A stretch of 64,000 nt of DNA from Spirulinaceae cyanobacterium SM2_1_0 (GTDB lineage Bacteria; Cyanobacteriota; Cyanobacteriia; Cyanobacteriales; Spirulinaceae): NCBI GenBank assembly GCA_012031265.1, contig JAAUTY010000001.1, positions 124,001 through 188,000 of the forward strand. The letters run 5' to 3'. Every line of letters starts with the position of its first letter. The first letter of the stretch is position 1. Below the pieces are notes generated by a model. It made no database searches. It was not told where the DNA came from and worked only from the letters and a program-made list of their open reading frames with translations. The translations under genes and the position numbers were made by a program. This document shows, piece by piece, positions 1 through 64,000 of the stretch.

Positions 1-1560
1 GCCCGCAAACTCGATGGTATGGGCATTCCCTTCATCGAAGGCGGTTGGCCGGGGGCCAATCCCAAAGATGTCCAGTTTTTCTGGAAGCTGCGCGAGGAGC
101 CGTTGCAACAAGCCGAGGTCGTGGCCTTTTGCTCTACCCGCCGTCCCCAGGTCGCGGCGGCTGACGACAAAATGTTGCAGGCGATTCTAGCGGCGAACAC
201 GCGCTGGATCACTCTGTTCGGCAAGTCCTGGGATCTGCACGTGACTGAGGGATTGCAAGCAACGCTCGCAGAAAATTTGGCGATGATCGGCGAGACGATC
301 ACCTATCTGCGCGACCAAGGGCGGCAGATTATTTACGATGCGGAGCACTGGTTCGACGGCTACAAGCAGAATCCTGACTACGCGCTGCAAACGCTGGCAA
401 CCGCGATCGCCGCCGGAGCCGATTGGCTCACCCTCTGCGACACCAATGGCGGCACGCTGCCCCATGAGGTGAGTGAGATTGTGCAAGCGGTGGTGGTGGC
501 CTTTCCAGAATTGACTTCTCCCGATGGGGGGCCGAGGCTGGGCATCCATACCCACAATGATTCTGGGACTGCTGTGGCCAATGCGATCGCCGCCGTTCGC
601 GCTGGTGCCCAGATGGTGCAGGGCACGATCAATGGCTATGGCGAGCGCTGTGGCAATGCCAACCTCTGCACCCTGATCCCCAACTTGCAGCTCAAGCTGG
701 GCTACCAGTGCCTGGCCGAAGCACAATTGACCCACCTCGCCCCCGCCAGCCGGGCGATCAGCGAGATTGTCAATTTAGCGCCCGATGATCACGCCCCTTT
801 CGTCGGCCGCTCGGCCTTCGCCCACAAGGGTGGCATCCACGTCTCGGCGGTCGCTCGCAATCCGCTGACCTACGAGCACATCGAGCCGGAAGCGGTCGGC
901 AACGAACGGCGAATTGTGATCTCTGATCAGTCGGGACTCAGCAATGTGCTGGCGAAGGCGCGCAGCTTTGGCATCGAGTTGGAGCCGGGCGATCCGACCT
1001 GTCGCCAGATTCTGCAACAGCTCAAAGAATTAGAAAGCCAGGGCTACCAGTTTGAAGCGGCGGAAGCCAGCTTTGAATTACTGATGCGGGCGGCGCTCGG
1101 CCGGCGACCAGCCTGGTTCAAGATTGAGGGGTTCCAGGTCACCTGCGACATTTTGCAGACGGCGAATCAAGCGAATAAAAGCGCGCTGGCGACGATCAAA
1201 GTCGAAGTCCGAGGCGAGGAAATGCTGGAGGCGGCTGAGGGCAATGGACCAGTCTCCGCCTTGGATGCCGCACTTCGCAAGGCATTAGTACAGGTCTACC
1301 CGGAAATTGCTGGCTTCCATCTCACCGATTACAAGGTGCGAATTCTCGACGGTCACGAAGGTACCTCAGCGATCACGCGAGTGCTGATCGAATCCAGTGA
1401 CGGTGAGACGCGCTGGACGACCGTGGGGGTGTCGAGCAACATCATTGATGCCTCCTACCAAGCAGTGGTTGAAGGCATTGAGTATGGGCTGCTGCTGCGA
1501 TCGCCCGTGAAACAAGCCGCACATGAATTGCCTCTACCCGCCGTCCGTTCGTCGCGATGA
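1..1560 (+). CDS. cimA: Citramalate synthase (5' end outside window)
   Basis: Member of the LeuA/HMG-CoA-lyase-like family. Citramalate synthase condenses pyruvate with acetyl-CoA to give (R)-citramalate, the threonine-independent entry to isoleucine synthesis. The reading frame is open to base 1, so the start lies upstream; about 519 residues are visible, and the family usually has roughly 530-540. Seen near the left edge is IPFIEGGWPGANPKD, typical of the CimA branch rather than LeuA; the metal-binding GIHTHNDSG and GTINGYGERCGNANL segments follow. The last ~140 residues match the LeuA-type allosteric dimer domain, so isoleucine feedback is likely (inference). The EGGWPGANPKD signature makes CimA much more likely than 2-isopropylmalate synthase. 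Confidence 0.93.
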   Translation, partial: ARKLDGMGIPFIEGGWPGANPKDVQFFWKLREEPLQQAEVVAFCSTRRPQVAAADDKMLQAILAANTRWITLFGKSWDLHVTEGLQATLAENLAMIGETITYLRDQGRQIIYDAEHWFDGYKQNPDYALQTLATAIAAGADWLTLCDTNGGTLPHEVSEIVQAVVVAFPELTSPDGGPRLGIHTHNDSGTAVANAIAAVRAGAQMVQGTINGYGERCGNANLCTLIPNLQLKLGYQCLAEAQLTHLAPASRAISEIVNLAPDDHAPFVGRSAFAHKGGIHVSAVARNPLTYEHIEPEAVGNERRIVISDQSGLSNVLAKARSFGIELEPGDPTCRQILQQLKELESQGYQFEAAEASFELLMRAALGRRPAWFKIEGFQVTCDILQTANQANKSALATIKVEVRGEEMLEAAEGNGPVSALDAALRKALVQVYPEIAGFHLTDYKVRILDGHEGTSAITRVLIESSDGETRWTTVGVSSNIIDASYQAVVEGIEYGLLLRSPVKQAAHELPLPAVRSSR

Positions 1561-2178
1561 AAGGCGGGGACGTTGCGGGTTAGCGGCGCTGTCAAGATGG
1601 ATGGCAACCCCAAATCCTGCGACACGGAATCAGCCGTCAACAAGCGACACATGCAAAGTCTTGCAGCCAGGTTCAAACCATTGGCTGACTGTCGCCTGTT
1701 TGTCCTATGCCAGATTGTCCTCAATTTCAGCCAGAACCGTGAAGAGGAAGTCGATCCCGCTCGCAAGCTGGCGCTTGATCGCTTGGGTCACAGGCAGAAA
1801 GTTACTCAAGCTACTGGTGCTAAGCTTCTCAAAACTAGAAATCATGGGCTTTCAAGGAGTGATGTGTACTCTCGGTGTAATGACAAATTAATGACGTCCT
1901 GATTATAACAGACTGTAAAATCCTGTTTGGCGTGGCCAACTACTAAATTTTGTGGCTCGTGACGGAGCGCCGAGACGGTCAAAGCACCATCAAACCAGGC
2001 TTCGGCAGCACTGGTGTCTACGCCGTCCCCGTAACCTATTTGATAAGAAATAAATGATTTAAATGTTTAAACCATGAGATAGTCTTATTGTTACTAAGAT
2101 TTTTGGGGTTGGGAACTCGGCCTGTTGGCGGTGTAGTTCGCCTCGTCAATGTTGTTTGCTGGAGCAGGAGACAGAGTT
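1561..2178. other. Intergenic region cimA-lemA
   Basis: No convincing full gene. The stretch is more AT-rich near 2040-2110 and probably carries the lemA promoter. A weak stem (TCTTA/TAAGA) followed by five T lies near 2081-2105 and could end cimA transcription. Overlapping open frames on the plus strand show no family resemblance. A 46-codon minus-strand frame is listed separately. Confidence 0.4.
1705..1845 (-). CDS. Small open frame or gene fragment, unknown
   Basis: A 46-residue frame beginning MISSFEKLSTSSLSNFLPV and ending AEIEDNLA. The composition (amphipathic, few rare residues) looks more protein-like than the overlapping frames, but I do not recognise a family. It could be the tail of a decayed gene, since it sits alone in a 600-base spacer with no obvious ribosome binding site. 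Confidence 0.22.
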   Translation of the reverse strand: MISSFEKLSTSSLSNFLPVTQAIKRQLASGIDFLFTVLAEIEDNLA

Positions 2179-2772
2179 ATGGGTTGGGGACTGCTGATCG
2201 CGCTGGTGGTCATCATCGGTGTCGTGGCGTCGATTGTCATCAGTAGCTATAACCGCCTGGTGACGCTACGCAACCGTTACCAAAATGCCTACGCGCAAAT
2301 CGACGTGCAGCTACGCCGTCGCTATGACTTGATTCCTAACTTGGTCGAGACCGCCAAAGGTTACATGAAGCATGAGCGAGAAACCTTTGAAGCGGTGATC
2401 GCCGCGCGCAATGCGGCGATGACGGCGAATAGTCAAGCCGCGAGTCAGCCTGGTGATCCGTCAGCCATGCAAGGTCTGGCTCAGGCTGAAGCGATGCTCG
2501 GCGGCACCCTCGGCCGCCTCTTTGCCCTTGCCGAGGCCTATCCTGACCTCAAGGCGGATCGCACCATGACCCAGCTCATGGAGGAGCTAACATCTACTGA
2601 GAATCGTATCGCCTTTGCGCGTCAGGCTTTCAATGATGGCGTGACGCTCTACAATACCCAGCGCGAGGTCTTTCCCAGCAATATCATCGCCGGGATGTTC
2701 AACTTCCAGGGTGCCGAACTGCTGCAAGAAGCGGATCCCGAAGTGCGCTCCGCACCGCGCGTGTCCTTCTAG
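2179..2772 (+). CDS. LemA family membrane protein
   Basis: LemA proteins are small membrane-anchored, coiled-coil-rich proteins; their molecular role is not settled. Visible: one N-terminal membrane segment (about residues 3-25 after the chosen start), then the family hallmark SYNRLVTLRNRYQNAYAQID and the segment RRYDLIPNLVETAKGYMKHE, then a long helical region ending in FNFQGAELLQEADPEVRSAP. The start at 2179 is preferred over an in-frame ATG 30 bases upstream because AGGAG lies a few bases before it and the protein then begins directly with the anchor. The next gene, 85 bases downstream on the same strand, encodes an M48 protease, a pairing also found in other bacteria, so co-transcription and functional linkage are plausible. 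Confidence 0.92.
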   Translation: MGWGLLIALVVIIGVVASIVISSYNRLVTLRNRYQNAYAQIDVQLRRRYDLIPNLVETAKGYMKHERETFEAVIAARNAAMTANSQAASQPGDPSAMQGLAQAEAMLGGTLGRLFALAEAYPDLKADRTMTQLMEELTSTENRIAFARQAFNDGVTLYNTQREVFPSNIIAGMFNFQGAELLQEADPEVRSAPRVSF

Positions 2773-2857
2773 CGAGTCTTGAGTTTGGCTGATGGCTTCC
2801 CACCGCTGGGGAGCCGCTCCTACTCAGCCGCACGATTCTATCTGCCGAAAAGCGGTT

Positions 2858-4840
2858 ATGAATTTTTTCGAGCATCAAGAAGTGGCGCGCAAAAACACGA
2901 CGCTACTACTGTTTTTGTTTGCGGTATCGGTCATTTTCACCATCTGCGCTCTCTACGTCGCCATCGTCATCCTGCTTATGACGGCTGGGCCAGAGATCAC
3001 GGTGAATGGTCAGTCGATTTATCGGCTCTGGTCACCGCTGCTGTTTGGCGTCGTCGCCCTGGGGACGCTGGCGGTGGTGGGTGGGGGCACGACTTGGCGG
3101 ATTTCTACGCTGCGGGGCGGCGGCGGCGTCGTGGCTCAGGAACTGGGTGGGCAACTGGTCGCGCTCAACTCCGATGATCCCGAGGAGCAGAAGTTGCTCA
3201 ATGTCGTTGCGGAGATGGCGATCGCCTCCGGTATTCCCGTCCCCGATGTCTACATCCTCAATCACGAGCCGGGGATCAACGCTTTTGCCGCCGGTTTCTC
3301 GACCGACGATGCGGCGATCGGCGTCACGCGTGGCTGCGTGGAGCAATTGTCCCGGGACGAACTCCAGGGCGTGATTGCCCACGAGTTCAGCCATATTCTC
3401 AACGGCGATATGCGGTTGAATCTGCGCCTGATTGGCGTTTTACACGGGATTTTGCTCATTTATCTGATCGGTCGCGGCTTGCTCCGGATCGTCTTTGATA
3501 CCGGCGTGCGCGTGCGCTCATCCGATGACAAGAAGGGCAATGCGGTTCTGGTTGTGGTCGCAGCCGGTTTTGCCTTCGTGGTCATCGGCAGCATCGGTTT
3601 TTTCTGCGGACGGGCGATCAAAAGCGCTGTTTCGCGGCAGCGGGAATTTCTCGCCGACGCTTCGGCGGTGCAGTTCACGCGCAATCCGCTCGGCATTGGC
3701 GGCGCGCTGCGGAAAATTGGCGGTTACGCGCGTGGCTCCGATTTGCTCACCGGTAAGGCGGAGGAGCACAGCCACCTCTTCTTTGGCAGTGCCTTGGATA
3801 GCTGGTTTTTCCCGGGCCTCCTCGCCACTCACCCCCCGCTTGAGGCGCGGATTGGTCGGATTGAGGGGCTGAAAGTGGCGGCGCGGCGATCGCAACGCTC
3901 AGCCGCAGCTACCCCCTTAACTGCAACCGGGGCGATGGGCTTCGCGGGGGGCGCGGCGGCCGCGAATGAGCCGAGCCAAGCGGCGCGATCGCCCCAACCC
4001 CAGCAACTACAAGTCAAGCCAGGGAGCGTGATCACCGCCGTCGGCACCACCGATCCGGAACACCTCGCCTATGCCCGCGCGCTACTCGCCAAGCTGCCGG
4101 AGGAATTGCGTCAGGCGGTGCGCGATCGCGCCAGTGCCGCTGCGATTATTTACGGGTCATTACTCGATCGTCAGGCCGAGATTCGCAACCAGCAATTGAT
4201 CTTGCTCAAACAAGCCGATGGCGTTGAGATTGCTGAGGCGTCACTGCGGTATGGTGCGCTCGTCGCCCAGCTCGATCCCCGCCTCAAGCTGCCCCTGGTT
4301 GATCTCACGATTCCCGCCCTCCGCCAGAGTTCCAGTGCCCAGATCGAGCAATTTTTTCAGCAGGTGAAGCAGTTGGCGACAGCGGATGGCAAAGTCTCCT
4401 TTTCGGAGTACATTTTGCAAATTGTTTTGCAACGCCGCTTACAGCCACACTTCAGCCAGAAGGAGGGGCGATCGCAAGTGCAACACACTGCCATTGGTGC
4501 GATCTGGGATGACTGCACGGTTGTTCTCACGGCTCTGGCGAAGGTCGGCCACACCAGCCAGCAAAATATCACCTACGCCTTCCGCTCCGGGATGTTCCGG
4601 CTCCCCGGTGCCAGCAAGCGCGGCGTGCCGCCAGAGCCACCCGCCTGCAACCTGCGCGATGTCAGTCGCAGTTTGGCGCGCTTAGAACGCGCCGCGCCGA
4701 AGCTGAAGCAAGCGGTGGTGGATGCCTGTGCTCACACGGTTTTGGTCGATCACCACGTCACCGTGCGCGAGGCCGAGTTGCTCCGGGCGATCGCCATTGC
4801 CCTGGGTTGCCCGCTGCCACCCTTTTTAGAAACGGCTTAA
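2858..4840 (+). CDS. M48 family membrane metalloprotease with TerB-like C-terminus
   Basis: Zinc metallopeptidase of the HtpX/Ste24 type, predicted to degrade or process membrane proteins. With the start MNFFEHQ (660 residues) there are two N-terminal membrane segments (about 15-45 and 58-82), the zinc motif HEFSH at residues 175-179, further hydrophobic segments around 195-260 and the third ligand region REFLADASAVQ. The C-terminal ~250 residues lie beyond the usual HtpX length and contain two acidic helical segments, ADGKVSFSEY and DHHVTVREAELLRAIA, resembling TerB-type repeats (inference). An in-frame start 66 bases earlier adds residues unlike the family. It follows lemA and converges on the histidine kinase gene with a 4-base 3' overlap. 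Confidence 0.9.
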   Translation: MNFFEHQEVARKNTTLLLFLFAVSVIFTICALYVAIVILLMTAGPEITVNGQSIYRLWSPLLFGVVALGTLAVVGGGTTWRISTLRGGGGVVAQELGGQLVALNSDDPEEQKLLNVVAEMAIASGIPVPDVYILNHEPGINAFAAGFSTDDAAIGVTRGCVEQLSRDELQGVIAHEFSHILNGDMRLNLRLIGVLHGILLIYLIGRGLLRIVFDTGVRVRSSDDKKGNAVLVVVAAGFAFVVIGSIGFFCGRAIKSAVSRQREFLADASAVQFTRNPLGIGGALRKIGGYARGSDLLTGKAEEHSHLFFGSALDSWFFPGLLATHPPLEARIGRIEGLKVAARRSQRSAAATPLTATGAMGFAGGAAAANEPSQAARSPQPQQLQVKPGSVITAVGTTDPEHLAYARALLAKLPEELRQAVRDRASAAAIIYGSLLDRQAEIRNQQLILLKQADGVEIAEASLRYGALVAQLDPRLKLPLVDLTIPALRQSSSAQIEQFFQQVKQLATADGKVSFSEYILQIVLQRRLQPHFSQKEGRSQVQHTAIGAIWDDCTVVLTALAKVGHTSQQNITYAFRSGMFRLPGASKRGVPPEPPACNLRDVSRSLARLERAAPKLKQAVVDACAHTVLVDHHVTVREAELLRAIAIALGCPLPPFLETA

Positions 4841-6669
4841 TCTGTCGGTTGCGACGTCTCAGCCGTAAGCATCTGGGGCTGAGCGGGAATGGCGATGACA
4901 AATTCGGTGCCGACGCCGGGTTCTGAGGTACAGGTGAGGCGGCCCTGGTGGCGTTCGACGATGATCTGCTGACAGACTGCCAGCCCTAATCCCGTGCCCT
5001 GACCGACCGGCTTGGTGGTAAAAAATGGCTCAAATAAGCGTGACTGCAATTCGCGCGGAATCCCCGGCCCGGTGTCACGAATGCGAATCTCTACCCAACC
5101 TGCGGCCGTCAGCGCCGTTTGGATGGTGATTTGGCGCTCCGTCACGGTTGCGAGCGCGTCGATCGCATTGGTCAGGAGATTGACAATCACTTGATCGATC
5201 TGACCCGGACAGCAGACGAGCGGTGGTAGCTTGCCATACTGGCGCTGAATGGTGATGTCCGGTTGACCGGCTTTCCCGCGTAGGCGGCTTTGCAGAATCA
5301 GCAGCGCCCTCTCAATGCTGGTGTGGAGGTCAGTTGTTTTCATCGCCACATCATCCAGCGAAAAACTGCGGAGCGAGCGGATAATCTCGCGAATTCGGCG
5401 TGTGCTGACTTGCATCGACTTGAGTAAGCTGGGCAAGTCCGAGCGCACGAACGTCAGGTCGATGGCGTTCAATTCTGCTTGTAGCTCGGCATCGACCTCG
5501 GGATAGCGCTCTTGATACCGATCCACGAGGTGGAGTAAATCCAAGGCGTAGCGATTGGCATGGTCGAGGTTACCGTGGATGAAATTTGTCGGGCTAGCAA
5601 TCTCGTGAGCAATCCCGGCCGCGAGTCGTCCCAGCGAGGCTAGGGATTCGTTCTGAATCAACTGCGCTTGGCGTGCCCGCAGCAGTCGTTGCACGGTTTC
5701 CAGTTCTTGTGCGCTTGCTTGGTGTGCGGTGCGTTCTGCCGCTAGGGCTTGGGTGAGCGCTGCATTGGCTTGTTGCTGTTGGTTGAGCTTGCTGGTTAGG
5801 TCTTCATTGGTGACGCTCAGTGTGCGAATGCGCTCATCTACCTGTTGCTGCAACCGCTCAGGGCGCTTGATGATGAAGGCAACGAAAGTGGCTAAGAGAG
5901 CCATGGCTAGGATGAGCAGAAGTTGTCCCAGGGTTGCGATTGGACGATGTTGCCAGCCCCCAATCGGCGCGATCGCCAATGTCCACGACTGATCTGCTAC
6001 GCGCAGCGGCACGCTCAGCGGCTGGGTGAGTGGGGCACCACTCCGCGCTACTACCAAACCGGCTACCCTGTCGAATTGCAGACTGAGTTCATAGTGGTAG
6101 CCGGCGGCCGTGAGTGCTTCGAGGCCGCTCGCGGCGAGTAACTCCGGCAGGGACAGAAGAACGACAACCGCGCCGAGGGGAGATACAGTGGCATCGGCTG
6201 TGAGACTGACCGGCTGTTGAACAAGCAGGGCGTAGTCTTGTCCGTTGAGCAGCACGACTTCCAGGGTCAAATGCGGACTCTGTATTGCGTCTGGGGACAG
6301 AGCCGCGAGTTGTCGGGCGGCTACCGGATCGTTGGCGATCGCCGGAGCCGTGCCATCGTTGGCAAAGAGACGTGCCCCACGCGCCGCAGGGTAGCGCTCC
6401 TGGAAGATCGGCCGATAGCGGGCGAGGTCGGGCAGGCGCTCCGGCTGCTGAGTCCACAGGGCGGCGAGCGTATCGGCGGCGGCGAGCGATCGCCATAGCT
6501 CCGCTTCCAAGGCTGTCACAGCTTGATGCGCGGCTTGGTCAGCGCGCTGGCGTTCGGTGCGGGCGGGCGACCGCTCGAGCACCTGGCTGAGCAACCCACC
6601 GAGTAGGATAACACCGACAAAGATGGTGAGCGGTAACCAGGGTTTGGAGAAGCGTCGGGGCTGCTGCAT
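4837..6669 (-). CDS. Membrane sensor histidine kinase (CHASE-like sensor)
   Basis: A 610-residue two-component sensor kinase. Order: short cytoplasmic N-terminus, membrane segment about 11-30, an extracytoplasmic sensor region about 31-245 that looks CHASE-like but is not assigned, membrane segment about 246-267, a coiled coil rich in Gln and Ala (about 270-335), the H box AAGIAHEIASPTN with phosphoacceptor His355, then N box (VNLLTNAIDAL), G1 (DTGPGIP), F and G2 (GTGLGL) boxes. The HisKA has the HEIxSP form common in cyanobacterial kinases. It is last in a minus-strand run behind a LuxR-type regulator, a PotC permease and a HugZ-like gene, but the 69-base gap before it leaves operon membership open. 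The cognate regulator is unknown. Confidence 0.93.
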   Translation of the reverse strand: MQQPRRFSKPWLPLTIFVGVILLGGLLSQVLERSPARTERQRADQAAHQAVTALEAELWRSLAAADTLAALWTQQPERLPDLARYRPIFQERYPAARGARLFANDGTAPAIANDPVAARQLAALSPDAIQSPHLTLEVVLLNGQDYALLVQQPVSLTADATVSPLGAVVVLLSLPELLAASGLEALTAAGYHYELSLQFDRVAGLVVARSGAPLTQPLSVPLRVADQSWTLAIAPIGGWQHRPIATLGQLLLILAMALLATFVAFIIKRPERLQQQVDERIRTLSVTNEDLTSKLNQQQQANAALTQALAAERTAHQASAQELETVQRLLRARQAQLIQNESLASLGRLAAGIAHEIASPTNFIHGNLDHANRYALDLLHLVDRYQERYPEVDAELQAELNAIDLTFVRSDLPSLLKSMQVSTRRIREIIRSLRSFSLDDVAMKTTDLHTSIERALLILQSRLRGKAGQPDITIQRQYGKLPPLVCCPGQIDQVIVNLLTNAIDALATVTERQITIQTALTAAGWVEIRIRDTGPGIPRELQSRLFEPFFTTKPVGQGTGLGLAVCQQIIVERHQGRLTCTSEPGVGTEFVIAIPAQPQMLTAETSQPTD

Positions 6670-6738
6670 GGGTTCGGAGCGATCACCACTACGACCATTA
6701 ACCTGAATAGCGGGGGATCTAGGGCCGCTAACCCCAGA

Positions 6739-7290
6739 TTACTCGGTCGCCCGGTCTGATGGTGGAGACGGCGGGGAGTGGGGAGCTGGGGCTGGCAACG
6801 ACTGGGCTGCCCCGAAGCCGCTGACCAACTGACCCGTGCTCGGCCGCAGGGCAAAGATGCGGAAGTCGGGTAATTGGCGTAGCGTGGTGATAATCTCGCC
6901 AAATTTGTCTTGGAACTGTGTGGCGATCGCCGACCACTGTACCGTATCGCGCGGCACGAGCTGCGCAGTACATTGCCAGGTCAAGCGTGGCCGCGCAAAG
7001 ATTTGCCCGCTGGCGGCTTCATCGGCAATCAGCATCAGGCTGACCTGCGGGTTGGCGTGTAAATTGCCGGTATGCGCCGATAGACCACTGACGAAAATGT
7101 AGAAGCACCCCGACTCGTCTTGCCAGAAGGGTGCGTAGCTGGCAGTCGGTTGACCGTCGATGGTGGCGGTCGCGAGGATGGCGCTGCGGCACTGTTGGCT
7201 GAGTTTGGTAATGAGGTCGGCGGTAGCTTCGGTGGGGGGCATGGGCTTGACGGCGAGAGAGCGGCGGTACGGACTTCTTGATTGCGGCAC
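6739..7290 (-). CDS. HugZ-like pyridoxamine 5'-phosphate oxidase family protein
   Basis: FMN-binding split-barrel protein related to HugZ-type haem-utilisation proteins and pyridoxamine phosphate oxidases. Visible: SAILATATIDGQPTASYAPF, the strand after the first helix, HTGNLHANPQVSLMLI, and a late segment FALRPSTGQLVSGFGAA that is characteristic of HugZ-like members. HugZ is a haem oxygenase in some bacteria; the activity here is not shown. The start may be 7290, or ATG at 7242 (MPPTEATADL), which better fits the family. It begins 8 bases after the potC-like gene ends, so the two are very likely co-transcribed. The C-terminus is Pro/Ser-rich. Confidence 0.82.
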   Translation of the reverse strand: MPQSRSPYRRSLAVKPMPPTEATADLITKLSQQCRSAILATATIDGQPTASYAPFWQDESGCFYIFVSGLSAHTGNLHANPQVSLMLIADEAASGQIFARPRLTWQCTAQLVPRDTVQWSAIATQFQDKFGEIITTLRQLPDFRIFALRPSTGQLVSGFGAAQSLPAPAPHSPPSPPSDRATE

Positions 7291-7298
7291 GAGGGTAA

Positions 7299-8144
7299 CT
7301 AATCCTGGCGCTGACGAACGCTGCGAGAGCGCAGATATTCCGCAACACAGGCGATCGCGCCGGAGCCGAGAATCAGCAGGACGCTGAGGGCGTTGATATC
7401 GGGTTTGACGCCGGTGCGAATGCGGCTGAAAATTTCCATCGGTAGGGTGGTAGCGCCCGGCCCAGCCGTGAAGCTGGCGATCAGAAAATCATCCATGCTG
7501 AGCACAAAGGACAAGAGACAACCGGCTACGATCGCCGGAGTCAGCTCGGGCAGGAGGACTTTTATAAAAGCTTGAACCGGAGTGGCACCCAGATCGAGCG
7601 CCGCTTCCTCGAGGTAGGGATCGAGACTCGTCAAACGCGAGGAGACGACAATCGCCACATAGGCGAGGCAGAAAACGATGTGAGCCGCCACGATCGTCCA
7701 TAAGCTCAGGGGGATGCCGAGGGCGGCGAGGAAGATCAGGGTGGCTACGGCGATCGCAATATCCGGCACAATCAGCGGCAAGTAGGCAATGCCGCGATAC
7801 AAGCCTTTCCCCCAAAAACGATACTTGGCGAGACCCACCGCCATTAGGGTTCCCAGGATCGCCGCTACCGCTACAGCCGTGAGGGCCACGGTGAGGCTAT
7901 TTTCAAGCGCCCGCAAAATGCGGCCGTCGGCAAAGAGGCGCGCATACCAGCGCCAAGAGAAGCCATCCCAGCCGGCACTATAAGCGGAGCGATTGAAGCT
8001 ATAGACTCCCAAAACCAGGATGGGTAGGTACATATAGCCGAACAGAAGCAACGCCAACAAGCCCAGCCAAGACAGGCGGATCGGGAACCGTGGTGGGCGA
8101 GCCGGGGGTGATGAGGGTGGCAAGGGCGTGTCCGTTGGACTCAT
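7299..8144 (-). CDS. ABC transporter permease, PotC type (spermidine/putrescine)
   Basis: Inner-membrane permease subunit of a polyamine-type ABC importer, 281 residues. The N-terminus carries a Pro-rich cytoplasmic tail, then about six membrane segments starting with WLGLLALLLFGYMYLPILVL. The coupling-helix EAA motif reads EEAALDLGATPVQAFIKVLL. FVLSMDDFLIASFTAGP is characteristic of PotC. No PotA ATPase, PotB permease or PotD binding protein lies within the visible neighbourhood, so partners must be encoded elsewhere or the transporter is dispersed. It ends 8 bases before the HugZ-like gene and starts 54 bases after the LuxR-type regulator. Confidence 0.9.
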   Translation of the reverse strand: MSPTDTPLPPSSPPARPPRFPIRLSWLGLLALLLFGYMYLPILVLGVYSFNRSAYSAGWDGFSWRWYARLFADGRILRALENSLTVALTAVAVAAILGTLMAVGLAKYRFWGKGLYRGIAYLPLIVPDIAIAVATLIFLAALGIPLSLWTIVAAHIVFCLAYVAIVVSSRLTSLDPYLEEAALDLGATPVQAFIKVLLPELTPAIVAGCLLSFVLSMDDFLIASFTAGPGATTLPMEIFSRIRTGVKPDINALSVLLILGSGAIACVAEYLRSRSVRQRQD

Positions 8145-8198
8145 GCGGGCAGCGAGCGCAGGGCAAGGGGGCAGACAACAGCAGGAACCACGCTGGCT

Positions 8199-8870
8199 TC
8201 AGTGGACGAGTTGGTGCTCAAAGGCAAAACGGACTAACTCGGCGCGATTATTCGTTTCCGTTTTGCGCAGCAGGCTACTGACATACTTCTCAACCGTCCG
8301 GGAACTGAGATGCAGGCGATCGCCCATGTCATTATTTGAGAGACCGGTAACGAGCAACGCCAACACCTGTTGCTCGCGGTCAGTGAAATCGGGGGTATCA
8401 TGGGCGCGGGCAACGGTTCCAAGGGCGGTTGCGAGTGCCGTCGTCGTTGCGAGCGGTGTCGTCTCCGTTGCCGGAAATCGCATCTCTGCTTGCACCGCTT
8501 GCGCCCGCTCCAAGAGGTTGCGGACAATCGCCCCCAACTCATCCATTTCAAATGGTTTCGGTAAATAAAGGTCGCAGCCGACCTGGTAGCCACGAATGCG
8601 CTCCTCTGTGCGATCACACTCGGTTAGAAAAATCACCGGCAGCAACCGAAACTCAGGCCGACGGCGGACTTGTTGTACCAGCTCATATCCATCCCGCAAA
8701 GGCATTCTGATATCCGCGATCAGGAGATGGGGGTGATAGCTCTCGAGCCGCTTCAGCGCTTCTTCGCCATTCGCCGCATCAACCGTCGCGTAACCTTGGG
8801 TCTCTAAGTAGTCGCTGATCGCCAGACGCACGCCAACATTATCGTCAGCAATTAAAATGAGCAGCGGCAT
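8199..8870 (-). CDS. ycf29: Response regulator, NarL/LuxR type (Ycf29-like)
   Basis: A 223-residue response regulator: receiver domain about 1-120 with acidic pocket DD at 9-10, phosphoacceptor Asp53 in IADIRMP and Lys104 in YLPKPFE, a variable Ala/Thr linker about 125-155, and a LuxR/GerE helix-turn-helix in the last ~65 residues (DFTDREQQVLALLVTGLSN, then SSRTVEKYVSSLLRK). The receiver, especially EERIRGYQVGCDLYLPKPFEM and the following helix, resembles the cyanobacterial and red-algal plastid Ycf29 family; I assign that name with moderate confidence. Targets are unknown. It is the first gene of a minus-strand run that also contains a histidine kinase three genes later. Confidence 0.88.
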   Translation of the reverse strand: MPLLILIADDNVGVRLAISDYLETQGYATVDAANGEEALKRLESYHPHLLIADIRMPLRDGYELVQQVRRRPEFRLLPVIFLTECDRTEERIRGYQVGCDLYLPKPFEMDELGAIVRNLLERAQAVQAEMRFPATETTPLATTTALATALGTVARAHDTPDFTDREQQVLALLVTGLSNNDMGDRLHLSSRTVEKYVSSLLRKTETNNRAELVRFAFEHQLVH

Positions 8871-9069
8871 GGCGAAGTCAAATAGAGCGTATCCATTCAG
8901 CTTAGCACTCCAAACTTAGAGGAGTTGTCCATATTGACCACTATTGTGACCTCTAGTGAGCACCAAACCGGCTGTTCAAGCTGGACTACGGCAGACTACC
9001 AGATGCTCGAAGCCAAGCGCAGCCCGCCGAGCGCCATGTGGCTCCCCAATGGACGACCAGAAGCCGGAC

Positions 9070-9207
9070 TTACTTAAAGCCGACCGAGGCCTGCCAGACG
9101 AAGGCAAGGAGCAAGAAAAAGACTGGGATCAACGGCAGGACATCCACCAACGGATCGAAGATAGCGTAGGCTTCCGGCAACTTGGCGAGCAACAGTGTAG
9201 CTTCCAT
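9070..9207 (-). CDS. psbK: Photosystem II reaction centre protein K
   Basis: A 45-residue thylakoid membrane subunit of photosystem II. The precursor starts [20 protein letters not shown]; in the family the N-terminal segment before KLPEAYA is removed, and the mature protein has one membrane helix with [19 protein letters not shown], ending in ASVGFK, all present. The longer in-frame extension upstream runs into unrelated sequence, so ATG at 9207 is the start. It lies just downstream of tgt on the same strand, an arrangement seen in other cyanobacteria. An inverted repeat sits in the spacer between them. Confidence 0.95.
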
Positions 9208-9227
9208 ACCCAACGGTTTCCAATACA

Positions 9228-9260
9228 GCGTGTTAAGAATTGGCAATGATTTTAACACGC
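9228..9260 (-). promoter_or_regulatory. Inverted repeat between tgt and psbK
   Basis: GCGTGTTAA at 9228-9236 is matched by TTAACACGC at 9252-9260 (9 bp arms, 15-base loop). It lies about 20 bases upstream of the psbK start. No U-run follows on the minus strand, so it is not a standard terminator; an operator, a processing hairpin or the 5' end of the psbK transcript are alternatives. A TAAAAT box partly overlaps one arm. Confidence 0.4.
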
Positions 9261-9286
9261 GGCGGCGTGCCGCTGTAAGCCGTCGC

Positions 9287-10474
9287 TCAAGCTTCGAGTC
9301 CAGAGTCTGATGCCGTTTCTGTGAGCCAGGCGGCGAACTCGCTCGTAAAGCGATCGCCCACAATCGCCGCCCGGATGCGCTGCGTGAAGCGGATCAGCTC
9401 GGTGACGTTATGTAGGGACAGGAGGACGTGAGCAAGCAATTCGCGGGCGCGCACGAGATGGCTGAGGTAGGCGCGGCTGAAATGTTGGCAGGTGTAACAG
9501 GGGCAATCAGCCGCGAGCGGCTGCAAGTCGGCGCGAAAACGGGCATTTTTCAAGTTCCAACGCTCACCGTCCACGAGCGCCGTGCCGTGGCGGCCGAGGC
9601 GGGTGGGCAACACACAGTCGAAGAGATCGACGCCCGCTGCGATCGCCTGGGCAATCTCGCGGTAAGTACCGACCCCCATGAGGTAGCGAGGTTTGCTCGC
9701 GGGCAGCAGCGGCGCTGTTTTCGCCACGATCGCCCGCATCAGCGCCGGCGGTTCGCCGACACTGACACCGCCGATGGCATAGCCGGGAAGATCGAACTGG
9801 GCGATCGCCTGGGCAGCCGTCACCCGTAGCTCCGCATAGACCCCCCCTTGCACGATGCCAAATAGCGCTTGCTCCCGAGGGTGTTGGTGGGCGGCGATAC
9901 AGCGTTCGAGCCAGCGGTATGTGCGCTCGGTGGCGGCGGCGACCGCTGCTCGGGTCGCGGGATAGGGCGGGCATTCATCAAAGGCCATGATCACGTCAGC
10001 ACCCAGCGCATTCTGGATCGCAATCGAGCGTTCGGGGCTGAAAGCGATGAGGCGACCATCGCGCGGCGAGCGAAAGGTCACCCCAGTCTCATCAATTTGG
10101 CGTAAGTCGCTGAGGCTAAACACCTGAAACCCGCCCGAATCCGTCAAGATCGGTTGCGGCCAAGCCATGAACTGATGCAAACCACCAGCCGCAGCCACTA
10201 AATCCTCACCGGGCTGGAGATGCAGGTGATAGGTATTGGCTAAAACCATCTGCGCTCCAGCTTGGGCAAGCTGGGCTGGTGTCAGACCCTTGATCGTCGC
10301 CAGCGTGCCAACTGGCATGAAGCGAGGGGTTTCAACCGCGCCGTGGGGAGTGTAGAAGGTAGCCGCGCGTGCCTGAGTTGTCGAGCAATGGGCTTGGAAC
10401 TGGAGGCTAAAAGCCGCGTTGCCGGCGATCGTGTCCGGGGTGCTAGAAGGGATAATCGTCGTCGAGCTGCACAT
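9287..10474 (-). CDS. tgt: tRNA-guanine transglycosylase
   Basis: Exchanges guanine 34 of GUN-anticodon tRNAs for preQ1 (queuosine pathway), 395 residues. Seen: [20 protein letters not shown], the substrate pocket [27 protein letters not shown], the catalytic Asp region [16 protein letters not shown], and the zinc site [17 protein letters not shown] with the distal His in LSLHNVTEL. The start at 10474 overlaps the end of the preceding gene by 32 bases; a downstream start would remove only a variable N-terminus. Same strand and orientation as psbK, likely co-transcribed. Confidence 0.95.
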
Positions 10475-10892
10475 CCCACTTCGCTGACAGCACGTGGGTT
10501 AGCATCGCCTCCAAGGCGGCATCATCGAGGTTCGCCGACACTTCACTGGTCACGAGAGGATCGGTGAGGGGAATTAAGCGTAAAAGGCGATTATCCTGCA
10601 CGAGATCAAAGCACGTGCGCCCATCGGGAAGTTGCTGCAATTGCAGATAGTCGAAGCTGTGAATATTGAGATAAAGAGCGTGGTTCGCGATCAGCGTAGA
10701 CTGGTGCGCCTCTGCGAAGACTTCTTGCACGCAGCCTTCACCTTCATTGCGAACCGCGTTGTCGAGGTAGTGAATGTAGCGAACCCGACCAAGCTGTCCG
10801 AGTAAGCGGTAAATATCATCAGGGTTGATGATGGTACCGGTTTCAATAATGCAGGGAGCCGGGAGGGATTGGGGGAACTGGTTACAACTCAT
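10443..10892 (-). CDS. Conserved cyanobacterial protein of unknown function
   Basis: About 149 residues from ATG at 10892 ([19 protein letters not shown]); an upstream in-frame ATG at 10922 adds ten residues. No membrane segment. The body reads as a compact acidic domain: [21 protein letters not shown], then [16 protein letters not shown] and a helical C-terminus ending [12 protein letters not shown] do not recognise an enzymatic motif. Its stop overlaps the tgt coding start by 32 bases on the same strand, implying translational coupling with tgt. Confidence 0.75.
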
Positions 10893-11206
10893 AGGAGATC
10901 GTTTGGATGCAGACGAAGCCAAGCACGCTATGCCACTTACCCTGTAGACCGCTAGAACTTAGCCCGCTGAGGAACTAAGCTAGACAAAAACCAGCGCGGC
11001 GATCACGCCAAGCCACAACCTGATGATAGATTGCTAAATTTGCACCAGTTCTAACCGCGAAAGCAGACCCCCTTGGTGCCAATCAGCGGTCGCGATTGGC
11101 CGAGTGTCTAACTCCTGAAAATATCTTAGCCTATGTTCTTCGAGCTGTTGCGATTTTGCTGACGGCTCGGGCTTTGGCTCGCAGCACAGCGATGAAAAAG
11201 TAGTAG
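10893..11206. other. Divergent spacer upstream of cobS
   Basis: Divergent spacer between the minus-strand gene before tgt and plus-strand cobS. Both promoters should lie here. I looked for a cobalamin riboswitch ahead of cobS and do not see the conserved B12 box or a matching fold. No gene is seen. Confidence 0.4.
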
Positions 11207-11992
11207 ATGCATGATTTCTGGTTAATGCGCCCGGTCGTTTGGGGGCGCTCCTTTTTGGGGGCGGTATTGTTTTACACCGTCCTGCCTGTGCCCTCGGCTT
11301 GGGGTAGCCAGTTTCACCGCGTGGCGCGCTGGGCACCGCTGGTGGGTCTGGGTCTGGGCATGATCTTGGCAGGAATCGCTCTGGGTCTGGATGGGCTGGG
11401 GATGCCACCGCTGACCCGTAGCGCCTTGGTCGTAATTTTGGGGTGGGGGCTGACAGGCGGCCTCCATCTCGATGGGGCAATGGACACCGCCGATGGTTGG
11501 ATGGTGGGGGAGCCACAACGGCGTTTAGCCGCGATGCAGGACAGCCGCGCGGGAGCCTTTGGCGTCATGGCTGCCGTGGCGATCGCCCTGCTCAAGTGTG
11601 CAGCGCTCACGGAGTTGACCCTGAACCGCTTCTGGGCACTGCCCATGGTGGCGGCTTGGGGACGCTGGGGACAGGTGGTGGCGATCGCCGCTTACCCCTA
11701 CCTCAAACCCACGGGCAAAGGCGCATTTCATAAACGCTCTCTCCAGCTTCCCCAAGATTGGCTGCTCAGTACTGGCACGGTTTTGGGCTGGAGTGCCGCC
11801 CATGTTTACCACGCACCGGCGACGGTCTGGCTAACGGTCGCGAGCCACAGTTGTGGTGCTCTGTTCGCCCTCGGCAGCGGCTGGATCATCCAGCAACGCT
11901 TTGGCGGTCAGACGGGGGATACCTACGGGGCGATCGTCGAGTGGACGGAAGCGCTGACCCTGGTGGCGATCGCTACCCTCTCAGTACATTAG
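11207..11992 (+). CDS. cobS: Adenosylcobinamide-GDP ribazoletransferase
   Basis: Joins adenosylcobinamide-GDP and alpha-ribazole in the last steps of (pseudo)cobalamin synthesis; an integral membrane enzyme, 261 residues. Seen: FLGAVLFYTVLPVP near the start, the metal/substrate motif GGLHLDGAMDTADGW, MQDSRAGAFGVMA, and about six further hydrophobic segments. The late segment GGQTGDTYGAIVEW is also family-typical. The start could be ATG 11225 instead (removing six residues). It converges on the phosphatase gene, overlapping its 3' end by 12 bases. Confidence 0.93.
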   Translation: MHDFWLMRPVVWGRSFLGAVLFYTVLPVPSAWGSQFHRVARWAPLVGLGLGMILAGIALGLDGLGMPPLTRSALVVILGWGLTGGLHLDGAMDTADGWMVGEPQRRLAAMQDSRAGAFGVMAAVAIALLKCAALTELTLNRFWALPMVAAWGRWGQVVAIAAYPYLKPTGKGAFHKRSLQLPQDWLLSTGTVLGWSAAHVYHAPATVWLTVASHSCGALFALGSGWIIQQRFGGQTGDTYGAIVEWTEALTLVAIATLSVH

Positions 11993-12727
11993 CGCCCGGC
12001 GCGGCGAGATCCGCGTCGGGTTGACTGAGGTGGTGGCTTCAGCCAGGGATTGTTGGCGCAGACGGCCTTGGCGGACATGGATCTGGTAAACCTGCTCATT
12101 ACTCAGATCGACGCCGGTGAGCCAGCCACTCTGGCGATGATAAGCGCCCGTGTCAATATCCAACCAACCCGCGCCACGGGCCAGCTTCCCCGGCATGACG
12201 CCGGGAATCGTAAAAGTAATGGTGTGACCGGTCACGATCAGCTTGTCCGCAAAGAAGGGCTGCGCTATGCTGTGAAACTCATCGCGAATCCAGCAAAACT
12301 GTTCAGCGCTTTGCTGTTCCAGTGGCAGACGCGGATCGACACCGGCATGAACCAGCCAGACATCGCCGAGGTCGAGGTGGGTCGGCAAGCTCCGCAGCCA
12401 TTCAAGATGTTCGGGCAGGACGTGCCCATTTTTATAGCTGTCAATTGTGGCTTTGCCGCCGCTGTAGAGCCAAGCTTGCCGGAAGTGATCGGGTGCTGGC
12501 TCATTGCCCGCCACTTCCAATAGCATCTGTTCGTGATTACCTAGGATGCACTGATAGGAGCTGTGCATCACGAAGTCGATGACTTGGGCACTCTGCGGTC
12601 CCCGATCCACCAGGTCACCGACAAAATAAACTTGGTCGGTCTCGTCTGGGGCGATCGCCTCGAGCAGCAACATTAAGGCTTCATAGTGGCCGTGAACATC
12701 GCCAATGAAGATCCGCCGCTGAGTCAT
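11981..12727 (-). CDS. Calcineurin-like serine/threonine phosphatase family protein
   Basis: Metallophosphoesterase of the PPP/bis(5'-nucleosyl)-tetraphosphatase-like group, 248 residues. The metal-site motifs are all present: FIGDVHGHYEAL, VYFVGDLVDRGPQS, CILGNHEQMLLE, and later WLVHAGVDPR and VTGHTITF. The start at 12727 (MTQRRIFIGDVHG) is chosen because the family begins at the first metal-binding strand; a much longer in-frame extension has no homology-like content. Substrate unknown: phosphoprotein or dinucleoside polyphosphate are both possible. Convergent with cobS. Confidence 0.9.
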   Translation of the reverse strand: MTQRRIFIGDVHGHYEALMLLLEAIAPDETDQVYFVGDLVDRGPQSAQVIDFVMHSSYQCILGNHEQMLLEVAGNEPAPDHFRQAWLYSGGKATIDSYKNGHVLPEHLEWLRSLPTHLDLGDVWLVHAGVDPRLPLEQQSAEQFCWIRDEFHSIAQPFFADKLIVTGHTITFTIPGVMPGKLARGAGWLDIDTGAYHRQSGWLTGVDLSNEQVYQIHVRQGRLRQQSLAEATTSVNPTRISPRRALMY

Positions 12728-13075
12728 GGTTGCTTGTCCGGTAGGGTGGGAGGGGGTTGCCGTTTTCTCCCACGACTGTCGAGCCAGGCGATAGCGATGG
12801 GAACCGTGGACAATGCCGCTCTCCTCTAGTATGACGCCAGATGTGGATCGGTGACGAGGGGTCGGGCGCGGCCCCATCAGTTTTCCGGCTGCGCTCACCG
12901 TCGGTCGGCGCTGACCTCTCTGTCCAACCACTGGGCTTGCTCCGCAGAATTACTGACTGTACGCCATCGTTGTTTTATGCTAGCCAAGGAATATTCGCGG
13001 CGCGATCCGCCGATCGGCTAGACTTTAAACGCCAGTCGCTGCTGGCTCACTGTGAGCGCGACGGCTGCTGTCGGC
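12728..13075. other. Divergent spacer phosphatase-miaE
   Basis: A 348-base spacer between divergent genes. It should hold both promoters; a TATGCT-like box is visible near 12978 ahead of miaE, without a clear -35. The open frame running through it on the minus strand continues the phosphatase frame but shows no conserved content. I see no RNA gene or repeat. Confidence 0.35.
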
Positions 13076-13681
13076 ATGGCAAATCCAACTCAGCAACGCG
13101 CGACGATTAACCTTTTGCAGCAGCCGAGTAGTCAGGCTTGGCTGAATCTGGCCTTGGCCAATCTCGACACCCTCCTCCTCGATCACTCGCACTGTGAGCG
13201 TAAGGCGGCTGCGGTAGCGCTGAATCTGATGTTCCGTTATCCGAGTCGCGAACGGCTGGTCAGGCAACTCACGGTGATCGCCCGGGAAGAGCTGGAGCAC
13301 TTTGAGCAGGTCAATGCCTGGCTAGCGCGGCGAGGTGTGCCGCTGGCACCGCTGGATGCGCCTCCCTACGGTGCGCGCCTCAAAGCGCTCTGTCGCCGCC
13401 CGGAACCGGAGCGCCTCTTGGACTCGCTGCTACTGGCGGCCTTGATTGAAGCCCGCTCCCATGAACGGCTGAGCCTCCTAGCGCAGCATTGTCCGGAACC
13501 TGAGTTGGCCGCGTTTTACGACAGTCTTGTGGTTTCCGAAGCGCGGCACTACGGCGTTTACTGGGTGCTCGCCGATACCTATTTTCCCCGCTCACAAGTG
13601 CAAGATCGCCTACAGGCCCTGGCAAAAACCGAGAGCGAAATCCTGGCGACATTGCATTCTGAGCCACGGGTGCATAGTTAA
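13076..13681 (+). CDS. miaE: tRNA-(ms2io6A)-hydroxylase MiaE-type
   Basis: Non-haem di-iron monooxygenase of the ferritin-like fold that hydroxylates 2-methylthio-N6-isopentenyl-adenosine 37 in tRNA. About 201 residues from ATG 13076 (MANPTQQRATINLL), chosen over an upstream GTG at 13052. Di-iron ligands are visible in HSHCERKAA, REELEHFEQVNAW, LIEARSHERL and SEARHYGVYW, the expected E...ExxH pattern. Cyanobacteria commonly carry this gene. It stands alone, with a TPR protein gene converging on it. Confidence 0.92.
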   Translation: MANPTQQRATINLLQQPSSQAWLNLALANLDTLLLDHSHCERKAAAVALNLMFRYPSRERLVRQLTVIAREELEHFEQVNAWLARRGVPLAPLDAPPYGARLKALCRRPEPERLLDSLLLAALIEARSHERLSLLAQHCPEPELAAFYDSLVVSEARHYGVYWVLADTYFPRSQVQDRLQALAKTESEILATLHSEPRVHS

Positions 13682-13720
13682 CCCTTGAGAACCCGGCGGG
13701 TTATAGGGTGCAGATCTAAT

Positions 13721-15001
13721 CTAATTGACCGCAGCGGCATCCGGATTAGATGGCTCCGCATCGCGGGCGGGTGCTTCAGGCTCTGGCTCGGCTTCAGCTT
13801 CGGGGCTATCTGCCGCTTCTGCCTCTGCGTCTGGAGCGTCTTCGGACGAGTCAGCAGTGGGGTCGGCGTCCGTTTCTGATTCAGTGTCGGGGGCAGGTTC
13901 GACCGCTGCCGGGATTGGCGCTTCCGACTCCGGGACGGTGTTGGGCGGGACTGGAGTCACCTCCGCTTGGAGTGCGGCTTCGACGATCTCTAGGTTTTGG
14001 CGGGCGGCTCGATAATCCGAATCCAACGCCAAGGCACGCCGAAACTCCGTCCGCGCTGCCGCCAGATCACCTGCACGGGCGAGCGCTGAGCCGAGATTGT
14101 TGTGACGGATGGCGGTAGGGGCGATCGCCACAGCCCGACGATGAGCCGTGATCGCTGCGTCCAACTCACCGCGAGCCGCTAGGGCGTTGCCGAGGTTGCT
14201 GTAGGCATAGGGATTATCGCGATCCCGTTCCAGCGCTGCTTGATAGGTGCGGGTGGCCGCCGCGAGATCACCCTGAGCGCGGTAGGTCAAGCCGAGATTG
14301 ATATAAGCCTCGATATACTCGGGCTGGTGGTTGATTGCTTGTTGATAGGCGCGCACCGCTTCGTCATGGCGACCCAACTCAGCCAGGGTTAGACCCAAGT
14401 TGTAGTAGCGCACGGCATTCGGTTCAAGCTGAAGGGCACGGGCGTAGGCGGCGACCGCTGCCTCCAAGTCACCGCGATCGCTGAGGGCGTTACCGAGATT
14501 ATTGTGGGCAATCGCATGATCCGGTTCGAGGGCGATCGCCTGCTCGTAACTGGTGATCGCTGCTGCTAGGTCGCCTTGTTGGCGTTGCATGACGCCCAAA
14601 TTGCTATGTGCTGTCGCGAAGCTGGGGTCGAGGCGAGTGGCTTCTTCATAGGCGGCGAGGGCGGCTTTGGCATTGCCCTTAGCTTTGAGGGCATTCCCCA
14701 AGTTGTTGTAGGCGATGGCGCTATTCGGGTCGAGTTCGATTGCAACCCGGTAAGCGGCGATCGCCTCCTCAATACGATCCTGGCTCATCAATGCCAGTCC
14801 GAGGTTAATGCGCGCCGCCACATTCTCTGGTGCCACTTCGATCGCCAACTGCCAGACATTTTCGGCGGTCGTATAGTCACCGGTCGCCTGGGCGTCACGA
14901 CCCCGCTCGAAGAGTTGTTGCAGGTTTTGCGCGACCGCCGCCTGGGGTGTGCCAACGAGCACCAGCAAGAGCAACAAAGCCCCGAAATAACGCTTGCACA
15001 T
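13721..15001 (-). CDS. Exported TPR-repeat protein with acidic tail
   Basis: A 426-residue protein: signal peptide about 1-24 (ALLLLLVLVGTPQAAVAQ), then roughly nine 34-residue TPR units from about 30 to 340 with the usual A-x3-N-L-G-x2-L pattern (for example AIAYNNLGNALKAKGN), then a low-complexity tail of about 80 residues rich in Glu, Asp, Ala and Pro. The tail carries a strong negative charge and is probably disordered. TPR arrays bind partner proteins; the partner here is unknown. The next gene upstream on the same strand is a paralogue starting with the same design, so the two likely arose by tandem duplication. Probably periplasmic or lumenal. Confidence 0.88.
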   Translation of the reverse strand: MCKRYFGALLLLLVLVGTPQAAVAQNLQQLFERGRDAQATGDYTTAENVWQLAIEVAPENVAARINLGLALMSQDRIEEAIAAYRVAIELDPNSAIAYNNLGNALKAKGNAKAALAAYEEATRLDPSFATAHSNLGVMQRQQGDLAAAITSYEQAIALEPDHAIAHNNLGNALSDRGDLEAAVAAYARALQLEPNAVRYYNLGLTLAELGRHDEAVRAYQQAINHQPEYIEAYINLGLTYRAQGDLAAATRTYQAALERDRDNPYAYSNLGNALAARGELDAAITAHRRAVAIAPTAIRHNNLGSALARAGDLAAARTEFRRALALDSDYRAARQNLEIVEAALQAEVTPVPPNTVPESEAPIPAAVEPAPDTESETDADPTADSSEDAPDAEAEAADSPEAEAEPEPEAPARDAEPSNPDAAAVN

Positions 15002-15101
15002 AGAAGGATTGTATACAGAGCAAGGGGTGCGATGGATGGCGGTAGAGCCATTGTCGCTAAACAGCTATTGTAGCGAACGGTTGGGAACCGAGCGGCGATG
15101 A

Positions 15102-16079
15102 CTACGGTGCGGAACGGCGTGGTTGGCGCTGCGACTGTTCCTGTTCGGCGGCGGCGAGGTTGGCGCGGGCGATGTCGTCGGCCGGATTCAGTGCTAGGGC
15201 ACGACGGTAGGCCTCGATCGCCCCCGTGAGATCGCCCTGCGCTTGCAGCACGAGACCCAAATTATTGTAGGGATCCGCATAGTCTGGGTCACGAGCGATC
15301 GCCGCTTGATAGGCGGCGATCGCCGCCGTCAGTTCCCCCTGACTCCAGAGCACAACCCCGAGATCGTTGTAGGCCGTCGCGTAGTCGGGGTCGAGATCTA
15401 GGGCGCGACGGTAAGCGATCACGGCTTCATCCGGACGGTCGGCGGCTTGCAGAGCAACGCCAAGGTTGCGATGCAATACCGGATCGCTTGGCTCGACCGC
15501 GACCGCCTGCCGAAAAACATTGATCGCTGCCGTCAAGTCTCCCTGCTGCTTCAGCACATCGCCTAGGGCGGTGTAGAGCGCCGGATCATCGGGTGCGCGG
15601 GTGATCGCAGCCCGATAGGCCGCACTGGCGGCAGTATATTGTTCCTGCTGCTCACGCGTCAGCCCCAGGGAGTAGTAGGCTGTGGCGTCTTCTGGTTCGA
15701 GCGCAATCACCTGCTCGTAGGCCTGCGCTGCTGCCTCGAGGTCACCCTGCTCTGCGAGTACGCGCCCCAGACTGCGATGCACGGCGGCGATCTCCGGGTG
15801 ACTCGTCGCTGCTGCCTGGAGAATTGCCAGGGCAGCATTAGCATCGCCCTGTTCATAGAGGGACAGGGCCAACCAAACCTGAGCCATCGGATCGGCGGGG
15901 TTGACCGCTGTCGCCTGCTGCCAAATTTCAGCGGCGCGGGCAAAGTCACCCGCTTCATAGGCCTCGCGACCCTGGACAAACAGTTCCTCTAACGATTGCG
16001 CGCTGACCGCTAGCGGCGCGATCGCCACCACCAGACTGAGCACAAAACTGCTGATCGCGCGCTGTGTGGAGATAGCCAT
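15102..16079 (-). CDS. Exported TPR-repeat protein
   Basis: A 325-residue paralogue of the downstream TPR protein: signal peptide about 1-28 (SFVLSLVVAIAPLAVSAQ), SLEELFVQGREAYEAGD matching the opening of its neighbour, then about eight TPR units to residue ~310 (for example AYYSLGLTREQQEQYTAA) and a short basic Gln/Arg tail ending RQPRRSAP. So the two proteins differ mainly in tail charge: acidic in one, basic in the other. The 100-base spacer to the downstream gene allows co-transcription. Function unknown beyond protein binding. Confidence 0.88.
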   Translation of the reverse strand: MAISTQRAISSFVLSLVVAIAPLAVSAQSLEELFVQGREAYEAGDFARAAEIWQQATAVNPADPMAQVWLALSLYEQGDANAALAILQAAATSHPEIAAVHRSLGRVLAEQGDLEAAAQAYEQVIALEPEDATAYYSLGLTREQQEQYTAASAAYRAAITRAPDDPALYTALGDVLKQQGDLTAAINVFRQAVAVEPSDPVLHRNLGVALQAADRPDEAVIAYRRALDLDPDYATAYNDLGVVLWSQGELTAAIAAYQAAIARDPDYADPYNNLGLVLQAQGDLTGAIEAYRRALALNPADDIARANLAAAEQEQSQRQPRRSAP

Positions 16080-16264
16080 GTTTGCTGCGGGCTGGGGAGG
16101 GGAGCAATGACTCCCACGCTCATTTTACTAGTGTTCAGTTGCCGAATTGGCAGGAACCCCTCGCCCGTCCTCGACGCAAGCAACGATGCCGAGTTCCCTA
16201 ACCGCGATCGCACCACGACTGTCATCTGGCTGGCAAAAATCTCGCGGCGACTTCGCTGGCGCAT

Positions 16265-16293
16265 CTGCACAAGCCACCTATTTTCGCTATAAT
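16265..16293 (+). promoter_or_regulatory. Probable promoter of the rpmH operon
   Basis: A perfect TATAAT -10 box at 16288-16293, about 68 bases upstream of rpmH. Seventeen bases before it is CTGCAC, a poor -35 match. Position and -10 quality support the call; the -35 is weak. Confidence 0.5.
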
Positions 16294-16360
16294 CATGAAC
16301 TGCGACTTTTTGAGAAGCGTCGCACCGTTGTGGCGACAGATTGCGAGGTAATGATCGACT

Positions 16361-16498
16361 GTGAGCAAGCGTACTTTAGAAGGCACCAATCGCAAACAAA
16401 AACGGACATCTGGCTTCCGTGCTCGAATGCGAACCAAAAATGGGCGGCGCACGATCAATGCCCGTCGCCGCAAAGGACGCCATCGCCTAGCGGTCTGA
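16361..16498 (+). CDS. rpmH: Ribosomal protein bL34
   Basis: A 45-residue basic protein of the large ribosomal subunit, read from GTG at 16361: begins [19 protein letters not shown], then [17 protein letters not shown], ending RKGRHRLAV. This is the typical cyanobacterial L34. It opens a plus-strand run with rnpA, a PH-domain protein, yidC and jag, the classic bacterial order. GTG is the only start in frame that gives the family N-terminus. Confidence 0.97.
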
Positions 16499-16564
16499 GG
16501 CTGAAGGATTTGCTGCCATACGAGCGCCGTACCCCCCTAGTCTTGATGGCGGTGGAGATGAATT

Positions 16565-16921
16565 GTGGGCTTACCGCGCGCGCATCGACTCAAACACTGG
16601 CGAGATTTTCAAGCCGTCTACACCGACGGCAGAGCCTATCGTAGCCGTCATCTGACCCTGCGGTTACGGTTTGATGCCGAGGCCCGTTGGCCAGCCCGGA
16701 TCGGCATTGCGATCAGTCGCAAAGTGAGCAAAAAAGCCGTGATCCGCAATCGCCTCAAGCGCCGCCTGCGAGCCGCCTTACATGAGTTTCTCCCCCGGCT
16801 CCGGGCTGGTGCTCAGCTCGTCTTTAATGTTCGCGCCAGCGCAATCGAGTGCGAATATGAACATTTTTTGCGAGAATTAAGGCAGTTATTGACGCAAGCT
16901 GAGGTACTCGATGGGCATTAA
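16565..16921 (+). CDS. rnpA: Ribonuclease P protein component
   Basis: Protein subunit of RNase P, which matures tRNA 5' ends; 118 residues from GTG at 16565, with GGAG about eight bases before it. Family motifs: PRAHRLKHWRDFQAVY at the start and IAISRKVSKKAVIRNRLKRR, the RNR signature of the RNA-binding cleft. It follows rpmH and overlaps the next gene by 11 bases, so translational coupling is likely. Confidence 0.95.
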   Translation: MGLPRAHRLKHWRDFQAVYTDGRAYRSRHLTLRLRFDAEARWPARIGIAISRKVSKKAVIRNRLKRRLRAALHEFLPRLRAGAQLVFNVRASAIECEYEHFLRELRQLLTQAEVLDGH

Positions 16922-17303
16922 GGAGACGGCATTCTACGAGGGCGGGCCTCACATTGGCGATTTGATCTTCAATATCCTGCTAGGCTTTACCGTCATCTGC
17001 CTGCCGTTGACTGTGGGCGCGATTGTGCGTGCCTTGTGGCTGCGCTACCGGATCACCGACCGCCGCATCTCGGTTACGGGTGGCTGGCAGGGGCGCGATC
17101 GCAGCGATGTCATCTATGCTGAAGTGAAGCGTCTGGTCAAAGTCTCGCGCGGGATTGGCTTGTGGGGCGACATCGTCGTGACCCTGCGCGACAACAGCCG
17201 TCTCGAGCTGCGCGCGATCCCCCGCTATCGCGAAATTTATGACTACATCGCCGAGCGCGCGGCGGCGAAGACGGGTATTGCCCTAGAGTCGATCAAAGCT
17301 TAA
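16911..17303 (+). CDS. PH-domain membrane protein
   Basis: A 130-residue protein with one or two N-terminal membrane segments (about 15-43, LIFNILLGFTVICLPLTVGA) followed by a bacterial PH-like domain (YRITDRRISVTGGWQGRDRS, then VIYAEVKRLVKVSRGIGLWG). Similar proteins sit between rnpA and yidC in other cyanobacteria. Role unknown; a link to membrane-protein insertion is inferred from position only. Its ATG lies inside the rnpA coding end. Confidence 0.85.
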   Translation: MGIKETAFYEGGPHIGDLIFNILLGFTVICLPLTVGAIVRALWLRYRITDRRISVTGGWQGRDRSDVIYAEVKRLVKVSRGIGLWGDIVVTLRDNSRLELRAIPRYREIYDYIAERAAAKTGIALESIKA

Positions 17304-17414
17304 TGTGGGGTTTCGCAGTCGTGCTGGCGATGGTCTAATGTCTCGTCTAGGTTGACACCCCTTCAAAATTGCCTTGATTTAAAGTAGAACACACTCGAGC
17401 TGCCGGACAGAATT

Positions 17415-18572
17415 ATGGGGATCGGATTTATTTCCACCAACGTCATGCTGCCAATCCTAGATTTTTTCTACGGGATTGTGCCGAGCTATGGCTTCGCCAT
17501 CGTGGCGCTGACATTGGTGATTCGCTTTGCAGTGTACCCCCTCAGTGCCAAATCAATCCGCAGTATGCGGCGCACGCGCATCGCTTCGCCAGTGATGCAA
17601 AAGCGGGTCAAAGAGGTTCAAGAGCGTTATAAGGATGACCCAGCGCAACTCCAAAAGGAGATGGGCGCTGTTTACAAAGAATATGGCAATCCACTAGCGG
17701 GCTGCTTGCCCCTTGTCTTCCAACTGCCGATTCTCTGGGCATTGTTTGCAACCTTGCGGGGATCGCCGTTTGCCGACATTACCTATACGGTGGATGTGCA
17801 GATTTTGCCCCGTGAGCAAATCACGATGGTGCAGCCGCAGCCGTTTGAGACCAAGCCGCAGAACTTCTATGCGGAGGCGGGCGAGCACTACCCGCTCGTG
17901 GCAAGCCTCCCCAATGGCAAGCAGATTGGCGTCGGCGACCAAGTTCCGGTGCTCCTCAAGACGACTGAGGGGCAGACGCTGGCGGCGCTGGATGCGACTT
18001 ACGCTGAGCAGGATCTGCACCCGACGTGGAGTATCACGAAGGGTGAGGATAAGGTGGCGATCGCCGCTGACGGCACCCTCACTGCCCTGGCTCCCGGCGA
18101 TGCCACGATTCAAGCCAAAGTGCCCGGCATCGCGTCTGGCAAGGGTTTCCTATTTATCAAGGCGCTCGGCCGCGTCGGGGCTACCGGTGACAACGGTGAT
18201 ATTCACTGGGACATCGTGATCATGGTGCTCTTCTTCGGTGTCAGCACCTATCTGAGCCAACAGTTGACGGGCAGCCAGCCGGGGAGCAACAACGCCAACG
18301 CGCAGCAGCAACAGGCGATCGCCAAGTTTACGCCGATCATGTTGACGGGGATGTTCCTCTTCTTCCCGCTGCCTGCCGGGGTGCTGATGTACATGGTGGT
18401 TGCCAATATCTTCCAGACGGGTCAGACCTTCATCCTCATGCGCGAGCCGCTGCCGGAAAACTTGCAGAAGTTGGTAGAAGCGCAAGAGAAGGAAGAAGCG
18501 GGCGAACAAGCGCGCGAGACGCTGCCATTTGAACGCAAGCGTACTAAGAAAAAAGAGAAAACCTCTGGGTAG
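17415..18572 (+). CDS. yidC: Membrane protein insertase YidC/Alb3
   Basis: Inserts proteins into plasma and thylakoid membranes, 385 residues. N-terminal segment [20 protein letters not shown], then [17 protein letters not shown] and the coiled [20 protein letters not shown], with the hydrophilic-groove Arg region, and [20 protein letters not shown]. Between the second and third core segments is a ~120-residue extracytoplasmic insert ending in a BIG2-like stretch ([20 protein letters not shown]), as in cyanobacterial YidC. The late segments are [16 protein letters not shown] and a charged tail with KKKEK. A TTGACA at 17352-17357 suggests an additional promoter in the 111-base spacer; its -10 is unclear. 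Confidence 0.95.
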
Positions 18573-18578
18573 GGCAGT

Positions 18579-19061
18579 ATGGATGAGCAAATCGCGCGGG
18601 GCAAGCAGTGGCTGGAGCAGGTGCTGAACCGCATGGGCCTACCAGTCGCGGTGACCGCCACGGTGCCGGAGCCAGACGGCGATGGGGCGGTCTGGCTCGA
18701 GATCGCGGCGGCGGCACTGACTCCGACCCAGATCGAGACCTTGCTTGGTGAGCGCGGACATAATATTGATGCGCTGCAATATCTCGCCAATACCCTGCTC
18801 AATCTCGGCTGTGCGCCCGAGGAACAACAAGCCTTTGCGGTCGAGCTGGCGGGGTATCGTCGCCGCCGCCAAGCGGAACTGACTGAGATGGTCGAGGCGG
18901 CGATCGCTCAGGTTCGCACCACCGGACAAGAGTTTGAAATGCAAGAGCTGTCTGCGGCTGAACGCCGCCAAGTCCATGGTCTCTTCGCCGAGATTGTGGA
19001 TTTGAAAACGGAGAGTCGCGGCTCCGAACCCCATCGGCGACTCTTCATTTGCCAGAGTTGA
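18579..19061 (+). CDS. jag: Jag/KhpB-type KH-R3H RNA-binding protein
   Basis: A 160-residue cytoplasmic RNA-binding protein: KH-like domain in the first ~75 residues (GERGHNIDALQYLANTLLNL covers the GxxG-type turn) and an R3H-like C-terminus (LSAAERRQVHGLFAEIVDLK, then ESRGSEPHRRLFICQ). The N-terminal Jag_N domain of Firmicutes is absent, normal for cyanobacteria. It begins six bases after yidC ends, so the pair is co-transcribed. KhpB/Jag proteins act in post-transcriptional control; targets here are unknown. Confidence 0.92.
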   Translation: MDEQIARGKQWLEQVLNRMGLPVAVTATVPEPDGDGAVWLEIAAAALTPTQIETLLGERGHNIDALQYLANTLLNLGCAPEEQQAFAVELAGYRRRRQAELTEMVEAAIAQVRTTGQEFEMQELSAAERRQVHGLFAEIVDLKTESRGSEPHRRLFICQS

Positions 19062-19103
19062 GCGCCGTAGCATTGCTCACGGTGCTTTCCCCAAGGAGGG
19101 CAA

Positions 19104-19601
19104 ATGTCCAAAGATGCGATTTATATTCCCAGTCTGCTCCAAGCAGTCGCGAAAACCGAAACGCTCGCCATCGCCAGCTTCATTCCCGGCCTCGAGAGCT
19201 TGACCCCTGCTCGCGGCGAGCTGCGGGTTACTCACTGTACGACCTACCTGGAAGTGGCAGCGCGGGCAGAGCTGATCGCTACCTTGATTTGTCACCGCTG
19301 TCTCACTCATTACAATCAGCGCCTCGTCGTCGATACGACCGAACTGATCTGGCTTGATGAAGGCGATCTGCCGCTGCCGCTGGAGGCTGAGGTGAAAACG
19401 GAAGATCTGGCAGAATCACTCCCGGCTCGTGGCTACTTCCAGCCCTTTACTTGGCTCTACGAGCAGTTTTGCTTGCTATTGCCCCTCCAGCAGATTTGTA
19501 GTGATGAGTGTCAGGGCGTTGCCGCCGAGGCGCAACAGCACGAACCGCCACTCGACCGACGCTGGGCTGGTCTCGAAGTCTTGCGCCAGCAGCTTGAGTA
19601 G
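19104..19601 (+). CDS. YceD family protein (DUF177)
   Basis: A 165-residue protein of the YceD/DUF177 family, linked in bacteria and plastids to 23S rRNA accumulation. Visible are a central Cys pair in LICHRCLTHYNQ, the acidic middle WLDEGDLPLPLEAEVKTEDL, and a second Cys pair near QQICSDECQGV, probably a zinc site. The C-terminus LDRRWAGLEVLRQQ is typical. It is 42 bases after jag, with AAGGAGG shortly before its start. Confidence 0.85.
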   Translation: MSKDAIYIPSLLQAVAKTETLAIASFIPGLESLTPARGELRVTHCTTYLEVAARAELIATLICHRCLTHYNQRLVVDTTELIWLDEGDLPLPLEAEVKTEDLAESLPARGYFQPFTWLYEQFCLLLPLQQICSDECQGVAAEAQQHEPPLDRRWAGLEVLRQQLE

Positions 19602-19631
19602 GGGCGAGTGAACCGTTGAACTGCGATCGCC

Positions 19632-21146
19632 ATGAATTTCCAGACCGAATTTGAACTGCTGTTGCGCGCCTGCTACCCGCTCCTCTACGTGCCGACGCCG
19701 GAGGAGGAGCGCCTTGAAGCGGCGATCGCCAGCGTCGCCAAACGCACACAACGAGCCGTCTATGTTTGGGATTTTGTCGATGGCTATCGTGACAACCCGA
19801 ATACCGCTCACTTCGGTCGCCGTAACCCGCTCCAAGCGCTAGAGCTGCCGGAACAACTGCCGGAGCAGGCTCCAGGTATCTTCCTGCTGCGTGATTTTCA
19901 CCGCTTTCTCGAGGACATTGCGATCGCCCGCAAGCTCCGCAACCTCGCCCGCAGCCTCAAATCGCAAGCCAAAAACTTGGTCATCGTCGCCCCCGAACTT
20001 GCCATCCCCACCGAGCTAGCAGAAGTCCTGACTGTCGTTGATTTTCCGCTGCCGACTGCCGCCGAGATCCGTGCCGAGATCGAACGCCTGCTCGCCTCCA
20101 CCGGACAAAACCTGCCCGAACAACTGCTCGACGAACTGGTACGCTCCGCTCAGGGCCTCTCGCTGGAGCGGATTCGGCGCGTCCTGACCCGGGCGATCGC
20201 CGCCCGCGGCCACCTCGAAGCAGATGATGCCGATCTCGTCCTGGCGGAAAAGCGCCAATCGATTCGCCAGACCCAAATCCTTGACTTCTACCCCGCTACC
20301 GAACGCATCGCGGACATCGGCGGCCTGGATAACCTCAAAGACTGGCTCCTGCGGCGGGGCGGCGCGTTTAGTGAGCAAGCTCGTGCCTACGGCCTGCCCC
20401 ATCCGCGCGGCTTGCTCCTCGTCGGCATTCAGGGCACCGGCAAATCCCTGACCGCCAAGGCGATCGCCCATCACTGGCACTTGCCCTTGCTGCGTCTTGA
20501 TGTCGGTCGCTTGTTCGGCAACCTCGTGGGCGAGTCGGAGTCGCGCACCCGCCAAACGATTCAGCTTGCTGAGGCCCTCGCGCCCTGCGTCCTCTGGATC
20601 GACGAAATCGACAAGGCCTTTGCGGGCTTCGACAGTCGCGGCGATGCGGGAACCACCGGCCGGGTTTTTGGCACCTTCATTACCTGGCTGGCGGAAAAAC
20701 AGTCGCCCGTCTTCGTAGTCGCGACGGCGAACAACATCCAAGCGCTGCCTCCAGAAATGCTGCGCAAAGGTCGCTTTGATGAAATCTTCTTCGTCGGTCT
20801 GCCGTCTCAGGTCGAGCGCCAAGCGATCTTTCAGGTGCATCTCGGCCGCCTGCGCCCGCACAACCTCAGCCAATACGACTGTGATCGCCTCGCCTACGAA
20901 ACCCCAGACTTCTCAGGCGCTGAGATCGAGCAGACGCTCGTGGAAGCGATGCACATCGGCTTCAGCCAAAATCGCGACTTTACCACCGACGATGTGCTCG
21001 CCGCCGCCAGCCAAATCGTGCCGCTCGCTCGCACGGCTCAAGAGCAAATCCAGTCGCTGCAAGCCTGGGCGGCGGCTGGCAAGGCGCGACTGGCTTCGCG
21101 GGGCAATCCCCTGGGCGATCGCGTGCCGCCGTCCTCCGAGCGCTAG
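19632..21146 (+). CDS. ycf46: Ycf46-type AAA ATPase
   Basis: A 504-residue AAA protein of the cyanobacterial and plastid Ycf46 family. An N-terminal ~220-residue domain ([29 protein letters not shown]) precedes the ATPase core: Walker A GIQGTGKS at about 265-272, Walker B LWIDEID at about 321-327, and sensor/Arg-finger region FVVATANN then [16 protein letters not shown]. The small lid domain contains [17 protein letters not shown]. Ycf46 has been implicated in CO2 or photosynthesis control in Synechocystis; I do not extend that here. It follows yceD by 30 bases. Confidence 0.92.
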
Positions 21147-21207
21147 CCGCCGCCGAAAACGCCTACAATGCTAGAGAAAATACTGGTTTCTTACTCGCTC
21201 AGTCGTG

Positions 21208-21669
21208 ATGTCGGCACTCTCTAATCTGCTACAACTCATTTTTGGTGTCACAATCGGCCTGACGATCCTCAGCTTGGGGGGAGTGGCGGCTGGCTACTTA
21301 TTCTTCTCGCGTTTGGCAGTGACACCCGAACGTCCGGTCTTCACCGAAGAAGTCGCGAGTAGTCCACCCGTGACTGCCGCCGCTTCCCCTGCAGGCCCAG
21401 CCGCAGACACCGCCGAGGCGACGGAAGTGAGTGCAGCGGCCAACGAAGTCCTTGAACCCGGAGCATACCGGATGCGGGTGACTTGGCCGGACGGTCTCAG
21501 CTTGCGCGCCGAACCCGAATTGGACGCAGAACAGATTGGTGGCATTGCCTACGACGAGATCATGATCGTGCTAGAAAGTAGCGATGACGGCAGCTGGGAT
21601 CGGGTACGCCTCCCCGGTAGCGACGAACAGGGCTGGGTAAAGGCGGGCAATGCCGAGCGGATTGAGTAA
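21208..21669 (+). CDS. SH3-domain protein with membrane anchor
   Basis: About 153 residues. N-terminal membrane segment (about 6-32, LQLIFGVTIGLTILSLGGVA), an Ala/Pro/Thr-rich linker about 45-85, and a C-terminal bacterial SH3 domain of ~60 residues (RVTWPDGLSLRAEPELDAEQ, then DRVRLPGSDEQGWVKAGN). SH3b domains commonly bind peptidoglycan peptides, so an envelope role is likely. ATG 21208 is preferred to the overlapping GTG 21205. It ends the plus-strand run begun by rpmH. Confidence 0.8.
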   Translation: MSALSNLLQLIFGVTIGLTILSLGGVAAGYLFFSRLAVTPERPVFTEEVASSPPVTAAASPAGPAADTAEATEVSAAANEVLEPGAYRMRVTWPDGLSLRAEPELDAEQIGGIAYDEIMIVLESSDDGSWDRVRLPGSDEQGWVKAGNAERIE

Positions 21670-21683
21670 CCCTATGGGTTGAT

Positions 21684-22148
21684 TTAGATGGCGATCGCCG
21701 CCGTGACTACATCACATAAGCTGCCCTGTTCGCGCAGTATCCCCAAAGCCGATTCGACGGCTGTGGTCGAGCCAGTGAGCAAGAGAATGCGTTCCTGCTC
21801 GGTGCGCGAAATCGTCTCTAGTCGGGCTTCGGCTGCGTCGAGCGGTAAAGGTGTGGTGGCCGCAGTGCGCACCACGGCGATCGCCCGCAACCGGAGATCG
21901 TCGTAGGCATAGACCTCCACCTGTGAGACCGCTGCTAACCGACCGACCACACGCTGCAAGAGCGCCTGTTTACGCGCAGTCGCCCGCAGACTGAACACCA
22001 AGCGTCCATCGGCCCCGGTGGAGCTGATGCCGCTGCCCAGAATCGATTCCAAGGACACACCACGCTGCGAGAAAACGGCTGCCGCCGCCGCTAAGGTTCC
22101 TGGCTTGTCCAGCGCCCGCACCACAAACACCCAGCGTTGCTCCGTCAT
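21684..22148 (-). CDS. ACT-domain protein
   Basis: A 154-residue protein starting MTEQRWVFVVRALDKPGTLA, a canonical ACT ligand-binding opening, with QRGVSLESILGSGISS and a second half (TISRTEQERILLLTGSTTAV) that looks like another alpha/beta unit. No catalytic domain, so it is a stand-alone sensor of a small molecule, often an amino acid. It overlaps the dehydrogenase gene by 4 bases (ATGA-type), implying coupled translation and suggesting that it regulates or responds to that enzyme (inference). Confidence 0.8.
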   Translation of the reverse strand: MTEQRWVFVVRALDKPGTLAAAAAVFSQRGVSLESILGSGISSTGADGRLVFSLRATARKQALLQRVVGRLAAVSQVEVYAYDDLRLRAIAVVRTAATTPLPLDAAEARLETISRTEQERILLLTGSTTAVESALGILREQGSLCDVVTAAIAI

Positions 22149-23197
22149 GCGCTGGCTCCGCTCGCCAATTGCGCCAAAATGCGTTCAGCCGCCAACTCTA
22201 GCAGTTGTACCTCCTCCGCCCAGAGTTGCAGCGGCATCACCTGCGTCCAACCGGCTGGCGTCACGACAATCGGCACTCCGAGCGGCGCGTGCAAACCATA
22301 GAATTCGCCATTGAGTTGCACTTGGCCGGCGATCACCGTCTCGCGCCCTTCCAGTAAGGTCTGTACCAAATCGACCGTGACATTGGCCGTTGCTGCCACC
22401 GTCTTCGCACCGGAGAAATGAGTGACAAAGGGTTTGACGGCGACGCGCAAATCGGGCGGTAGGCTGCCAACGTATTGGTAGGCCTGCTGAATGGCATCGA
22501 CCTGCAAGTACTCGCCGACCCGTTGTTTCTCGCGCTGCACCTCGTCTGGGAAGTCACGACTGCGGCGATCGCGCTGCAAACGCTGGCGAGCTTGGCGTAG
22601 CTCCTCGCCGCTGAGTCCGTAGATTCGCAGGCTACTCCAGAGCGGCACCATATTCTCGCCATGCTCACCGATGATGAACGCCTGCACTAACTGACGGCGC
22701 ATCCCCAGATCAGCGGCTAGCTCACGCCGAAAGCGCAGTGAGTCGGAGTAAGCACCGACGCCGATGACGCGCTGGCGGCCAAGATAGCGGCTGAAAATCT
22801 CGACCGCCAGTTCAACGGGGTTGGTGACGATGATGACGACTTCGTGACCATAACCATACCGGGCGATCGCTCGGGCGTAGCCTTCAAACACTGACCGGTT
22901 GACCGCCGCCAGATCAGCTCGCGACGCCAATTTGCCCCCGACCGTCGCGCCCGCCGCCATGACAATGATGTCACCGACGATTTCAGCCGGTGTCAGTGCG
23001 ACATCCAGGCTGGGGGCTTTTTCGGCGTAGGCATCCTCAAGATCGCTACAGAGACCGAATAGTAACTTGGCGCTGCGACCATCCATACGGCCCACCAGTT
23101 GCAGGCGTTCGGTAGGTTCCAGCGCACCGACGCCGACCAGTTGAGCCACGATCTCGCGCCCACAGTCACCACTAGCACCAATCACAGCTACATCCAT
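22145..23197 (-). CDS. LDH/MDH-superfamily dehydrogenase (divergent)
   Basis: A 350-residue NAD(P)-dependent 2-hydroxyacid dehydrogenase-like protein. Rossmann motif VIGASGDCGREI, NAD-site VVIIVTNPVELAVEIF, substrate Asp-Arg pair in AYSDSLRFRRELAADLG, and catalytic His in FIIGEHGENMVPLWSS. These core residues argue for an active enzyme. The N-terminus GASGDCG is more like malate dehydrogenase than the cyanobacterial CitH type, and substrate (malate or lactate) cannot be fixed from sequence. It lies between a SucC-like gene (46 bases upstream) and an ACT protein (overlapping), suggesting an organic-acid operon. Confidence 0.82.
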   Translation of the reverse strand: MDVAVIGASGDCGREIVAQLVGVGALEPTERLQLVGRMDGRSAKLLFGLCSDLEDAYAEKAPSLDVALTPAEIVGDIIVMAAGATVGGKLASRADLAAVNRSVFEGYARAIARYGYGHEVVIIVTNPVELAVEIFSRYLGRQRVIGVGAYSDSLRFRRELAADLGMRRQLVQAFIIGEHGENMVPLWSSLRIYGLSGEELRQARQRLQRDRRSRDFPDEVQREKQRVGEYLQVDAIQQAYQYVGSLPPDLRVAVKPFVTHFSGAKTVAATANVTVDLVQTLLEGRETVIAGQVQLNGEFYGLHAPLGVPIVVTPAGWTQVMPLQLWAEEVQLLELAAERILAQLASGASA

Positions 23198-23242
23198 CGC
23201 GGTCGCTCAGCGCGGGGAATCAATAGCGGTTTGTATCGCGAG

Positions 23243-24511
23243 TCAAGCACGTACAGCCTGAGCCGTGAGGGACACCGCGGCGGCGGCGAGGGCTTCTGAG
23301 TGAGCGGCCCAACGCACCGGCAAGTGAGCAAAATCGGCCTGGAGTGCCGTCGCGATCGCCGCCGCACCGAGGCGCAAAAACAGCGTAGGATGGGTCGGCT
23401 GGGTGACAGTGTGTGGCGAGGAACGGCGGGGACGCTGGCGGAGGGCGCGCATCGTCAACGCTGTGGGACGGTTCACCCGATCCTCACCCCCCGGAGTCGT
23501 GGGCGGGGTAGCTCGGTGTTGGACATAGTGGGCGATCGCCTCAGCCGCTGCTCGCAATTGGGGGGGGTCAGCGAGGAGGTTGATAGCGATCGCCCGCACA
23601 CCGCTCGTGGTCAGCTGTTCAAGCGCCTGAGCCAAGGCATTGGCCTGAGTAGGGGTGGTCAGATCGACCACCAAACAGCCCAGCGGCTCTCCCTGCTGCT
23701 GACAGAGCAAGTCCCAGGTCGCCATACCCAGCCCCCGACGGTTAGTCACAATCGCAATTTCGCCCTGATTTTGGCCCCACTCGAACCATTGCGTGACCGG
23801 CGAGTGACCCACTAGCGGCTGATGCCCATTTGGGGATTCGCGGTCGATGGGGAGGCTTTGCAAGAGCGCTTGGAGATCGGGATGACGGCCGAGCGCGCCA
23901 TCGTTCGCGGCAATCTTGCCATCGAGGGCCATCACTTCACCATTGGCGCTGATGCCGAGGGGATTGATCTCGATGCTATTCAGTTCGCGGCTAATGAAGA
24001 GGCGATACATCTTCTCAACGATGCTGCCGATCGCCGGGACGAGAGCGCTGTCAAGACCCATCTGGAGAGCGAGGCGGCGACCGTAGAAGGGCGAAAATTC
24101 GCCCGTGATCGCTACCGTTTGGAGAGCTTCTTGGCGGCACGCGGTGTCTACGCCGCCACTGGCAGAGCCGAGCAACACCGGACATCGGCGTTGGTAGTCG
24201 ATGGCGATCGCCAGAAAAATCTCCTGCTGGGCATCGTAGCGCGCCTCAGCCAACAGGACTTGGGGATATTCGCCACTGATTGGCAGATCGAGGATGCTCT
24301 GAGCGGCGGCAATGCCATCAATGGTATTCTCGACAAATCTGACGCCACCGGCCTTGCCCCGGCCCGCTGCGCGCACCTGCGACTTCAGCACGATCGGGTA
24401 AGGAATGCGGAGTTGCTTGATAGCACGCGAGGCATCGATACACTGCGACGGCAGCACCGGAATGCCCACTTCACGAAATAATGCTTTAGCTTGATACTCT
24501 AATAAATCCAT
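23243..24511 (-). CDS. SucC-like ATP-grasp acyl-CoA ligase beta subunit
   Basis: A 422-residue relative of succinyl-CoA synthetase beta. Start ATG 24511 (MDLLEYQAKALFREVGIPVL) fits the family; the longer frame adds 19 odd residues. The ATP-grasp half is intact: PIVLKSQVRAAGRGKAGGV, and metal ligands in SIEINPLGISANGEVMALD, NDGALGRHPDL. In the C-terminal flavodoxin-like domain the usual GGGA and the FGGI loop are not recognisable (the corresponding stretch reads LVVDLTTPTQ and INLLADPPQL), and a basic linker is inserted. No SucD partner is adjacent. Function as a succinyl-CoA synthetase subunit is therefore uncertain. It heads the operon-like group with the dehydrogenase and ACT genes. Confidence 0.8.
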   Translation of the reverse strand: MDLLEYQAKALFREVGIPVLPSQCIDASRAIKQLRIPYPIVLKSQVRAAGRGKAGGVRFVENTIDGIAAAQSILDLPISGEYPQVLLAEARYDAQQEIFLAIAIDYQRRCPVLLGSASGGVDTACRQEALQTVAITGEFSPFYGRRLALQMGLDSALVPAIGSIVEKMYRLFISRELNSIEINPLGISANGEVMALDGKIAANDGALGRHPDLQALLQSLPIDRESPNGHQPLVGHSPVTQWFEWGQNQGEIAIVTNRRGLGMATWDLLCQQQGEPLGCLVVDLTTPTQANALAQALEQLTTSGVRAIAINLLADPPQLRAAAEAIAHYVQHRATPPTTPGGEDRVNRPTALTMRALRQRPRRSSPHTVTQPTHPTLFLRLGAAAIATALQADFAHLPVRWAAHSEALAAAAVSLTAQAVRA

Positions 24512-24835
24512 AACCCTGACTGCGGCTGTCTGCCAGCGCCCCGTGTTTTTATTGAATGTCATTGGCATTGATCAAGCCAAGCATTACTCGTCCTGGCTCA
24601 ATCGTAATGCGATTAAATCAATTCGGGAGAGTAAAATCGGTGATGAATCGAACTTTGGTTAGTGTTAGCAATTGTTTCGCTTGACCCACCTCGCGGGGGC
24701 GATTCTGGTCGAAACAAATGTACTAAACCAAGCGATTCATATTTTCAGGGGTGCTATCCTCAGCATAGCAGCGTTCGAGATGCTAGCGCTTTTGGCAACA
24801 CGGCTAGCGCCGCAAACCGGTGCCGATTAAACTAA
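24512..24835. other. Divergent spacer with short inverted repeat
   Basis: Divergent spacer between the SucC-like gene and the large membrane protein. A small inverted repeat, TGCTAT at 24752-24757 and ATAGCA at 24765-24770, lies about 70 bases before the plus-strand start and could be an operator. Otherwise I see no gene or RNA. Confidence 0.3.
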
Positions 24836-26755
24836 ATGACTACCACCCTATCTACGGCTGGTGCTATGGCTCAAGCGACAATCCCCACTCCCGATCTCGC
24901 GGCTCTAGAGGTGCTGTGCCAGCAGCGCTTGCAAAGCCAGATTCCTGAGATTGCTCCGGTGCAGGTCAACTGCTACGTCAAACGGGAGACCCTGTTGCTT
25001 GTCGTCCAACATCGCCGCCCTGCCTTGGCACACCCCAAGCGCGCCTTTCGTCTCCTAGCTCAGGTACTCGCCACCGAGAAACTCGACCAGCGCTATCGCG
25101 GCCTGATGTATCTGAAGATTGAAGGTCGGCCGCAGCCTTATGCGTTCAAAACTTGCACGCCGGAGCCACCGACTGAGGACGTTGCTGCTCAGGTACGGGC
25201 GACCATGCCCGATGGGCTAGCGGAGCGAGCCGTTGCACCAGAGACTGACCCAGACAGTGACTCGCTGCTGTTGACCGACGCCGCAGCACTGGGTGAGGCC
25301 GGGATGGCTCCATTACCCCTGGCGCTGCCCGCAGAGCGCGTCGTGCCCGAGGATGAGGGCGACTTTGTGCCCGACCACGATGAGACGCTGGTCGAAGATG
25401 AGACAGCAGATGAGTCTGAGTTTGCTGACCTGTACGCGCAGGTGGAGCCGCTGGCAGCAGAAGGGGGTGATCGCTTTTGGCCGGCGATGATTGCCGCCGG
25501 GGTCACCGTCAGCGTCGTGGTTTTTTTCAGCAGTCTTTATTTGGTGAGTCGGCCCTGCGTTTTCCGTCGCTGTGAGCCGCTGGAAGTTGCCCAGGAGCTA
25601 GCGAATGAAGCCCTGCAAACTCTACGAGACTCCCCCTCGAGCCAAGCGGTGTGGCAAGCTGAGCGCCAACTCTCACAAGCTGTAGAACTGCTGGGAACTA
25701 TTCCCGGCTGGTCGCAAGCGCGGGCTGAGGCGGACAGCATCCTGGCAACCTACCAGGTCAGCGCTGAGCAGGCAGAGGAATTGGTCACGGCGATGAACAC
25801 GGCGATCGAGGCGGCCAACCTTGTGCAAAACCCGCCGCTGCCGGTTGCCCGTTGGGAAGAAGCGCAGCGACTGTGGCGCGGTGCGATCGCCACGCTGGAC
25901 GACGTTCCCGCCGATAGCGAGTTCTATCCCTTCGCTCGTCAAAAGATTCAGGAGTACCGCGAGAATCTGAGTGCCATCAACCGCCGCTTGCAGCGCGAGC
26001 GCGATGCGGTCGAGAACTTTGCGGCGGCTCAGGAGGCTGCAAAAGTGGCATCTGTGCGTGATGGGGTCGCACAATCGCTCGAAAACTTGCGGCTCGCACT
26101 CGCTACCTGGCAGACGGCGACGGATCGGCTCGCGGCGATCCCCGACAGCACCACCCCCCATGTGGAGGCGCAGCAGCTGCTCGCTGACTATCAGCCGCAA
26201 CTGGCTCTGGCGCGCGATCGCGTCAGTCGCGAGAGCTTCGCGCAAGATGCCTACAACCAGGGCGAACGCCTCAGCCAGTTGGCGATGGGCGCTCAGGGCA
26301 TGAATCAGTGGGAGCAGGCCGTCACCCATTGGCGCAATGCGCTGAACTACGTCAAGCAAGTGCCCAGCGATTCCTTTGTCTACGCCAAAGCTCAGCCGCT
26401 GCTCGAGCGCTACTCACAATCGCTCAATTCTGCCCAAGCCCGTCTGGAGGAAAAAGTACAGGTTCGCCAAGCGCGTGCCGCGTTGACTCGGATCTGCTCA
26501 GCGAACAACGTCACGATCTGCGTCTACACGGCGACCGAGACGCTGCTTTCGGTCCGCCTGACTCCCAACTACGTGCGCCAAGTGCGCCAGACAGCGGCGC
26601 AAGCTCGCGAGAGCAATGATGTCGAAGTTCAGGCTGACCTCCTCGATCACGTCTTCAATCTTGAAAAAGCTCTGGAAGCCGTGAGCGAGGATACCGGGAT
26701 TCCTCTCGAGATTTATACGACCGACAATGTGTTGGTCAAACGGCACAATCCCTAA
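24836..26755 (+). CDS. Large membrane protein of unknown function, cyanobacterial type
   Basis: A 639-residue protein I cannot name. N-terminal domain about 15-125 (LAALEVLCQQRLQSQIPEIA, CYVKRETLLLVVQHRRPAL, QRYRGLMYLKIEGRPQPYAF), an acidic linker about 130-210 rich in Asp and Glu, one membrane segment about 220-240 (MIAAGVTVSVVVFFSSLYLV), then a long mostly helical region about 250-560 with repeated units containing AVELLGTIPGWSQARAEADS, AIATLDDVPADSEFYPFA and HWRNALNYVKQVPSDSFVYA. The repeats space W, a helix and P-x-S/D, like degenerate TPR-like tandem repeats. The C-terminal ~80 residues (ALTRICSANNVTICVYTATE) form another small domain. The start may be ATG 24866. Confidence 0.75.
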   Translation: MTTTLSTAGAMAQATIPTPDLAALEVLCQQRLQSQIPEIAPVQVNCYVKRETLLLVVQHRRPALAHPKRAFRLLAQVLATEKLDQRYRGLMYLKIEGRPQPYAFKTCTPEPPTEDVAAQVRATMPDGLAERAVAPETDPDSDSLLLTDAAALGEAGMAPLPLALPAERVVPEDEGDFVPDHDETLVEDETADESEFADLYAQVEPLAAEGGDRFWPAMIAAGVTVSVVVFFSSLYLVSRPCVFRRCEPLEVAQELANEALQTLRDSPSSQAVWQAERQLSQAVELLGTIPGWSQARAEADSILATYQVSAEQAEELVTAMNTAIEAANLVQNPPLPVARWEEAQRLWRGAIATLDDVPADSEFYPFARQKIQEYRENLSAINRRLQRERDAVENFAAAQEAAKVASVRDGVAQSLENLRLALATWQTATDRLAAIPDSTTPHVEAQQLLADYQPQLALARDRVSRESFAQDAYNQGERLSQLAMGAQGMNQWEQAVTHWRNALNYVKQVPSDSFVYAKAQPLLERYSQSLNSAQARLEEKVQVRQARAALTRICSANNVTICVYTATETLLSVRLTPNYVRQVRQTAAQARESNDVEVQADLLDHVFNLEKALEAVSEDTGIPLEIYTTDNVLVKRHNP

Positions 26756-26817
26756 CCACCAATCGGTCGGGCTATCATTGGTGCCGGTGCTGCTTATGGT
26801 GTGTCATGTTCGCTTCT

Positions 26818-26836
26818 AGGGGGATACTCCCCTTTT
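26818..26836 (+). terminator. Rho-independent terminator
   Basis: Stem AGGGGGA with TCCCCTT, three-base loop TAC, followed by TTTT at 26833-26836. It lies 62 bases after the stop of the 639-residue membrane protein gene and fits its 3' end. Confidence 0.7.
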
Positions 26837-26868
26837 CCAATAGTAGCCAATGGCACGGTTCTGTCTGC

Positions 26869-28101
26869 TCAAGGGCGATCGCCCCGTAGTGCATCCAATT
26901 TTGCCCGCACCGCCTGGATGTCCTGCCACATCAGCCATTTGGGACTGCCCTTTTCGCCCGATGGATTCCGCAGCAGATAAGCGGGGTGAAAAATCGCCAT
27001 ACAATTTCGTCCTTGCCAGTCCAGCCACTGACCGCGAATCTTGGTGATGCCCCGCTTCTCGCCCGTCAGTGCCTTGAGCGCCGTCGCACCGGTAAACAGG
27101 ACAATCTTGGGGTCAATTAGGCGGATCTGTTCGAGCAAATAGGGCGTACAGGCCTCGATTTCGGCGGCAACGGGAGTGCGGTTGTGCGGCGGGCGGCAGT
27201 TATGTACCACCCCCGCCGGCGTCATGAAGTTGGCTGTCTCCGCGACATCTAGGCAATAAACTGTATCCAACCGTGCGGGCGTCGGCAAGGGTTGCACCCG
27301 CACCGACTGCCAGCCCGTCTGCTGACCGGCCAGTTCTAGCAGTTGCGGACTGGGGGCGATCGCCACCGGCGAGTTGCGCAGCGCTGCCAGCAACGGTCGC
27401 CAGCGCGCCTCTCCTCCGGCTGGCAAGCCAGTCGCCACTAGGTCACCGGGCTGCAAGTCGGCCACGGGTAGCCAACCACGCCGCGTCAGCACTGGATGGT
27501 CAGCCGTGGCGGTATAGCCGATGTCCTGCCCTGGTCGTGTCACCTGATAGAGCGATCGCCCTGCCAGCGGCGACTGATGCCAGCCGGTCACTGCCCGCCA
27601 GACCAGTTGCCGATCCGGGGTGAGGCTGAGCACCTGCCCCGACCAGCGATCGCGCACCAGCTTGCCAATCGGCTGATAGCCCAACTCCGTCAACACGAGC
27701 GTTTCGGCGGTCAGGCATTTGACGACATTGGCGATGTACACATCGTCTTCGGTGTTGAGATCGACCGCCGCGAGAATTTTTTCCAACAACTGACCCGAGC
27801 GACCGACAAAAGGCAAGCCAGTCTCATCCTCGTGTTGACCCGGCCCCTCACCGACGATGAGCACATCTGCTTGGGGATTGCCGCGCCCAACGACGACATT
27901 GGTGCGATTTTGGCTGAGTTCGCAGCGCTGGCAGCCACGACAATGGGCGGTGAGGTCATCCCAGGTGGCGTAGGTTCCGGAGGGGATCGGTACTTGCGCG
28001 TCGTGGGGAATCCGGTTGAAAGCGGTCGCCTCCAGTTCTGGCGGGCGACCGCCACTCCCCTCCGGTTCACCAAATAAGCTCAGTTGTCCATTTGCTGTCA
28101 T
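26869..28101 (-). CDS. Family 4 uracil-DNA glycosylase precursor with in-frame intein
   Basis: Fe-S uracil-DNA glycosylase (family 4, UDGa type) that removes uracil from DNA. The 410-residue frame holds a ~237-residue glycosylase split by a 173-residue intein. N-extein: Fe-S ligands Cys57 and Cys60 in RGCQRCELSQNRTNVV, uracil-pocket motif GEGPGQHEDETGLPFVGRSG, then VYIANVVK. After the intein it resumes CRPPHNRTPVAAEIEACTPY, supplying the other predicted ligands Cys302 and Cys318; the motif II-like segment is TFHPAYLL-type (AIFHPAYLLRN). The joined sequence NVVK-CRPPHNRTP is exactly the uninterrupted family motif. The gene stands alone. Without splicing the enzyme would lack a continuous cluster region. 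Confidence 0.93.
   Translation of the reverse strand: MTANGQLSLFGEPEGSGGRPPELEATAFNRIPHDAQVPIPSGTYATWDDLTAHCRGCQRCELSQNRTNVVVGRGNPQADVLIVGEGPGQHEDETGLPFVGRSGQLLEKILAAVDLNTEDDVYIANVVKCLTAETLVLTELGYQPIGKLVRDRWSGQVLSLTPDRQLVWRAVTGWHQSPLAGRSLYQVTRPGQDIGYTATADHPVLTRRGWLPVADLQPGDLVATGLPAGGEARWRPLLAALRNSPVAIAPSPQLLELAGQQTGWQSVRVQPLPTPARLDTVYCLDVAETANFMTPAGVVHNCRPPHNRTPVAAEIEACTPYLLEQIRLIDPKIVLFTGATALKALTGEKRGITKIRGQWLDWQGRNCMAIFHPAYLLRNPSGEKGSPKWLMWQDIQAVRAKLDALRGDRP
27199..27717 (-). mobile_element. Mini-intein inserted in uracil-DNA glycosylase
   Basis: 173-residue protein intron, precursor residues 129-301. Block A begins at Cys129 (CLTAETLVLTELGYQPIGKL); block B is GYTATADHPVLTRRGWLPV, with the T-x-x-H motif at Thr199 and His202; block F is VYCLDVAETANFMTPAG with Asp285; block G ends VVHN with His300 and Asn301, followed by Cys302 as the +1 nucleophile. 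All splicing residues expected for a class 1 intein are present; the block F His before NF is Ala290. There is no room for a homing endonuclease and no LAGLIDADG or HNH motif, so it is a mini-intein. Residue 302 is also the predicted Fe-S ligand. Confidence 0.92.
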
Positions 28102-28195
28102 AATCGCTTTCCCCTAGCGCCGCCAGCGAGCCAGTCTCGCTCCTCACACATTTTAGAGGGAAGCTCGGTCGTGGAGCACAGCGAATGGCAAGTCT

Positions 28196-29131
28196 CTAGA
28201 GCAACAGTCTATTCCAAGTCTGTCCACCGACAATGCCATCAACAGCAATGTGCTGCTTGACCTGGAAACGCTCAACCGCCGCCGCCGTCATCGCGCCAAA
28301 CACGCCATCGACTCCAGCCCCGAGGCGCGACTGCACATAGCGCACTGCCTGACCGGTCGCGTGCTGCGGGCGCAATGTTGGTCGCTCGAAAATGTCGGCG
28401 AGGGCTTTCCAGGTAGCAGCGGTAGGCTGGCCGGGGGCGCTGATCCCGACGATCGCATGAAAATGCTCCAGGGCGGCACTCGTCTTGGTGCCAAACAGCC
28501 CATCGACAGTCAAGGGGTTACCGTCGCGATCGCCGATCTGCAAGCGGTTCAACGCCTGCTGCAATTCCAACATCTTGTCATCGGGGCCCGGACGCGGACG
28601 CTCGCCCCCGTCGCCGTCGGGCACTTCTCCGGCCAGACCGGCGACGATCGCCTTCGCCATCAGCTCTGTATTGAAGAGATCCATATCGCGTGCCGAGTCG
28701 AGAAAGCAGCACTCGATCAGGATCGCGGGCATATAGGTGTTGGTCAGCACATAGAGATGAGAGCCATTTTTGACGCCGCGACTGTAGTAGCCGAGGGCAA
28801 CGATCCGCTCGAGTACTGGCCGTGCCAGCCGCGAGGCGGCCGAGCTCGTCGCGAAGATCTCCGTGCCGTTAGCGCGACCGTTGAAGGCATTGAAATGAAT
28901 GGACACAAAAATATCGACGCGGCTAGCATTAGCCGCATTGACCCGCTTGCGAAGCGAGTCGAGCACGCTCGTCGCCCAACTGGGCGTGCAATCGATGACG
29001 CTATGACCGAGTGCCGTGAGCTGAGCAATGACCCGCTTGCCGACGGCGCGCGTCAGCTCGTCTTCTTTAGCGAGGCCGACCGCACCGCTATCGGGCGGCG
29101 CATTGTGTCCGATGTCAATGCCGAATTTCAT
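28196..29131 (-). CDS. N-acetylmuramoyl-L-alanine amidase with two peptidoglycan-binding domains
   Basis: Zinc amidase (Amidase_3 type) that cleaves the lactyl-amide bond of peptidoglycan; 311 residues from ATG 29131 (MKFGIDIGHNAPPDSGAVG). Zinc and catalytic residues: His in DIGHN, Glu in AKEDELTR, His in FVSIHFNAFNG and the catalytic Glu in PAILIECCFLDS. Two PG_binding_1 domains follow, about 190-250 (VDGLFGTKTSAALEHF) and 255-311 (VDGVFGAMTAAAVERFQ). There is no signal peptide or membrane segment, unusual for a cell-wall amidase, and more like an endolysin or a protein exported by another route. No holin or phage gene is nearby. Confidence 0.88.
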   Translation of the reverse strand: MKFGIDIGHNAPPDSGAVGLAKEDELTRAVGKRVIAQLTALGHSVIDCTPSWATSVLDSLRKRVNAANASRVDIFVSIHFNAFNGRANGTEIFATSSAASRLARPVLERIVALGYYSRGVKNGSHLYVLTNTYMPAILIECCFLDSARDMDLFNTELMAKAIVAGLAGEVPDGDGGERPRPGPDDKMLELQQALNRLQIGDRDGNPLTVDGLFGTKTSAALEHFHAIVGISAPGQPTAATWKALADIFERPTLRPQHATGQAVRYVQSRLGAGVDGVFGAMTAAAVERFQVKQHIAVDGIVGGQTWNRLLL

Positions 29132-29603
29132 GCCGGTCTTCGCTGCTCGCAATTTCGCTGAGGCGATTATAGCGCCAGAGCCGCGCCCACGCTGCCGCGA
29201 AGCACAAGGTTCTAGCCAGTCACAGCCTGCCGCAGCCTACCAGGACAGCACAGGCTTCGCCAGTCCCCTGCGATCGCCGGCCCGACCGTTCCCAATGTCG
29301 TCAGCTCTGCGCGCCCGTGACGACAATCTGCATGGTGACTTGCACCGCTGTGCATGGTTCCGCCGCGAACAACCACCTGAATTGCAGGCATTGTCGCATC
29401 ACCCCAAACTGTTTGCTCGCTCTGGCAATGGGGGCATTGGGGGTGACTCATGAAGTCCACAGGCAGAGACCTCAGGGCAAGCAAAACCAGTGACCTAAAC
29501 GAGGTTGACTGAGCTGAGCAACCATATTGCAAGTTCTGGCTATGAGAAGGGCGAAGGCAGAGGTACATTCGTGATTTTAGCCGATCGGCGATCGCCCCCA
29601 GCT
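29132..29603. other. Spacer between amidase and DppC permease genes
   Basis: A 472-base stretch between two minus-strand genes. It should contain the amidase promoter. One small Cys-rich open frame is listed separately; no repeat or RNA gene is visible. Confidence 0.35.
29212..29451 (-). CDS. Small Cys-rich open frame, possibly a fragment
   Basis: A 79-residue frame starting MSHPQCPHCQSEQTVWGDAT. The C-P-x-C opening resembles zinc-ribbon N-termini, including those of IS1-type transposases, but the rest does not continue any such protein that I recognise and the codons soon look unstructured. It may be a decayed insertion-sequence end or a chance frame. Confidence 0.25.
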   Translation of the reverse strand: MSHPQCPHCQSEQTVWGDATMPAIQVVVRGGTMHSGASHHADCRHGRAELTTLGTVGPAIAGDWRSLCCPGRLRQAVTG

Positions 29604-30521
29604 CTACCGCCGCGTCTTCGGGTCGAGGGCATCACGCAGGCCGTCGCCGACGTAGTTGATGCTGAGCACCGTGAGGAAAATGGCGAGACCGGGAAAAATC
29701 GCCATGTGCGGCGCTTGCGTCAGGTAATTCTGAGCGTCGTAGAGCATCCGGCCCCAGGTCGGCACATCGGGGGGAAAGCCGAGGCCGAGGAAGCTGAGTG
29801 TTGATTCAGTAATGATCGCGGTGCCTACCGCGAGGGTTGCGGCCACGATCGTGACGCTGAGCACATTCGGCATGATGTGAACCCAGATCAGGCGGCGGGG
29901 TCGGGCACCGACCGCTCGTGCGGCGAGGACAAAATCCATCTCGCGCATTTGCAAAAAACTTGCGCGAACTAGGCGGGCGACCGACATCCAGTTGAGACCG
30001 CCGATGACCACTACAACGAGGATAAAAATACCGGCTTCGGGGCCAGCGATCGCCTGTAACCGTTCCCGAAACAGGTAAACCACCAGTAGCAGCAGCGGCA
30101 ACTGCGGCAGCGAGAGAAACAGGTCGGTGACCCGCATCAGCGCCGTATCGATCCAGCCGCCATAAAAACCGGAGAGCGCCCCCACGAGTGTCCCCAGCGA
30201 AATTGCGACCGCCATCGCCGCCACGCCGACGACCAGCGACACGCGCCCGCCGGAGAGAATGCGCGCGAGTTGATCCTGGCCGAGATCGTTGGTGCCGAAG
30301 GGATGTGGCCAGCTTGGTGGTGCTTGGGAGTTGGCGAAGTCAATGTCGGTCGGTGAGATCGGGTAGAGCAGCGGTCCGATCGCGACGCCCATGACCAGCA
30401 CCAATAACACTACGGCTCCGAGAACCGCCATGCGATCGCGGCGGAAGCGTTGCCAAGCATCGCGCCACAAGCCAGCGGCGGCGCGCTGGCGAGGGGCAGT
30501 CGGGGCAGAGATGACGGTCAT
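29604..30521 (-). CDS. ABC transporter permease, DppC/OppC type
   Basis: Peptide/nickel-type ABC permease, 305 residues. N-terminal OppC_N region (WRDAWQRFRRDRMAVLGAVV), HPFGTNDLGQDQLARILSGG, about six membrane segments, and the EAA coupling motif DFVLAARAVGARPRRLIWVH followed by IMPNVL. The end NYVGDGLRDALDPKTRR is typical. No DppB, binding protein or ATPase gene is nearby; in cyanobacteria such subunits are often scattered. It follows the DUF3616 gene by 70 bases on the same strand. Confidence 0.92.
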   Translation of the reverse strand: MTVISAPTAPRQRAAAGLWRDAWQRFRRDRMAVLGAVVLLVLVMGVAIGPLLYPISPTDIDFANSQAPPSWPHPFGTNDLGQDQLARILSGGRVSLVVGVAAMAVAISLGTLVGALSGFYGGWIDTALMRVTDLFLSLPQLPLLLLVVYLFRERLQAIAGPEAGIFILVVVVIGGLNWMSVARLVRASFLQMREMDFVLAARAVGARPRRLIWVHIMPNVLSVTIVAATLAVGTAIITESTLSFLGLGFPPDVPTWGRMLYDAQNYLTQAPHMAIFPGLAIFLTVLSINYVGDGLRDALDPKTRR

Positions 30522-30591
30522 GGGCGCTTAGGCAACAGACTGCTCAGCATTGGATGCAAAACACTCTAGCATTGGCTGCCCTGTGCCGGGG

Positions 30592-31668
30592 CTAAGCGGG
30601 TAACCGGAAAACATCGGCGTAAATCTCGCCGGGTTGCGGGCCGTGGTTGACCAGAGCCGAGTCGTAAATCACCAACAGGCTGTCGCGGCCGAGATAGGGA
30701 ACGATGGCGATGCCCTCGGAGCGATCGGGGGCGGTGGCTTGAGAGAGATCGAAGAGGTAGCTAAGATTGTCGCTATCTTGTGCGGTCAGCGAGTCACCCT
30801 TGGCGGCGAGCAGATTTTTCAAGCAGAAGACACGCATGGGCATGGCGACATCCATCGTCGCGCCCGCAACGATCAGCAGATCCTCGCCGTGGAAGCAGAG
30901 GTCGCGGATGCCGAGACCGTCGAGGTAGAGGAAGTGTTTGCGGTAGCAGCGATCGCCCGGCCCAATCGGCTGAAGCTGGAGACTGTGGCGATCGCCCGCC
31001 GCCACTTCTACCGCCAGCTCGAGAATGATCGCCCAGCCGCGCAGCACCGGGCCGCGTAAACCGAGAAAGAGGCGATCGCCCCGCACCGCCAGCGCTTCGA
31101 TGTCGAAGCCATTGTCCTTGGACGGCAGGTCGATGGAGAGAATCGCCCCCAAGTGCTCATCGGTTGTCAAGGCTTCTAGAAGTTGGTTGCTCTTGCCCTG
31201 GTGGGGCAGAGCGGCAGCGGTGCGTTCGCAACCATTGGCGAGGGTGATAGCCCGTGCCGGTTCGCCGTTGAGCAGCGGCACGCGCGCTAGCAGGTAGCGG
31301 TTGCGGTCGTGGTCGATCGTAGCGAGGCGAGCGATGTCTTTGGCGGCCTTTTTGCCCTTGGCGTTTTTGCGTTTGCTGCTGTGGGAGCCAGTGAACCAGA
31401 GGTAATGCTCGGTGCAGTCGATGCCTTCGATGTCGATTTCGTCGTCCTTGTCCATGGGCAGGAAGTCGCGGAGATCGAAGTGGCGGCGATCGCCATAGAT
31501 ATACGGCGCGACCGGCGACAAGCACTCGATCCCCAGCAACTCATCAGAGCCAGCTAGCAAGTAGCCATCGGGGGTCAAGGCCACAGCTGAGAGTTCGCCC
31601 GTCAGGTCTGTCGTCGCCTCCGCCCCAAATTGCAGCAGAATGCGACCGAGCATGAATCCGTCTGACAT
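30592..31668 (-). CDS. DUF3616 family protein
   Basis: A 358-residue protein of the DUF3616 family, unknown function. Beta-rich: ELSAVALTPDGYLLAGSDEL at the start, DIEGIDCTEHYLWFTGSHSS (the DIEG motif), a Lys-rich loop, then GFDIEALAVRGDRLFLGLRG and IRDLCFHGEDLLIVAGATMD, a pattern suggesting a propeller-like repeat. No signal peptide or catalytic motif seen. It sits between gatB, separated by a repeat element, and the DppC permease, all minus strand. Confidence 0.82.
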   Translation of the reverse strand: MSDGFMLGRILLQFGAEATTDLTGELSAVALTPDGYLLAGSDELLGIECLSPVAPYIYGDRRHFDLRDFLPMDKDDEIDIEGIDCTEHYLWFTGSHSSKRKNAKGKKAAKDIARLATIDHDRNRYLLARVPLLNGEPARAITLANGCERTAAALPHQGKSNQLLEALTTDEHLGAILSIDLPSKDNGFDIEALAVRGDRLFLGLRGPVLRGWAIILELAVEVAAGDRHSLQLQPIGPGDRCYRKHFLYLDGLGIRDLCFHGEDLLIVAGATMDVAMPMRVFCLKNLLAAKGDSLTAQDSDNLSYLFDLSQATAPDRSEGIAIVPYLGRDSLLVIYDSALVNHGPQPGEIYADVFRLPA

Positions 31669-31707
31669 AGTAAAGTGATGCTCCTGGTGATGGGGGATGA
31701 CGCGGGA

Positions 31708-31868
31708 TACGTAAGATCGCTACGCGAAGTTCTGAGTTTTAGTAGGAGAGGGTTTCAAACCCTCCCGATACTGTGGTTTTGGGGCTCGCAATCCAGATTG
31801 AGTCTGAGTCGCGGCGATCCGGGAATCCTGGGGATTTTCAATGGGACTCTCATTTTCGCCGTCTGGCA
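31708..31868. repeat. Diverged copy of the CTAGTAC-type small repeat, long form
   Basis: Resembles the copies at 49150 and 63663: a left part TCGCTACGCGAAGTTCTGAG and a right part CCGGGAATCCTGGGGATTTT, then TCTCATTTTCGCCGTCTGGC before the gatB stop. Between them is an extra ~70 bases, containing the hairpin GAGGGTTTCAAACCCTC, which recurs inverted near 39537-39606. It fills the spacer between gatB and the DUF3616 gene. Confidence 0.7.
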
Positions 31869-33359
31869 CTAACCCTTGAGCTTTTGGCTCAGCAACTGGT
31901 TGGTCAGTTTCGGGTCGGCGCAGCCGCCGGTTTGCTTCATGATCTGCCCGATGAAGAAGCCTTGCAGCTTGGTTTTGCCGTTGCGAAATTGTTCAACCTT
32001 ATCGGGATTGGCTGCGAGTAGATCATCAATAATTTTCTCGATTGCACCGATGTCCGAGATTTGGATCAAACCCCGGCTCTCGATCAGTTGCTCCACCGAG
32101 TCTACCGGCTGGGTGAGCAACTCCGGCAGGAGTTCCTTAGCGATCTTGCCGCTGATCGTGCCCGCTTCGATCAGGTTGACCAGTTCCGCGAGCCGCGCTG
32201 GTTGTAGGGCGATTTCAGTAATGTCGCGCTTCTCGCTGTTGAGATAGGCGGCAATGTCGCCCATGACCCAGTTGGCGACCTGTTTGGGATGGGTGTCGTT
32301 GGCGATCGCCGCTTCAAAGTACGCGGCTACGGTGCAGTCATCGGTGAGCACCCGCGCATCGTAGGGCGAGAGACCCAGTTCGGTGGCGTAGCGGCGGCGC
32401 TTTTGGGCCGGGAGTTCCGGCAGTTCGGCGTGCCAGCGATCGCGCTGCTCGACACTGACTTCGATCGGCGGCAGATCGGGTTCGGGGAAGTAGCGATAGT
32501 CGCTGGAGCCTTCCTTGACCCGCATACTGATCGTTTTCTGACCGCCTTCGTCCCAGAGGCGCGTCTCTTGCAAAATCGGCTCACCTGCTTCTATTGCCGC
32601 GATCTGGCGCTCGATCTCGAACTCGATCGCCTTTTGGATGGCGCTGAAGGAGTTCATATTCTTGATCTCGACCTTGACGCCGAACTCCTGTTGACCTTCC
32701 GGCCGGACGGAAATGTTGACATCGCAGCGCAATGAGCCTTCTTGCATATTGCCGTCGCTGATGCCGAGGTAGCGCACGATCCGCCGCAGTTCTTGGCCGT
32801 ATTCTGCCGCTTCCGCGCCGGTGCGAATGTCGGGTTCCGAGACGATTTCGAGTAGAGGCACACCGGCGCGGTTGAAGTCCACGAGTGAGTGGGTGGAGCC
32901 AGAGAGGCGATCGCTGCCAGCGTGAACGAGTTTACCAGCATCCTCTTCCATGTGCAGGCGGGTGATGCCGATGGTTTTGCGCTCGATCGTGCCTGTCTTT
33001 TTGTCGTATAGCTCGATTTCCAGGGAGCCATGCTCGGCGATCGGCAGATCGAACTGGGAAATCTGGTAGTTCTTCGGCAGGTCAGGGTAGAAATACTGCT
33101 TGCGATCAAACTTGCTGTAGGGGGCGATCGCGCAGTTCAACGCCAGCCCAGCCTTGACGGCATATTCCAGCACTGTCTCATTCAGCACCGGCAGCACACC
33201 GGGATAGCCGAGGCAAATCGGCGAGATATTGCTGTTGGGCAGCGCTCCGAATTCGGTAGAAATCGGGCTAAAAATTTTGGTCGCCGTATTGAGCTGGCAA
33301 TGGGTTTCCAAGCCAATCACAGCTTCATATTTGGTTTTCGCAGGGGCGGCAGTGCTCAT
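31869..33359 (-). CDS. gatB: Asp/Glu-tRNA amidotransferase subunit B
   Basis: Subunit of GatCAB, which converts Glu-tRNA(Gln) and Asp-tRNA(Asn) to the amidated forms; cyanobacteria lack GlnRS and need it. 496 residues from ATG 33359 (MSTAAPAKTKYEAVIGLETH); an upstream in-frame ATG adds nine residues. Signature segments: YEAVIGLETHCQLNT, QYFYPDLPKNYQISQFD, VDFNRAGVPLLEIVSEPDI, GSLRCDVNISVRP and SDYRYFPEPDLPPI. The C-terminal YqeY-like tail ends GQIMKQTGGCADPKL. gatA and gatC are not in the window. Confidence 0.97.
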   Translation of the reverse strand: MSTAAPAKTKYEAVIGLETHCQLNTATKIFSPISTEFGALPNSNISPICLGYPGVLPVLNETVLEYAVKAGLALNCAIAPYSKFDRKQYFYPDLPKNYQISQFDLPIAEHGSLEIELYDKKTGTIERKTIGITRLHMEEDAGKLVHAGSDRLSGSTHSLVDFNRAGVPLLEIVSEPDIRTGAEAAEYGQELRRIVRYLGISDGNMQEGSLRCDVNISVRPEGQQEFGVKVEIKNMNSFSAIQKAIEFEIERQIAAIEAGEPILQETRLWDEGGQKTISMRVKEGSSDYRYFPEPDLPPIEVSVEQRDRWHAELPELPAQKRRRYATELGLSPYDARVLTDDCTVAAYFEAAIANDTHPKQVANWVMGDIAAYLNSEKRDITEIALQPARLAELVNLIEAGTISGKIAKELLPELLTQPVDSVEQLIESRGLIQISDIGAIEKIIDDLLAANPDKVEQFRNGKTKLQGFFIGQIMKQTGGCADPKLTNQLLSQKLKG

Positions 33360-33460
33360 CGGCTCGTGCTCTCGTTGGCAATGCAATTGATTGCCTCATT
33401 GTAGCGGCAGCGGTTGTGCCGTCTGACGGTAACGAGGAATCCTGACCCATTCGCCGAGGT

Positions 33461-34405
33461 TTAGAAAGAGCGACTGGCTTGCTCGAGCTGGGCCACTTCT
33501 TCCGGCGTCAGCGACCAACCGAGCGCGCCCGCGTTTTGCGTCGCCTGTTGGGCATTTTTTGCGCCGGGAATGGGGATGACATCGCCCTGGGCGACGAGCC
33601 AGTTGAGAGCGACTTGGGCAGGGGTTTTGGTGTAGCGATCGCCCAACTGCCGCAGTAGGCGCAACAGCGGCGCAATTTTTTGCAGGCCGCGCGCGCTGAA
33701 GCGGCTATCGAGGCGGCGCGCGCCATCGGGAGATTGGGGATTTTCGGGATCGTACTTGCCGGTGAGCAAGCCCTGCGCCAGGGGACTGTAGGCGAGAATC
33801 GTGATGCCCAGTTCCCGGGCAGCGGTCAGGACGCCATTGCGCTCGATGTCGCGGTGTAGCAGCGAGTATTGCATCTGGTTGACCGCGAGGGGAATGCCGC
33901 GTTTTGCCAGGAGGCTATGGGCTTCGCGCAACTGTGCGGCGCTGTAGTTGCTGACGCCGACAGCCGCGATCTGGCCGCTCTGCACGGCGTCTGCCAAGGC
34001 ATTCATCAGCGTCTCTTGGCTCATCAGGAAGGCGAAGGGCCAGTGAACTTGGTAGAGGGTGGCGCGGGTTAGTTGCAAGCGCTCCAGGCTGCTGCTGAGG
34101 GCATCGCGCACGTCCTCACCACGCCAGCGCCAGGGAGCGGGGCCGTATTTGGTGGCGATGTCGATGGCGGCGGGTGACTGTTGGCAAAATTCGCCGAGGA
34201 GCGATTCCGATTTGCCGAAACCGTAGATTTCGGCCGTGTCGAAAAAAGTGATCCCGGCGGTGATGGCAGCCTCAAAGGCGGCGCGCACTTGCTCAGCGCC
34301 GTATTGCTTGCCGTAGTTCCAGAAGAAGGTGTCACCCCAGGCCCAAGTGCCAATGCCGAGGGCGCTGACGGTCGGACCTTGCTTGCCGAGTGTTGCCATT
34401 TGCAT
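33461..34405 (-). CDS. Aldo/keto reductase
   Basis: NADPH-dependent oxidoreductase with the (beta/alpha)8 AKR fold, 314 residues. Catalytic tetrad regions: Asp and Tyr in FFDTAEIYGFGKSESLLGEF, Lys in IATKYGP, His in YQVHWPF. Cofactor region IPIPGAKNAQQATQN near the C-terminus. The start may be the second Met (34399). Substrate unknown. An in-frame AUG pair and the gap to neighbours suggest a single-gene unit. Confidence 0.92.
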   Translation of the reverse strand: MQMATLGKQGPTVSALGIGTWAWGDTFFWNYGKQYGAEQVRAAFEAAITAGITFFDTAEIYGFGKSESLLGEFCQQSPAAIDIATKYGPAPWRWRGEDVRDALSSSLERLQLTRATLYQVHWPFAFLMSQETLMNALADAVQSGQIAAVGVSNYSAAQLREAHSLLAKRGIPLAVNQMQYSLLHRDIERNGVLTAARELGITILAYSPLAQGLLTGKYDPENPQSPDGARRLDSRFSARGLQKIAPLLRLLRQLGDRYTKTPAQVALNWLVAQGDVIPIPGAKNAQQATQNAGALGWSLTPEEVAQLEQASRSF

Positions 34406-34476
34406 TGCCGCGTCCCGTTACATTTCTTTACAACCACAGTCTAGCGCGGGGCAGCGTTGGCAAGGTCGTGCAAGTT

Positions 34477-35724
34477 TTAAGCTGGGCGTGATCGCACAAT
34501 CCCAAACACAGAAGTGTAGCCGTGCAGAAAAGTCTGCCCGCCGACGGGGCCGATCTCGCCATTGCAAAAGAAGCCGCCCAGCGGGATGTTGCCAATGTAT
34601 TCCTGAAAACGGCGCGAGTCAAAGTTGGCTTGGTCGTAGAGACCGCGACCGCGACCGAGACAGGCAAACATCAGCGCCCCCAAGGGTTGCGAATCTCCGT
34701 CTTGCTGCTGCTGGTAGGCGGTGAGCAGGGTCGTTAGATCTTCGGCCGAGGTGTCGCGATCGCGCAGGTGAAACTGGAGGCGTTGACCGGCCCGGACGCG
34801 ATCGCCGATGGCGATCGCCCCAACCTTCGGATCCACCCCGATCAGATTGCGAATCAAAAAGTCTCCCGGCCCCAGTTGCAGCTTGAACTCGTCCCGCGCC
34901 AGACCGACGAAGAGCGAGTGTTGCGCCAGCTCGCGGTCAGCGGGAGATAGGGTCTGAATCAAATCGCGGAGGATTTGCAGCGGCGGCTGCGGTCGTGCCT
35001 CGCTGCGACCGGCGGCGACCGGCTCGGCGAGTTCCAAGACGACATTGCGCTCGCCCTGAGCGACGACATAGGGCTGACCGATCGGCCGACAGCCTTGGGC
35101 GACGATGGCATCGAGCACCGCATTGCCGCCCAAGGCCAAACCGACTGTGCCCTCACGGTGCAGTTGATCCACACCGTCGCGGGCGAGGAGTAAGCCGCTG
35201 GGTGTTCCCGGTGTGCCCGAACTCGCCAAGCCCCCGATCTTGGCGGCTTGCGGGTAGGCGTAGTCGAGGCCTTCAATCAAATCATTGATGCGGGCCGAGA
35301 AAGGATCGACCAGCAAGACAAAGCCGAGGGGGTCAGCCGGAGCAACCCCCGTCAGGGCGTGCCAGCTCTCGGGCGAACTGTCGAGATCCGGCAGATCCGC
35401 AGCATTGACATGAAAAGCCTGCACTGTTGCCCCCGGTAAATTGGCGACGCTGAGGCTGAGTGCTGTACCCGCCTCGATTTCTTCGGCGCTCGCGTCGGGA
35501 TAGCTACCAACGATCCCGGCACCCCCACAGCCAATTAGCGTCGGCAGCGGCAGGCGCTCGCGCAGCAATGGCAGCAGGCGGGGGTAGTCGCTGGCAAAGC
35601 TGGCTGAAACAAGAATAATGCCGAGGTCAGGGGGGGCGGTTAACGAGCGCTCAACCTGCGCTGCCACCTCGCCAATCGCGGCTTCGAGAGAAACCTGAGT
35701 CGATAACGCATTGATCCACTGCAT
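34477..35724 (-). CDS. FIST domain protein
   Basis: A 415-residue FIST_N plus FIST_C protein, a family proposed to be a small-ligand sensor in signal transduction. FIST_N: LGIILVSASFASDYPRLLPL and PTLIGCGGAGIVGSYPDASA. FIST_C ends with GALMFACLGRGRGLYDQANF, QEYIGNIPLGGFFCNGEIGP and HGYTSVFGIVR, all family-typical. No output domain is fused, so it would act through a partner. Soluble, no signal peptide. Confidence 0.9.
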   Translation of the reverse strand: MQWINALSTQVSLEAAIGEVAAQVERSLTAPPDLGIILVSASFASDYPRLLPLLRERLPLPTLIGCGGAGIVGSYPDASAEEIEAGTALSLSVANLPGATVQAFHVNAADLPDLDSSPESWHALTGVAPADPLGFVLLVDPFSARINDLIEGLDYAYPQAAKIGGLASSGTPGTPSGLLLARDGVDQLHREGTVGLALGGNAVLDAIVAQGCRPIGQPYVVAQGERNVVLELAEPVAAGRSEARPQPPLQILRDLIQTLSPADRELAQHSLFVGLARDEFKLQLGPGDFLIRNLIGVDPKVGAIAIGDRVRAGQRLQFHLRDRDTSAEDLTTLLTAYQQQQDGDSQPLGALMFACLGRGRGLYDQANFDSRRFQEYIGNIPLGGFFCNGEIGPVGGQTFLHGYTSVFGIVRSRPA

Positions 35725-35991
35725 CCACTTCAGCCCTCAATGTCTGGTCGGGCCGTTGGCGGCACCGGCTCCTGGCAAAAGTGCGATCGCCACGCCCACA
35801 ATCGTCAGGAAATCTTAAAAAATGGGGAACGTCGCTGCCAAGGGCTATTAGTTAGGATAAGACATAAAGGGAGTTGCCTTAGACCTCACACGTCGGCACC
35901 CCTCTACACAAGGTTGGTCAAAGCTGCATCTGCTCGCTTGTGGATAAAGCCGATTTGACCGCTGTTTGAAGCCAGTTACTAGATAACCACG
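35725..35991. other. Spacer upstream of cp12
   Basis: A 267-base spacer between the divergent FIST gene and cp12. It should hold both promoters; TAGGAT and TAAGAC boxes near 35855-35865 are candidates without a clear -35. No gene or RNA is recognised. Confidence 0.3.
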
Positions 35992-36228
35992 ATGACTAAT
36001 CAGACCAGTAAACAGATCGACGAGCAGATTGAGCAAGAACGCATCAACGCCCGCGAGGTTTGCGACACCGAGGGCGCAACCTCTGGGAACTGCGCGGCGG
36101 CTTGGGATGCTGTCGAGGAGCTACAGGCTGAAGCAGCACACCAGCGTCAAGACGACACCAAATCCTCCTTTGAAAAGTATTGCGATGACAATCCGGAAGC
36201 CGTCGAGTGCCGTGTTTACGACGACTAG
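35992..36228 (+). CDS. cp12: CP12, Calvin cycle regulator
   Basis: A 78-residue largely disordered protein that links GAPDH and phosphoribulokinase in the dark and releases them on thioredoxin reduction. Both redox Cys pairs are present: Cys24 and Cys34 (REVCDTEGATSGNCAAAWDA) and Cys64 and Cys73 (YCDDNPEAVECRVYDD). The core AWDAVEEL, required for PRK binding, is intact, and the C-terminus is the GAPDH-binding tail. This is the full-length classical cyanobacterial form, not a CBS fusion. Confidence 0.97.
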   Translation: MTNQTSKQIDEQIEQERINAREVCDTEGATSGNCAAAWDAVEELQAEAAHQRQDDTKSSFEKYCDDNPEAVECRVYDD

Positions 36229-36387
36229 CTGACTGGCAGTGCCGCACGATGTTCAGTTCTTGAGCAGGCGTTCTGGTTTCCTTAGCGCCTGTGTTTGCTG
36301 TGGCCGGCATGCTCGCGCGACTGGCCGCGATCGCCAGCCCAGTTTTACAATTGGGTAAGCAGTTCTCATCCTCTCCCCGCTCCGTCT

Positions 36388-36984
36388 ATGCAAGCTGACC
36401 TCTGGTTTCGCCCGCTGGTTTGGCTCGATTATCGTCTGGCGGTTTTGCTCACCGTCTTCTTGCCCCTGACTCTGCTCGTTTGGTCGCTCTTGCGCCGCCG
36501 CAGTACGCTCGTGCATCTGCTCGTCATTTACTGGCGTGTGGCTAGCTTGCTGTTCTTCAGCGTCTATCTGCTGATACCTGCTTGGTCGATTGGCTTTGCA
36601 ACCGGCTTTCTGGCTCGTCTCCTCATTCCGGTTAGCCTCTGGTTCTGGGTCGATCTCAATGAAGAAATTGCGGATCTGCCGCCGCGTCCTCTCAAACTCG
36701 CCTTTACCGGTTGGCGTTGGGCCGCCAGCCTCTACTGCGCCCTGGGCACGCTGGCGAGCCTACCGACGCTAAGCTGCGTCTTGAATGCGGCACCAGCCGC
36801 CAACTTCTGCCGCGTCTGGCTCGAACCGGTCTGGGCTTATAAGCAATGGCTCCACCCCAATGCCGATCCGGGTTTCCTGGGGGCGATTGGGGCGATCGGT
36901 CTGTGCGTTTATGGACTGTACTTCATCTATTTCCTGGTGATGCGCCTCAGCCGCCAAGGACGGGCCGCGATCACGCAGCACTAA
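36388..36984 (+). CDS. DUF3177 family membrane protein
   Basis: A 198-residue integral membrane protein of a cyanobacterial DUF3177-type family. From ATG 36388 it starts MQADLWFRPLVWLDYRLAVL, followed by about five membrane segments (VLLTVFLPLTLLVWSLL; SLLFFSVYLLIPAWSIGFAT; SLYCALGTLASLPTLSC; LGAIGAIGLCVYGLYFIYF) and a short charged end. Function unknown. An in-frame start 93 bases upstream gives an unrelated N-terminus and is rejected. The next gene starts 28 bases downstream. Confidence 0.85.
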   Translation: MQADLWFRPLVWLDYRLAVLLTVFLPLTLLVWSLLRRRSTLVHLLVIYWRVASLLFFSVYLLIPAWSIGFATGFLARLLIPVSLWFWVDLNEEIADLPPRPLKLAFTGWRWAASLYCALGTLASLPTLSCVLNAAPAANFCRVWLEPVWAYKQWLHPNADPGFLGAIGAIGLCVYGLYFIYFLVMRLSRQGRAAITQH

Positions 36985-37011
36985 CCAACATCACTCGCAA
37001 TTCCGAGCACG

Positions 37012-37323
37012 ATGACTACGGCAAACTGGTCTCAACGGCTTGAGCAGTACACCGCCCTGACTCCCCAAGAAGCCCTCCTCGTGGATTTTACGGTTGACGG
37101 TGAACCCGATCGAGTGGTGATCTTTAGAGGGTTCTCCAGTTCGCTGATGCGGGCTACCGCCTTTGATCCTGACGTCCCAGTACTACCCGAGACCGCCATG
37201 ATCGCCCGTATCGAGCGTGTGGTTGCCCCCTATGATCCGGCTGCCCCGCAAGTCATTGCGACGCTCTCGGTGGCTGAAATGGCTGCCCTACTGGCGAACA
37301 AGGGGTTGACAGCAGAAACCTAG
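37012..37323 (+). CDS. Conserved small protein (DUF7734-like), unknown function
   Basis: A 103-residue soluble protein: LEQYTALTPQEALLVDFTVD, then DRVVIFRGFSSSLMRATAFD and a conserved-looking MIARIERVVAPYDPAAPQVI. I connect it tentatively with the cyanobacterial and plant DUF7734 family. It follows the DUF3177 gene by 28 bases, so the two are probably one unit. A 7-bp GC hairpin at 37356-37375 follows, without a U-run. Confidence 0.7.
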   Translation: MTTANWSQRLEQYTALTPQEALLVDFTVDGEPDRVVIFRGFSSSLMRATAFDPDVPVLPETAMIARIERVVAPYDPAAPQVIATLSVAEMAALLANKGLTAET

Positions 37324-37517
37324 TCCAACAACTTGGGGTTGTCCAGGTTATGATTGGGCGGCTCGGTTGCCGCCCTGGCGCTAGTCCACCCCGCAGGCTG
37401 GGTTGTGAAATGAGCGTGTGGCTCCAGCCTGGAGATGAATGGGCGGTGTGATCGCCCGCACCCGTTCCCATCTGTGCCATCGAGTTCCAGCCATCACCCC
37501 GAACGCATCAGGGTTAA

Positions 37518-38342
37518 ATGAGGATGATCCACTCTCCGCCCGCCCACATTACCCTGAATCACATTCGCTTGGGCATTGTCTGCCCGATGGCGAACGAACG
37601 GGACACCGTTCGTCCCTTCATTGCGGCAGTGCTCGCCCATTGCACGGGTCTACAGGCGGTGCAATTTTTCGCTGTTGTGGATCGCGCCAGCACTGATGGC
37701 ACGGTCGCGATTCTTCAGGAACTGTCCCAAGCCGATGCGCGGGTCACGGTGGTTTGGGCTGAGGCGAGTCGCTGTGTGGTCGATGCCTATGTGCGGGGCT
37801 ATCAGGAGGCGATCGCGGCTCAGTGCGATTGGATTTTGGAAATCGATGCCGGTTTCAGTCACGCCCCCACAGATATTCCAAAATTTCTCGCCAAAATGCA
37901 GCAAGGCTATGATTGTGTGTTTGGCAGCCGGTTTTGTCGCGGCGGCAAAATTAGCGACAGTTCCTGGCGGCGCTATGTGATTAGTTGGGGCGGCACATTC
38001 TTGACGAATCTATTACTGGGCACTAAGCTCGCGGATATGACCAGTGGTTTTGAGATGTTCAGCCGTCGCGCTTTGCAAGCCGTGCTGGACAATGGCATCC
38101 ACTCTCGGAATCATTTTTTTCAAACGGAAATTCGCGTTTTCTGCCACCATTTTCGGATCGCTGAAGTTCCCATCCACTACCGTTCCGCCAGCGCCAGTGT
38201 CAACAACAGTGTTGTCCAGGAAGCGTTTAAGAATCTCTGGCGTTTAACCCGCCAACGCCTCAACGGTCGTCTCTGGCAGGTTGATTTATGCGCCCAATAT
38301 TCTCGCCATCCGCTGGGAGCCACCGCGAAACTCACCGATTGA
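37518..38342 (+). CDS. Glycosyltransferase family 2
   Basis: A 274-residue GT-A enzyme similar to polyprenyl-phosphate mannosyl/glucosyltransferases. Seen: IRLGIVCPMANERDTVRPFI at the start, VQFFAVVDRASTDGTVAIL, the metal-binding EIDAGFSH (DxD-like), GSRFCRGGKISDSSWRR and the membrane-associated SWGGTFLTNLLLGTKLADMT. Unlike many polyprenyl-phosphate GTs, there is no C-terminal membrane domain. Start 37518 or 37524. It lies just before a broken STELLO-type glycosyltransferase, perhaps a sugar-decoration pair. Confidence 0.88.
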   Translation: MRMIHSPPAHITLNHIRLGIVCPMANERDTVRPFIAAVLAHCTGLQAVQFFAVVDRASTDGTVAILQELSQADARVTVVWAEASRCVVDAYVRGYQEAIAAQCDWILEIDAGFSHAPTDIPKFLAKMQQGYDCVFGSRFCRGGKISDSSWRRYVISWGGTFLTNLLLGTKLADMTSGFEMFSRRALQAVLDNGIHSRNHFFQTEIRVFCHHFRIAEVPIHYRSASASVNNSVVQEAFKNLWRLTRQRLNGRLWQVDLCAQYSRHPLGATAKLTD

Positions 38343-38399
38343 GTCAGGGCTAATGTTACCCAGTTCAACTGACGCGAACATTGCGGTATTTTTCTAGGT

Positions 38400-39412
38400 A
38401 TGGGTCAGTCAATCGCCTTAGTGGTCACCTCCATTGCCGCCCCCAACGCCATCCTGAGCAAGCTGGCAGCCTGCGTTCGGGACAATGACTGGCAATTCAT
38501 TCTCATCGGCGACGCGGCTAGTCCGGTTGATTTTCATTTAGCCGGGTGCCAATTCTATAGTCTGACTACCCAGTCAACGCTGGACTTTCGCTTCGCCCAG
38601 CGCTGCCCGCAGCGGCACTATGCCCGCAAAAATATCGGCTACCTCTTGGCTTGGCAACAGGGGGCGGAGATTGTCATTGAGACGGATGACGACAATATGC
38701 CGCGTGCTGCATTCGCCGCGCCGCGCCAACGTCAGCAGACGGTGCCCGCGATCGCCCACGCTGGCTGGCTCAATGCCTACCGCTACTTCACCGACGCCAA
38801 TATTTGGCGCGCGGCCTGCCCCTAGATGCTGTCACTGAGCCGCTGCCGACCCCCTGGGAGCAGCTCGAACTGACGACTGTGGACTGTCCGATCCAGCAAG
38901 GTTTGGCGGATCAAAATCCGGATGTCGATGCGATCTACCGCTTGACCCTGCCTCTGCCCCAGGATTTTCGGCGCGATCGCCGTCTGGCGCTGGGGAAAAA
39001 TAGTTGGTGCCCGTTCAACAGCCAAAACACAACCTGGTGGCGTGATGCCTTTCCCCTGCTCTATCTGCCCGCCTACTGCTCATTCCGCATGACTGACATC
39101 TGGCGGAGTTTCGTCGCCCAGCGCATCGCCTGGGAAAACGACTGGTGCCTCTTGTTTCATGAGCCAACTGTCTGGCAAGAGCGCAATGAACACAATCTCA
39201 TGCGGGATTTTGAGCAAGAAATCCCCGGCTACCTGCACAACCGCCAGATCGGTGCCGCCTTGCAGGCACTGACTCTAAAGCCGGGTCGCGCCTATCTGGC
39301 CGAAAATCTCCGCTGTTGTTACGAAAAACTCGTCAGCCTCGAGCTGCTCGACGCCGGAGAGTTGGCGCTGCTGGATGACTGGCTCGACGACATCGCCCGT
39401 TTGAGCCAGTGA
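38400..39412 (+). pseudogene. STELLO-type glycosyltransferase (DUF288), frameshifted
   Basis: Two overlapping frames make one protein of about 337 residues. Frame 1 (38400-38825) carries ALVVTSIAAPNAILSKLAAC, then QRHYARKNIGYLLAWQQGAE and the DxD region IVIETDDDNMP, but ends abruptly after ANIWRAACP. Frame 2 picks up from about 38807 with RGLPLDAVTEPLPTPWEQL and runs to SLELLDAGELALLDDWLDDI at 39412. The family reads ANIW-P-RGLPLD across this point, so one base is missing near 38808 in a GCGCGCGG run. The rest of both frames is intact, suggesting a recent mutation, a sequencing error, or phase-variation-like slippage. It follows the GT2 gene by 57 bases. Confidence 0.8.
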
Positions 39413-39761
39413 CGCGGTTGCGTCCTTTGCGGTGAGCAAATTTCCGGAAGTCGGTCGTGACTGGCTGTAGGCAGTGATGCCAGTGATCCTGTTGCGCCAG
39501 GCATCTGGAGGTGGCGGCAACTTTTCAGTCGGGTCGTGGTCTTAGACTCAATCTGGATCGTGAACCCCAAAAATTGCCATATCGGGAGAGTTTGAAACCC
39601 TCCTCTACCGCGTATTGCATTTTGGGAACAAAAAATTCGGACTTGGTACTTAGACTGGGGCTGTTGCTTTTAGCCCGACTCTAGATGGCAGTTGCTGCAT
39701 CCAGCCGACCGTCGAACGGCTATGTTACAACAATGGCTAAGGAGTAGCGTTTTAGCGACTG
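39413..39761. other. Spacer with repeat remnant upstream of the HtrA-like gene
   Basis: A 349-base spacer. Its middle is a repeat remnant, listed separately. The last 40 bases contain AAGGAG at 39738-39743, 18 bases before the protease start, which is distant for a ribosome site. No gene seen. Confidence 0.35.
39535..39660. repeat. Inverted, degenerate copy of the 31.7-kb repeat
   Basis: On the minus strand it reads GGAGGGTTTCAAACTCTCCC, then a GGTT-rich segment and ATCCAGATTGAGTCT, matching 31735-31805 on the plus strand over about 70 bases. The outer end AAAAAATTCGG...GGTACTTAG resembles the CTAGTACC end of the family. The other end is lost. Confidence 0.6.
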
Positions 39762-41204
39762 ATGAGAACTTCAGCACCGCGTTTTGTCTTGACCGGCTTA
39801 CTGTCCGTCGTGCTCGGTAGCAGCGCGATCGCCCTCGGCCTCCAACCTGGCACGCCGCCCGGACAACCCTTGGCTGCGCGTGCCCAGGCGATTGATGAGG
39901 CTACGAATATTCGCGTCTACGAGCAGGCGGCTCCAGCCGTGGTCTCCATCGAGACGAGTGATGGCACCGGTAGCGGCAGCATTATTACGACGGACGGTTT
40001 GATCCTGACCAATGCACACGTGATTGCGGGCGATCGCACTGTCCGCGTGACACTGGCGGATGGCCGCCGCTTTACGGCCGACGTGATGGGCTTTGCCAGC
40101 GGTGGTCTTGACCTCGCCGCCCTCCGCCTGCGGAATGCCAACAATTTACCGATAGTGACGCTGGCCGATGCCAATGCGGTCCGGGTCGGGCAGCGTGCTT
40201 TTGCGATTGGCAACCCCTTTGGTCAATTCCAGGGCACGTTCACCACCGGCATTGTCAGCCGCCTTGACCCAGATAAGGGCCTGATCCAAACCGATGCGGC
40301 CATCAATCCGGGTAACTCCGGCGGCCCCCTCCTCAACAGTCGCGGTGAGTTGATCGGGGTGAATACTGCCATTTACTCGCCGAGTAGTAGTGGCGGCAAC
40401 ATTGGCATCGGCTTTGCGATCGCCATCGACCAGGTGCAACCTTTCCTAACCGCTGTGCGGAACGGGAATGCGGCTCAGTCCGCTCAGCAGCGTCGCCCCG
40501 AGCAATTTTCGCAACGCTCAGCGCGGGTGATCGCCCTCAATGGCGAACCGGTCGCCGGTGCTCTGGAACGGGGCGACAGTATCCTGTCCGCCGACCGCAG
40601 CTTTTTCGACGTCTACACCTTCGACGGTCAGCGGGGTGAGCAAGTCGCGATCGAGATGCTCAGCCGTGAGGTGGATGCTTACCTGATTTTGCTCGCCCCC
40701 GACGGCCGGGAACTCGCCCAGGACGATGACGGCACTGGCTCGACCGATGCGCGCATTGTGCTGACGCTGCCGACCAGTGGTACCTACACGGTCATCGCCA
40801 ACTCCTATCAGGGCGGGGAAACAGGTCGCTACGCGGTACGAGTACAGTCGCTGAACCGCTCTGCTGTCCCCACGGCACCGAGCAATGCTCTCGTGCGCCA
40901 GGAGGGCGTGTTGGCTCCCGGCGCGGGCACGGCGACTCTGCCCGACGGCAGTCTCTATCAAGAGTACACTTTTCAGGGGCGCGCTGGTCAGTCGGTGCTG
41001 GTGACCTTGGAGAGTCCCGACTTCGACACCTACTTGATCGTGCTGGACTCGCAGGGCCGCAAGCTCGCCGAGAACGATGATGCCCAGGGCAACACCACGA
41101 ATTCTCAACTCTCGCTGCGCTTGCCTAATAATGATACCTATCGGGTTCTGGTCAATGCTTACGATCGGGGTGGTCGCGGTCGCTATCGTCTGACTATTCG
41201 CTAG
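39762..41204 (+). CDS. HtrA/DegP-like serine protease with two PPC domains
   Basis: Exported trypsin-like protease, 480 residues. Signal peptide about 1-40 (VLTGLLSVVLGSSAIALGLQ). Catalytic triad: His86 in ILTNAHVIAG, Asp117 in GGLDLAALRL, Ser186 in NPGNSGGPLLNS. After about residue 235 comes not a PDZ domain but two bacterial pre-peptidase C-terminal (PPC) domains: about 265-360 (RSFFDVYTFDGQRGEQVAIE, YLILLAPDGRELAQDDDGTG) and 385-480 (YQEYTFQGRAGQSVLVTLES, YLIVLDSQGRKLAENDDAQG). Loss of PDZ implies no oligomer gating of the usual DegP kind. Likely periplasmic or extracellular. Confidence 0.9.
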   Translation: MRTSAPRFVLTGLLSVVLGSSAIALGLQPGTPPGQPLAARAQAIDEATNIRVYEQAAPAVVSIETSDGTGSGSIITTDGLILTNAHVIAGDRTVRVTLADGRRFTADVMGFASGGLDLAALRLRNANNLPIVTLADANAVRVGQRAFAIGNPFGQFQGTFTTGIVSRLDPDKGLIQTDAAINPGNSGGPLLNSRGELIGVNTAIYSPSSSGGNIGIGFAIAIDQVQPFLTAVRNGNAAQSAQQRRPEQFSQRSARVIALNGEPVAGALERGDSILSADRSFFDVYTFDGQRGEQVAIEMLSREVDAYLILLAPDGRELAQDDDGTGSTDARIVLTLPTSGTYTVIANSYQGGETGRYAVRVQSLNRSAVPTAPSNALVRQEGVLAPGAGTATLPDGSLYQEYTFQGRAGQSVLVTLESPDFDTYLIVLDSQGRKLAENDDAQGNTTNSQLSLRLPNNDTYRVLVNAYDRGGRGRYRLTIR

Positions 41205-41251
41205 CGTCTGGCAGCGAGCCAATCGATAAACTCTCGTTGGACAGTAAATGT

Positions 41252-41458
41252 ATGGGTGGCTTACTCAGTTTTCTAGTGGGTGCGGCAGTTGTCGCCGTCT
41301 ATGTCGGCGGCATCGTCAAGTTTTGGCGGGGCTACCAGCGGACTAATTTTCAACCGGGTTTCGTCAACCGCGCTCTCCTGGCGGCACTCTGGCCGGCGCT
41401 GCTCGTGGTGAATAAATCCTACCGCCAGAATTTCCAAAAGGCGCTGAAGGGGCGCTAA
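41252..41458 (+). CDS. Small membrane protein, conserved-looking
   Basis: A 68-residue protein from ATG 41252: one membrane segment (GGLLSFLVGAAVVAVYVGGI), then a basic, aromatic C-terminal half (FWRGYQRTNFQPGFVNRALL, then WPALLVVNKSYRQNFQKALK). A TTG in frame upstream is not needed. It lies 47 bases after the protease gene, same strand. Function unknown; the basic tail suggests a cytoplasmic face at the membrane. Confidence 0.7.
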   Translation: MGGLLSFLVGAAVVAVYVGGIVKFWRGYQRTNFQPGFVNRALLAALWPALLVVNKSYRQNFQKALKGR

Positions 41459-41527
41459 GTCCTCAGCAAAAAGGCGGCTACCAATCCGATGAGGCGCAAT
41501 CGACAGACTGGCTTACTGAAGTCTTGT

Positions 41528-41761
41528 TCAGCAAGCCACTACTGTCTGCCGCTGCGGCTTGTTGAGGCGATAGTTGATGCGTTGCAACATCGCTTGATGC
41601 TCCTCATTGAGGCGATCGCGGTGCGCTCGCAAAACCTTCAATGTTTGGATTTCGCGGCTACTCAACTGCTCCCAGCGATGCATTCGGCCGTAGAGCCGGT
41701 ACAGTGTTTCGCTCAATTGGACATCCAGAACTATCTCGCAGGCTTCCTCAGCTATTAACAT
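41528..41761 (-). CDS. Small conserved-looking helical protein
   Basis: A 77-residue frame: MLIAEEACEIVLDVQLSETL, then YRLYGRMHRWEQLSSREIQT and LKVLRAHRDRLNEEHQAMLQ. Strongly helical, charged, no membrane segment. It looks like a real small protein because the composition is regular and the frame is not a shadow of another gene; I do not recognise the family. It converges on the small membrane protein gene. Confidence 0.6.
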   Translation of the reverse strand: MLIAEEACEIVLDVQLSETLYRLYGRMHRWEQLSSREIQTLKVLRAHRDRLNEEHQAMLQRINYRLNKPQRQTVVAC

Positions 41762-41971
41762 CGCTCTCTCTAAACTCTCTGCTCCCCAAGGTAGCGAGCA
41801 ACTGTGAAAAACTTGGGAAGAATCGCGCGATCGCCTAATTTTTTTACGCCAGATGGCTTATGGCAGTTGTACCTTGCTGACAAAACTCGGCCTCGGTCGC
41901 CGGAGGCAAGTTATCCGCCGCATCCCGACCGCCCTTTACAATGGGGTCGGGAGCGCTGAGGCAGGATCGGG

Positions 41972-42310
41972 ATGGCAACGTACGGTGTTGTATTGATCAC
42001 TGTCGGTTCGGAGGCTGAGGGGCAGGCGATCGCCCAGGCCCTGGTCGCCGCCAAGCTCGCGGCCTGCGTCAACTTCTTTCCGATCCAGTCGGTCTACACC
42101 TGGCAGGGCGAGATTTGCCAAGATCCCGAGTGGCAACTGGTGATCAAAACCGACTTAGACCAGTTCGACGCCCTAGCGGCGAAAGTTCAGGAACTCCATT
42201 CCTACGACCTGCCAGAAGTCCTCGCCTGGCCAGTCGCGACGGGTTTGCCCGCTTATCTGGAATGGCTGGGGGCAAACGTCGCCAGTTCGGAACCCTCCGA
42301 GCCAGCGTGA
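41972..42310 (+). CDS. cutA: CutA divalent-ion tolerance protein
   Basis: A 112-residue trimeric PII-fold protein. Seen: [40 protein letters not shown] with the family WxG core, QLVIKTD, and the C-terminal [20 protein letters not shown]. Its role in copper tolerance is established in E. coli, but the plant and cyanobacterial function is not. It ends 46 bases before asnS, same strand, so co-transcription is possible. Confidence 0.95.
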
Positions 42311-42356
42311 TCACCTTAAGATAGACAAACGACGAGCGGAGAGCAGCGACGCCAGC

Positions 42357-43748
42357 ATGGATGTACGGCGGATTATCGATATTTTACGGACGGGTCAGGC
42401 GAAGGAAGCCGCTGAGATTCGGGGCTGGGTGCGGACAAAACGGGAGCTGAAGGGCTTCGCCTTTCTGGAAATCAATGACGGCTCGGCGTTGGCGAATCTA
42501 CAGGTGGTGATCAACGCCGACTTCCCCGACTACGAAGTAGTCCTGAAGTCGATCAATACGGGCACGGCGGTCGTCGCCAGGGGTGCGCTGGTCGCCTCCC
42601 AGGGCAAGGGTCAACGTCTGGAGCTGAAGCCGAGCCAGCTCGAAGTCTTGGGCGATGCCGATCCCGAAACCTATCCTTTGCAGAAAAAGCGGCATTCATT
42701 TGAATTCCTGCGGGAGATCGCCCACTTGCGATCGCGCACCAACACCATCGGGGCGGTCTTCCGGGTTCGTAATGCTTGCGCAGCGGCGATTCACCAATTC
42801 TTTCAAGAGCGCGGCTTCCTGTGGATTCATGCCCCGATCATCACTACCAACGACTGTGAAGGCGCAGGTGAACTCTTCAACATCACCAGTCTCGACCTGA
42901 CCAACCCGCCCCGTACTGAGGTCGGTGAGATCGACTATCGCCAGGATTTTTTTGGCAAGCCCGCCTACCTGACGGTCAGCGGTCAGCTCGAAGCAGAAGC
43001 GATGGCGCTCGCCTTTAGCAATGTCTACACCTTCGGCCCCACCTTCCGCGCTGAAAATTCTAATACTTCGCGCCACCTCGCCGAATTTTGGATGGTGGAG
43101 CCAGAGATGGCATTTTGTGACTTGTCGGGCAATATCGACCTCGCCGAAGCGTTTTTAAAACACATTTTCAAGACGGTGCTGGCAACTTGTCCCGAGGACA
43201 TCGAATTCTTCAACCAGCGCATTGACAAAAGCGTGCTGGAAACCGCGAACAATATTGTTGAGAATGAGTTTGCGCGCCTCACCTATACCGAGGCGATCGC
43301 CCAACTGGAAAAAGCTCCCCGCCAGTTTGAATTTCCCGTCGAATGGGGCCTCGATTTGCAATCCGAACACGAGCGCTACCTAGCCGAAGCATTATTTAAG
43401 CGTCCAGTCGTGGTCACGGATTACCCGGCGAAGATTAAGGCCTTTTATATGCGCTTAAATGACGATGGCAAGACGGTCGCAGCGATGGATGTGCTCGCCC
43501 CCAAGATCGGCGAAATCATCGGCGGCTCCCAACGCGAAGAGCGCTACGATTGCCTCGAACAGCGCATCCGTGGAGCTGGCTTTTCCCCTGAATCGCTCTG
43601 GTGGTATCTCGACCTGCGCCGCTACGGCAGCGTGCCCCATGCTGGTTTCGGTCTCGGCTTCGAGCGCGTCGTCCAGTTCATGACCGGCATGACCAATATC
43701 CGTGACGTGATTCCCTTCCCGCGCACGCCGCAAAACGCTGAATTTTAG
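42357..43748 (+). CDS. asnS: Asparaginyl-tRNA synthetase
   Basis: Class IIb synthetase charging tRNA(Asn), 463 residues, normal length. OB-fold anticodon domain about 1-120 ([20 protein letters not shown]). Motif 1 region [20 protein letters not shown], motif 2 [20 protein letters not shown], and motif 3 [20 protein letters not shown], ending [15 protein letters not shown]. AsnRS rather than AspRS by the [12 protein letters not shown] and PRTPQNA signatures. Coexists with GatB in the window, typical of organisms with both routes. Confidence 0.97.
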
Positions 43749-43805
43749 GCGACGACGCGGTCCATTGCCAGGGTTCTCGGCACAATAAGCATAGGCTCAT
43801 TGCTT

Positions 43806-43846
43806 GTAGTCAGCCGCAAAAACTGACTACGGGCGAGCGCTATAAT
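43806..43846 (+). promoter_or_regulatory. Inverted repeat next to a -10 box upstream of treZ
   Basis: GTAGTCAG at 43806-43813 and CTGACTAC at 43823-43830 are exact 8-bp arms with a nine-base loop, centred near the -35 position of a perfect TATAAT at 43841-43846, which lies 29 bases before the treZ ATG. No good -35 is seen. The layout fits an operator or activator site for trehalose genes. Confidence 0.5.
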
Positions 43847-43874
43847 TGCCGCCATAAGCCGTTCAGGGGTAAGT

Positions 43875-45707
43875 ATGGGTTTGCGACTCGGAAGTCATTA
43901 TCTGGGCGATCGCCGCTGTGAGTTTTGCGTTTGGGCACCGCAACGTCAGCGGGTTGCCGTGCGCTTGCTCGCTCCCCAGCCTCGCGACATTCCCCTGACA
44001 CGCGACGAACGCGGTTACTGGCACGGCATTGTTGAAGGCGTCGAACCCGGTCAGCGCTATCGCTACTGGCTCGATGCCGAGTTAGAACGCCCCGACCCGG
44101 CGTCCCGCTGTCAACCCGAGGGCGTTCACGGGCCGTCGCAAGTGGTCGATTGTCGCCGTTTTGATTGGACAGACGGGGATTGGCGCGGGCGATCGCTCAG
44201 TGACTACATCATCTACGAACTGCACGTTGGCACCTTTACGCCAGCAGGCACCTTCGCCGCGATCATCGACCGCCTGCCGGAGTTACGAGAATTGGGCGTT
44301 ACCGCGATCGAACTCCTGCCCGTGTCGCCGTTTCCGGGCGATCGCAACTGGGGCTACGACGGCACCTATCTCTATGGCGTCCACAGCGCTTACGGCGGCG
44401 TCACCGGCTTGCAAGCGCTGGTCAATGCCTGTCACGCGCATGGACTCGCGGTCATTCTCGATGTCGTATACAACCACTTCGGCCCCGAAGGCAATTACCT
44501 CTGGGCTTACGGCCCCTATTTCACCGACCAATACCGCACTCCTTGGGGGGATGCCGTCAACTTTGACCAGGCTGAAAGTAATGAGGTGCGCCATTTTTTC
44601 CGGCAAAATGCCCTAGAGTGGTTCGAGCTATTCCACATCGATGCCCTGCGCCTTGATGCCGTTCATGCCATTTATGACTTCAGCGCCCAGCCGTTTTTGC
44701 AACAACTTGGGGCGGCGGTCGCTGAGTTCAATCAAACTGCACCATTTCAGCGCTATCTAATCGCCGAAAGTGACTTGAACGATGTGCGAGTGCTGCGATC
44801 GCGCGACCAAGGTGGCTTCGGTCACGATAGCCAATGGTGCGACGACTTTCACCATGCCCTGCACACCCTACTCACGGGTGAAGCTGATGGCTACTATGCC
44901 GATTTTGGGAGTATCGAACACTTAGCGAAAGCTTTTCAACAAGGCTACGTCTACACTGGCCAATATGCACCTCATCGCCACCGCGACCACGGTAACTTTC
45001 CCGTCGATTGCGATGGCGAAAACTTCGTGGTTTGCATTCAAAACCACGACCAAATTGGCAACCGACTGCTGGGCGATCGCCTCACGATGCTCGTCGATTT
45101 TGAGCGTCTCAAACTGGCGGCCGCGACCGTTCTCCTCTCGCCCTTCATTCCCTTACTATTCATGGGCGAAGAATATGGTGAATCGGCACCATTTATGTAC
45201 TTCGTCAGCCACAGCGATCCTGATCTCGTGCGCGGTGTTCGCGAAGGTCGCCAGCAAGAATTCCGCGCCTTTGGTTGGGAAAAAGCGGTGCCTGACCCCC
45301 AGGGAGTCGAGGTCTTTCAGCAATCGACGCTGAACGGGGCGGCGGCAGCAACAAAAAAAGGCCAGGTGCTGCGATCGCTCTATCGTCAACTGATCGCTCT
45401 GCGTCAGCAGCAACCTGCCCTTGCAAACTTGGCACGGGCCGATGTCCGAGTGATGCCAGTGCCGGAGCAACCGGTGCTGCTGGTCGAGCGGACGGGAGGT
45501 GAGCCAGCGCTGCTGCTGACGCTCAATTTTGGTGAGCAGGCAGTGACCTGCACACCGGCTCTCAGCCCCGCCAGTGAGTGGCGCAAATGCCTCGATACTG
45601 CCGCGGCAGAGTGGCTGGGCAGTGGCTTGGTACAGCCAGAACAGTTTACAGCGGGTACGGCGATCGCCCTCAGTCCGCTCAGTGCGGCGCTCTATGAACG
45701 CCGCTAA
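43875..45707 (+). CDS. treZ: Malto-oligosyltrehalose trehalohydrolase
   Basis: GH13 enzyme releasing trehalose from maltooligosyl-trehalose, 610 residues. N-terminal carbohydrate-binding module (CVWAPQRQRVAVRLLAPQPR), then the barrel: YIIYELHVGTFTPAGTF, GDRNWGYDGTYLYGVHSAYG, ILDVVYNHFGPEGNYLWAYG, nucleophile region IDALRLDAVHAIYDF, the acid/base region YLIAESDLND, and CIQNHDQIGNRLLGDRL. The C-terminal all-beta domain covers the last ~90 residues. Followed by treY 41 bases later; together they make trehalose from glycogen-type glucans, a compatible solute in many cyanobacteria. Confidence 0.95.
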   Translation: MGLRLGSHYLGDRRCEFCVWAPQRQRVAVRLLAPQPRDIPLTRDERGYWHGIVEGVEPGQRYRYWLDAELERPDPASRCQPEGVHGPSQVVDCRRFDWTDGDWRGRSLSDYIIYELHVGTFTPAGTFAAIIDRLPELRELGVTAIELLPVSPFPGDRNWGYDGTYLYGVHSAYGGVTGLQALVNACHAHGLAVILDVVYNHFGPEGNYLWAYGPYFTDQYRTPWGDAVNFDQAESNEVRHFFRQNALEWFELFHIDALRLDAVHAIYDFSAQPFLQQLGAAVAEFNQTAPFQRYLIAESDLNDVRVLRSRDQGGFGHDSQWCDDFHHALHTLLTGEADGYYADFGSIEHLAKAFQQGYVYTGQYAPHRHRDHGNFPVDCDGENFVVCIQNHDQIGNRLLGDRLTMLVDFERLKLAAATVLLSPFIPLLFMGEEYGESAPFMYFVSHSDPDLVRGVREGRQQEFRAFGWEKAVPDPQGVEVFQQSTLNGAAAATKKGQVLRSLYRQLIALRQQQPALANLARADVRVMPVPEQPVLLVERTGGEPALLLTLNFGEQAVTCTPALSPASEWRKCLDTAAAEWLGSGLVQPEQFTAGTAIALSPLSAALYERR

Positions 45708-45748
45708 AGACTTGAGAATTCAGTGCGATTTAACCTGTAGCAATAAAA

Positions 45749-48688
45749 ATGATGCAAATTCCAACGGCAACCTATCGCCTGCAATTTACACCCCAGTTTG
45801 ATTTCGCCGCCGCGAAAAAAATTGTTGACTACCTAGCAGCGCTGGGAATTTCGCACATTTATGCCTCGCCAGTTCTCAAAGCAGGTACCGGCAGCACCCA
45901 CGGCTATGATGTCGTCGATCCAGCTCAGATCAACCCCGAACTCGGTGGTCAAAAAAACTTTGAGCAGCTGATCGTGTTACTCCACGAGCACGGCCTCGGC
46001 TGGATTCAAGACATCGTGCCCAATCACATGGCCTTCAGTAGCCAGAATCAAATGTTGGTAGATGTCTTGGAAAATGGTCTGGACTCACAATTCAAAGACT
46101 ATTTCGACATCGACTGGCAGCACTCCTACGAAACAATCTGCGGTAAAGTGCTAGCCCCTTTTCTCGGTAAATTCTATGGCGACTGCTTGGAGAGTGGCGA
46201 ACTACAACTGCAATACGATGAGCGCGGCCTGAGTGTCAATTACTACACCCTGAAATTTCCGATTCGGATCGAGTCCTACACCCAAGTCCTCACCCACGAT
46301 CTCGGCCGTCTCCGTCAAAAATTGGGGCGCAATAATCCCGATTTCGTCAAATTACTGGGCGTGCTCTACGGTTTGAAATACATTCCCGCTGGTGAAGAAG
46401 GCAGCGAGCGTTACGACCAGATTGTCTTTATCAAGAGCATCCTCTGGGAACTGTGGAATGACAACCCCGATATTCGTCAGTTCATCACGGAGAATGTGCA
46501 GACGTTTAATGGCGAGGTCGGACGACCAGAGAGCTTCAATTTGCTGGAAAGCCTGCTCGCGGAGCAATTTTTTCGCCTCGCATTTTGGAAGGTCGGTAAT
46601 GAGGAACTGAATTACCGCCGCTTTTTCACTGTCAATGATCTGATTTCACTGCGGATTGAAGATCAGAAGGTCTTTGAGAAAGTTCATGCCTTCATCTTCG
46701 AGCTAGTGAGCGCGGGTCAGATGGATGGTTTGCGGATTGACCATATCGATGGGCTTTATGATCCCGCGACTTATTTGTTTCGCTTGCGCGATCGCGCTCC
46801 CGATGCCTACATTGCCATTGAGAAAATTCTGGGATTGGCTGAGGAGCTGCCGCTCAATTGGCCTGTGCAGGGAACAACCGGCTACGATTTTCTCAGCGAA
46901 GTCAATGGCGTTTTCTGCCAGCAAGCTAACCAAGCTGAGTTTGACCGCATCTACCATCGCTTTTCGGGCATGGTTCTCACCTGCGAACAGTTGATGGACG
47001 ATAAGAAGCGACTGATCGTCGGCAAGCACTTGGCTGGAGACATCGACAACCTCGCACTTTTCCTCAAACAAATCTCGAATCGTTACCGCTACGCTAGCGA
47101 CTTTACGATTTACGGTCTGAAGGCGGCTCTGATTGAAATCTTAACGGTTTTTCCGGTGTACCGCACCTATATCAACAACGAAGAAATCAGCACCTCGGAT
47201 CGCAACTACATCACGCAAGTCATTGCCCAAGCGCGTGAAAATATCCCCATTTTTCTCAACGAACTGAACTTTATTGAGAAGTTTTTGCTCCTGGACTATG
47301 ACGACTACCTAACCGATGAGGAGAAACAGCAGTGGTTGCATTTTGTGATGCGCTTGCAGCAATTCACCGGCCCGCTGATGGCGAAAGGGGTTGAAGATAC
47401 TGTTTTCTATATTTACAACCGTCTGATTTCACTCAATGAAGTCGGCTCGCATCCCCAGCAATTTGGTACCCTGCTAGACGACTTTCATCACTTCAACCAA
47501 CAGCGCGTCGCCTACTGGCCTCATGCCATGAATGCGACGGCAACCCATGATATGAAACGGGGTGAGGATGCGCGGGCACGGATCAATGTGCTGTCGGAAA
47601 TCCCCACCGAATGGGAAGCGAAGTTACGAGAATGGCGCGAGCTGACAGCGGCTCAGAAAACTTGTCTGGAGGGTCAAAATGTCCCAGATCCGAATGATGA
47701 ATACTTTCTCTACCAAACCCTGATTGGTGTGTTTCCTAGTGAGCTAGTCAGTGATGATAACCTTGTGCAGCGCATCAAGGAGTATTTGGTCAAAGCGATC
47801 CGTGAAGCCAAAGTTTATACGGCTTGGCTGAAACCAGATACGGACTATGAAGAGGGATTCATGCAGTTTGCCGGGAGCTTGTTGAAATCGGAGCCAGATA
47901 ATGCCTTTCTTCAGAGCTTTTTACCCTTTCAGCGCCGTATTCAACACTATGGTTATTTCAATTCGCTCTCGCAATTGCTCTTGAAGCTGACGACACCGGG
48001 AGTACCGGATATTTATCAGGGCACGGAGCTTTGGGATCTGAGTCTGGTCGATCCTGATAATCGCCGACCTGTGGATTATCCACAGCGAGCGAAGCTGCTA
48101 ACGGCGATCGCCAAACAAGCTGACCAGGACATCCGAGCACTGATGGCGGAACTGCTCGACAACTTGGCGGATGGGCGCGTGAAGCTTTTCCTGCTGCACC
48201 GCTTGCTGCGAGCACGTCAACAGTATACCGAGCTATTCCAGCGCGGCGACTACCAAAAGCTCACCGTGGTTGGCAGCCTGCAAGATTGTATCATCACCTT
48301 CTCGCGGACTTGGGGGGATACCACGGCGATCGCGATCGCGCCGCGCTTTTTCACGACCCTGATCCGCGAAGGGGAACTCCCCCTCGGTGAGCAGATTTGG
48401 CACGAGACGCGCCTGTCACTGCCGCCGGGTTTTGCGACCAACTGGTATGATGTCGTTTCGGGTCAGACAGCGACTAGCGAAGGTACGCTGCTGCTACGCG
48501 ACGTTCTCCAGTATTTCCCGGTGGCACTGCTAGTCAGCCAGAGCGCTGCACCCAAGTCTGAAAGCTCGACGGAGGTGCTAGAGATGCTCCCAACGTCGGT
48601 GGTCGCTGCGAAGTCGCCAACCGGACGCAAGCGCAAGGCGATCGCTGGCGTCGGTGAGACTTCCCCAGTCGAGTCAGCCGTTGGCTGA
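45749..48688 (+). CDS. treY: Maltooligosyl trehalose synthase
   Basis: GH13 intramolecular transglucosylase turning the reducing-end alpha-1,4 bond of maltodextrins into alpha,alpha-1,1. 979 residues, slightly long. Seen: PTATYRLQFTPQFDFAAAKK, SHIYASPVLKAGTGSTHGYD, WIQDIVPNHMAF, nucleophile region MDGLRIDHIDGLYDPATYLF, and late motif AKGVEDTVFYIYNRLISLNE with ATHDMKRGEDARARI. The last ~40 residues are Ser/Lys-rich and may be a non-conserved tail. The start may be the second Met (45752). Partner of the upstream treZ; no trehalase gene is adjacent. Confidence 0.95.
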   Translation: MMQIPTATYRLQFTPQFDFAAAKKIVDYLAALGISHIYASPVLKAGTGSTHGYDVVDPAQINPELGGQKNFEQLIVLLHEHGLGWIQDIVPNHMAFSSQNQMLVDVLENGLDSQFKDYFDIDWQHSYETICGKVLAPFLGKFYGDCLESGELQLQYDERGLSVNYYTLKFPIRIESYTQVLTHDLGRLRQKLGRNNPDFVKLLGVLYGLKYIPAGEEGSERYDQIVFIKSILWELWNDNPDIRQFITENVQTFNGEVGRPESFNLLESLLAEQFFRLAFWKVGNEELNYRRFFTVNDLISLRIEDQKVFEKVHAFIFELVSAGQMDGLRIDHIDGLYDPATYLFRLRDRAPDAYIAIEKILGLAEELPLNWPVQGTTGYDFLSEVNGVFCQQANQAEFDRIYHRFSGMVLTCEQLMDDKKRLIVGKHLAGDIDNLALFLKQISNRYRYASDFTIYGLKAALIEILTVFPVYRTYINNEEISTSDRNYITQVIAQARENIPIFLNELNFIEKFLLLDYDDYLTDEEKQQWLHFVMRLQQFTGPLMAKGVEDTVFYIYNRLISLNEVGSHPQQFGTLLDDFHHFNQQRVAYWPHAMNATATHDMKRGEDARARINVLSEIPTEWEAKLREWRELTAAQKTCLEGQNVPDPNDEYFLYQTLIGVFPSELVSDDNLVQRIKEYLVKAIREAKVYTAWLKPDTDYEEGFMQFAGSLLKSEPDNAFLQSFLPFQRRIQHYGYFNSLSQLLLKLTTPGVPDIYQGTELWDLSLVDPDNRRPVDYPQRAKLLTAIAKQADQDIRALMAELLDNLADGRVKLFLLHRLLRARQQYTELFQRGDYQKLTVVGSLQDCIITFSRTWGDTTAIAIAPRFFTTLIREGELPLGEQIWHETRLSLPPGFATNWYDVVSGQTATSEGTLLLRDVLQYFPVALLVSQSAAPKSESSTEVLEMLPTSVVAAKSPTGRKRKAIAGVGETSPVESAVG

Positions 48689-48879
48689 GTAGGTTGCGGG
48701 TACAGGATAAACGCATATCTCTGAGAAGTGAAGTCTGCTAGAGATCTGGCAAGAAGTTCAGAGAGACTGATTGCAGTCTAAGTCAAGCGCAAAGATCAAC
48801 CATCAAGACAGAAGAAAATCGGGTGCATCCCACTTTGGCGTTGCAATTATCTACTCTGCGAGCAGCCGCTGCGCGTCTA

Positions 48880-49118
48880 CATCCCCCAACCCCTTCTCCC
48901 AAGCGGGGCTACTGTGTATACACAAGTCCTGAAACCCTTGCAATTATTGGGTTTTGCCTTTTTGGCTTCGTTCCTACTTCTACAGCAGGTTTCGGGAGTC
49001 CAAAAACCTTATCCAGCCTGATTCTCACTTGGTTAGGTAGACCACAGTTCGGTCAGTAAGAATCTCAACTTATGTGTACACGGTAGCCCGCTCTGGGAGA
49101 GGGATTTAGGGTGAGGGT
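48880..49118. mobile_element. Small non-autonomous element with long imperfect inverted ends
   Basis: Ends are about 45-50 bases and nearly inverted: 48880-48926 carries CCAACCCCTTCTCCCAAGCG and ends GTGTATACACAAG; 49069-49117 starts CTTATGTGTACACGG and ends GGATTTAGGGTGAGGG. The 240-base total, no coding content, and terminal symmetry are those of a miniature inverted-repeat element. Flanking target duplications are not evident by eye. Confidence 0.65.
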
Positions 49119-49149
49119 TACGAAACTGGGATGCTCCCGGCGCATACGG

Positions 49150-49260
49150 CTAGTACCGCTACGCGGAATTTTGAGTTCTGAGTTTTGAGTGATGAGTGCA
49201 GACAATACAGGCATCCTACGGCTCCTGAATGGGCATCTCATTTCCGCCGCCTTGTACTAG
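49150..49260. repeat. CTAGTAC-type small repeat, copy overlapping the Dam-like gene end
   Basis: Starts CTAGTACCGCTACGCGGAAT and ends CCGCCTTGTACTAG, so the outer 7 bases form exact inverted ends (49150-49156 and 49254-49260). It matches the copy at 63663-63766. The stop codon of the Dam-like gene (49257-49259 on the minus strand) lies in its right end. Confidence 0.75.
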
Positions 49261-50180
49261 TAGTTCGCCACCAAAATTTCGCTGATCGGACCGCGTTTTT
49301 GGATATTGCTATTGATGCAGCGACTGGCTTGAATGCGCTCGATCCGGTAGTCTTGGTAAGCATTGTCAAAGAAGCGATCGCCAATATCCTCATTTTGCGG
49401 ATCAGAGTTGCTCAGCAGCAGCTTTGCGCCCCGCTGATCGAGGCGACGAAAAAAGTCTCGCAGACGCAACTGCTCACTGTCATTGAAGACATGGGTGGAG
49501 TAGGCGTTGAAATTGGCGGTCTTGCTAATTGGTCGATAGGGCGGGTCAAAATATACGAAGCTTTGGGCGTCGATCGCTGCTTCGCAAGCTGTGAAATCAC
49601 CCCGAAAGATTTGTGTCTGCTCTAGAACTTGAGCGGCAGCGCGGAGCTTTTCGGTATGGCAAATACGTGGTTGTTTGTAGCGACCAAACGGCGCATTGAA
49701 ATCCCCGCTGGTGTTGACTCGGAAGAGGCCGTTAAAGCAAGTGCGATTGAGAAAAATGAGTTGGGCGGTGCGCTGAATCCAGGCAGTGCTGAAGTTGGCA
49801 CTAAGTTGGGCACGATCGCGATTAAAATCCGCCCGAATTTGTAAAAAATACTCTCGGCGTTCCGCTTCGTCAAGGGTGAGATAGTCTTGCTGCCAAGCGG
49901 TGAGAATTGTGATCAGCTCTTCAACTGTCTGTTGAATTGTGGTGTAAGCGACAATGAGTTCATGATTGATGTCAGAAATGACAAAAGCCTGGATCGGAAA
50001 AGATTGGGCGATGTGGAAAAATACCGCCCCACTGCCGATGAAGGGTTCAACATAAGTATGCAGATGTCCCTTGCTCAGTTCCGGTGGAAAGTGCTGACTC
50101 AGTGCCTCTAACAGACGACTTTTGCCCCCAGCCCATTTGAGGAAAGGTTTCGCCGGCGATCGCGCGATTGTGGTCACCAT
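49257..50180 (-). CDS. Dam-like adenine-N6 DNA methylase
   Basis: A 307-residue DNA methylase of the D12 class I group, homologous to Dam. From ATG 50180 (MVTTIARSPAKPFLKWAGGK): SAM motif with FIGSGA at about 47-52, catalytic DPPY at about 212-215 (SFVYFDPPYRPISKTANF), and the diagnostic NRTCFNGLFRVN. Cyanobacterial homologues methylate GATC, which is the core of the HIP1 octamer. The reading frame extends 228 bases further upstream into FGE-remnant sequence and is rejected as coding. No restriction nuclease gene is adjacent. Its stop lies within a small repeat, so the last residues may have been altered. Confidence 0.92.
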   Translation of the reverse strand: MVTTIARSPAKPFLKWAGGKSRLLEALSQHFPPELSKGHLHTYVEPFIGSGAVFFHIAQSFPIQAFVISDINHELIVAYTTIQQTVEELITILTAWQQDYLTLDEAERREYFLQIRADFNRDRAQLSANFSTAWIQRTAQLIFLNRTCFNGLFRVNTSGDFNAPFGRYKQPRICHTEKLRAAAQVLEQTQIFRGDFTACEAAIDAQSFVYFDPPYRPISKTANFNAYSTHVFNDSEQLRLRDFFRRLDQRGAKLLLSNSDPQNEDIGDRFFDNAYQDYRIERIQASRCINSNIQKRGPISEILVANY

Positions 50181-50298
50181 AAATCTCTTGCAACGCCAGC
50201 AGAATTTGAGCGTTCTCCCTACAGCATACAAAACGACTGGCGATTTGGCGATCGCCCCAGCCGGTCGGCAACAGAACCGGGAGCTTGGTTCCCGAGGC

Positions 50299-50430
50299 TT
50301 AGAGCGATCGCGCCACTCGCAAACCGATGTTTTGCTTGACACGATGCGGACTGAGAGCCAAGCGAGCCGCTGAGCCGCCAACCTCCGGCCTATCAATCCA
50401 AGAACCACCGCGCAGCTGCTGTGCAGTCCG
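50299..50430 (-). pseudogene. Remnant of a formylglycine-generating-enzyme/SUMF1-type domain, C-terminus
   Basis: The frame reads QLRGGSWIDRPEVGGSAARL, then ALSPHRVKQNIGLRVARSL and a stop at 50299-50301. LRGGSW...ARL...NIGLRV is the signature of the end of FGE-sulfatase domains (RGGSW, then GFRV or GLRV). Only about 43 codons survive; a stop at 50431-50433 blocks it upstream, and the sigma-factor terminator follows at 50441. The rest of the gene is not present. Confidence 0.65.
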
Positions 50431-50440
50431 TTACAAAAGC

Positions 50441-50470
50441 AAGCCCGGCTGGCGATCGCCAGCCGGGCTT
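50441..50470 (-). terminator. Sigma factor terminator hairpin built on a HIP1-type core
   Basis: A perfect 30-base palindrome: left half AAGCCCGGCTGGCGA, right half its exact complement, with GGCGATCGCC at the centre. It lies 37 bases after the sigma stop (50507). On the minus strand it is followed by GCTTTT, so a short T-run is present. A rho-independent terminator for the sigma gene is the simplest reading. Confidence 0.7.
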
Positions 50471-50506
50471 GTGGTTTTCGATTCAGGGTTTCAAACTAGG
50501 GGTGAC

Positions 50507-51505
50507 CTAACTCGCGACATACTCCTGCACCTTGGCGCGGCGCTTGCGGAGCTTGGCGAGTGCCTGGTGTTCGAGCTGACGGACACGCTCGCGGCTGAGG
50601 TTGAGGTGTTGCCCGACCTTTGCCAGGGACAGGCTCTGACCGTCTTCCAGACCGTAACGCAAAATCAGAACATTACGTTGCTGCGGGGTCAGCTCTGCCA
50701 TCAGGGTTTCGAGATCCTGACGTAGCGACTCCTGAGTGATGTAGAGATCGGGTGAGATGCCGTCATCCTCAAGCAGTTCTGAGAGTTCTGTATCTTGGTT
50801 ATCGCCGACACGCACGTCCAGCGAAATCGGCTGGCGAGCAATGCTGAGGTACTCGCGGATCTGGGCGGGATCGATGTCCAGTTCCGCCGCGATTTCCTTC
50901 GGGGTCGCATTGCGGCCGAGCGACTGCGAGAGTTCGCGTTGGACGCGCTTGATTTTGTTGAGCTTTTCGGTGATGTGGATCGGCAGGCGGATGGCGCGGG
51001 CTTGCTGGGCGATCGCCCGTGTGATCGCCTGACGAATCCACCAGTAGGCATAGGTCGAAAACTTGTAGCCCCGCATCGGGTCAAATTTCTCAACGCCGCG
51101 TTCCAGACCCAGGGCACCCTCTTGGATCAAATCAAGAAACTCCATGTTGCGCTTCTGGTACTTCTTGGCGATCGCCACGACCAGCCGCAGATTCGCCTCG
51201 ATCATCTTGCGCTTGGCGCGCTCGCCAACCCGCAAAATGGCTTGCAGTTCCGTTACGTCGATGTTTAGGTGCTCAGCCCACTCCACAGTTGATAGCTCGC
51301 GCTCCAGTGTGGTCTGCAACTTGTCGCGTTCCTCACACACGGCCATCATCTTCTGCACCTGCTTGCCCAGAATGATCTCCTGCTCGTGAGTCAGCAGGGG
51401 CACGCGGCCGATTTCGTGCAGATAGGTTCGCACCATATCGGCCGAAAACAGCGGCTGCTTAGCGTTGGTTCGACTGGTTAGTTTAGCGGTGGGCATTGCA
51501 GTCAC
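50507..51505 (-). CDS. RNA polymerase sigma factor, group 2 type (RpoD/SigA family)
   Basis: A 332-residue sigma-70 factor of the RpoD family. Region 1.2 DMVRTYLHEIGRVPLLTHEQ, no long region 1.1 (so group 2 rather than the primary sigma), region 2.1-2.4 with EANLRLVVAIAKKYQKRNME, DLIQEGALGLERGVEKFDP and FSTYAYWWIRQAITRAIAQQ, region 3 RLPIHITEKLNKIKRVQREL, region 4 ILRYGLEDGQSLSLAKVGQH with LNLSRERVRQLEHQALAKLR. Which SigB-to-SigE paralogue it is cannot be told from sequence alone. These sigmas direct stress and nutrient responses in cyanobacteria. Confidence 0.93.
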   Translation of the reverse strand: MTAMPTAKLTSRTNAKQPLFSADMVRTYLHEIGRVPLLTHEQEIILGKQVQKMMAVCEERDKLQTTLERELSTVEWAEHLNIDVTELQAILRVGERAKRKMIEANLRLVVAIAKKYQKRNMEFLDLIQEGALGLERGVEKFDPMRGYKFSTYAYWWIRQAITRAIAQQARAIRLPIHITEKLNKIKRVQRELSQSLGRNATPKEIAAELDIDPAQIREYLSIARQPISLDVRVGDNQDTELSELLEDDGISPDLYITQESLRQDLETLMAELTPQQRNVLILRYGLEDGQSLSLAKVGQHLNLSRERVRQLEHQALAKLRKRRAKVQEYVAS

Positions 51506-51744
51506 AACTCCTTGAAACTTAGGTGACAGCGCGATCGCTGCTGACGGTCAGAGACGCCGTTCGCTCGGTTGAGCAGTTGAGCGCTTGGTCGCCGAGGAAT
51601 GTCGATTCACAAACGAGGATGGCGCGAGGGCAAGGCCGTAGACACCAGTTGACCTAGAGAGCACAATAGCCCGCACCAAACAGTGCGGGGTCAGGACGGA
51701 TTTTACCGCGCCCTCCTCTAGTTTCACCATTCTAGAGACATATC

Positions 51745-51780
51745 AGTACAAACTCAAAGTCGTTATGAGTTTGTACTTTT
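51745..51780 (+). terminator. Stem-loop followed by TTTT, plus strand
   Basis: AGTACAAACTCA (51745-51756) and TGAGTTTGTACT (51766-51777) form an exact 12-bp stem with a nine-base loop, followed by TTTT ending at 51780. It has the form of a plus-strand terminator, yet no plus-strand gene precedes it, so it may end an unannotated transcript or regulate the sigma gene from its upstream region. Confidence 0.5.
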
Positions 51781-51878
51781 ATCATCATAACCTAACTTCT
51801 GTCGGGCGTAAAGCTGAACTCACTCCCGCAGATCAAGCGGCTTGGATCGTGATGCTCGCTGCATTAGAGCGATATTGA
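51765..51878 (+). CDS. Small open frame of unknown status
   Basis: Thirty-seven codons: MSLYFYHHNLTSVGRKAELT then PADQAAWIVMLAALERY, stop at 51876-51878. The second half looks like a helical C-terminus of a longer protein. It begins inside the hairpin, with no clear ribosome site. Either a fragment or chance. Confidence 0.22.
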   Translation: MSLYFYHHNLTSVGRKAELTPADQAAWIVMLAALERY

Positions 51879-52424
51879 TCGCAGCCCTGTCTCTAGGATG
51901 ACCCAATTTTTCATCTCGTAAAATGCCCGTGATAGGCGGATTTCCGAATGTTGAATGGTGTACAATCTTAGATTGCCCATTTAAGCAAAGTGATCACGCT
52001 GCTCAACCTCAAGTTATTCTCTACAAGCTGATCGCTGGGATGCCCGGAAATTTCAGCCCTTGATCCTTGCGCGATCACCGTCCGCCGCGACCACCAAGAA
52101 TTTTCGCGCGTTTCCCACCTGTGTTGCTCGGAACAGGTGGTGGGCTGACTAAAATGGTTATAGGGAATGCTCTCAATTATGCTCGTGATTGCTGAGAGGA
52201 CGCTGAGTCGCCGAGATTTTTTTACGTCGCCACAATAACCCCTCACCCTTGGTGATTGCTGTTGACAAAGCCAACGGGGCTTGGAGCCGAGTTGCGCCCA
52301 ATAAAAGTTGTGCCGTCAATACTCTGCTCGCCGCGCCACATTTCGCGATGAACCTTGGGCGTCCTTGCTCAGTCCGCTGCCCCCCAAAGTTTGACACCCG
52401 ATCTAGACACTCCAGAGCACCAGT

Positions 52425-55379
52425 ATGTGGGAGACCCTCCAACTATTCTCATCGCTTGCTGCCGATTCGCCGACAGGTTCTTCCGAGCTATTGCCAATAC
52501 CCCTGGTGACCTGGCACGTTCTGAGTGCGGGCTTGACGGCGATCACCTGTTGGACACTTGCATACCTCCTGCTGGCGTTCATCCGGCGGCGTCACGATCT
52601 GCCCTACCGCAGGCTCGTGCTACTCTTCAGCGCCTGTACAATCCTTTGGGGTTTAGAACAGCTCTTAGCTATCTGGCGGCTGTGGCTGCCTGCCGATTGG
52701 CTGTCCGGCTCGGTGCAGACCGCGACCGCGCTGATGTCTGGTTACACGGCGGTTGTCGTGGCGATCGCCCTCTTCCGGTCAGACAATACCGCTGCCCAAG
52801 CCACCGCTAGTCAGGGTGAGCGAGAGAACGAAGCAGCGCTCGTGGCTCAATTGCGCGATCGCACCGCCGAACTTGCTGCTGCCAATGTCATCCGCCGCTA
52901 CCACCAAACCTTTCTCAGTCGCATCCTTGATACCATTACCGATCCAATCTTTGTCAAAGACCGTCAACATCGTTGGGTCACCGTCAATGAAGCCTTCTGC
53001 CGCCTCATGAACCAACCGCGCGCAGTGCTCCTAGGCAAATCAGAGGGTGATTTTCTGACAGTCGCTGAGGCTGATACCGTCCGGGAGCATGAGACTCGCC
53101 TGTTCGCCGGTCAAGGCGATACCGAGACGGAAGAACAAATCACCACCGGCAATGGCAAAAAACTGACCGTCCTGACTAAGCGAGTCGCCTTTGCCGACGA
53201 ACACAACCAGCCCATCCTGGTCGGCATTGTCCGCGACATCACCGCACGCAAGCAACTCGAAGAAAATCTCCACCAGACTGCGACCCGCGAGCGCGCTGTG
53301 CTCAGGGCGGTGGAGCGTGTGCGCGAGACACTCGATCTCGATGCCATCTTCAGCGCGACGACGCGGGAATTGCAGCAAGTACTGGCTTGCGATCGCGTCG
53401 TCATCTATCGCTTCTGTCCCGACTGGAGTGGTGTCTTTGTGGCTGAGTCCGTTGGCGCGGGCTGGAAATCGCTCCTAGGTGTGCAGAGTGAGGAGGCGGA
53501 ACTGCTCGAAGACGCGCGTCAAAATACCAACGCCGAGGGCTGCACACTGAAACAAATGCGGACGCGGCAACTCGCCACCAAGGATACCTATCTCCAAGAC
53601 ACCCAAGGCGGCACCTACCGCCTGGGCGAGCGGTATCGCCAGTGCGATGACATCTACGCGGCGGCTTTTCCGGACTGCTACATCGAGTTACTCGAGAGCT
53701 TCGAGGCGCGAGCCTATTTAACAGTACCAATTTTCCTAAACGACCAGCTTTGGGGCCTGCTAGCAAGCTACCAATGCTCGGGGCCACGCGCTTGGCAACC
53801 AGCCGAGATTGGGGTTGCGAGCCAGATTGGCACGCAGTTGGGGGTGGCCGTACAACAGGGCCAATTATTCGCTCAGATGCAACAGCAAGCGACGGAACTG
53901 AGAATTGCTAAGGATGCTGCTGATACCGCCAACCACTTCAAGAGCGAGTTTTTGGCAAACATGAGTCACGAACTCCGCACGCCCTTGAATGCGGTGCTCG
54001 GCTTTACCCAATTGCTCGAACGAGATGTGTCTCTGTCGCAAGTGCAGCAGCAATATTTGAACATTATCAACCGCAGTGGTGAGCATTTGCTGTGCTTGAT
54101 TAATGACATTCTAGAAATGTCCAAGATCGAAGCAGGACGGACAATGCTCAAGCAGCAAGCCTTTGACTTACACCGCTTGCTGGACAATACGATCGACATG
54201 CTGAAACTGAAAGCAGAGAACAAGCAACTGCAACTAACCAGTCAGCGCTCACTGGCTTTACCGCGCTATGTGGTGGCTGATCAGGGCAAATTACGCCAGG
54301 TGTTGATTAATCTGTTGGGGAATGCCATCAAATTCACGGAGCGGGGGGGCGTGGTGCTCAAAGCAGCTTGCCAGACCATCCCGTCCGCGCCTGAACAGGT
54401 GCGGCTGAGTTTTGCGGTCGCCGATACCGGTCCCGGCATCGCGCCGGCTGAAATGGACAAGTTATTCGCCGCTTTTGGTCAAACTGCGACTGGTTTGCGT
54501 GCGCAAGAGGGGACCGGGTTGGGGTTAACCATCAGTCAAAAGTTTGTGCAACTTATGGGCGGTGAGATGACCGTCGAGAGTGAGCTGGGCGTCGGCAGCA
54601 CCTTCAAGTTCGATGTGGCGGTGGCGCTTGCTGAGTCGAGCGAGGTCGAGGTGACGGCAACCCCTGAGTGTCAAGTCGTCAGCCTTGCGCCCAACCAGCC
54701 TCAGTATCGTCTCCTGATCGTCGAAGACCGCGATGCCAATCGCCTACTGTTGCTGCGGCTGCTGAGCGAGGTGGGCTTTGAGGTGCGTGAGGCCGAGAAT
54801 GGGCAAGCGGCGATCGCGCTCTGGCAGACTTGGCAGCCTCACCTGATCTGGATGGATATGCGGATGCCAGTGATGAATGGCTACGAGGCAACGCGCCACA
54901 TCCGCCAGCTTGAGGTCGAAGCCGGGGGCGATCGCCCGCCAACTGCCATCATTGCCCTCACGGCTAGCGTCTTTGAGGAAGATCGGCAGGCGGTGCTCGC
55001 CGCCGGTTGCGATGACTTTGTGACCAAGCCATTCCGCGAGGCCGAGATTTTTCACAAGCTCACGACCTATCTCGGCGTCGAGTATGAGTATGCTGAGGCT
55101 AAACCGAGCGCAACGCCGACTGCAACGCCGGCCGAGTCAGAAATTGCCGATTTTAGCGAGGCGATCACCGCCATGCCTGCCGATTGGGTTGAGCAAGTGC
55201 GTCAAGCCGCCGCCCGAGGCGACGACACGCGTATCTTCCAGCTCATTCAGCAGATTGCCGATGAGCACTCAACGTTTTCATTTGCGCTCACCGAGCTAGC
55301 AATCAATTTCCGATTCGATCAGATCCTCGAGGTGGTGCCAGCGCTGTATTGCGAGGATCAGTCCGGTCAAAACGCTTAA
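52425..55379 (+). CDS. Hybrid histidine kinase with ethylene-receptor-like membrane module
   Basis: A 984-residue hybrid kinase. Three membrane helices (about 26-115) match the ethylene-binding module of SynEtr1/UirS (WHVLSAGLTAITCWTLAYLL, then LLFSACTILWGLEQLLAIWR), but the copper-ligand Cys and His positions are Trp75 and Gln79 and the TM1 Asp is Ala35. A PAS domain (about 165-275), a phytochrome-like GAF (about 300-480, with Cys418 in AAFPDCYIELLESFEARAYL at the usual chromophore position), HisKA with His515, HATPase (N box about 625, DTGPGI 667) and a receiver with Asp811 follow. The architecture is that of SynEtr1/UirS plus a fused receiver. The last ~90 residues are helical, without an Hpt His. 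It converges on the redoxin gene with a 4-base overlap. Confidence 0.92.
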   Translation: MWETLQLFSSLAADSPTGSSELLPIPLVTWHVLSAGLTAITCWTLAYLLLAFIRRRHDLPYRRLVLLFSACTILWGLEQLLAIWRLWLPADWLSGSVQTATALMSGYTAVVVAIALFRSDNTAAQATASQGERENEAALVAQLRDRTAELAAANVIRRYHQTFLSRILDTITDPIFVKDRQHRWVTVNEAFCRLMNQPRAVLLGKSEGDFLTVAEADTVREHETRLFAGQGDTETEEQITTGNGKKLTVLTKRVAFADEHNQPILVGIVRDITARKQLEENLHQTATRERAVLRAVERVRETLDLDAIFSATTRELQQVLACDRVVIYRFCPDWSGVFVAESVGAGWKSLLGVQSEEAELLEDARQNTNAEGCTLKQMRTRQLATKDTYLQDTQGGTYRLGERYRQCDDIYAAAFPDCYIELLESFEARAYLTVPIFLNDQLWGLLASYQCSGPRAWQPAEIGVASQIGTQLGVAVQQGQLFAQMQQQATELRIAKDAADTANHFKSEFLANMSHELRTPLNAVLGFTQLLERDVSLSQVQQQYLNIINRSGEHLLCLINDILEMSKIEAGRTMLKQQAFDLHRLLDNTIDMLKLKAENKQLQLTSQRSLALPRYVVADQGKLRQVLINLLGNAIKFTERGGVVLKAACQTIPSAPEQVRLSFAVADTGPGIAPAEMDKLFAAFGQTATGLRAQEGTGLGLTISQKFVQLMGGEMTVESELGVGSTFKFDVAVALAESSEVEVTATPECQVVSLAPNQPQYRLLIVEDRDANRLLLLRLLSEVGFEVREAENGQAAIALWQTWQPHLIWMDMRMPVMNGYEATRHIRQLEVEAGGDRPPTAIIALTASVFEEDRQAVLAAGCDDFVTKPFREAEIFHKLTTYLGVEYEYAEAKPSATPTATPAESEIADFSEAITAMPADWVEQVRQAAARGDDTRIFQLIQQIADEHSTFSFALTELAINFRFDQILEVVPALYCEDQSGQNA

Positions 55380-56020
55380 GGGGCGGCAACTGCTGTCCCG
55401 AGGGGTGGAGTTTGTGCAGTGGCGATCGCCAGCAATTGCTCAACACTGGCATTAGCATCGAGAAACGAAAAGAGATGCTTGAACTGTAAACGTCCCTGGT
55501 TGTCGATCACGAACTGAGCTGGCAGCGGTGCGCCCAAAGCCTGCCCCAGTTGATAGGTGCGGAAAGTATCACAGCTCGGATTGCTCAGCAGCGGCATCTG
55601 CAAATCGAGATCTTGGACAATCCGGGCGCTCTGGCGGGTATCGGTGCTGGTGACCAGCAACACCTCAGCGCGGTGCGCGACAAACTGTGGATAGGCCTCA
55701 TTCAGCGCCACGATATGCGGGTAGCAGAGTGGACAATAGTGCTTCTCGCTGAAGATGCGGGTGAAAGCGAGAACCACCGTGCGGCGACCGCGATAGTCGG
55801 ACAAGCGCGCCGTCGTACGGTTGCGGACATCAGGGAGGACAAAATCCGGCAAGGGGTGACCCAGCCGCCAGATTGAGCGTGCCGGGAGCGGCAAAAAGTT
55901 GCTGAAGAAGCGAGCCGTTAAGAGGCTGCGGAGATCGAGCGAAGCGAGTCGGCGTTTCAAGGCGCAGAAGTTGAGCGACGGATCATCCCCATTGTAAACG
56001 GCTAATCTTGGCGCGTTCAC
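55376..56020 (-). CDS. Peroxiredoxin-like redoxin protein
   Basis: A 214-residue AhpC/TSA-type redoxin. Core: GHPLPDFVLPDVRNRTTARL, VVLAFTRIFSEKHYCPLCYP with Cys-Pro-Leu-Cys in place of the usual PxxxTxxC, DLDLQMPLLSNPSCDTFRTY and PAQFVIDNQGRLQFKHLFSF. CPLC resembles thiol-disulfide or Prx-like 2 proteins and could act as a peroxidase with both Cys or as a thiol oxidoreductase. No signal peptide despite an 80-residue basic N-terminus. It is 34 bases after the 2-Cys peroxiredoxin, same strand, so the pair is likely co-transcribed. Confidence 0.83.
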   Translation of the reverse strand: MNAPRLAVYNGDDPSLNFCALKRRLASLDLRSLLTARFFSNFLPLPARSIWRLGHPLPDFVLPDVRNRTTARLSDYRGRRTVVLAFTRIFSEKHYCPLCYPHIVALNEAYPQFVAHRAEVLLVTSTDTRQSARIVQDLDLQMPLLSNPSCDTFRTYQLGQALGAPLPAQFVIDNQGRLQFKHLFSFLDANASVEQLLAIATAQTPPLGTAVAAP

Positions 56021-56053
56021 AGACCACGGATGTCAATCGGAGCTTGGAAATTT

Positions 56054-56647
56054 TCAAATTGCGGCGAAATAAACCTTGGATTTTTTCGGGTCGGGCACCA
56101 TGGTTTTGTCCCCCTCTTGCCAGCCCACCGGGCAAACCTCGTCGGGATAGGCTTGGACGCGCTGGATCGCTTTGAGCGTCCGCAGTGTTTCATCGACACT
56201 GCGACCAAATGACAGGTTATTGACAGTGATGTGCTGGATAATTCCACCTTTATCAACAATGAATAGACCGCGCAAAGCGACACCGGCATCCGGGTCGAGC
56301 ACATTATAGGCCGTACTGATTTCTTTCTTGATGTCGGAAACGAGGGGATACTGAACGTCTTCAACGCCGCCCTCCTTCCGAGCGGTCTGAATCCAGGCGA
56401 GGTGGGAGAATTCGCTATCGACGGAGACGCCTAAGATCTGGGTATTGAGTTTGACGAACTCTTCGGTGCGATCACTAAAAGCCGCAACCTCAGTCGGGCA
56501 AACAAAGGTGAAATCCAGCGTGTAAAACAGTAAGATCACGTACTTGCCGCGATAATCTGACAGTTTAAGGCTTTTGAACTCGCGCTCAACCACGGCTGTC
56601 GCCATGAAGTCGGGAGCCAATTGACCGACGCGCAGGCATCCTTCCAT
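56054..56647 (-). CDS. Typical 2-Cys peroxiredoxin
   Basis: A 197-residue thioredoxin-dependent peroxidase. Peroxidatic Cys50 in [20 protein letters not shown], catalytic Arg in TLRTLKAIQ region, resolving Cys172 in [14 protein letters not shown], and a C-terminal YFAAI that completes the YF-type tail. AAGGAGGAAG lies just before the ATG, an exceptionally strong ribosome site, fitting its usual abundance. It detoxifies H2O2 and alkyl hydroperoxides in the cytoplasm and at thylakoids. Confidence 0.96.
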
Positions 56648-56953
56648 ATGCTTCCTCCTTGACCGCTAAACTGAGCCAGAATCTCAAGCCAGACGTGAGG
56701 TGGAGGCGTCACCCGGAAGCTAGCTGTAGAGAATTATGCCCAATCCTATCACAGTCCCCTCGCTTCTGAAGCCGCACTAGGGGCGGGCGGGTTCGGCAAT
56801 CCTCACGGGGGGCGATCGCCACTCAGAATCGCTATTACGTTAGATTAAAACCAATGACGTAGCCTGATTGCGCCGCCACTTTTGGCAAGACATTTCCGAA
56901 ATCGCGGCACTGGGCTGGTCAAGACGATAGTATTTCGATTTCGCCGTGCAACC

Positions 56954-57916
56954 ATGCGATCTATGTTGAAAAAGTTTTTGACCCTGCTGAAGCCTGTCCT
57001 GAAAGCTGTCCTGCTGGCCAGTCTACTCCTGACCCTAAGTCTGGGTCATGCTGGCGATGCGCTAGCGGCACGCAGCGGCGGACGTATCGGCGGCGGCTCT
57101 TTTCGTGTCCCAACCCGCACTTACTCAGCACCTCGAGGGGGTGGGATGCGCTCCCCCGGTGTGGGCGGTGGTATTGGCTTCCCCTTTCTGCTGCCATTCT
57201 TTGGCTTTGGTGGCGGATTTGGTGGACTGTTCACGCTTTTAATTGTCATTTCCCTAGCGAACTTCCTGATTAATACCATTCGTAATGGCGGCCTTGGGGA
57301 TGGCGAGGGCAGTGCGAGCGCGCTGCCCAAAGTTTCTGTGGCCAAGGTTCAAGTTGGCTTGCTGGCGAATGCCCGCGAGTTGCAACTGGAGCTAAACCAG
57401 ATTGCGATGACCGCGAATACGGATACGGCAACCGGGCGAGCCAAGGTTTTGCAGGAGACCACATTGGCGCTCCTTCGCCATCCGCACTACTGGGTGTATG
57501 GTGCGACCGAAGCGCAAGAGCGCTTGCCACTGGAGCAGGCCGAGGGCCGCTTCAATCAGCTCGCCCTGGGTGAGCGCAGCAAGTTCACTGCTGAGACGCT
57601 GACCAATGTTGACAATCAACTCCAGCAGTCGAAATTGCGCGATCGCCTCGAAGGCGTGATCCCGACTGAGGACGCGCTGATGCAGTCAGAACCGGGGGAG
57701 TACATCGTCGTGACGATTCTGGCTGGCGTGGAAGGCTCGCTCAAGCTGCCCGCTGTCAATGGCACGGATGATCTCCGTCAGGCTCTGAGCACGATTGGCG
57801 GTGTGGGGGGCGATCGCCTGCTGGCTTTTGAGGTGCTTTGGACGCCCCAAGCAACGGATGACACGCTCACCACTGACGATATCCTGGCCGCTTACCCCAA
57901 CCTAAAACTGGTTTAG
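56954..57916 (+). CDS. DUF1517 family membrane protein
   Basis: About 320 residues from ATG 56954 (MRSMLKKFLTLLKPVLKAVL). Signal or anchor helix about 5-38, then a Gly/Arg-rich stretch (RSGGRIGGGSFRVPTRTYSA), a Gly/Phe-rich membrane segment, and a soluble C-terminal DUF1517 domain (QVGLLANARELQLELNQIAM, YIVVTILAGVEGSLKLPAVN, LAFEVLWTPQATDDTLTTDD). The family is common in cyanobacteria and plastids; a role in thylakoid or stress is proposed but not established. Upstream in-frame ATG at 56882 gives an unrelated basic leader. Confidence 0.88.
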   Translation: MRSMLKKFLTLLKPVLKAVLLASLLLTLSLGHAGDALAARSGGRIGGGSFRVPTRTYSAPRGGGMRSPGVGGGIGFPFLLPFFGFGGGFGGLFTLLIVISLANFLINTIRNGGLGDGEGSASALPKVSVAKVQVGLLANARELQLELNQIAMTANTDTATGRAKVLQETTLALLRHPHYWVYGATEAQERLPLEQAEGRFNQLALGERSKFTAETLTNVDNQLQQSKLRDRLEGVIPTEDALMQSEPGEYIVVTILAGVEGSLKLPAVNGTDDLRQALSTIGGVGGDRLLAFEVLWTPQATDDTLTTDDILAAYPNLKLV

Positions 57917-57945
57917 GGTTCATCCAGCCAGATACGCAGCTCAGC

Positions 57946-57974
57946 AAAAGAGGCGCGACGCTCGCGCCTCTTTT
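57946..57974 (+). terminator. Strong rho-independent terminator
   Basis: AAAAGAGGCGCGA (57946-57958) and TCGCGCCTCTTTT (57962-57974) form a perfect 13-bp stem with a CGC loop. The T-run is part of the stem's 3' arm. It lies 29 bases after the DUF1517 stop. Because of the A-run at the other side it could work in both directions. Confidence 0.85.
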
Positions 57975-58053
57975 GCCATGCATCCCAGAGTCACAACCCA
58001 GCGATCATTGGACTGAGGCTCGCTGACTATGGCGTAGCAACGATTACAAGGTA

Positions 58054-58127
58054 TCGGGATGACAGGATTTGAACCTGCGGCATCCTGCTCCCAAAGCAGG
58101 CGCGCTACCAAGCTGCGCTACATCCCG
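58054..58127 (-). tRNA. tRNA-Pro (anticodon TGG)
   Basis: On the minus strand: acceptor CGGGATG pairs with CATCCCG, discriminator A; D-arm AGCGCAGCTTGGTAGCGC; anticodon stem-loop CCTGC-TTTGGGA-GCAGG with anticodon TGG; T-arm GCAGGTTCAAATCCTGT. 74 nt without encoded CCA. The TGG anticodon reads CCN codons with U34 modification. Confidence 0.97.
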
Positions 58128-58191
58128 TTATCGCTCGAGTATAGCTTAAAAAGCGAGTGACCCTCGCTGTTGCCGAGAGTCGCTAGGGAAT

Positions 58192-58698
58192 TCAATCGGG
58201 ATACCAAAACATGCCTTTAATCCCTTCCGGATCGAGGATAAAGCCAAGGCGGCGGTAGAAATCGACGACATGAGGATCCGCGAAGAGCGTAATGTTGCTA
58301 ATGTCTTCGCTGCGGAGCTTTTTGATGATGTACTTCATCAAAGCCTTGCCATAACCCCGACTCTGGTAACTGGGGTGAATCACCACATCCCAAATCGTCG
58401 CGTTGAAGGCGCAGTCGGAGGTAGCGCGGGCAAAGCCAACTAAACGGCGCTTTGCGCCGCGCTCTTCCCACATCGACACTACGAGAAAGCTATGCTGCAA
58501 GGCTTTGCGAACCTTTCGCAAGGGACGGCGTGACCAGCCCACTGCGTCGCAGAGTTCTTCCAGTTCGTAGAGGTCGAGGTCGCGTTCGGTGCTGAAGGCA
58601 ACGCGCGGCTCGGTCGCGATCGCACTGCTTGCACCCGATTGCACTCGACTTGCTGTTGCCACCGCGTCTGTACTAAATAAACTTTTCCAAAAACCCAT
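58192..58698 (-). CDS. GNAT acetyltransferase, Ycf52/NSI-like
   Basis: A 168-residue GCN5-related acetyltransferase of the cyanobacterial/plastid Ycf52 group (related to plastid NSI-type enzymes). From ATG 58698 ([19 protein letters not shown]). [20 protein letters not shown], then [20 protein letters not shown], the acetyl-CoA motif [20 protein letters not shown] (Q/RxxGxG/A) and C-terminal [20 protein letters not shown]. The targets (protein N-termini or lysines) are unknown. It lies next to tRNA-Pro, both minus. Confidence 0.9.
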
Positions 58699-59130
58699 GC
58701 TATTGCAGCAAAATCGCAAGTCCTACAGTCGGCGGCTAACCAGAAATACCTTGCGCCGGAGCTGGTACAGCAACAGCCGAAAATTCGGCAACCGCCTGCT
58801 CCAGACTGCCGTGTTCATTGCGCCTGCATCTGGATTCTAGCCTTAGATGATAGCACAAGTCTCCGCAGCGTAGGAGCCGTCGTCGATTCTCGCTAGCTCG
58901 CTCCTGAACCGTCGCTAGCGTGGTGACGTTGCCAGCAATTTCGGGGCGATCGCCAGCCCAGAGATTCAGGACGTGCCCGGAATTTGTTTAGACTGAAGCT
59001 ATTATCTTGATGAGCGAAAAAAATACCCGGTCGTTTGCTCCCCCAGCACGCTGTCCCCGATGGCGATCGCCTGGCTCTGCTTCCCCTCTGATGCTCCCCT
59101 GTCCTAGCCGCGCCACCGCTCCTGATCGCC
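58699..59130. other. Divergent spacer GNAT-ACT protein
   Basis: A 432-base spacer holding both promoters. A TATTAT box near 59000 precedes the ACT gene by 130 bases but lacks a clear -35. No RNA gene or repeat is apparent. Confidence 0.3.
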
Positions 59131-59850
59131 ATGACAGCAGGTTTAAAATCATCGACACTAGGGCTACTGAAACGCTTCAACCAGGCGTTTCCCCAGTTCT
59201 ATGAGCAGTTTGTCAGTAGTGAGATCCAACTGCAAAACCTGCGTTTGGCCTATCAGCTTTACAAAACCAAGCTCGCCGTCATCGAAGTCCGTCCCGAAGG
59301 CTCCAAGAGCGCCCTCCACTTTGCCTATCGCAATCAATCCTTTCTCCTCAGCGATATTTTTGGCGTCCTGGCGGCCTACGGCCTGACCATCCATAGCCTC
59401 AGCCTCTACGGCCAGATCAAGCCGCCGATGCTGGTGTTTATCAAGCTAGTAGTTTCGCGGGGCAACCGGGCGCTGACCGACAAGACGGCGGATAATGTCT
59501 GCCGCGCCATCCGCGAGGCTCTAGCGGGGCGCTTTGAAGTCGAAGAGATGCTGGCGGTCGAGTTCAACCTCGATGCCGGCCTTGAACAAGTCGAGACCGA
59601 ATTCTACGTCGATCCAGTCTTCCATCTGCCGGCCCTGCTGATTGAGGCTGACAATCAACCCGGATTGTTCTACAAAGTGATGTATGCAATTTGGCAAGAA
59701 GATTTGCTGGTAGTCAATGCCAACTTGCTAGTGTGGCGAGGACGGACGCGCCTGATTCTCTACTTACTCGGCCCTGATGAACGTCGCATCCCGGAATATC
59801 TCGGCCAGAAAATTGCTGAAAGCGTACGACAGCGCCTGTTGGGCGAATAA
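59131..59850 (+). CDS. Tandem ACT-like domain protein
   Basis: A 239-residue protein. First ~75 residues are helical (LLKRFNQAFPQFYEQFVSSE); then an ACT-like unit (HFAYRNQSFLLSDIFGVLAA, with YGLTIHSLSLYGQIKPP) and a second in ALLIEADNQPGLFYKVMYAI, where the DNxPGL turn is a classic ACT signature as in GlnD and ACR proteins. No nucleotidyltransferase domain. Probably a small-molecule sensor; ligand unknown. It ends 54 bases before the hydrolase start, same strand. Confidence 0.8.
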   Translation: MTAGLKSSTLGLLKRFNQAFPQFYEQFVSSEIQLQNLRLAYQLYKTKLAVIEVRPEGSKSALHFAYRNQSFLLSDIFGVLAAYGLTIHSLSLYGQIKPPMLVFIKLVVSRGNRALTDKTADNVCRAIREALAGRFEVEEMLAVEFNLDAGLEQVETEFYVDPVFHLPALLIEADNQPGLFYKVMYAIWQEDLLVVNANLLVWRGRTRLILYLLGPDERRIPEYLGQKIAESVRQRLLGE

Positions 59851-59904
59851 ACTGTGCCGGAAGTTTTGCGCCGAGCGGTTGCCCCACAGGCTAGGATAGA
59901 GAGT

Positions 59905-60795
59905 ATGGCTAAGATTGTGATTCGGGGCATCCCACACGCCTACGATCTCACCGTACAACCCACTGAGGATAGCAGGCCTGCCTTGGTATTTATCCACGGC
60001 TGGCTACTCAGTCGTCACTATTGGCAACCCCTCGTGGCCAAGCTCGCGCCTAATTATCGCTGTTTGACCTACGACTTGCGCGGCTTTGGGGAGTCTGGTG
60101 GCTCCCCAGTGACCACGGCGAGTACCGCCTATAGCCTCGCGGCCTATGCGACTGACCTCCTCGATCTGCTTGCTGCCCTCGAGATCGAGCAGGCTTGGGT
60201 GATTGGGCACTCCCTCGGTGGCAGTATTGCGCTCTGGGCGGCAGCGCGTGCTCCCCACGCCATTGCGGGCACGATTGGCGTCAATGCTGGCGGCGGTATC
60301 TACCTCAAGGAAGAATTCGAGCGCTTTCGGGCGGCTGGACAACGGATCGCCACCTGGCGACCAAAGTGGTTGCGCTACATCCCTCTGCTTGATTGGGTCT
60401 TCACGCGGGCGATGGTCGTGCAGCCACTGGCACGGCACTGGGGCCGGCAGCGACTCTTGGATTTCATTCAGGCGGATACTGCTGCTGCCCTCGGCTCACT
60501 GCTGGAATCGACGACTGAAGCAGAAGTGCATCGCCTGCCGCAGTTGGTGGCGCGGCTCGATCAACCCGCCTATTTTCTCGCGGGCGCGCAGGATACGGTG
60601 ATGGAAACAAAGTATGTTCGCCATTTGGCAAGCTTCCATCGCCTCTTCCAGCAGGGACAAGAAAACGCTGTGGAGATTGCCGACTGCGGGCATTTGGCGA
60701 TGGTAGAGCAGCCAGACGCTGTGAACGCTGCGATTCAGACGATCTTGGCTCGTCATGTTCACCAGCCCCAGTCCACGCTCTCCCAGCCGCGCTGA
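59905..60795 (+). CDS. Alpha/beta hydrolase
   Basis: A 296-residue alpha/beta hydrolase from ATG 59905 (MAKIVIRGIPHAYDLTVQPT). Oxyanion motif FIHGWLLSRHYW, strand YDLRGFGESGGSP, nucleophile elbow GHSLGGSIA, and the catalytic His region IADCGHLAMVEQPDAVNAAI; the acid is likely in FLAGAQDTVMETKYV. Cyanobacterial members often act as thylakoid- or lipid-linked esterases; the substrate here is unknown. Confidence 0.88.
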   Translation: MAKIVIRGIPHAYDLTVQPTEDSRPALVFIHGWLLSRHYWQPLVAKLAPNYRCLTYDLRGFGESGGSPVTTASTAYSLAAYATDLLDLLAALEIEQAWVIGHSLGGSIALWAAARAPHAIAGTIGVNAGGGIYLKEEFERFRAAGQRIATWRPKWLRYIPLLDWVFTRAMVVQPLARHWGRQRLLDFIQADTAAALGSLLESTTEAEVHRLPQLVARLDQPAYFLAGAQDTVMETKYVRHLASFHRLFQQGQENAVEIADCGHLAMVEQPDAVNAAIQTILARHVHQPQSTLSQPR

Positions 60796-60894
60796 GGGCA
60801 GCGACAGGCGGCGCGCTGCAAGTTACACTGGGGTTAACTGGGATACCCTCTCACGACCCGCTTTTGCGATCTGCATTCGAGGAGAATGGTGACG

Positions 60895-61209
60895 ATGTTA
60901 CACCGCAAGCTGTATCAGCTCTGTACGGACGGTCGTGAAGTGAATGTATTTCTACGCGATCAACAACGGTGGCTGGAGAGTGCGCGGATTGTTGATATCG
61001 AGGGCGACTTGGCGATCATTCGCTATGAGACCGAGGATGAGGACGAAGTGAGCGCCTGGGAAGAGATGGTGCGCCTTGAGAGTATCGGTGCGATCGCCCA
61101 AAAACTCGCCTCAGTCCCTCGGGGGGATGCCGAACTACCGATCGCCGATGACTGTCCAGAAGCGGAACGGTTTCATCCCAAGTCCTACGACGGCAGCGAA
61201 GATGTGTAA
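60895..61209 (+). CDS. Conserved cyanobacterial protein (DUF6679-like)
   Basis: A 104-residue protein from ATG 60895 (MLHRKLYQLCTDGREVNVFL) with RWLESARIVDIEGDLAIIRY and ETEDEDEVSAWEEMVRLESI; the C-terminus is acidic. I associate it with the DUF6679 family; function unknown. An upstream ATG at 60886 has AGGAG immediately before it, which does not space well, whereas 60895 is 11 bases from the same site. Confidence 0.8.
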   Translation: MLHRKLYQLCTDGREVNVFLRDQQRWLESARIVDIEGDLAIIRYETEDEDEVSAWEEMVRLESIGAIAQKLASVPRGDAELPIADDCPEAERFHPKSYDGSEDV

Positions 61210-61254
61210 GTCATACTGCCTGGCGTGGCGTTTTTTTGTGGTGTTGGTAGCGCT

Positions 61255-61848
61255 TCACTGCGTCGCCAGATTCCCAGCCAAAATCCAGCGGCTCGCATCG
61301 GCGAGATCGGTGGCGATGTAGTCCGGTTGGGCATGGTGCTGGTAATCGCCGCTGAGCACTTGCTGGCCGTAGCCGGTTTGCACGAGGATGCCATGCACCC
61401 CCGCGTTGTGGGCGAGATCAATATCAGTCGCTTTGTCACCAACCATGACGCTGCGGCGTAGATCGAGGTCGTGTTCCCAAGCAGCCGCTACCAGCATCCC
61501 CGTGTTCGGCTTGCGCCAGGTGCTCCAGTAGGCAAACTCTGGATCTTTTCCTCCCGCTGGTGGGCTGAGTGAGGGGCAGTAGTAGAGGGCGTCTAGCTTT
61601 GCCCCTGCTTCTTCAGCGAGCAGATGCACCAGACGCGCGTGCAGTGCCTCGACATGGGCAACGGGATAGTAGCCTCGGGCGGGACCAGCCTGATTTGAGA
61701 CCAAGCAGCAGAACCAACCAGCTTTGTTGAGCGATCGCACTGCTGCCGCCGCCCCCGGAACCAAGTGCAGATCCTCTAGCCGGTGGATATAGCCCACCTC
61801 GATATTGAGCACGCCGTCGCGGTCGAGGAATACGGCCCGTTTAGCCAC
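61255..61848 (-). CDS. gmhB: D-glycero-beta-D-manno-heptose-1,7-bisphosphate 7-phosphatase
   Basis: HAD-superfamily (class IIIA) phosphatase of the ADP-heptose pathway, 197 residues from GTG 61848. Motif I FLDRDGVLNIEVGYIHRLED (DxD), motif II LVSNQAGPARGYY, the zinc-loop-like segment YYCPSLSPPAGGKDPE (fewer Cys than in E. coli GmhB), motif III/IV MVGDKATDIDLAHNAGVHG. The start overlaps the preceding GT9 stop by 8 bases; the pair is translationally coupled. Histidinol-phosphate phosphatases share motifs, but the neighbour supports heptose. Confidence 0.85.
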   Translation of the reverse strand: MAKRAVFLDRDGVLNIEVGYIHRLEDLHLVPGAAAAVRSLNKAGWFCCLVSNQAGPARGYYPVAHVEALHARLVHLLAEEAGAKLDALYYCPSLSPPAGGKDPEFAYWSTWRKPNTGMLVAAAWEHDLDLRRSVMVGDKATDIDLAHNAGVHGILVQTGYGQQVLSGDYQHHAQPDYIATDLADASRWILAGNLATQ

Positions 61849-62803
61849 GCCAGATCGCTTCCAGAACGCTGACCGGGGCGATGTTGGCGATCGCCGCGCT
61901 CGGAGACTGAATCGCAACCACCTTGTCACTACCGGGCGGCACGAGCTTGTCCGCCTGGGTAGGGCCAAAGAGGGCGATCGTGTAGGTTCCCACCGCGATC
62001 GCTAGGTGCATGGGCGCGCTATCGGTGCAGAGCATCAGATTCGCTCCAGCGATGAAGGCGGCGAGTTTGCCCACATCCGGCGGCGAAACCGTCTTCAGAT
62101 CCGCATTATGGGCGGTGAGCTTGGCAACTAGCTCGCGATCCTCCGGCCCGCAGAGCACGACTACCGGCACGTCCGGCTGCTTTGACTGAATATCGGCGAC
62201 AATTTGCCCCCAGCTCTCGGCGGGATAGATCTTGTTGATCCCCTTCGAGAGGGCCAACTGGCTCGAGCCGCCGTGGAGCAGGATGTAGCCACTGTCCTTG
62301 ACACCTAGGCGCTGCTGCTCGGCTTCCGCCCACTCGATGTCCGACTTCGGCACGGTCACGCTGACTGGCGGACAGGGGGACTGAATGTCCAGGCCGCGCG
62401 TCAGGTCGTGGTACATCTGCGCGGCGTATTGCGCGGGTTTCAGGGGTACGGTGTCGGTGAAAAACCAAGATTTATCCGTTTCGTAGCCTACGCGCCGAGG
62501 GATGCCATTGAGCCAGAGCAACAGGCCGACCGTCCAGCGCTGCCCCAGGGCGATCGCCACTTCATACTCGCGATCACGCAGCACGCCCAGCAGATTCAGG
62601 TAATCGGCGAGACTGTTGCGATCTTTGTAGTCGAACACCAGTGTTTCATTAACCGAAGGACAGACTCGGTAGGCCGCTTTCGAGCGCGGTTCGACCAAGA
62701 CATCAATAGCCGCCTGGGGATAGGTTTGCTTGAGCGTCGTCAGCGTCGGGAAAAAAAGTACCTGATCGCCGATGCCGCCAGGGACGAGAGCCAGTATCCG
62801 CAT
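61841..62803 (-). CDS. Glycosyltransferase family 9 (heptosyltransferase-like)
   Basis: A 320-residue GT9 enzyme related to ADP-heptose:LPS heptosyltransferases. Start MRILALVPGGIGDQVLFFPT, DVLVEPRSKAAYRV, GGSSQLALSKGINKIYPAES, VVLCGPEDRELVAKLTAHNA, and the sugar-nucleotide site LMLCTDSAPMHLAIAVGTYT and ALFGPTQADKLVPPGS. It transfers a sugar in lipopolysaccharide or related envelope glycan synthesis. Coupled with gmhB, which supplies heptose donor precursor. Confidence 0.9.
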   Translation of the reverse strand: MRILALVPGGIGDQVLFFPTLTTLKQTYPQAAIDVLVEPRSKAAYRVCPSVNETLVFDYKDRNSLADYLNLLGVLRDREYEVAIALGQRWTVGLLLWLNGIPRRVGYETDKSWFFTDTVPLKPAQYAAQMYHDLTRGLDIQSPCPPVSVTVPKSDIEWAEAEQQRLGVKDSGYILLHGGSSQLALSKGINKIYPAESWGQIVADIQSKQPDVPVVVLCGPEDRELVAKLTAHNADLKTVSPPDVGKLAAFIAGANLMLCTDSAPMHLAIAVGTYTIALFGPTQADKLVPPGSDKVVAIQSPSAAIANIAPVSVLEAIWRG

Positions 62804-62880
62804 CGTAGTTCGCCCAGAGCGAGGATTTCCAGCTCAATTTTACGGGATGATAGTGGCAAACTCGTGAACGAAATGTCACC

Positions 62881-63564
62881 ATGCACCTGTTAATTCCGGC
62901 AGCCGGGTCAGGACGCCGCATGGGGAGCGATCGCAACAAGCTCCTCTTGCCCCTGCTCGAACGCCCGTTGTTGGCGTGGACAATCGCCGCCGCCGCCGCC
63001 GCCCAGCACACGGCCTGGATCGGGATTATTGGTCAACCCCACGATTTCGCCGATTTTAGGGCGATCGCCGCTGCTCTCGAGCTGAGTCAGCCGCTCGAAT
63101 TCATCGTCGGCGGCACCACGCGCCAGGAGTCAGTTTACAACGGGTTACAAGCACTGCCACCCACAGCTCAGCAGGTCTGCATCCACGACGGCGCGCGCTG
63201 TCTGGCGACTCCGGAACTGTTTGACCGCTGCGCGATCGCCCTCCAGAGCTGCCCCGGTCTCATTGCCGCGATCCCGGTCAAGGACACGATCAAGGTCGCC
63301 AGCCCAGAATTGATGGTTGCCAGTACGCCGGATCGCCGCCAACTCTGGGCCGCCCAAACACCGCAAGGCTTTCAGGTCGATCTGCTCAAGCAGTGTCACC
63401 AAAAAGGACGCGAGCTAGGCTGGCAAGTCACCGATGATGCGGCTCTCTTTGAGCGCTGCGAATTGCCAGTGAAGCTGGTTGCGGGGGAAGAGACGAATCT
63501 GAAAATCACGACACCCGTGGATCTGGCGATCGCGGCCTTCATCCTACGCCAGCGTCTGGGCTGA
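62881..63564 (+). CDS. ispD: 2-C-methyl-D-erythritol 4-phosphate cytidylyltransferase
   Basis: MEP-pathway enzyme transferring CMP to MEP, essential for isoprenoids. 227 residues. Motifs: LIPAAGSGRRMGSDRNKLLL, FIVGGTTRQESVYNGLQALP, CIHDGARCLATPELFDRC, IPVKDTIK, AAQTPQGFQVDLL and TDDAALFERC. The start ATG 62881 is preceded by a weak site. Divergent from the GT9 gene by 77 bases. Confidence 0.95.
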   Translation: MHLLIPAAGSGRRMGSDRNKLLLPLLERPLLAWTIAAAAAAQHTAWIGIIGQPHDFADFRAIAAALELSQPLEFIVGGTTRQESVYNGLQALPPTAQQVCIHDGARCLATPELFDRCAIALQSCPGLIAAIPVKDTIKVASPELMVASTPDRRQLWAAQTPQGFQVDLLKQCHQKGRELGWQVTDDAALFERCELPVKLVAGEETNLKITTPVDLAIAAFILRQRLG

Positions 63565-63662
63565 TGGTCATTGCGAGTCAAACGGAGCAACTTCAGCTTG
63601 CGAAGCAACGACTGGGAACGCATCGCAGTGCGGCTAGAGTTTCTCAAAACTGTTGGCAATGG

Positions 63663-63766
63663 CTAGTACCGCTACGCGGAATTTTGAGTTCTGGGTTTTG
63701 AGTGCCTGCAATCCGGGAATCCTGGGGATTTTGAATAGGCATCTCATTTCCGCCCTCTTGTACTAG
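63663..63766. repeat. CTAGTAC-type small repeat, short form
   Basis: CTAGTACCGCTACGCGGAAT at 63663 to CTTGTACTAG ending 63766, with exact 7-base inverted ends. Central CAATCCGGGAATCCTGGGGA is shared with the copy at 31708. About 104 bases, no coding potential. It lies between ispD and the Uma2 gene. Confidence 0.78.
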
Positions 63767-63791
63767 AGTAATGTCAGGAGTATGGTGATCG

Positions 63792-64000
63792 CTAGCTCCA
63801 GAAGCGGCTGAGATCCAGGACAAAACCGGGTAGCAGCGGGTCGCCGGACAAACTGAGCGGCGCGGACAACATCTCAACGCTTTGGTTGGGTCGATAAACC
63901 TCAGCCAGTTGCGTCCGTCGCGCCAACAACCAACCCCAACGGCAGCCATTTTCCACATACTCGCACAGTTTGGCTTGGGCTTTAGGGAGGCTATCGGTCG
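63792..64000 (-). CDS. Uma2-type nuclease (DUF820), C-terminal end only
   Basis: Minus-strand frame open to the window edge, 68 codons plus stop. It reads KAQAKLCEYVENGCRWGWLL, VYRPNQSVEMLSAPLSLSGD and PLLPGFVLDLSRFW, which is the conserved C-terminus of Uma2 family proteins (YxxxGxxxGWL ... YRP ... LPGFxLxL). These are PD-(D/E)XK-fold proteins abundant in cyanobacteria; the catalytic part lies beyond the window. Confidence 0.85.
   Translation of the reverse strand, partial: TDSLPKAQAKLCEYVENGCRWGWLLARRTQLAEVYRPNQSVEMLSAPLSLSGDPLLPGFVLDLSRFWS

Follow-up and report, generated by a model that had tools for sequence, protein, structure and literature searches.

The repeat at 31.7 kb in the window (the whole 64,000-nucleotide stretch of DNA analyzed here) is best explained as a MITE inside a MITE, with two families involved, B inserted in A, and the composite moved afterward; we put the probability of this reading at roughly 85%. 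Family A is a noncoding, CTAG-flanked element of about 111 bp (mostly 97 to 111 bp), and family B is an unrelated palindromic element of about 104 bp. A would be non-autonomous, inserting at CTAG and leaving CTAG on both sides, and the seven-base units just inward of its left terminal repeat would be gained and lost singly. B, a palindromic element of its own family, would likewise be non-autonomous, and its target duplication is three bases long (TNA). A TGA within the heptamers of A would have served as the target, and B would have landed in a heptamer. In some descendants the left arm of B would have been lost up to the foot of the central hairpin, and the composite, with both A ends retained, would have moved to new CTAG sites.

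The nested element at 31.7 kb and its relatives in the window

The repeats below were verified by direct reading of the sequence and by a repeat search of the window.

31711..31872, plus strand: nested element (A carrying a truncated B), with GTAA to its left and CTAA to its right
31711..31741, plus strand: A left end, consisting of the terminal repeat plus roughly two heptamers (TTCTGAG TTTTA); blastn identity of 90% over 21 nt only (30.1 bits)
31742..31804, plus strand: right part of B, left arm missing, beginning with GTAG at the hairpin foot
31748-31764, plus strand: GAGGGTTTCAAACCCTC, within the right part of B
31805..31807, plus strand: TGA at the junction of B and A
31805..31872, plus strand: A right end; identity with the older A subfamily is 85% across 31798-31871
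31869..31871, minus strand: stop codon (TAG) of gatB (GatB_N and GatB_Yqey domains), within the right CTAA site of the nest
39545..39648, minus strand: solitary complete B, 86% identical to the B consensus
49150..49260, plus strand: A without B, young subfamily, 111 bp from CTAG to CTAG
63663..63766, plus strand: A without B, older subfamily, 104 bp (shorter by one heptamer)

The short copies at 49150-49260 and 63663-63766 agree with the nest in its left and right parts; between these, the nest matches the copy at 39545-39648 in inverted orientation. Shared outer parts and a middle unit recurring inverted had been described in a first-pass annotation of this DNA, and direct reading, the repeat search, and blastn all bear that description out; its coordinates stand approximately, with the nest moved from 31708-31868 to 31711-31872 and the inverted copy revised from 39537-39606 to 39545-39648. 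When the family consensuses were compared with the window by blastn, scores reached 192 bits for the short copies and 123 bits for the 39.5-kb copy; within the nest they were 83.3 bits for the right A part, 50.9 for the middle, and 30.1 for the left A part. Because the best score per shuffle ranged from 22.9 to 28.3 bits across 20 dinucleotide shuffles of the window, the left A part taken alone is barely above chance. At the Rfam gathering cut-off, tRNA was the sole match in the window.

The neighbors of the nest, gatB and a DUF3616 gene, are minus-strand genes. We read the GTAA on its left and the CTAA on its right as a decayed CTAG site. The TGA at 31805..31807 would be the expected TNA target copy in an A heptamer, the left-hand copy presumably having been lost. 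With the flanks of the 49150..49260 copy joined, its CTAG supplies the stop for a minus-strand open frame of 383 codons. Another repeat, GGTGAGGGTTACGAAACTGGGATGCTCCC, lies beside this copy at 49090-49145, and similar words occur at two further loci (L044 and L051). Elsewhere in the window, a 42-nt sequence is directly repeated five times at 14523-15429, in part at a spacing of 102 bp, and looks like a repeat protein gene.

Family A: ends, lengths, and surroundings

The first-pass annotation had suspected a dispersed high-copy repeat and a likely mobile element. Both hold, although with two elements in place of one. Genome-wide, the A left-end pattern (at most one mismatch) was found at 279 places in the 5.03-Mb genome, compared with 4 for the reversed-pattern control, and the B right-end pattern (at most three mismatches) at 33 places, compared with 0. 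A second A left-end pattern gave 258 matches (control, 1). In separate searches in which the best 40 of 187, 333, and 69 candidates were scored, there were at least 42 matches for the long form, 44 for the short form, and 43 for B. Plasmid records yielded one 37-nt match for A and none for B.

Both ends of A carry the imperfect terminal inverted repeat CTAGTAC-N6-GCGGAA. We sampled copies from stretches totaling 537,338 bases including overlaps, most of which had been chosen for matching A or B; a script called 152 A rows there, 142 of them with a right end (4 of the 142 are overlapping calls of one place, and 136 right flanks are distinct). Measured from CTAG to CTAG, 94 of these rows are 111 bp long, 22 are 104 bp, and 7 are 97 bp. 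CTAG stands on both flanks in 115 of the 142 rows; the others are mostly one base off on one side, and a single locus (L423) has TTAG on both sides. In nine rows the right CTAG doubles as the left end of another element, as a target duplication predicts, giving arrays in which the CTAG is not doubled. CTAG is palindromic and nearly invariant, and a TA duplication within it, or a CTAG-specific enzyme acting without duplication, would leave the same sequence as a duplicated CTAG target. Among the loci sampled, a search with 48 A copies found no clean unoccupied site.

Two further repeats share this arrangement. A third CTAG-ended family, CTAGTACAACACGGCGTCAATAACG ... CGCCCTCTACTAG, has a length of at least about 117 bp and is joined to A through one CTAG in several loci (L047, where it starts at 1390 on the minus strand; L081, L012, L024, and others). 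At L045, a 90-bp CTAG-ended element (1607-1696) lies between two A copies, with all CTAGs shared.

The lengths of A step by seven because a run of GAGTTYT-like heptamers sits just inside its left end. Among rows of 80 to 130 bp in this genome, 125 of 128 have a length of 6 modulo 7, and slippage would be the source of heptamer gain and loss.

A copies are rare within reading frames. We took 101 copies with CTAG on both sides and at least 400 bp of flank and joined their flanks at one CTAG; 12 of these sites fell inside frames of at least 150 codons, compared with 261 of 461 other CTAGs (p 2e-17) and 175 of 254 random positions (p 1e-23). Outside such frames, the CTAG ended an open frame 100 or more codons long at 27 of 89 A sites versus 26 of 200 control CTAGs (p 0.0008), but the frames are naive ORFs and the control CTAGs may include old or decayed elements, so this enrichment is the weaker result. 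CTAG holds TAG on both strands, and for that reason an insertion at a CTAG stop codon restores the stop. Selection would explain this placement of copies, in intergenic DNA and on stop codons.

Elements of this type occur well beyond this genome. The pattern CTAGTACCGCTRCGCGGAA matched in at least 87 stretches of named genomes, and the 80 stretches listed are all cyanobacterial except one (L359) in a MAG labeled Lachnospiraceae, which has an A-type left end and no right end and would reflect chance or contamination. The genera listed include Nostoc, Calothrix, Symploca, Richelia, Oscillatoria, Nodosilinea, Leptolyngbya, Pleurocapsa, Tolypothrix, and Cyanosarcina. At the 80 listed loci, 50 of the 82 A-type left ends have a right end within 320 bp. 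In a separate set the A pattern matched in 26 of 99 genomes, a count that overstates A since the single matches in four genomes (G023, G050, G072, and G090) are one conserved coding-looking sequence and others look like chance.

The seven-base phase extends in part to these relatives. Twenty-nine of the 50 A-type pairs in other named genomes have a length of 6 modulo 7, where chance would give one in seven and related copies are not independent, and a period-7 tract follows 38 of the 82 A-type left ends, compared with 3 of 400 positions drawn at random from these loci. This phase does not hold everywhere, since lengths of 97, 104, and 112 are seen in one genome (G001) and mostly 112 to 113 in two others (G043 and G083). 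The heptamer units also vary across genera (AGTCAAA, AATTAAA, AATTCAA, and TTTTGAG). A might be the local branch of one old cyanobacterial CTAG-targeting superfamily with the heptamer tract as part of its machinery, the spacing being kept while the units differ by genus, and with a mobilizing protein that perhaps reads the tract or its phase; we hold this extension to be doubtful. Heptamer arrays are not generally parts of A: by eye, an A-type end lay beside just 1 of 30 loci with CAAMAGT arrays, drawn from the 75 genomes with a match.

Family B and the composites

B has terminal inverted repeats of its own, TACCCAGTCCG and TACTAAATCCG, and its right-end pattern was absent from the 98 other genomes, leaving this genome as the one positive of 99. 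At most B loci inspected, a solitary B is surrounded by unrelated flanks. The B alignment holds 34 distinct rows, 22 of them full length at our cut (score of at least 150). Identical flanking triplets in direct orientation occur in 9 of the 22 (six TGA and three TCA) and are missing from the other 13. With a looser cut of 33 rows, TNA stands on both sides in 14, and the middle base agrees in 10 of these (permutation p 0.008); the ten include one truncated copy. B generates 3-bp TNA target duplications. In a genome of the same family (G001), a B-like element flanked on each side by TCA interrupts the reading frame of a transposase (L179). GTAG precedes the B hairpin, but full B reaches about 40 bp further left; by eye, at least 7 of the 12 incomplete rows, the window copy included, start within about 6 bases of this GTAG.

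Two other loci carry B-like sequence. In G001, an insertion sequence (IS) with a 456-aa transposase lies within a B-like element (L171). We rejected this gene as the parent of B: the ends of the IS, GGTGTGAACTTAAG, are its own, and a 10-bp direct repeat flanks it, which indicates that it jumped into the B-like element. In another genus (L270, genome G054, 2500-2560), an A-type left end is followed directly by TCATATCAAATCCGG, and no second end was found; TCATATCAAATCCGG is possibly a B-like end in a heptamer tract, that is, nesting of the same kind.

B lies within A at four loci, namely the window and contigs C75, C92, and C36, always in the same orientation. In three of the composites B precedes the same last part of A, and in C36 two more heptamer-like units follow it. 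TGA stands on both sides of B in C36, and C92 has the mismatched triplets GAG and TAA. The left arm of B is kept in C92, lost in the window and C75, and partly lost in C36, and several changes in B are common to C75 and C92. Since three of the four share the same B site and the outer flanks of all four differ, B probably inserted into A once, after which the nest would have moved as a unit by way of the A ends. The three composites at the same site could also be separate insertions into a hot spot.

Mobilizing enzymes, rival explanations, and known systems

The first-pass annotation had raised the prospect of a transposase gene with these ends. None owning A or B ends was found at loci of the five transposase families searched (DDE_5, DDE_3, DDE_Tnp_1, DDE_Tnp_4, and Y1); IS3, IS110, IS66, IS256, ISL3, IS1182, and others were left out of this search, and two loci (L197 and L198) were scanned without the B ends. 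This genome has four DDE_3 matches, one DDE_5 match, one weak DDE_Tnp_1 match, two Y1 matches, and no DDE_Tnp_4 match. No locus of an IS701-type (DDE_5), IS630-type (DDE_3), IS4/IS5-type (DDE_Tnp_1), or PIF-like (DDE_Tnp_4) parent had A or B ends of its own. At two near candidates (L153 and L168), A copies lie within the flank of the transposase match. The weak DDE_Tnp_1 match adjoins an A copy at contig C119 (L168, ORF 1441-1776, minus strand) and is an IS982-family relic (NCBIfam E 8e-21; 74.7 bits, below the cut-off of 130).

Other genomes gave the same result. No resident IS with A or B ends was present in 40 stretches of 10 other genomes, and no convincing pair of A ends stood at IS distance in those stretches (25 unpaired left ends) or at the 80 named loci (82 left ends); the distant A-end pairs seen in other genera are weak matches or joins of different elements. 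Nor did 30 Y1 loci from 20 genomes, of 144 matches, have paired A or B ends. The Y1 loci covered one of the two matches in this genome (L216) and left out the other (contig C99). L216 (G000:C32, match at 364-711 of the contig) holds a 161-aa RAYT-like Y1 gene amid many copies of the palindromes AACCCGTTTCAACGGGTT, CCTGGGATTTGAATCCCAGG, and AAGCCTGCTCAAGCAGGCT and looks like a REP-RAYT locus. DDE-type transposases acting in trans would be the mobilizers of A and B.

The first-pass annotation had put the long and short forms in one family, in which the short copies could be internal deletions of an ancestral long form. The two forms do share their ends, and truncations near the hairpin foot do happen within B. 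The middle of the long form, however, is the right part of a separate element that also exists by itself, bearing terminal repeats of its own and TNA triplets; other genera have A-type elements, whereas the B end is confined to 1 of 99 genomes; the composites carry B in the heptamers of A, with TGA on both sides in C36; and most A copies, near-identical young ones included, lack B. We regard deletion from a single family as very unlikely indeed and the long form as the product of an insertion.

We consider two other explanations improbable. The repeats might be kept for an RNA function (at 3' ends, as terminators, or in transcript stability) and not be selfish DNA, in line with the placement of A outside frames and at stops and with the fold of the B consensus, which runs end to end and far exceeds shuffled sequence (RNA z -5.6, DNA z -3.6). 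The A consensus, though, folds no better than shuffles (z -1.05). Young A copies, 96 to 100% identical among the 40 best scored, look like recent spread, selection against insertions would itself predict the avoidance of genes, and the use of naive ORFs and possibly decayed control sites weakens the enrichment at stops. Alternatively, REP-type palindromes may be moved by a RAYT (a single-strand Y1 enzyme), with CTAG as a cleavage tetranucleotide that is not duplicated and the GTAG hairpin of B as a REP. The GTAG before the B hairpin, the starts of incomplete B rows near it, an A left end that can be drawn as a CCGC-TAC-GCGG hairpin, and the two Y1 matches, one of them the 161-aa gene, would all suit such a mechanism. 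Direct TNA triplets nonetheless flank B, the palindromes around L216 are other than A or B, and the 30 Y1 loci, which give no support to a Y1 or RAYT parent, yield no A-end pair and one single A-like end with one mismatch (L220).

Among known systems, the IS5 family offers the nearest target preferences: its IS5 group targets 4-bp YTAR and its IS1031 group 3-bp TNA, in size and sequence a fit for A (CTAG) and B (TNA). Unlike in that family, no IS5-type transposase with A or B ends was found here, where the one weak DDE_Tnp_1 match is the IS982 relic and DDE_Tnp_4 is missing, and enzymes of the IS5 and IS1031 groups as movers of A and B are a guess by analogy. Nezha is reportedly an active miniature element with a TA target duplication, which by description sets it apart from B, with TNA, and from A, between CTAGs. 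STRRs are heptamer repeats of cyanobacteria, and Elhai et al. (2008) are said to have described small dispersed repeats nested in heptamers or minitransposons in Nostoc. Such heptamer arrays and nested small elements resemble the nest of A and B, yet the CAAMAGT loci mentioned above had an A-type end in just one case.

In Anabaena sp. 90, none of the 147 type II MITEs has a matching IS; they are 77 to 541 bp long and mostly intergenic (PMC3542288). By description they are like A and B in being cyanobacterial and multi-copy and in lacking an IS with the same ends. Porphyromonas gingivalis, of a different phylum, has a MITE that contains a minisatellite (PMC4596501) and is likewise similar by description to A, in having a tandem repeat inside a miniature element. 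TAACTGA is a cyanobacterial heptamer repeat (PMC4679880). Nezha is cited as a cyanobacterial MITE in PMC3733652, which also treats REPs, RAYTs, and their TIR-flanked relatives, and MITEs are reviewed in PMC10969869. An exact-word literature search with parts of the A ends and AGTCAAA heptamers found no cyanobacterial repeat paper among the titles listed (20 of 34, 12 of 12, and 9 of 9). Families A and B and the seven-base length lock may be the new parts of this work, and we make no claim that A is unpublished.

In themselves, MITEs and nested insertions are commonplace. The interest here lies in more than 250 copies of A for which no partner was found in the five transposase families searched, in one end structure across many cyanobacterial genera, in a length largely locked to seven-base steps, and in the neat accommodation with genes that a restored stop codon allows. 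The nest also carries a caution, that length variants of repeats need not be deletions. If the mobilizing enzyme is found, these families would be well suited to testing how elements of such small size can spread when no parent is resident.
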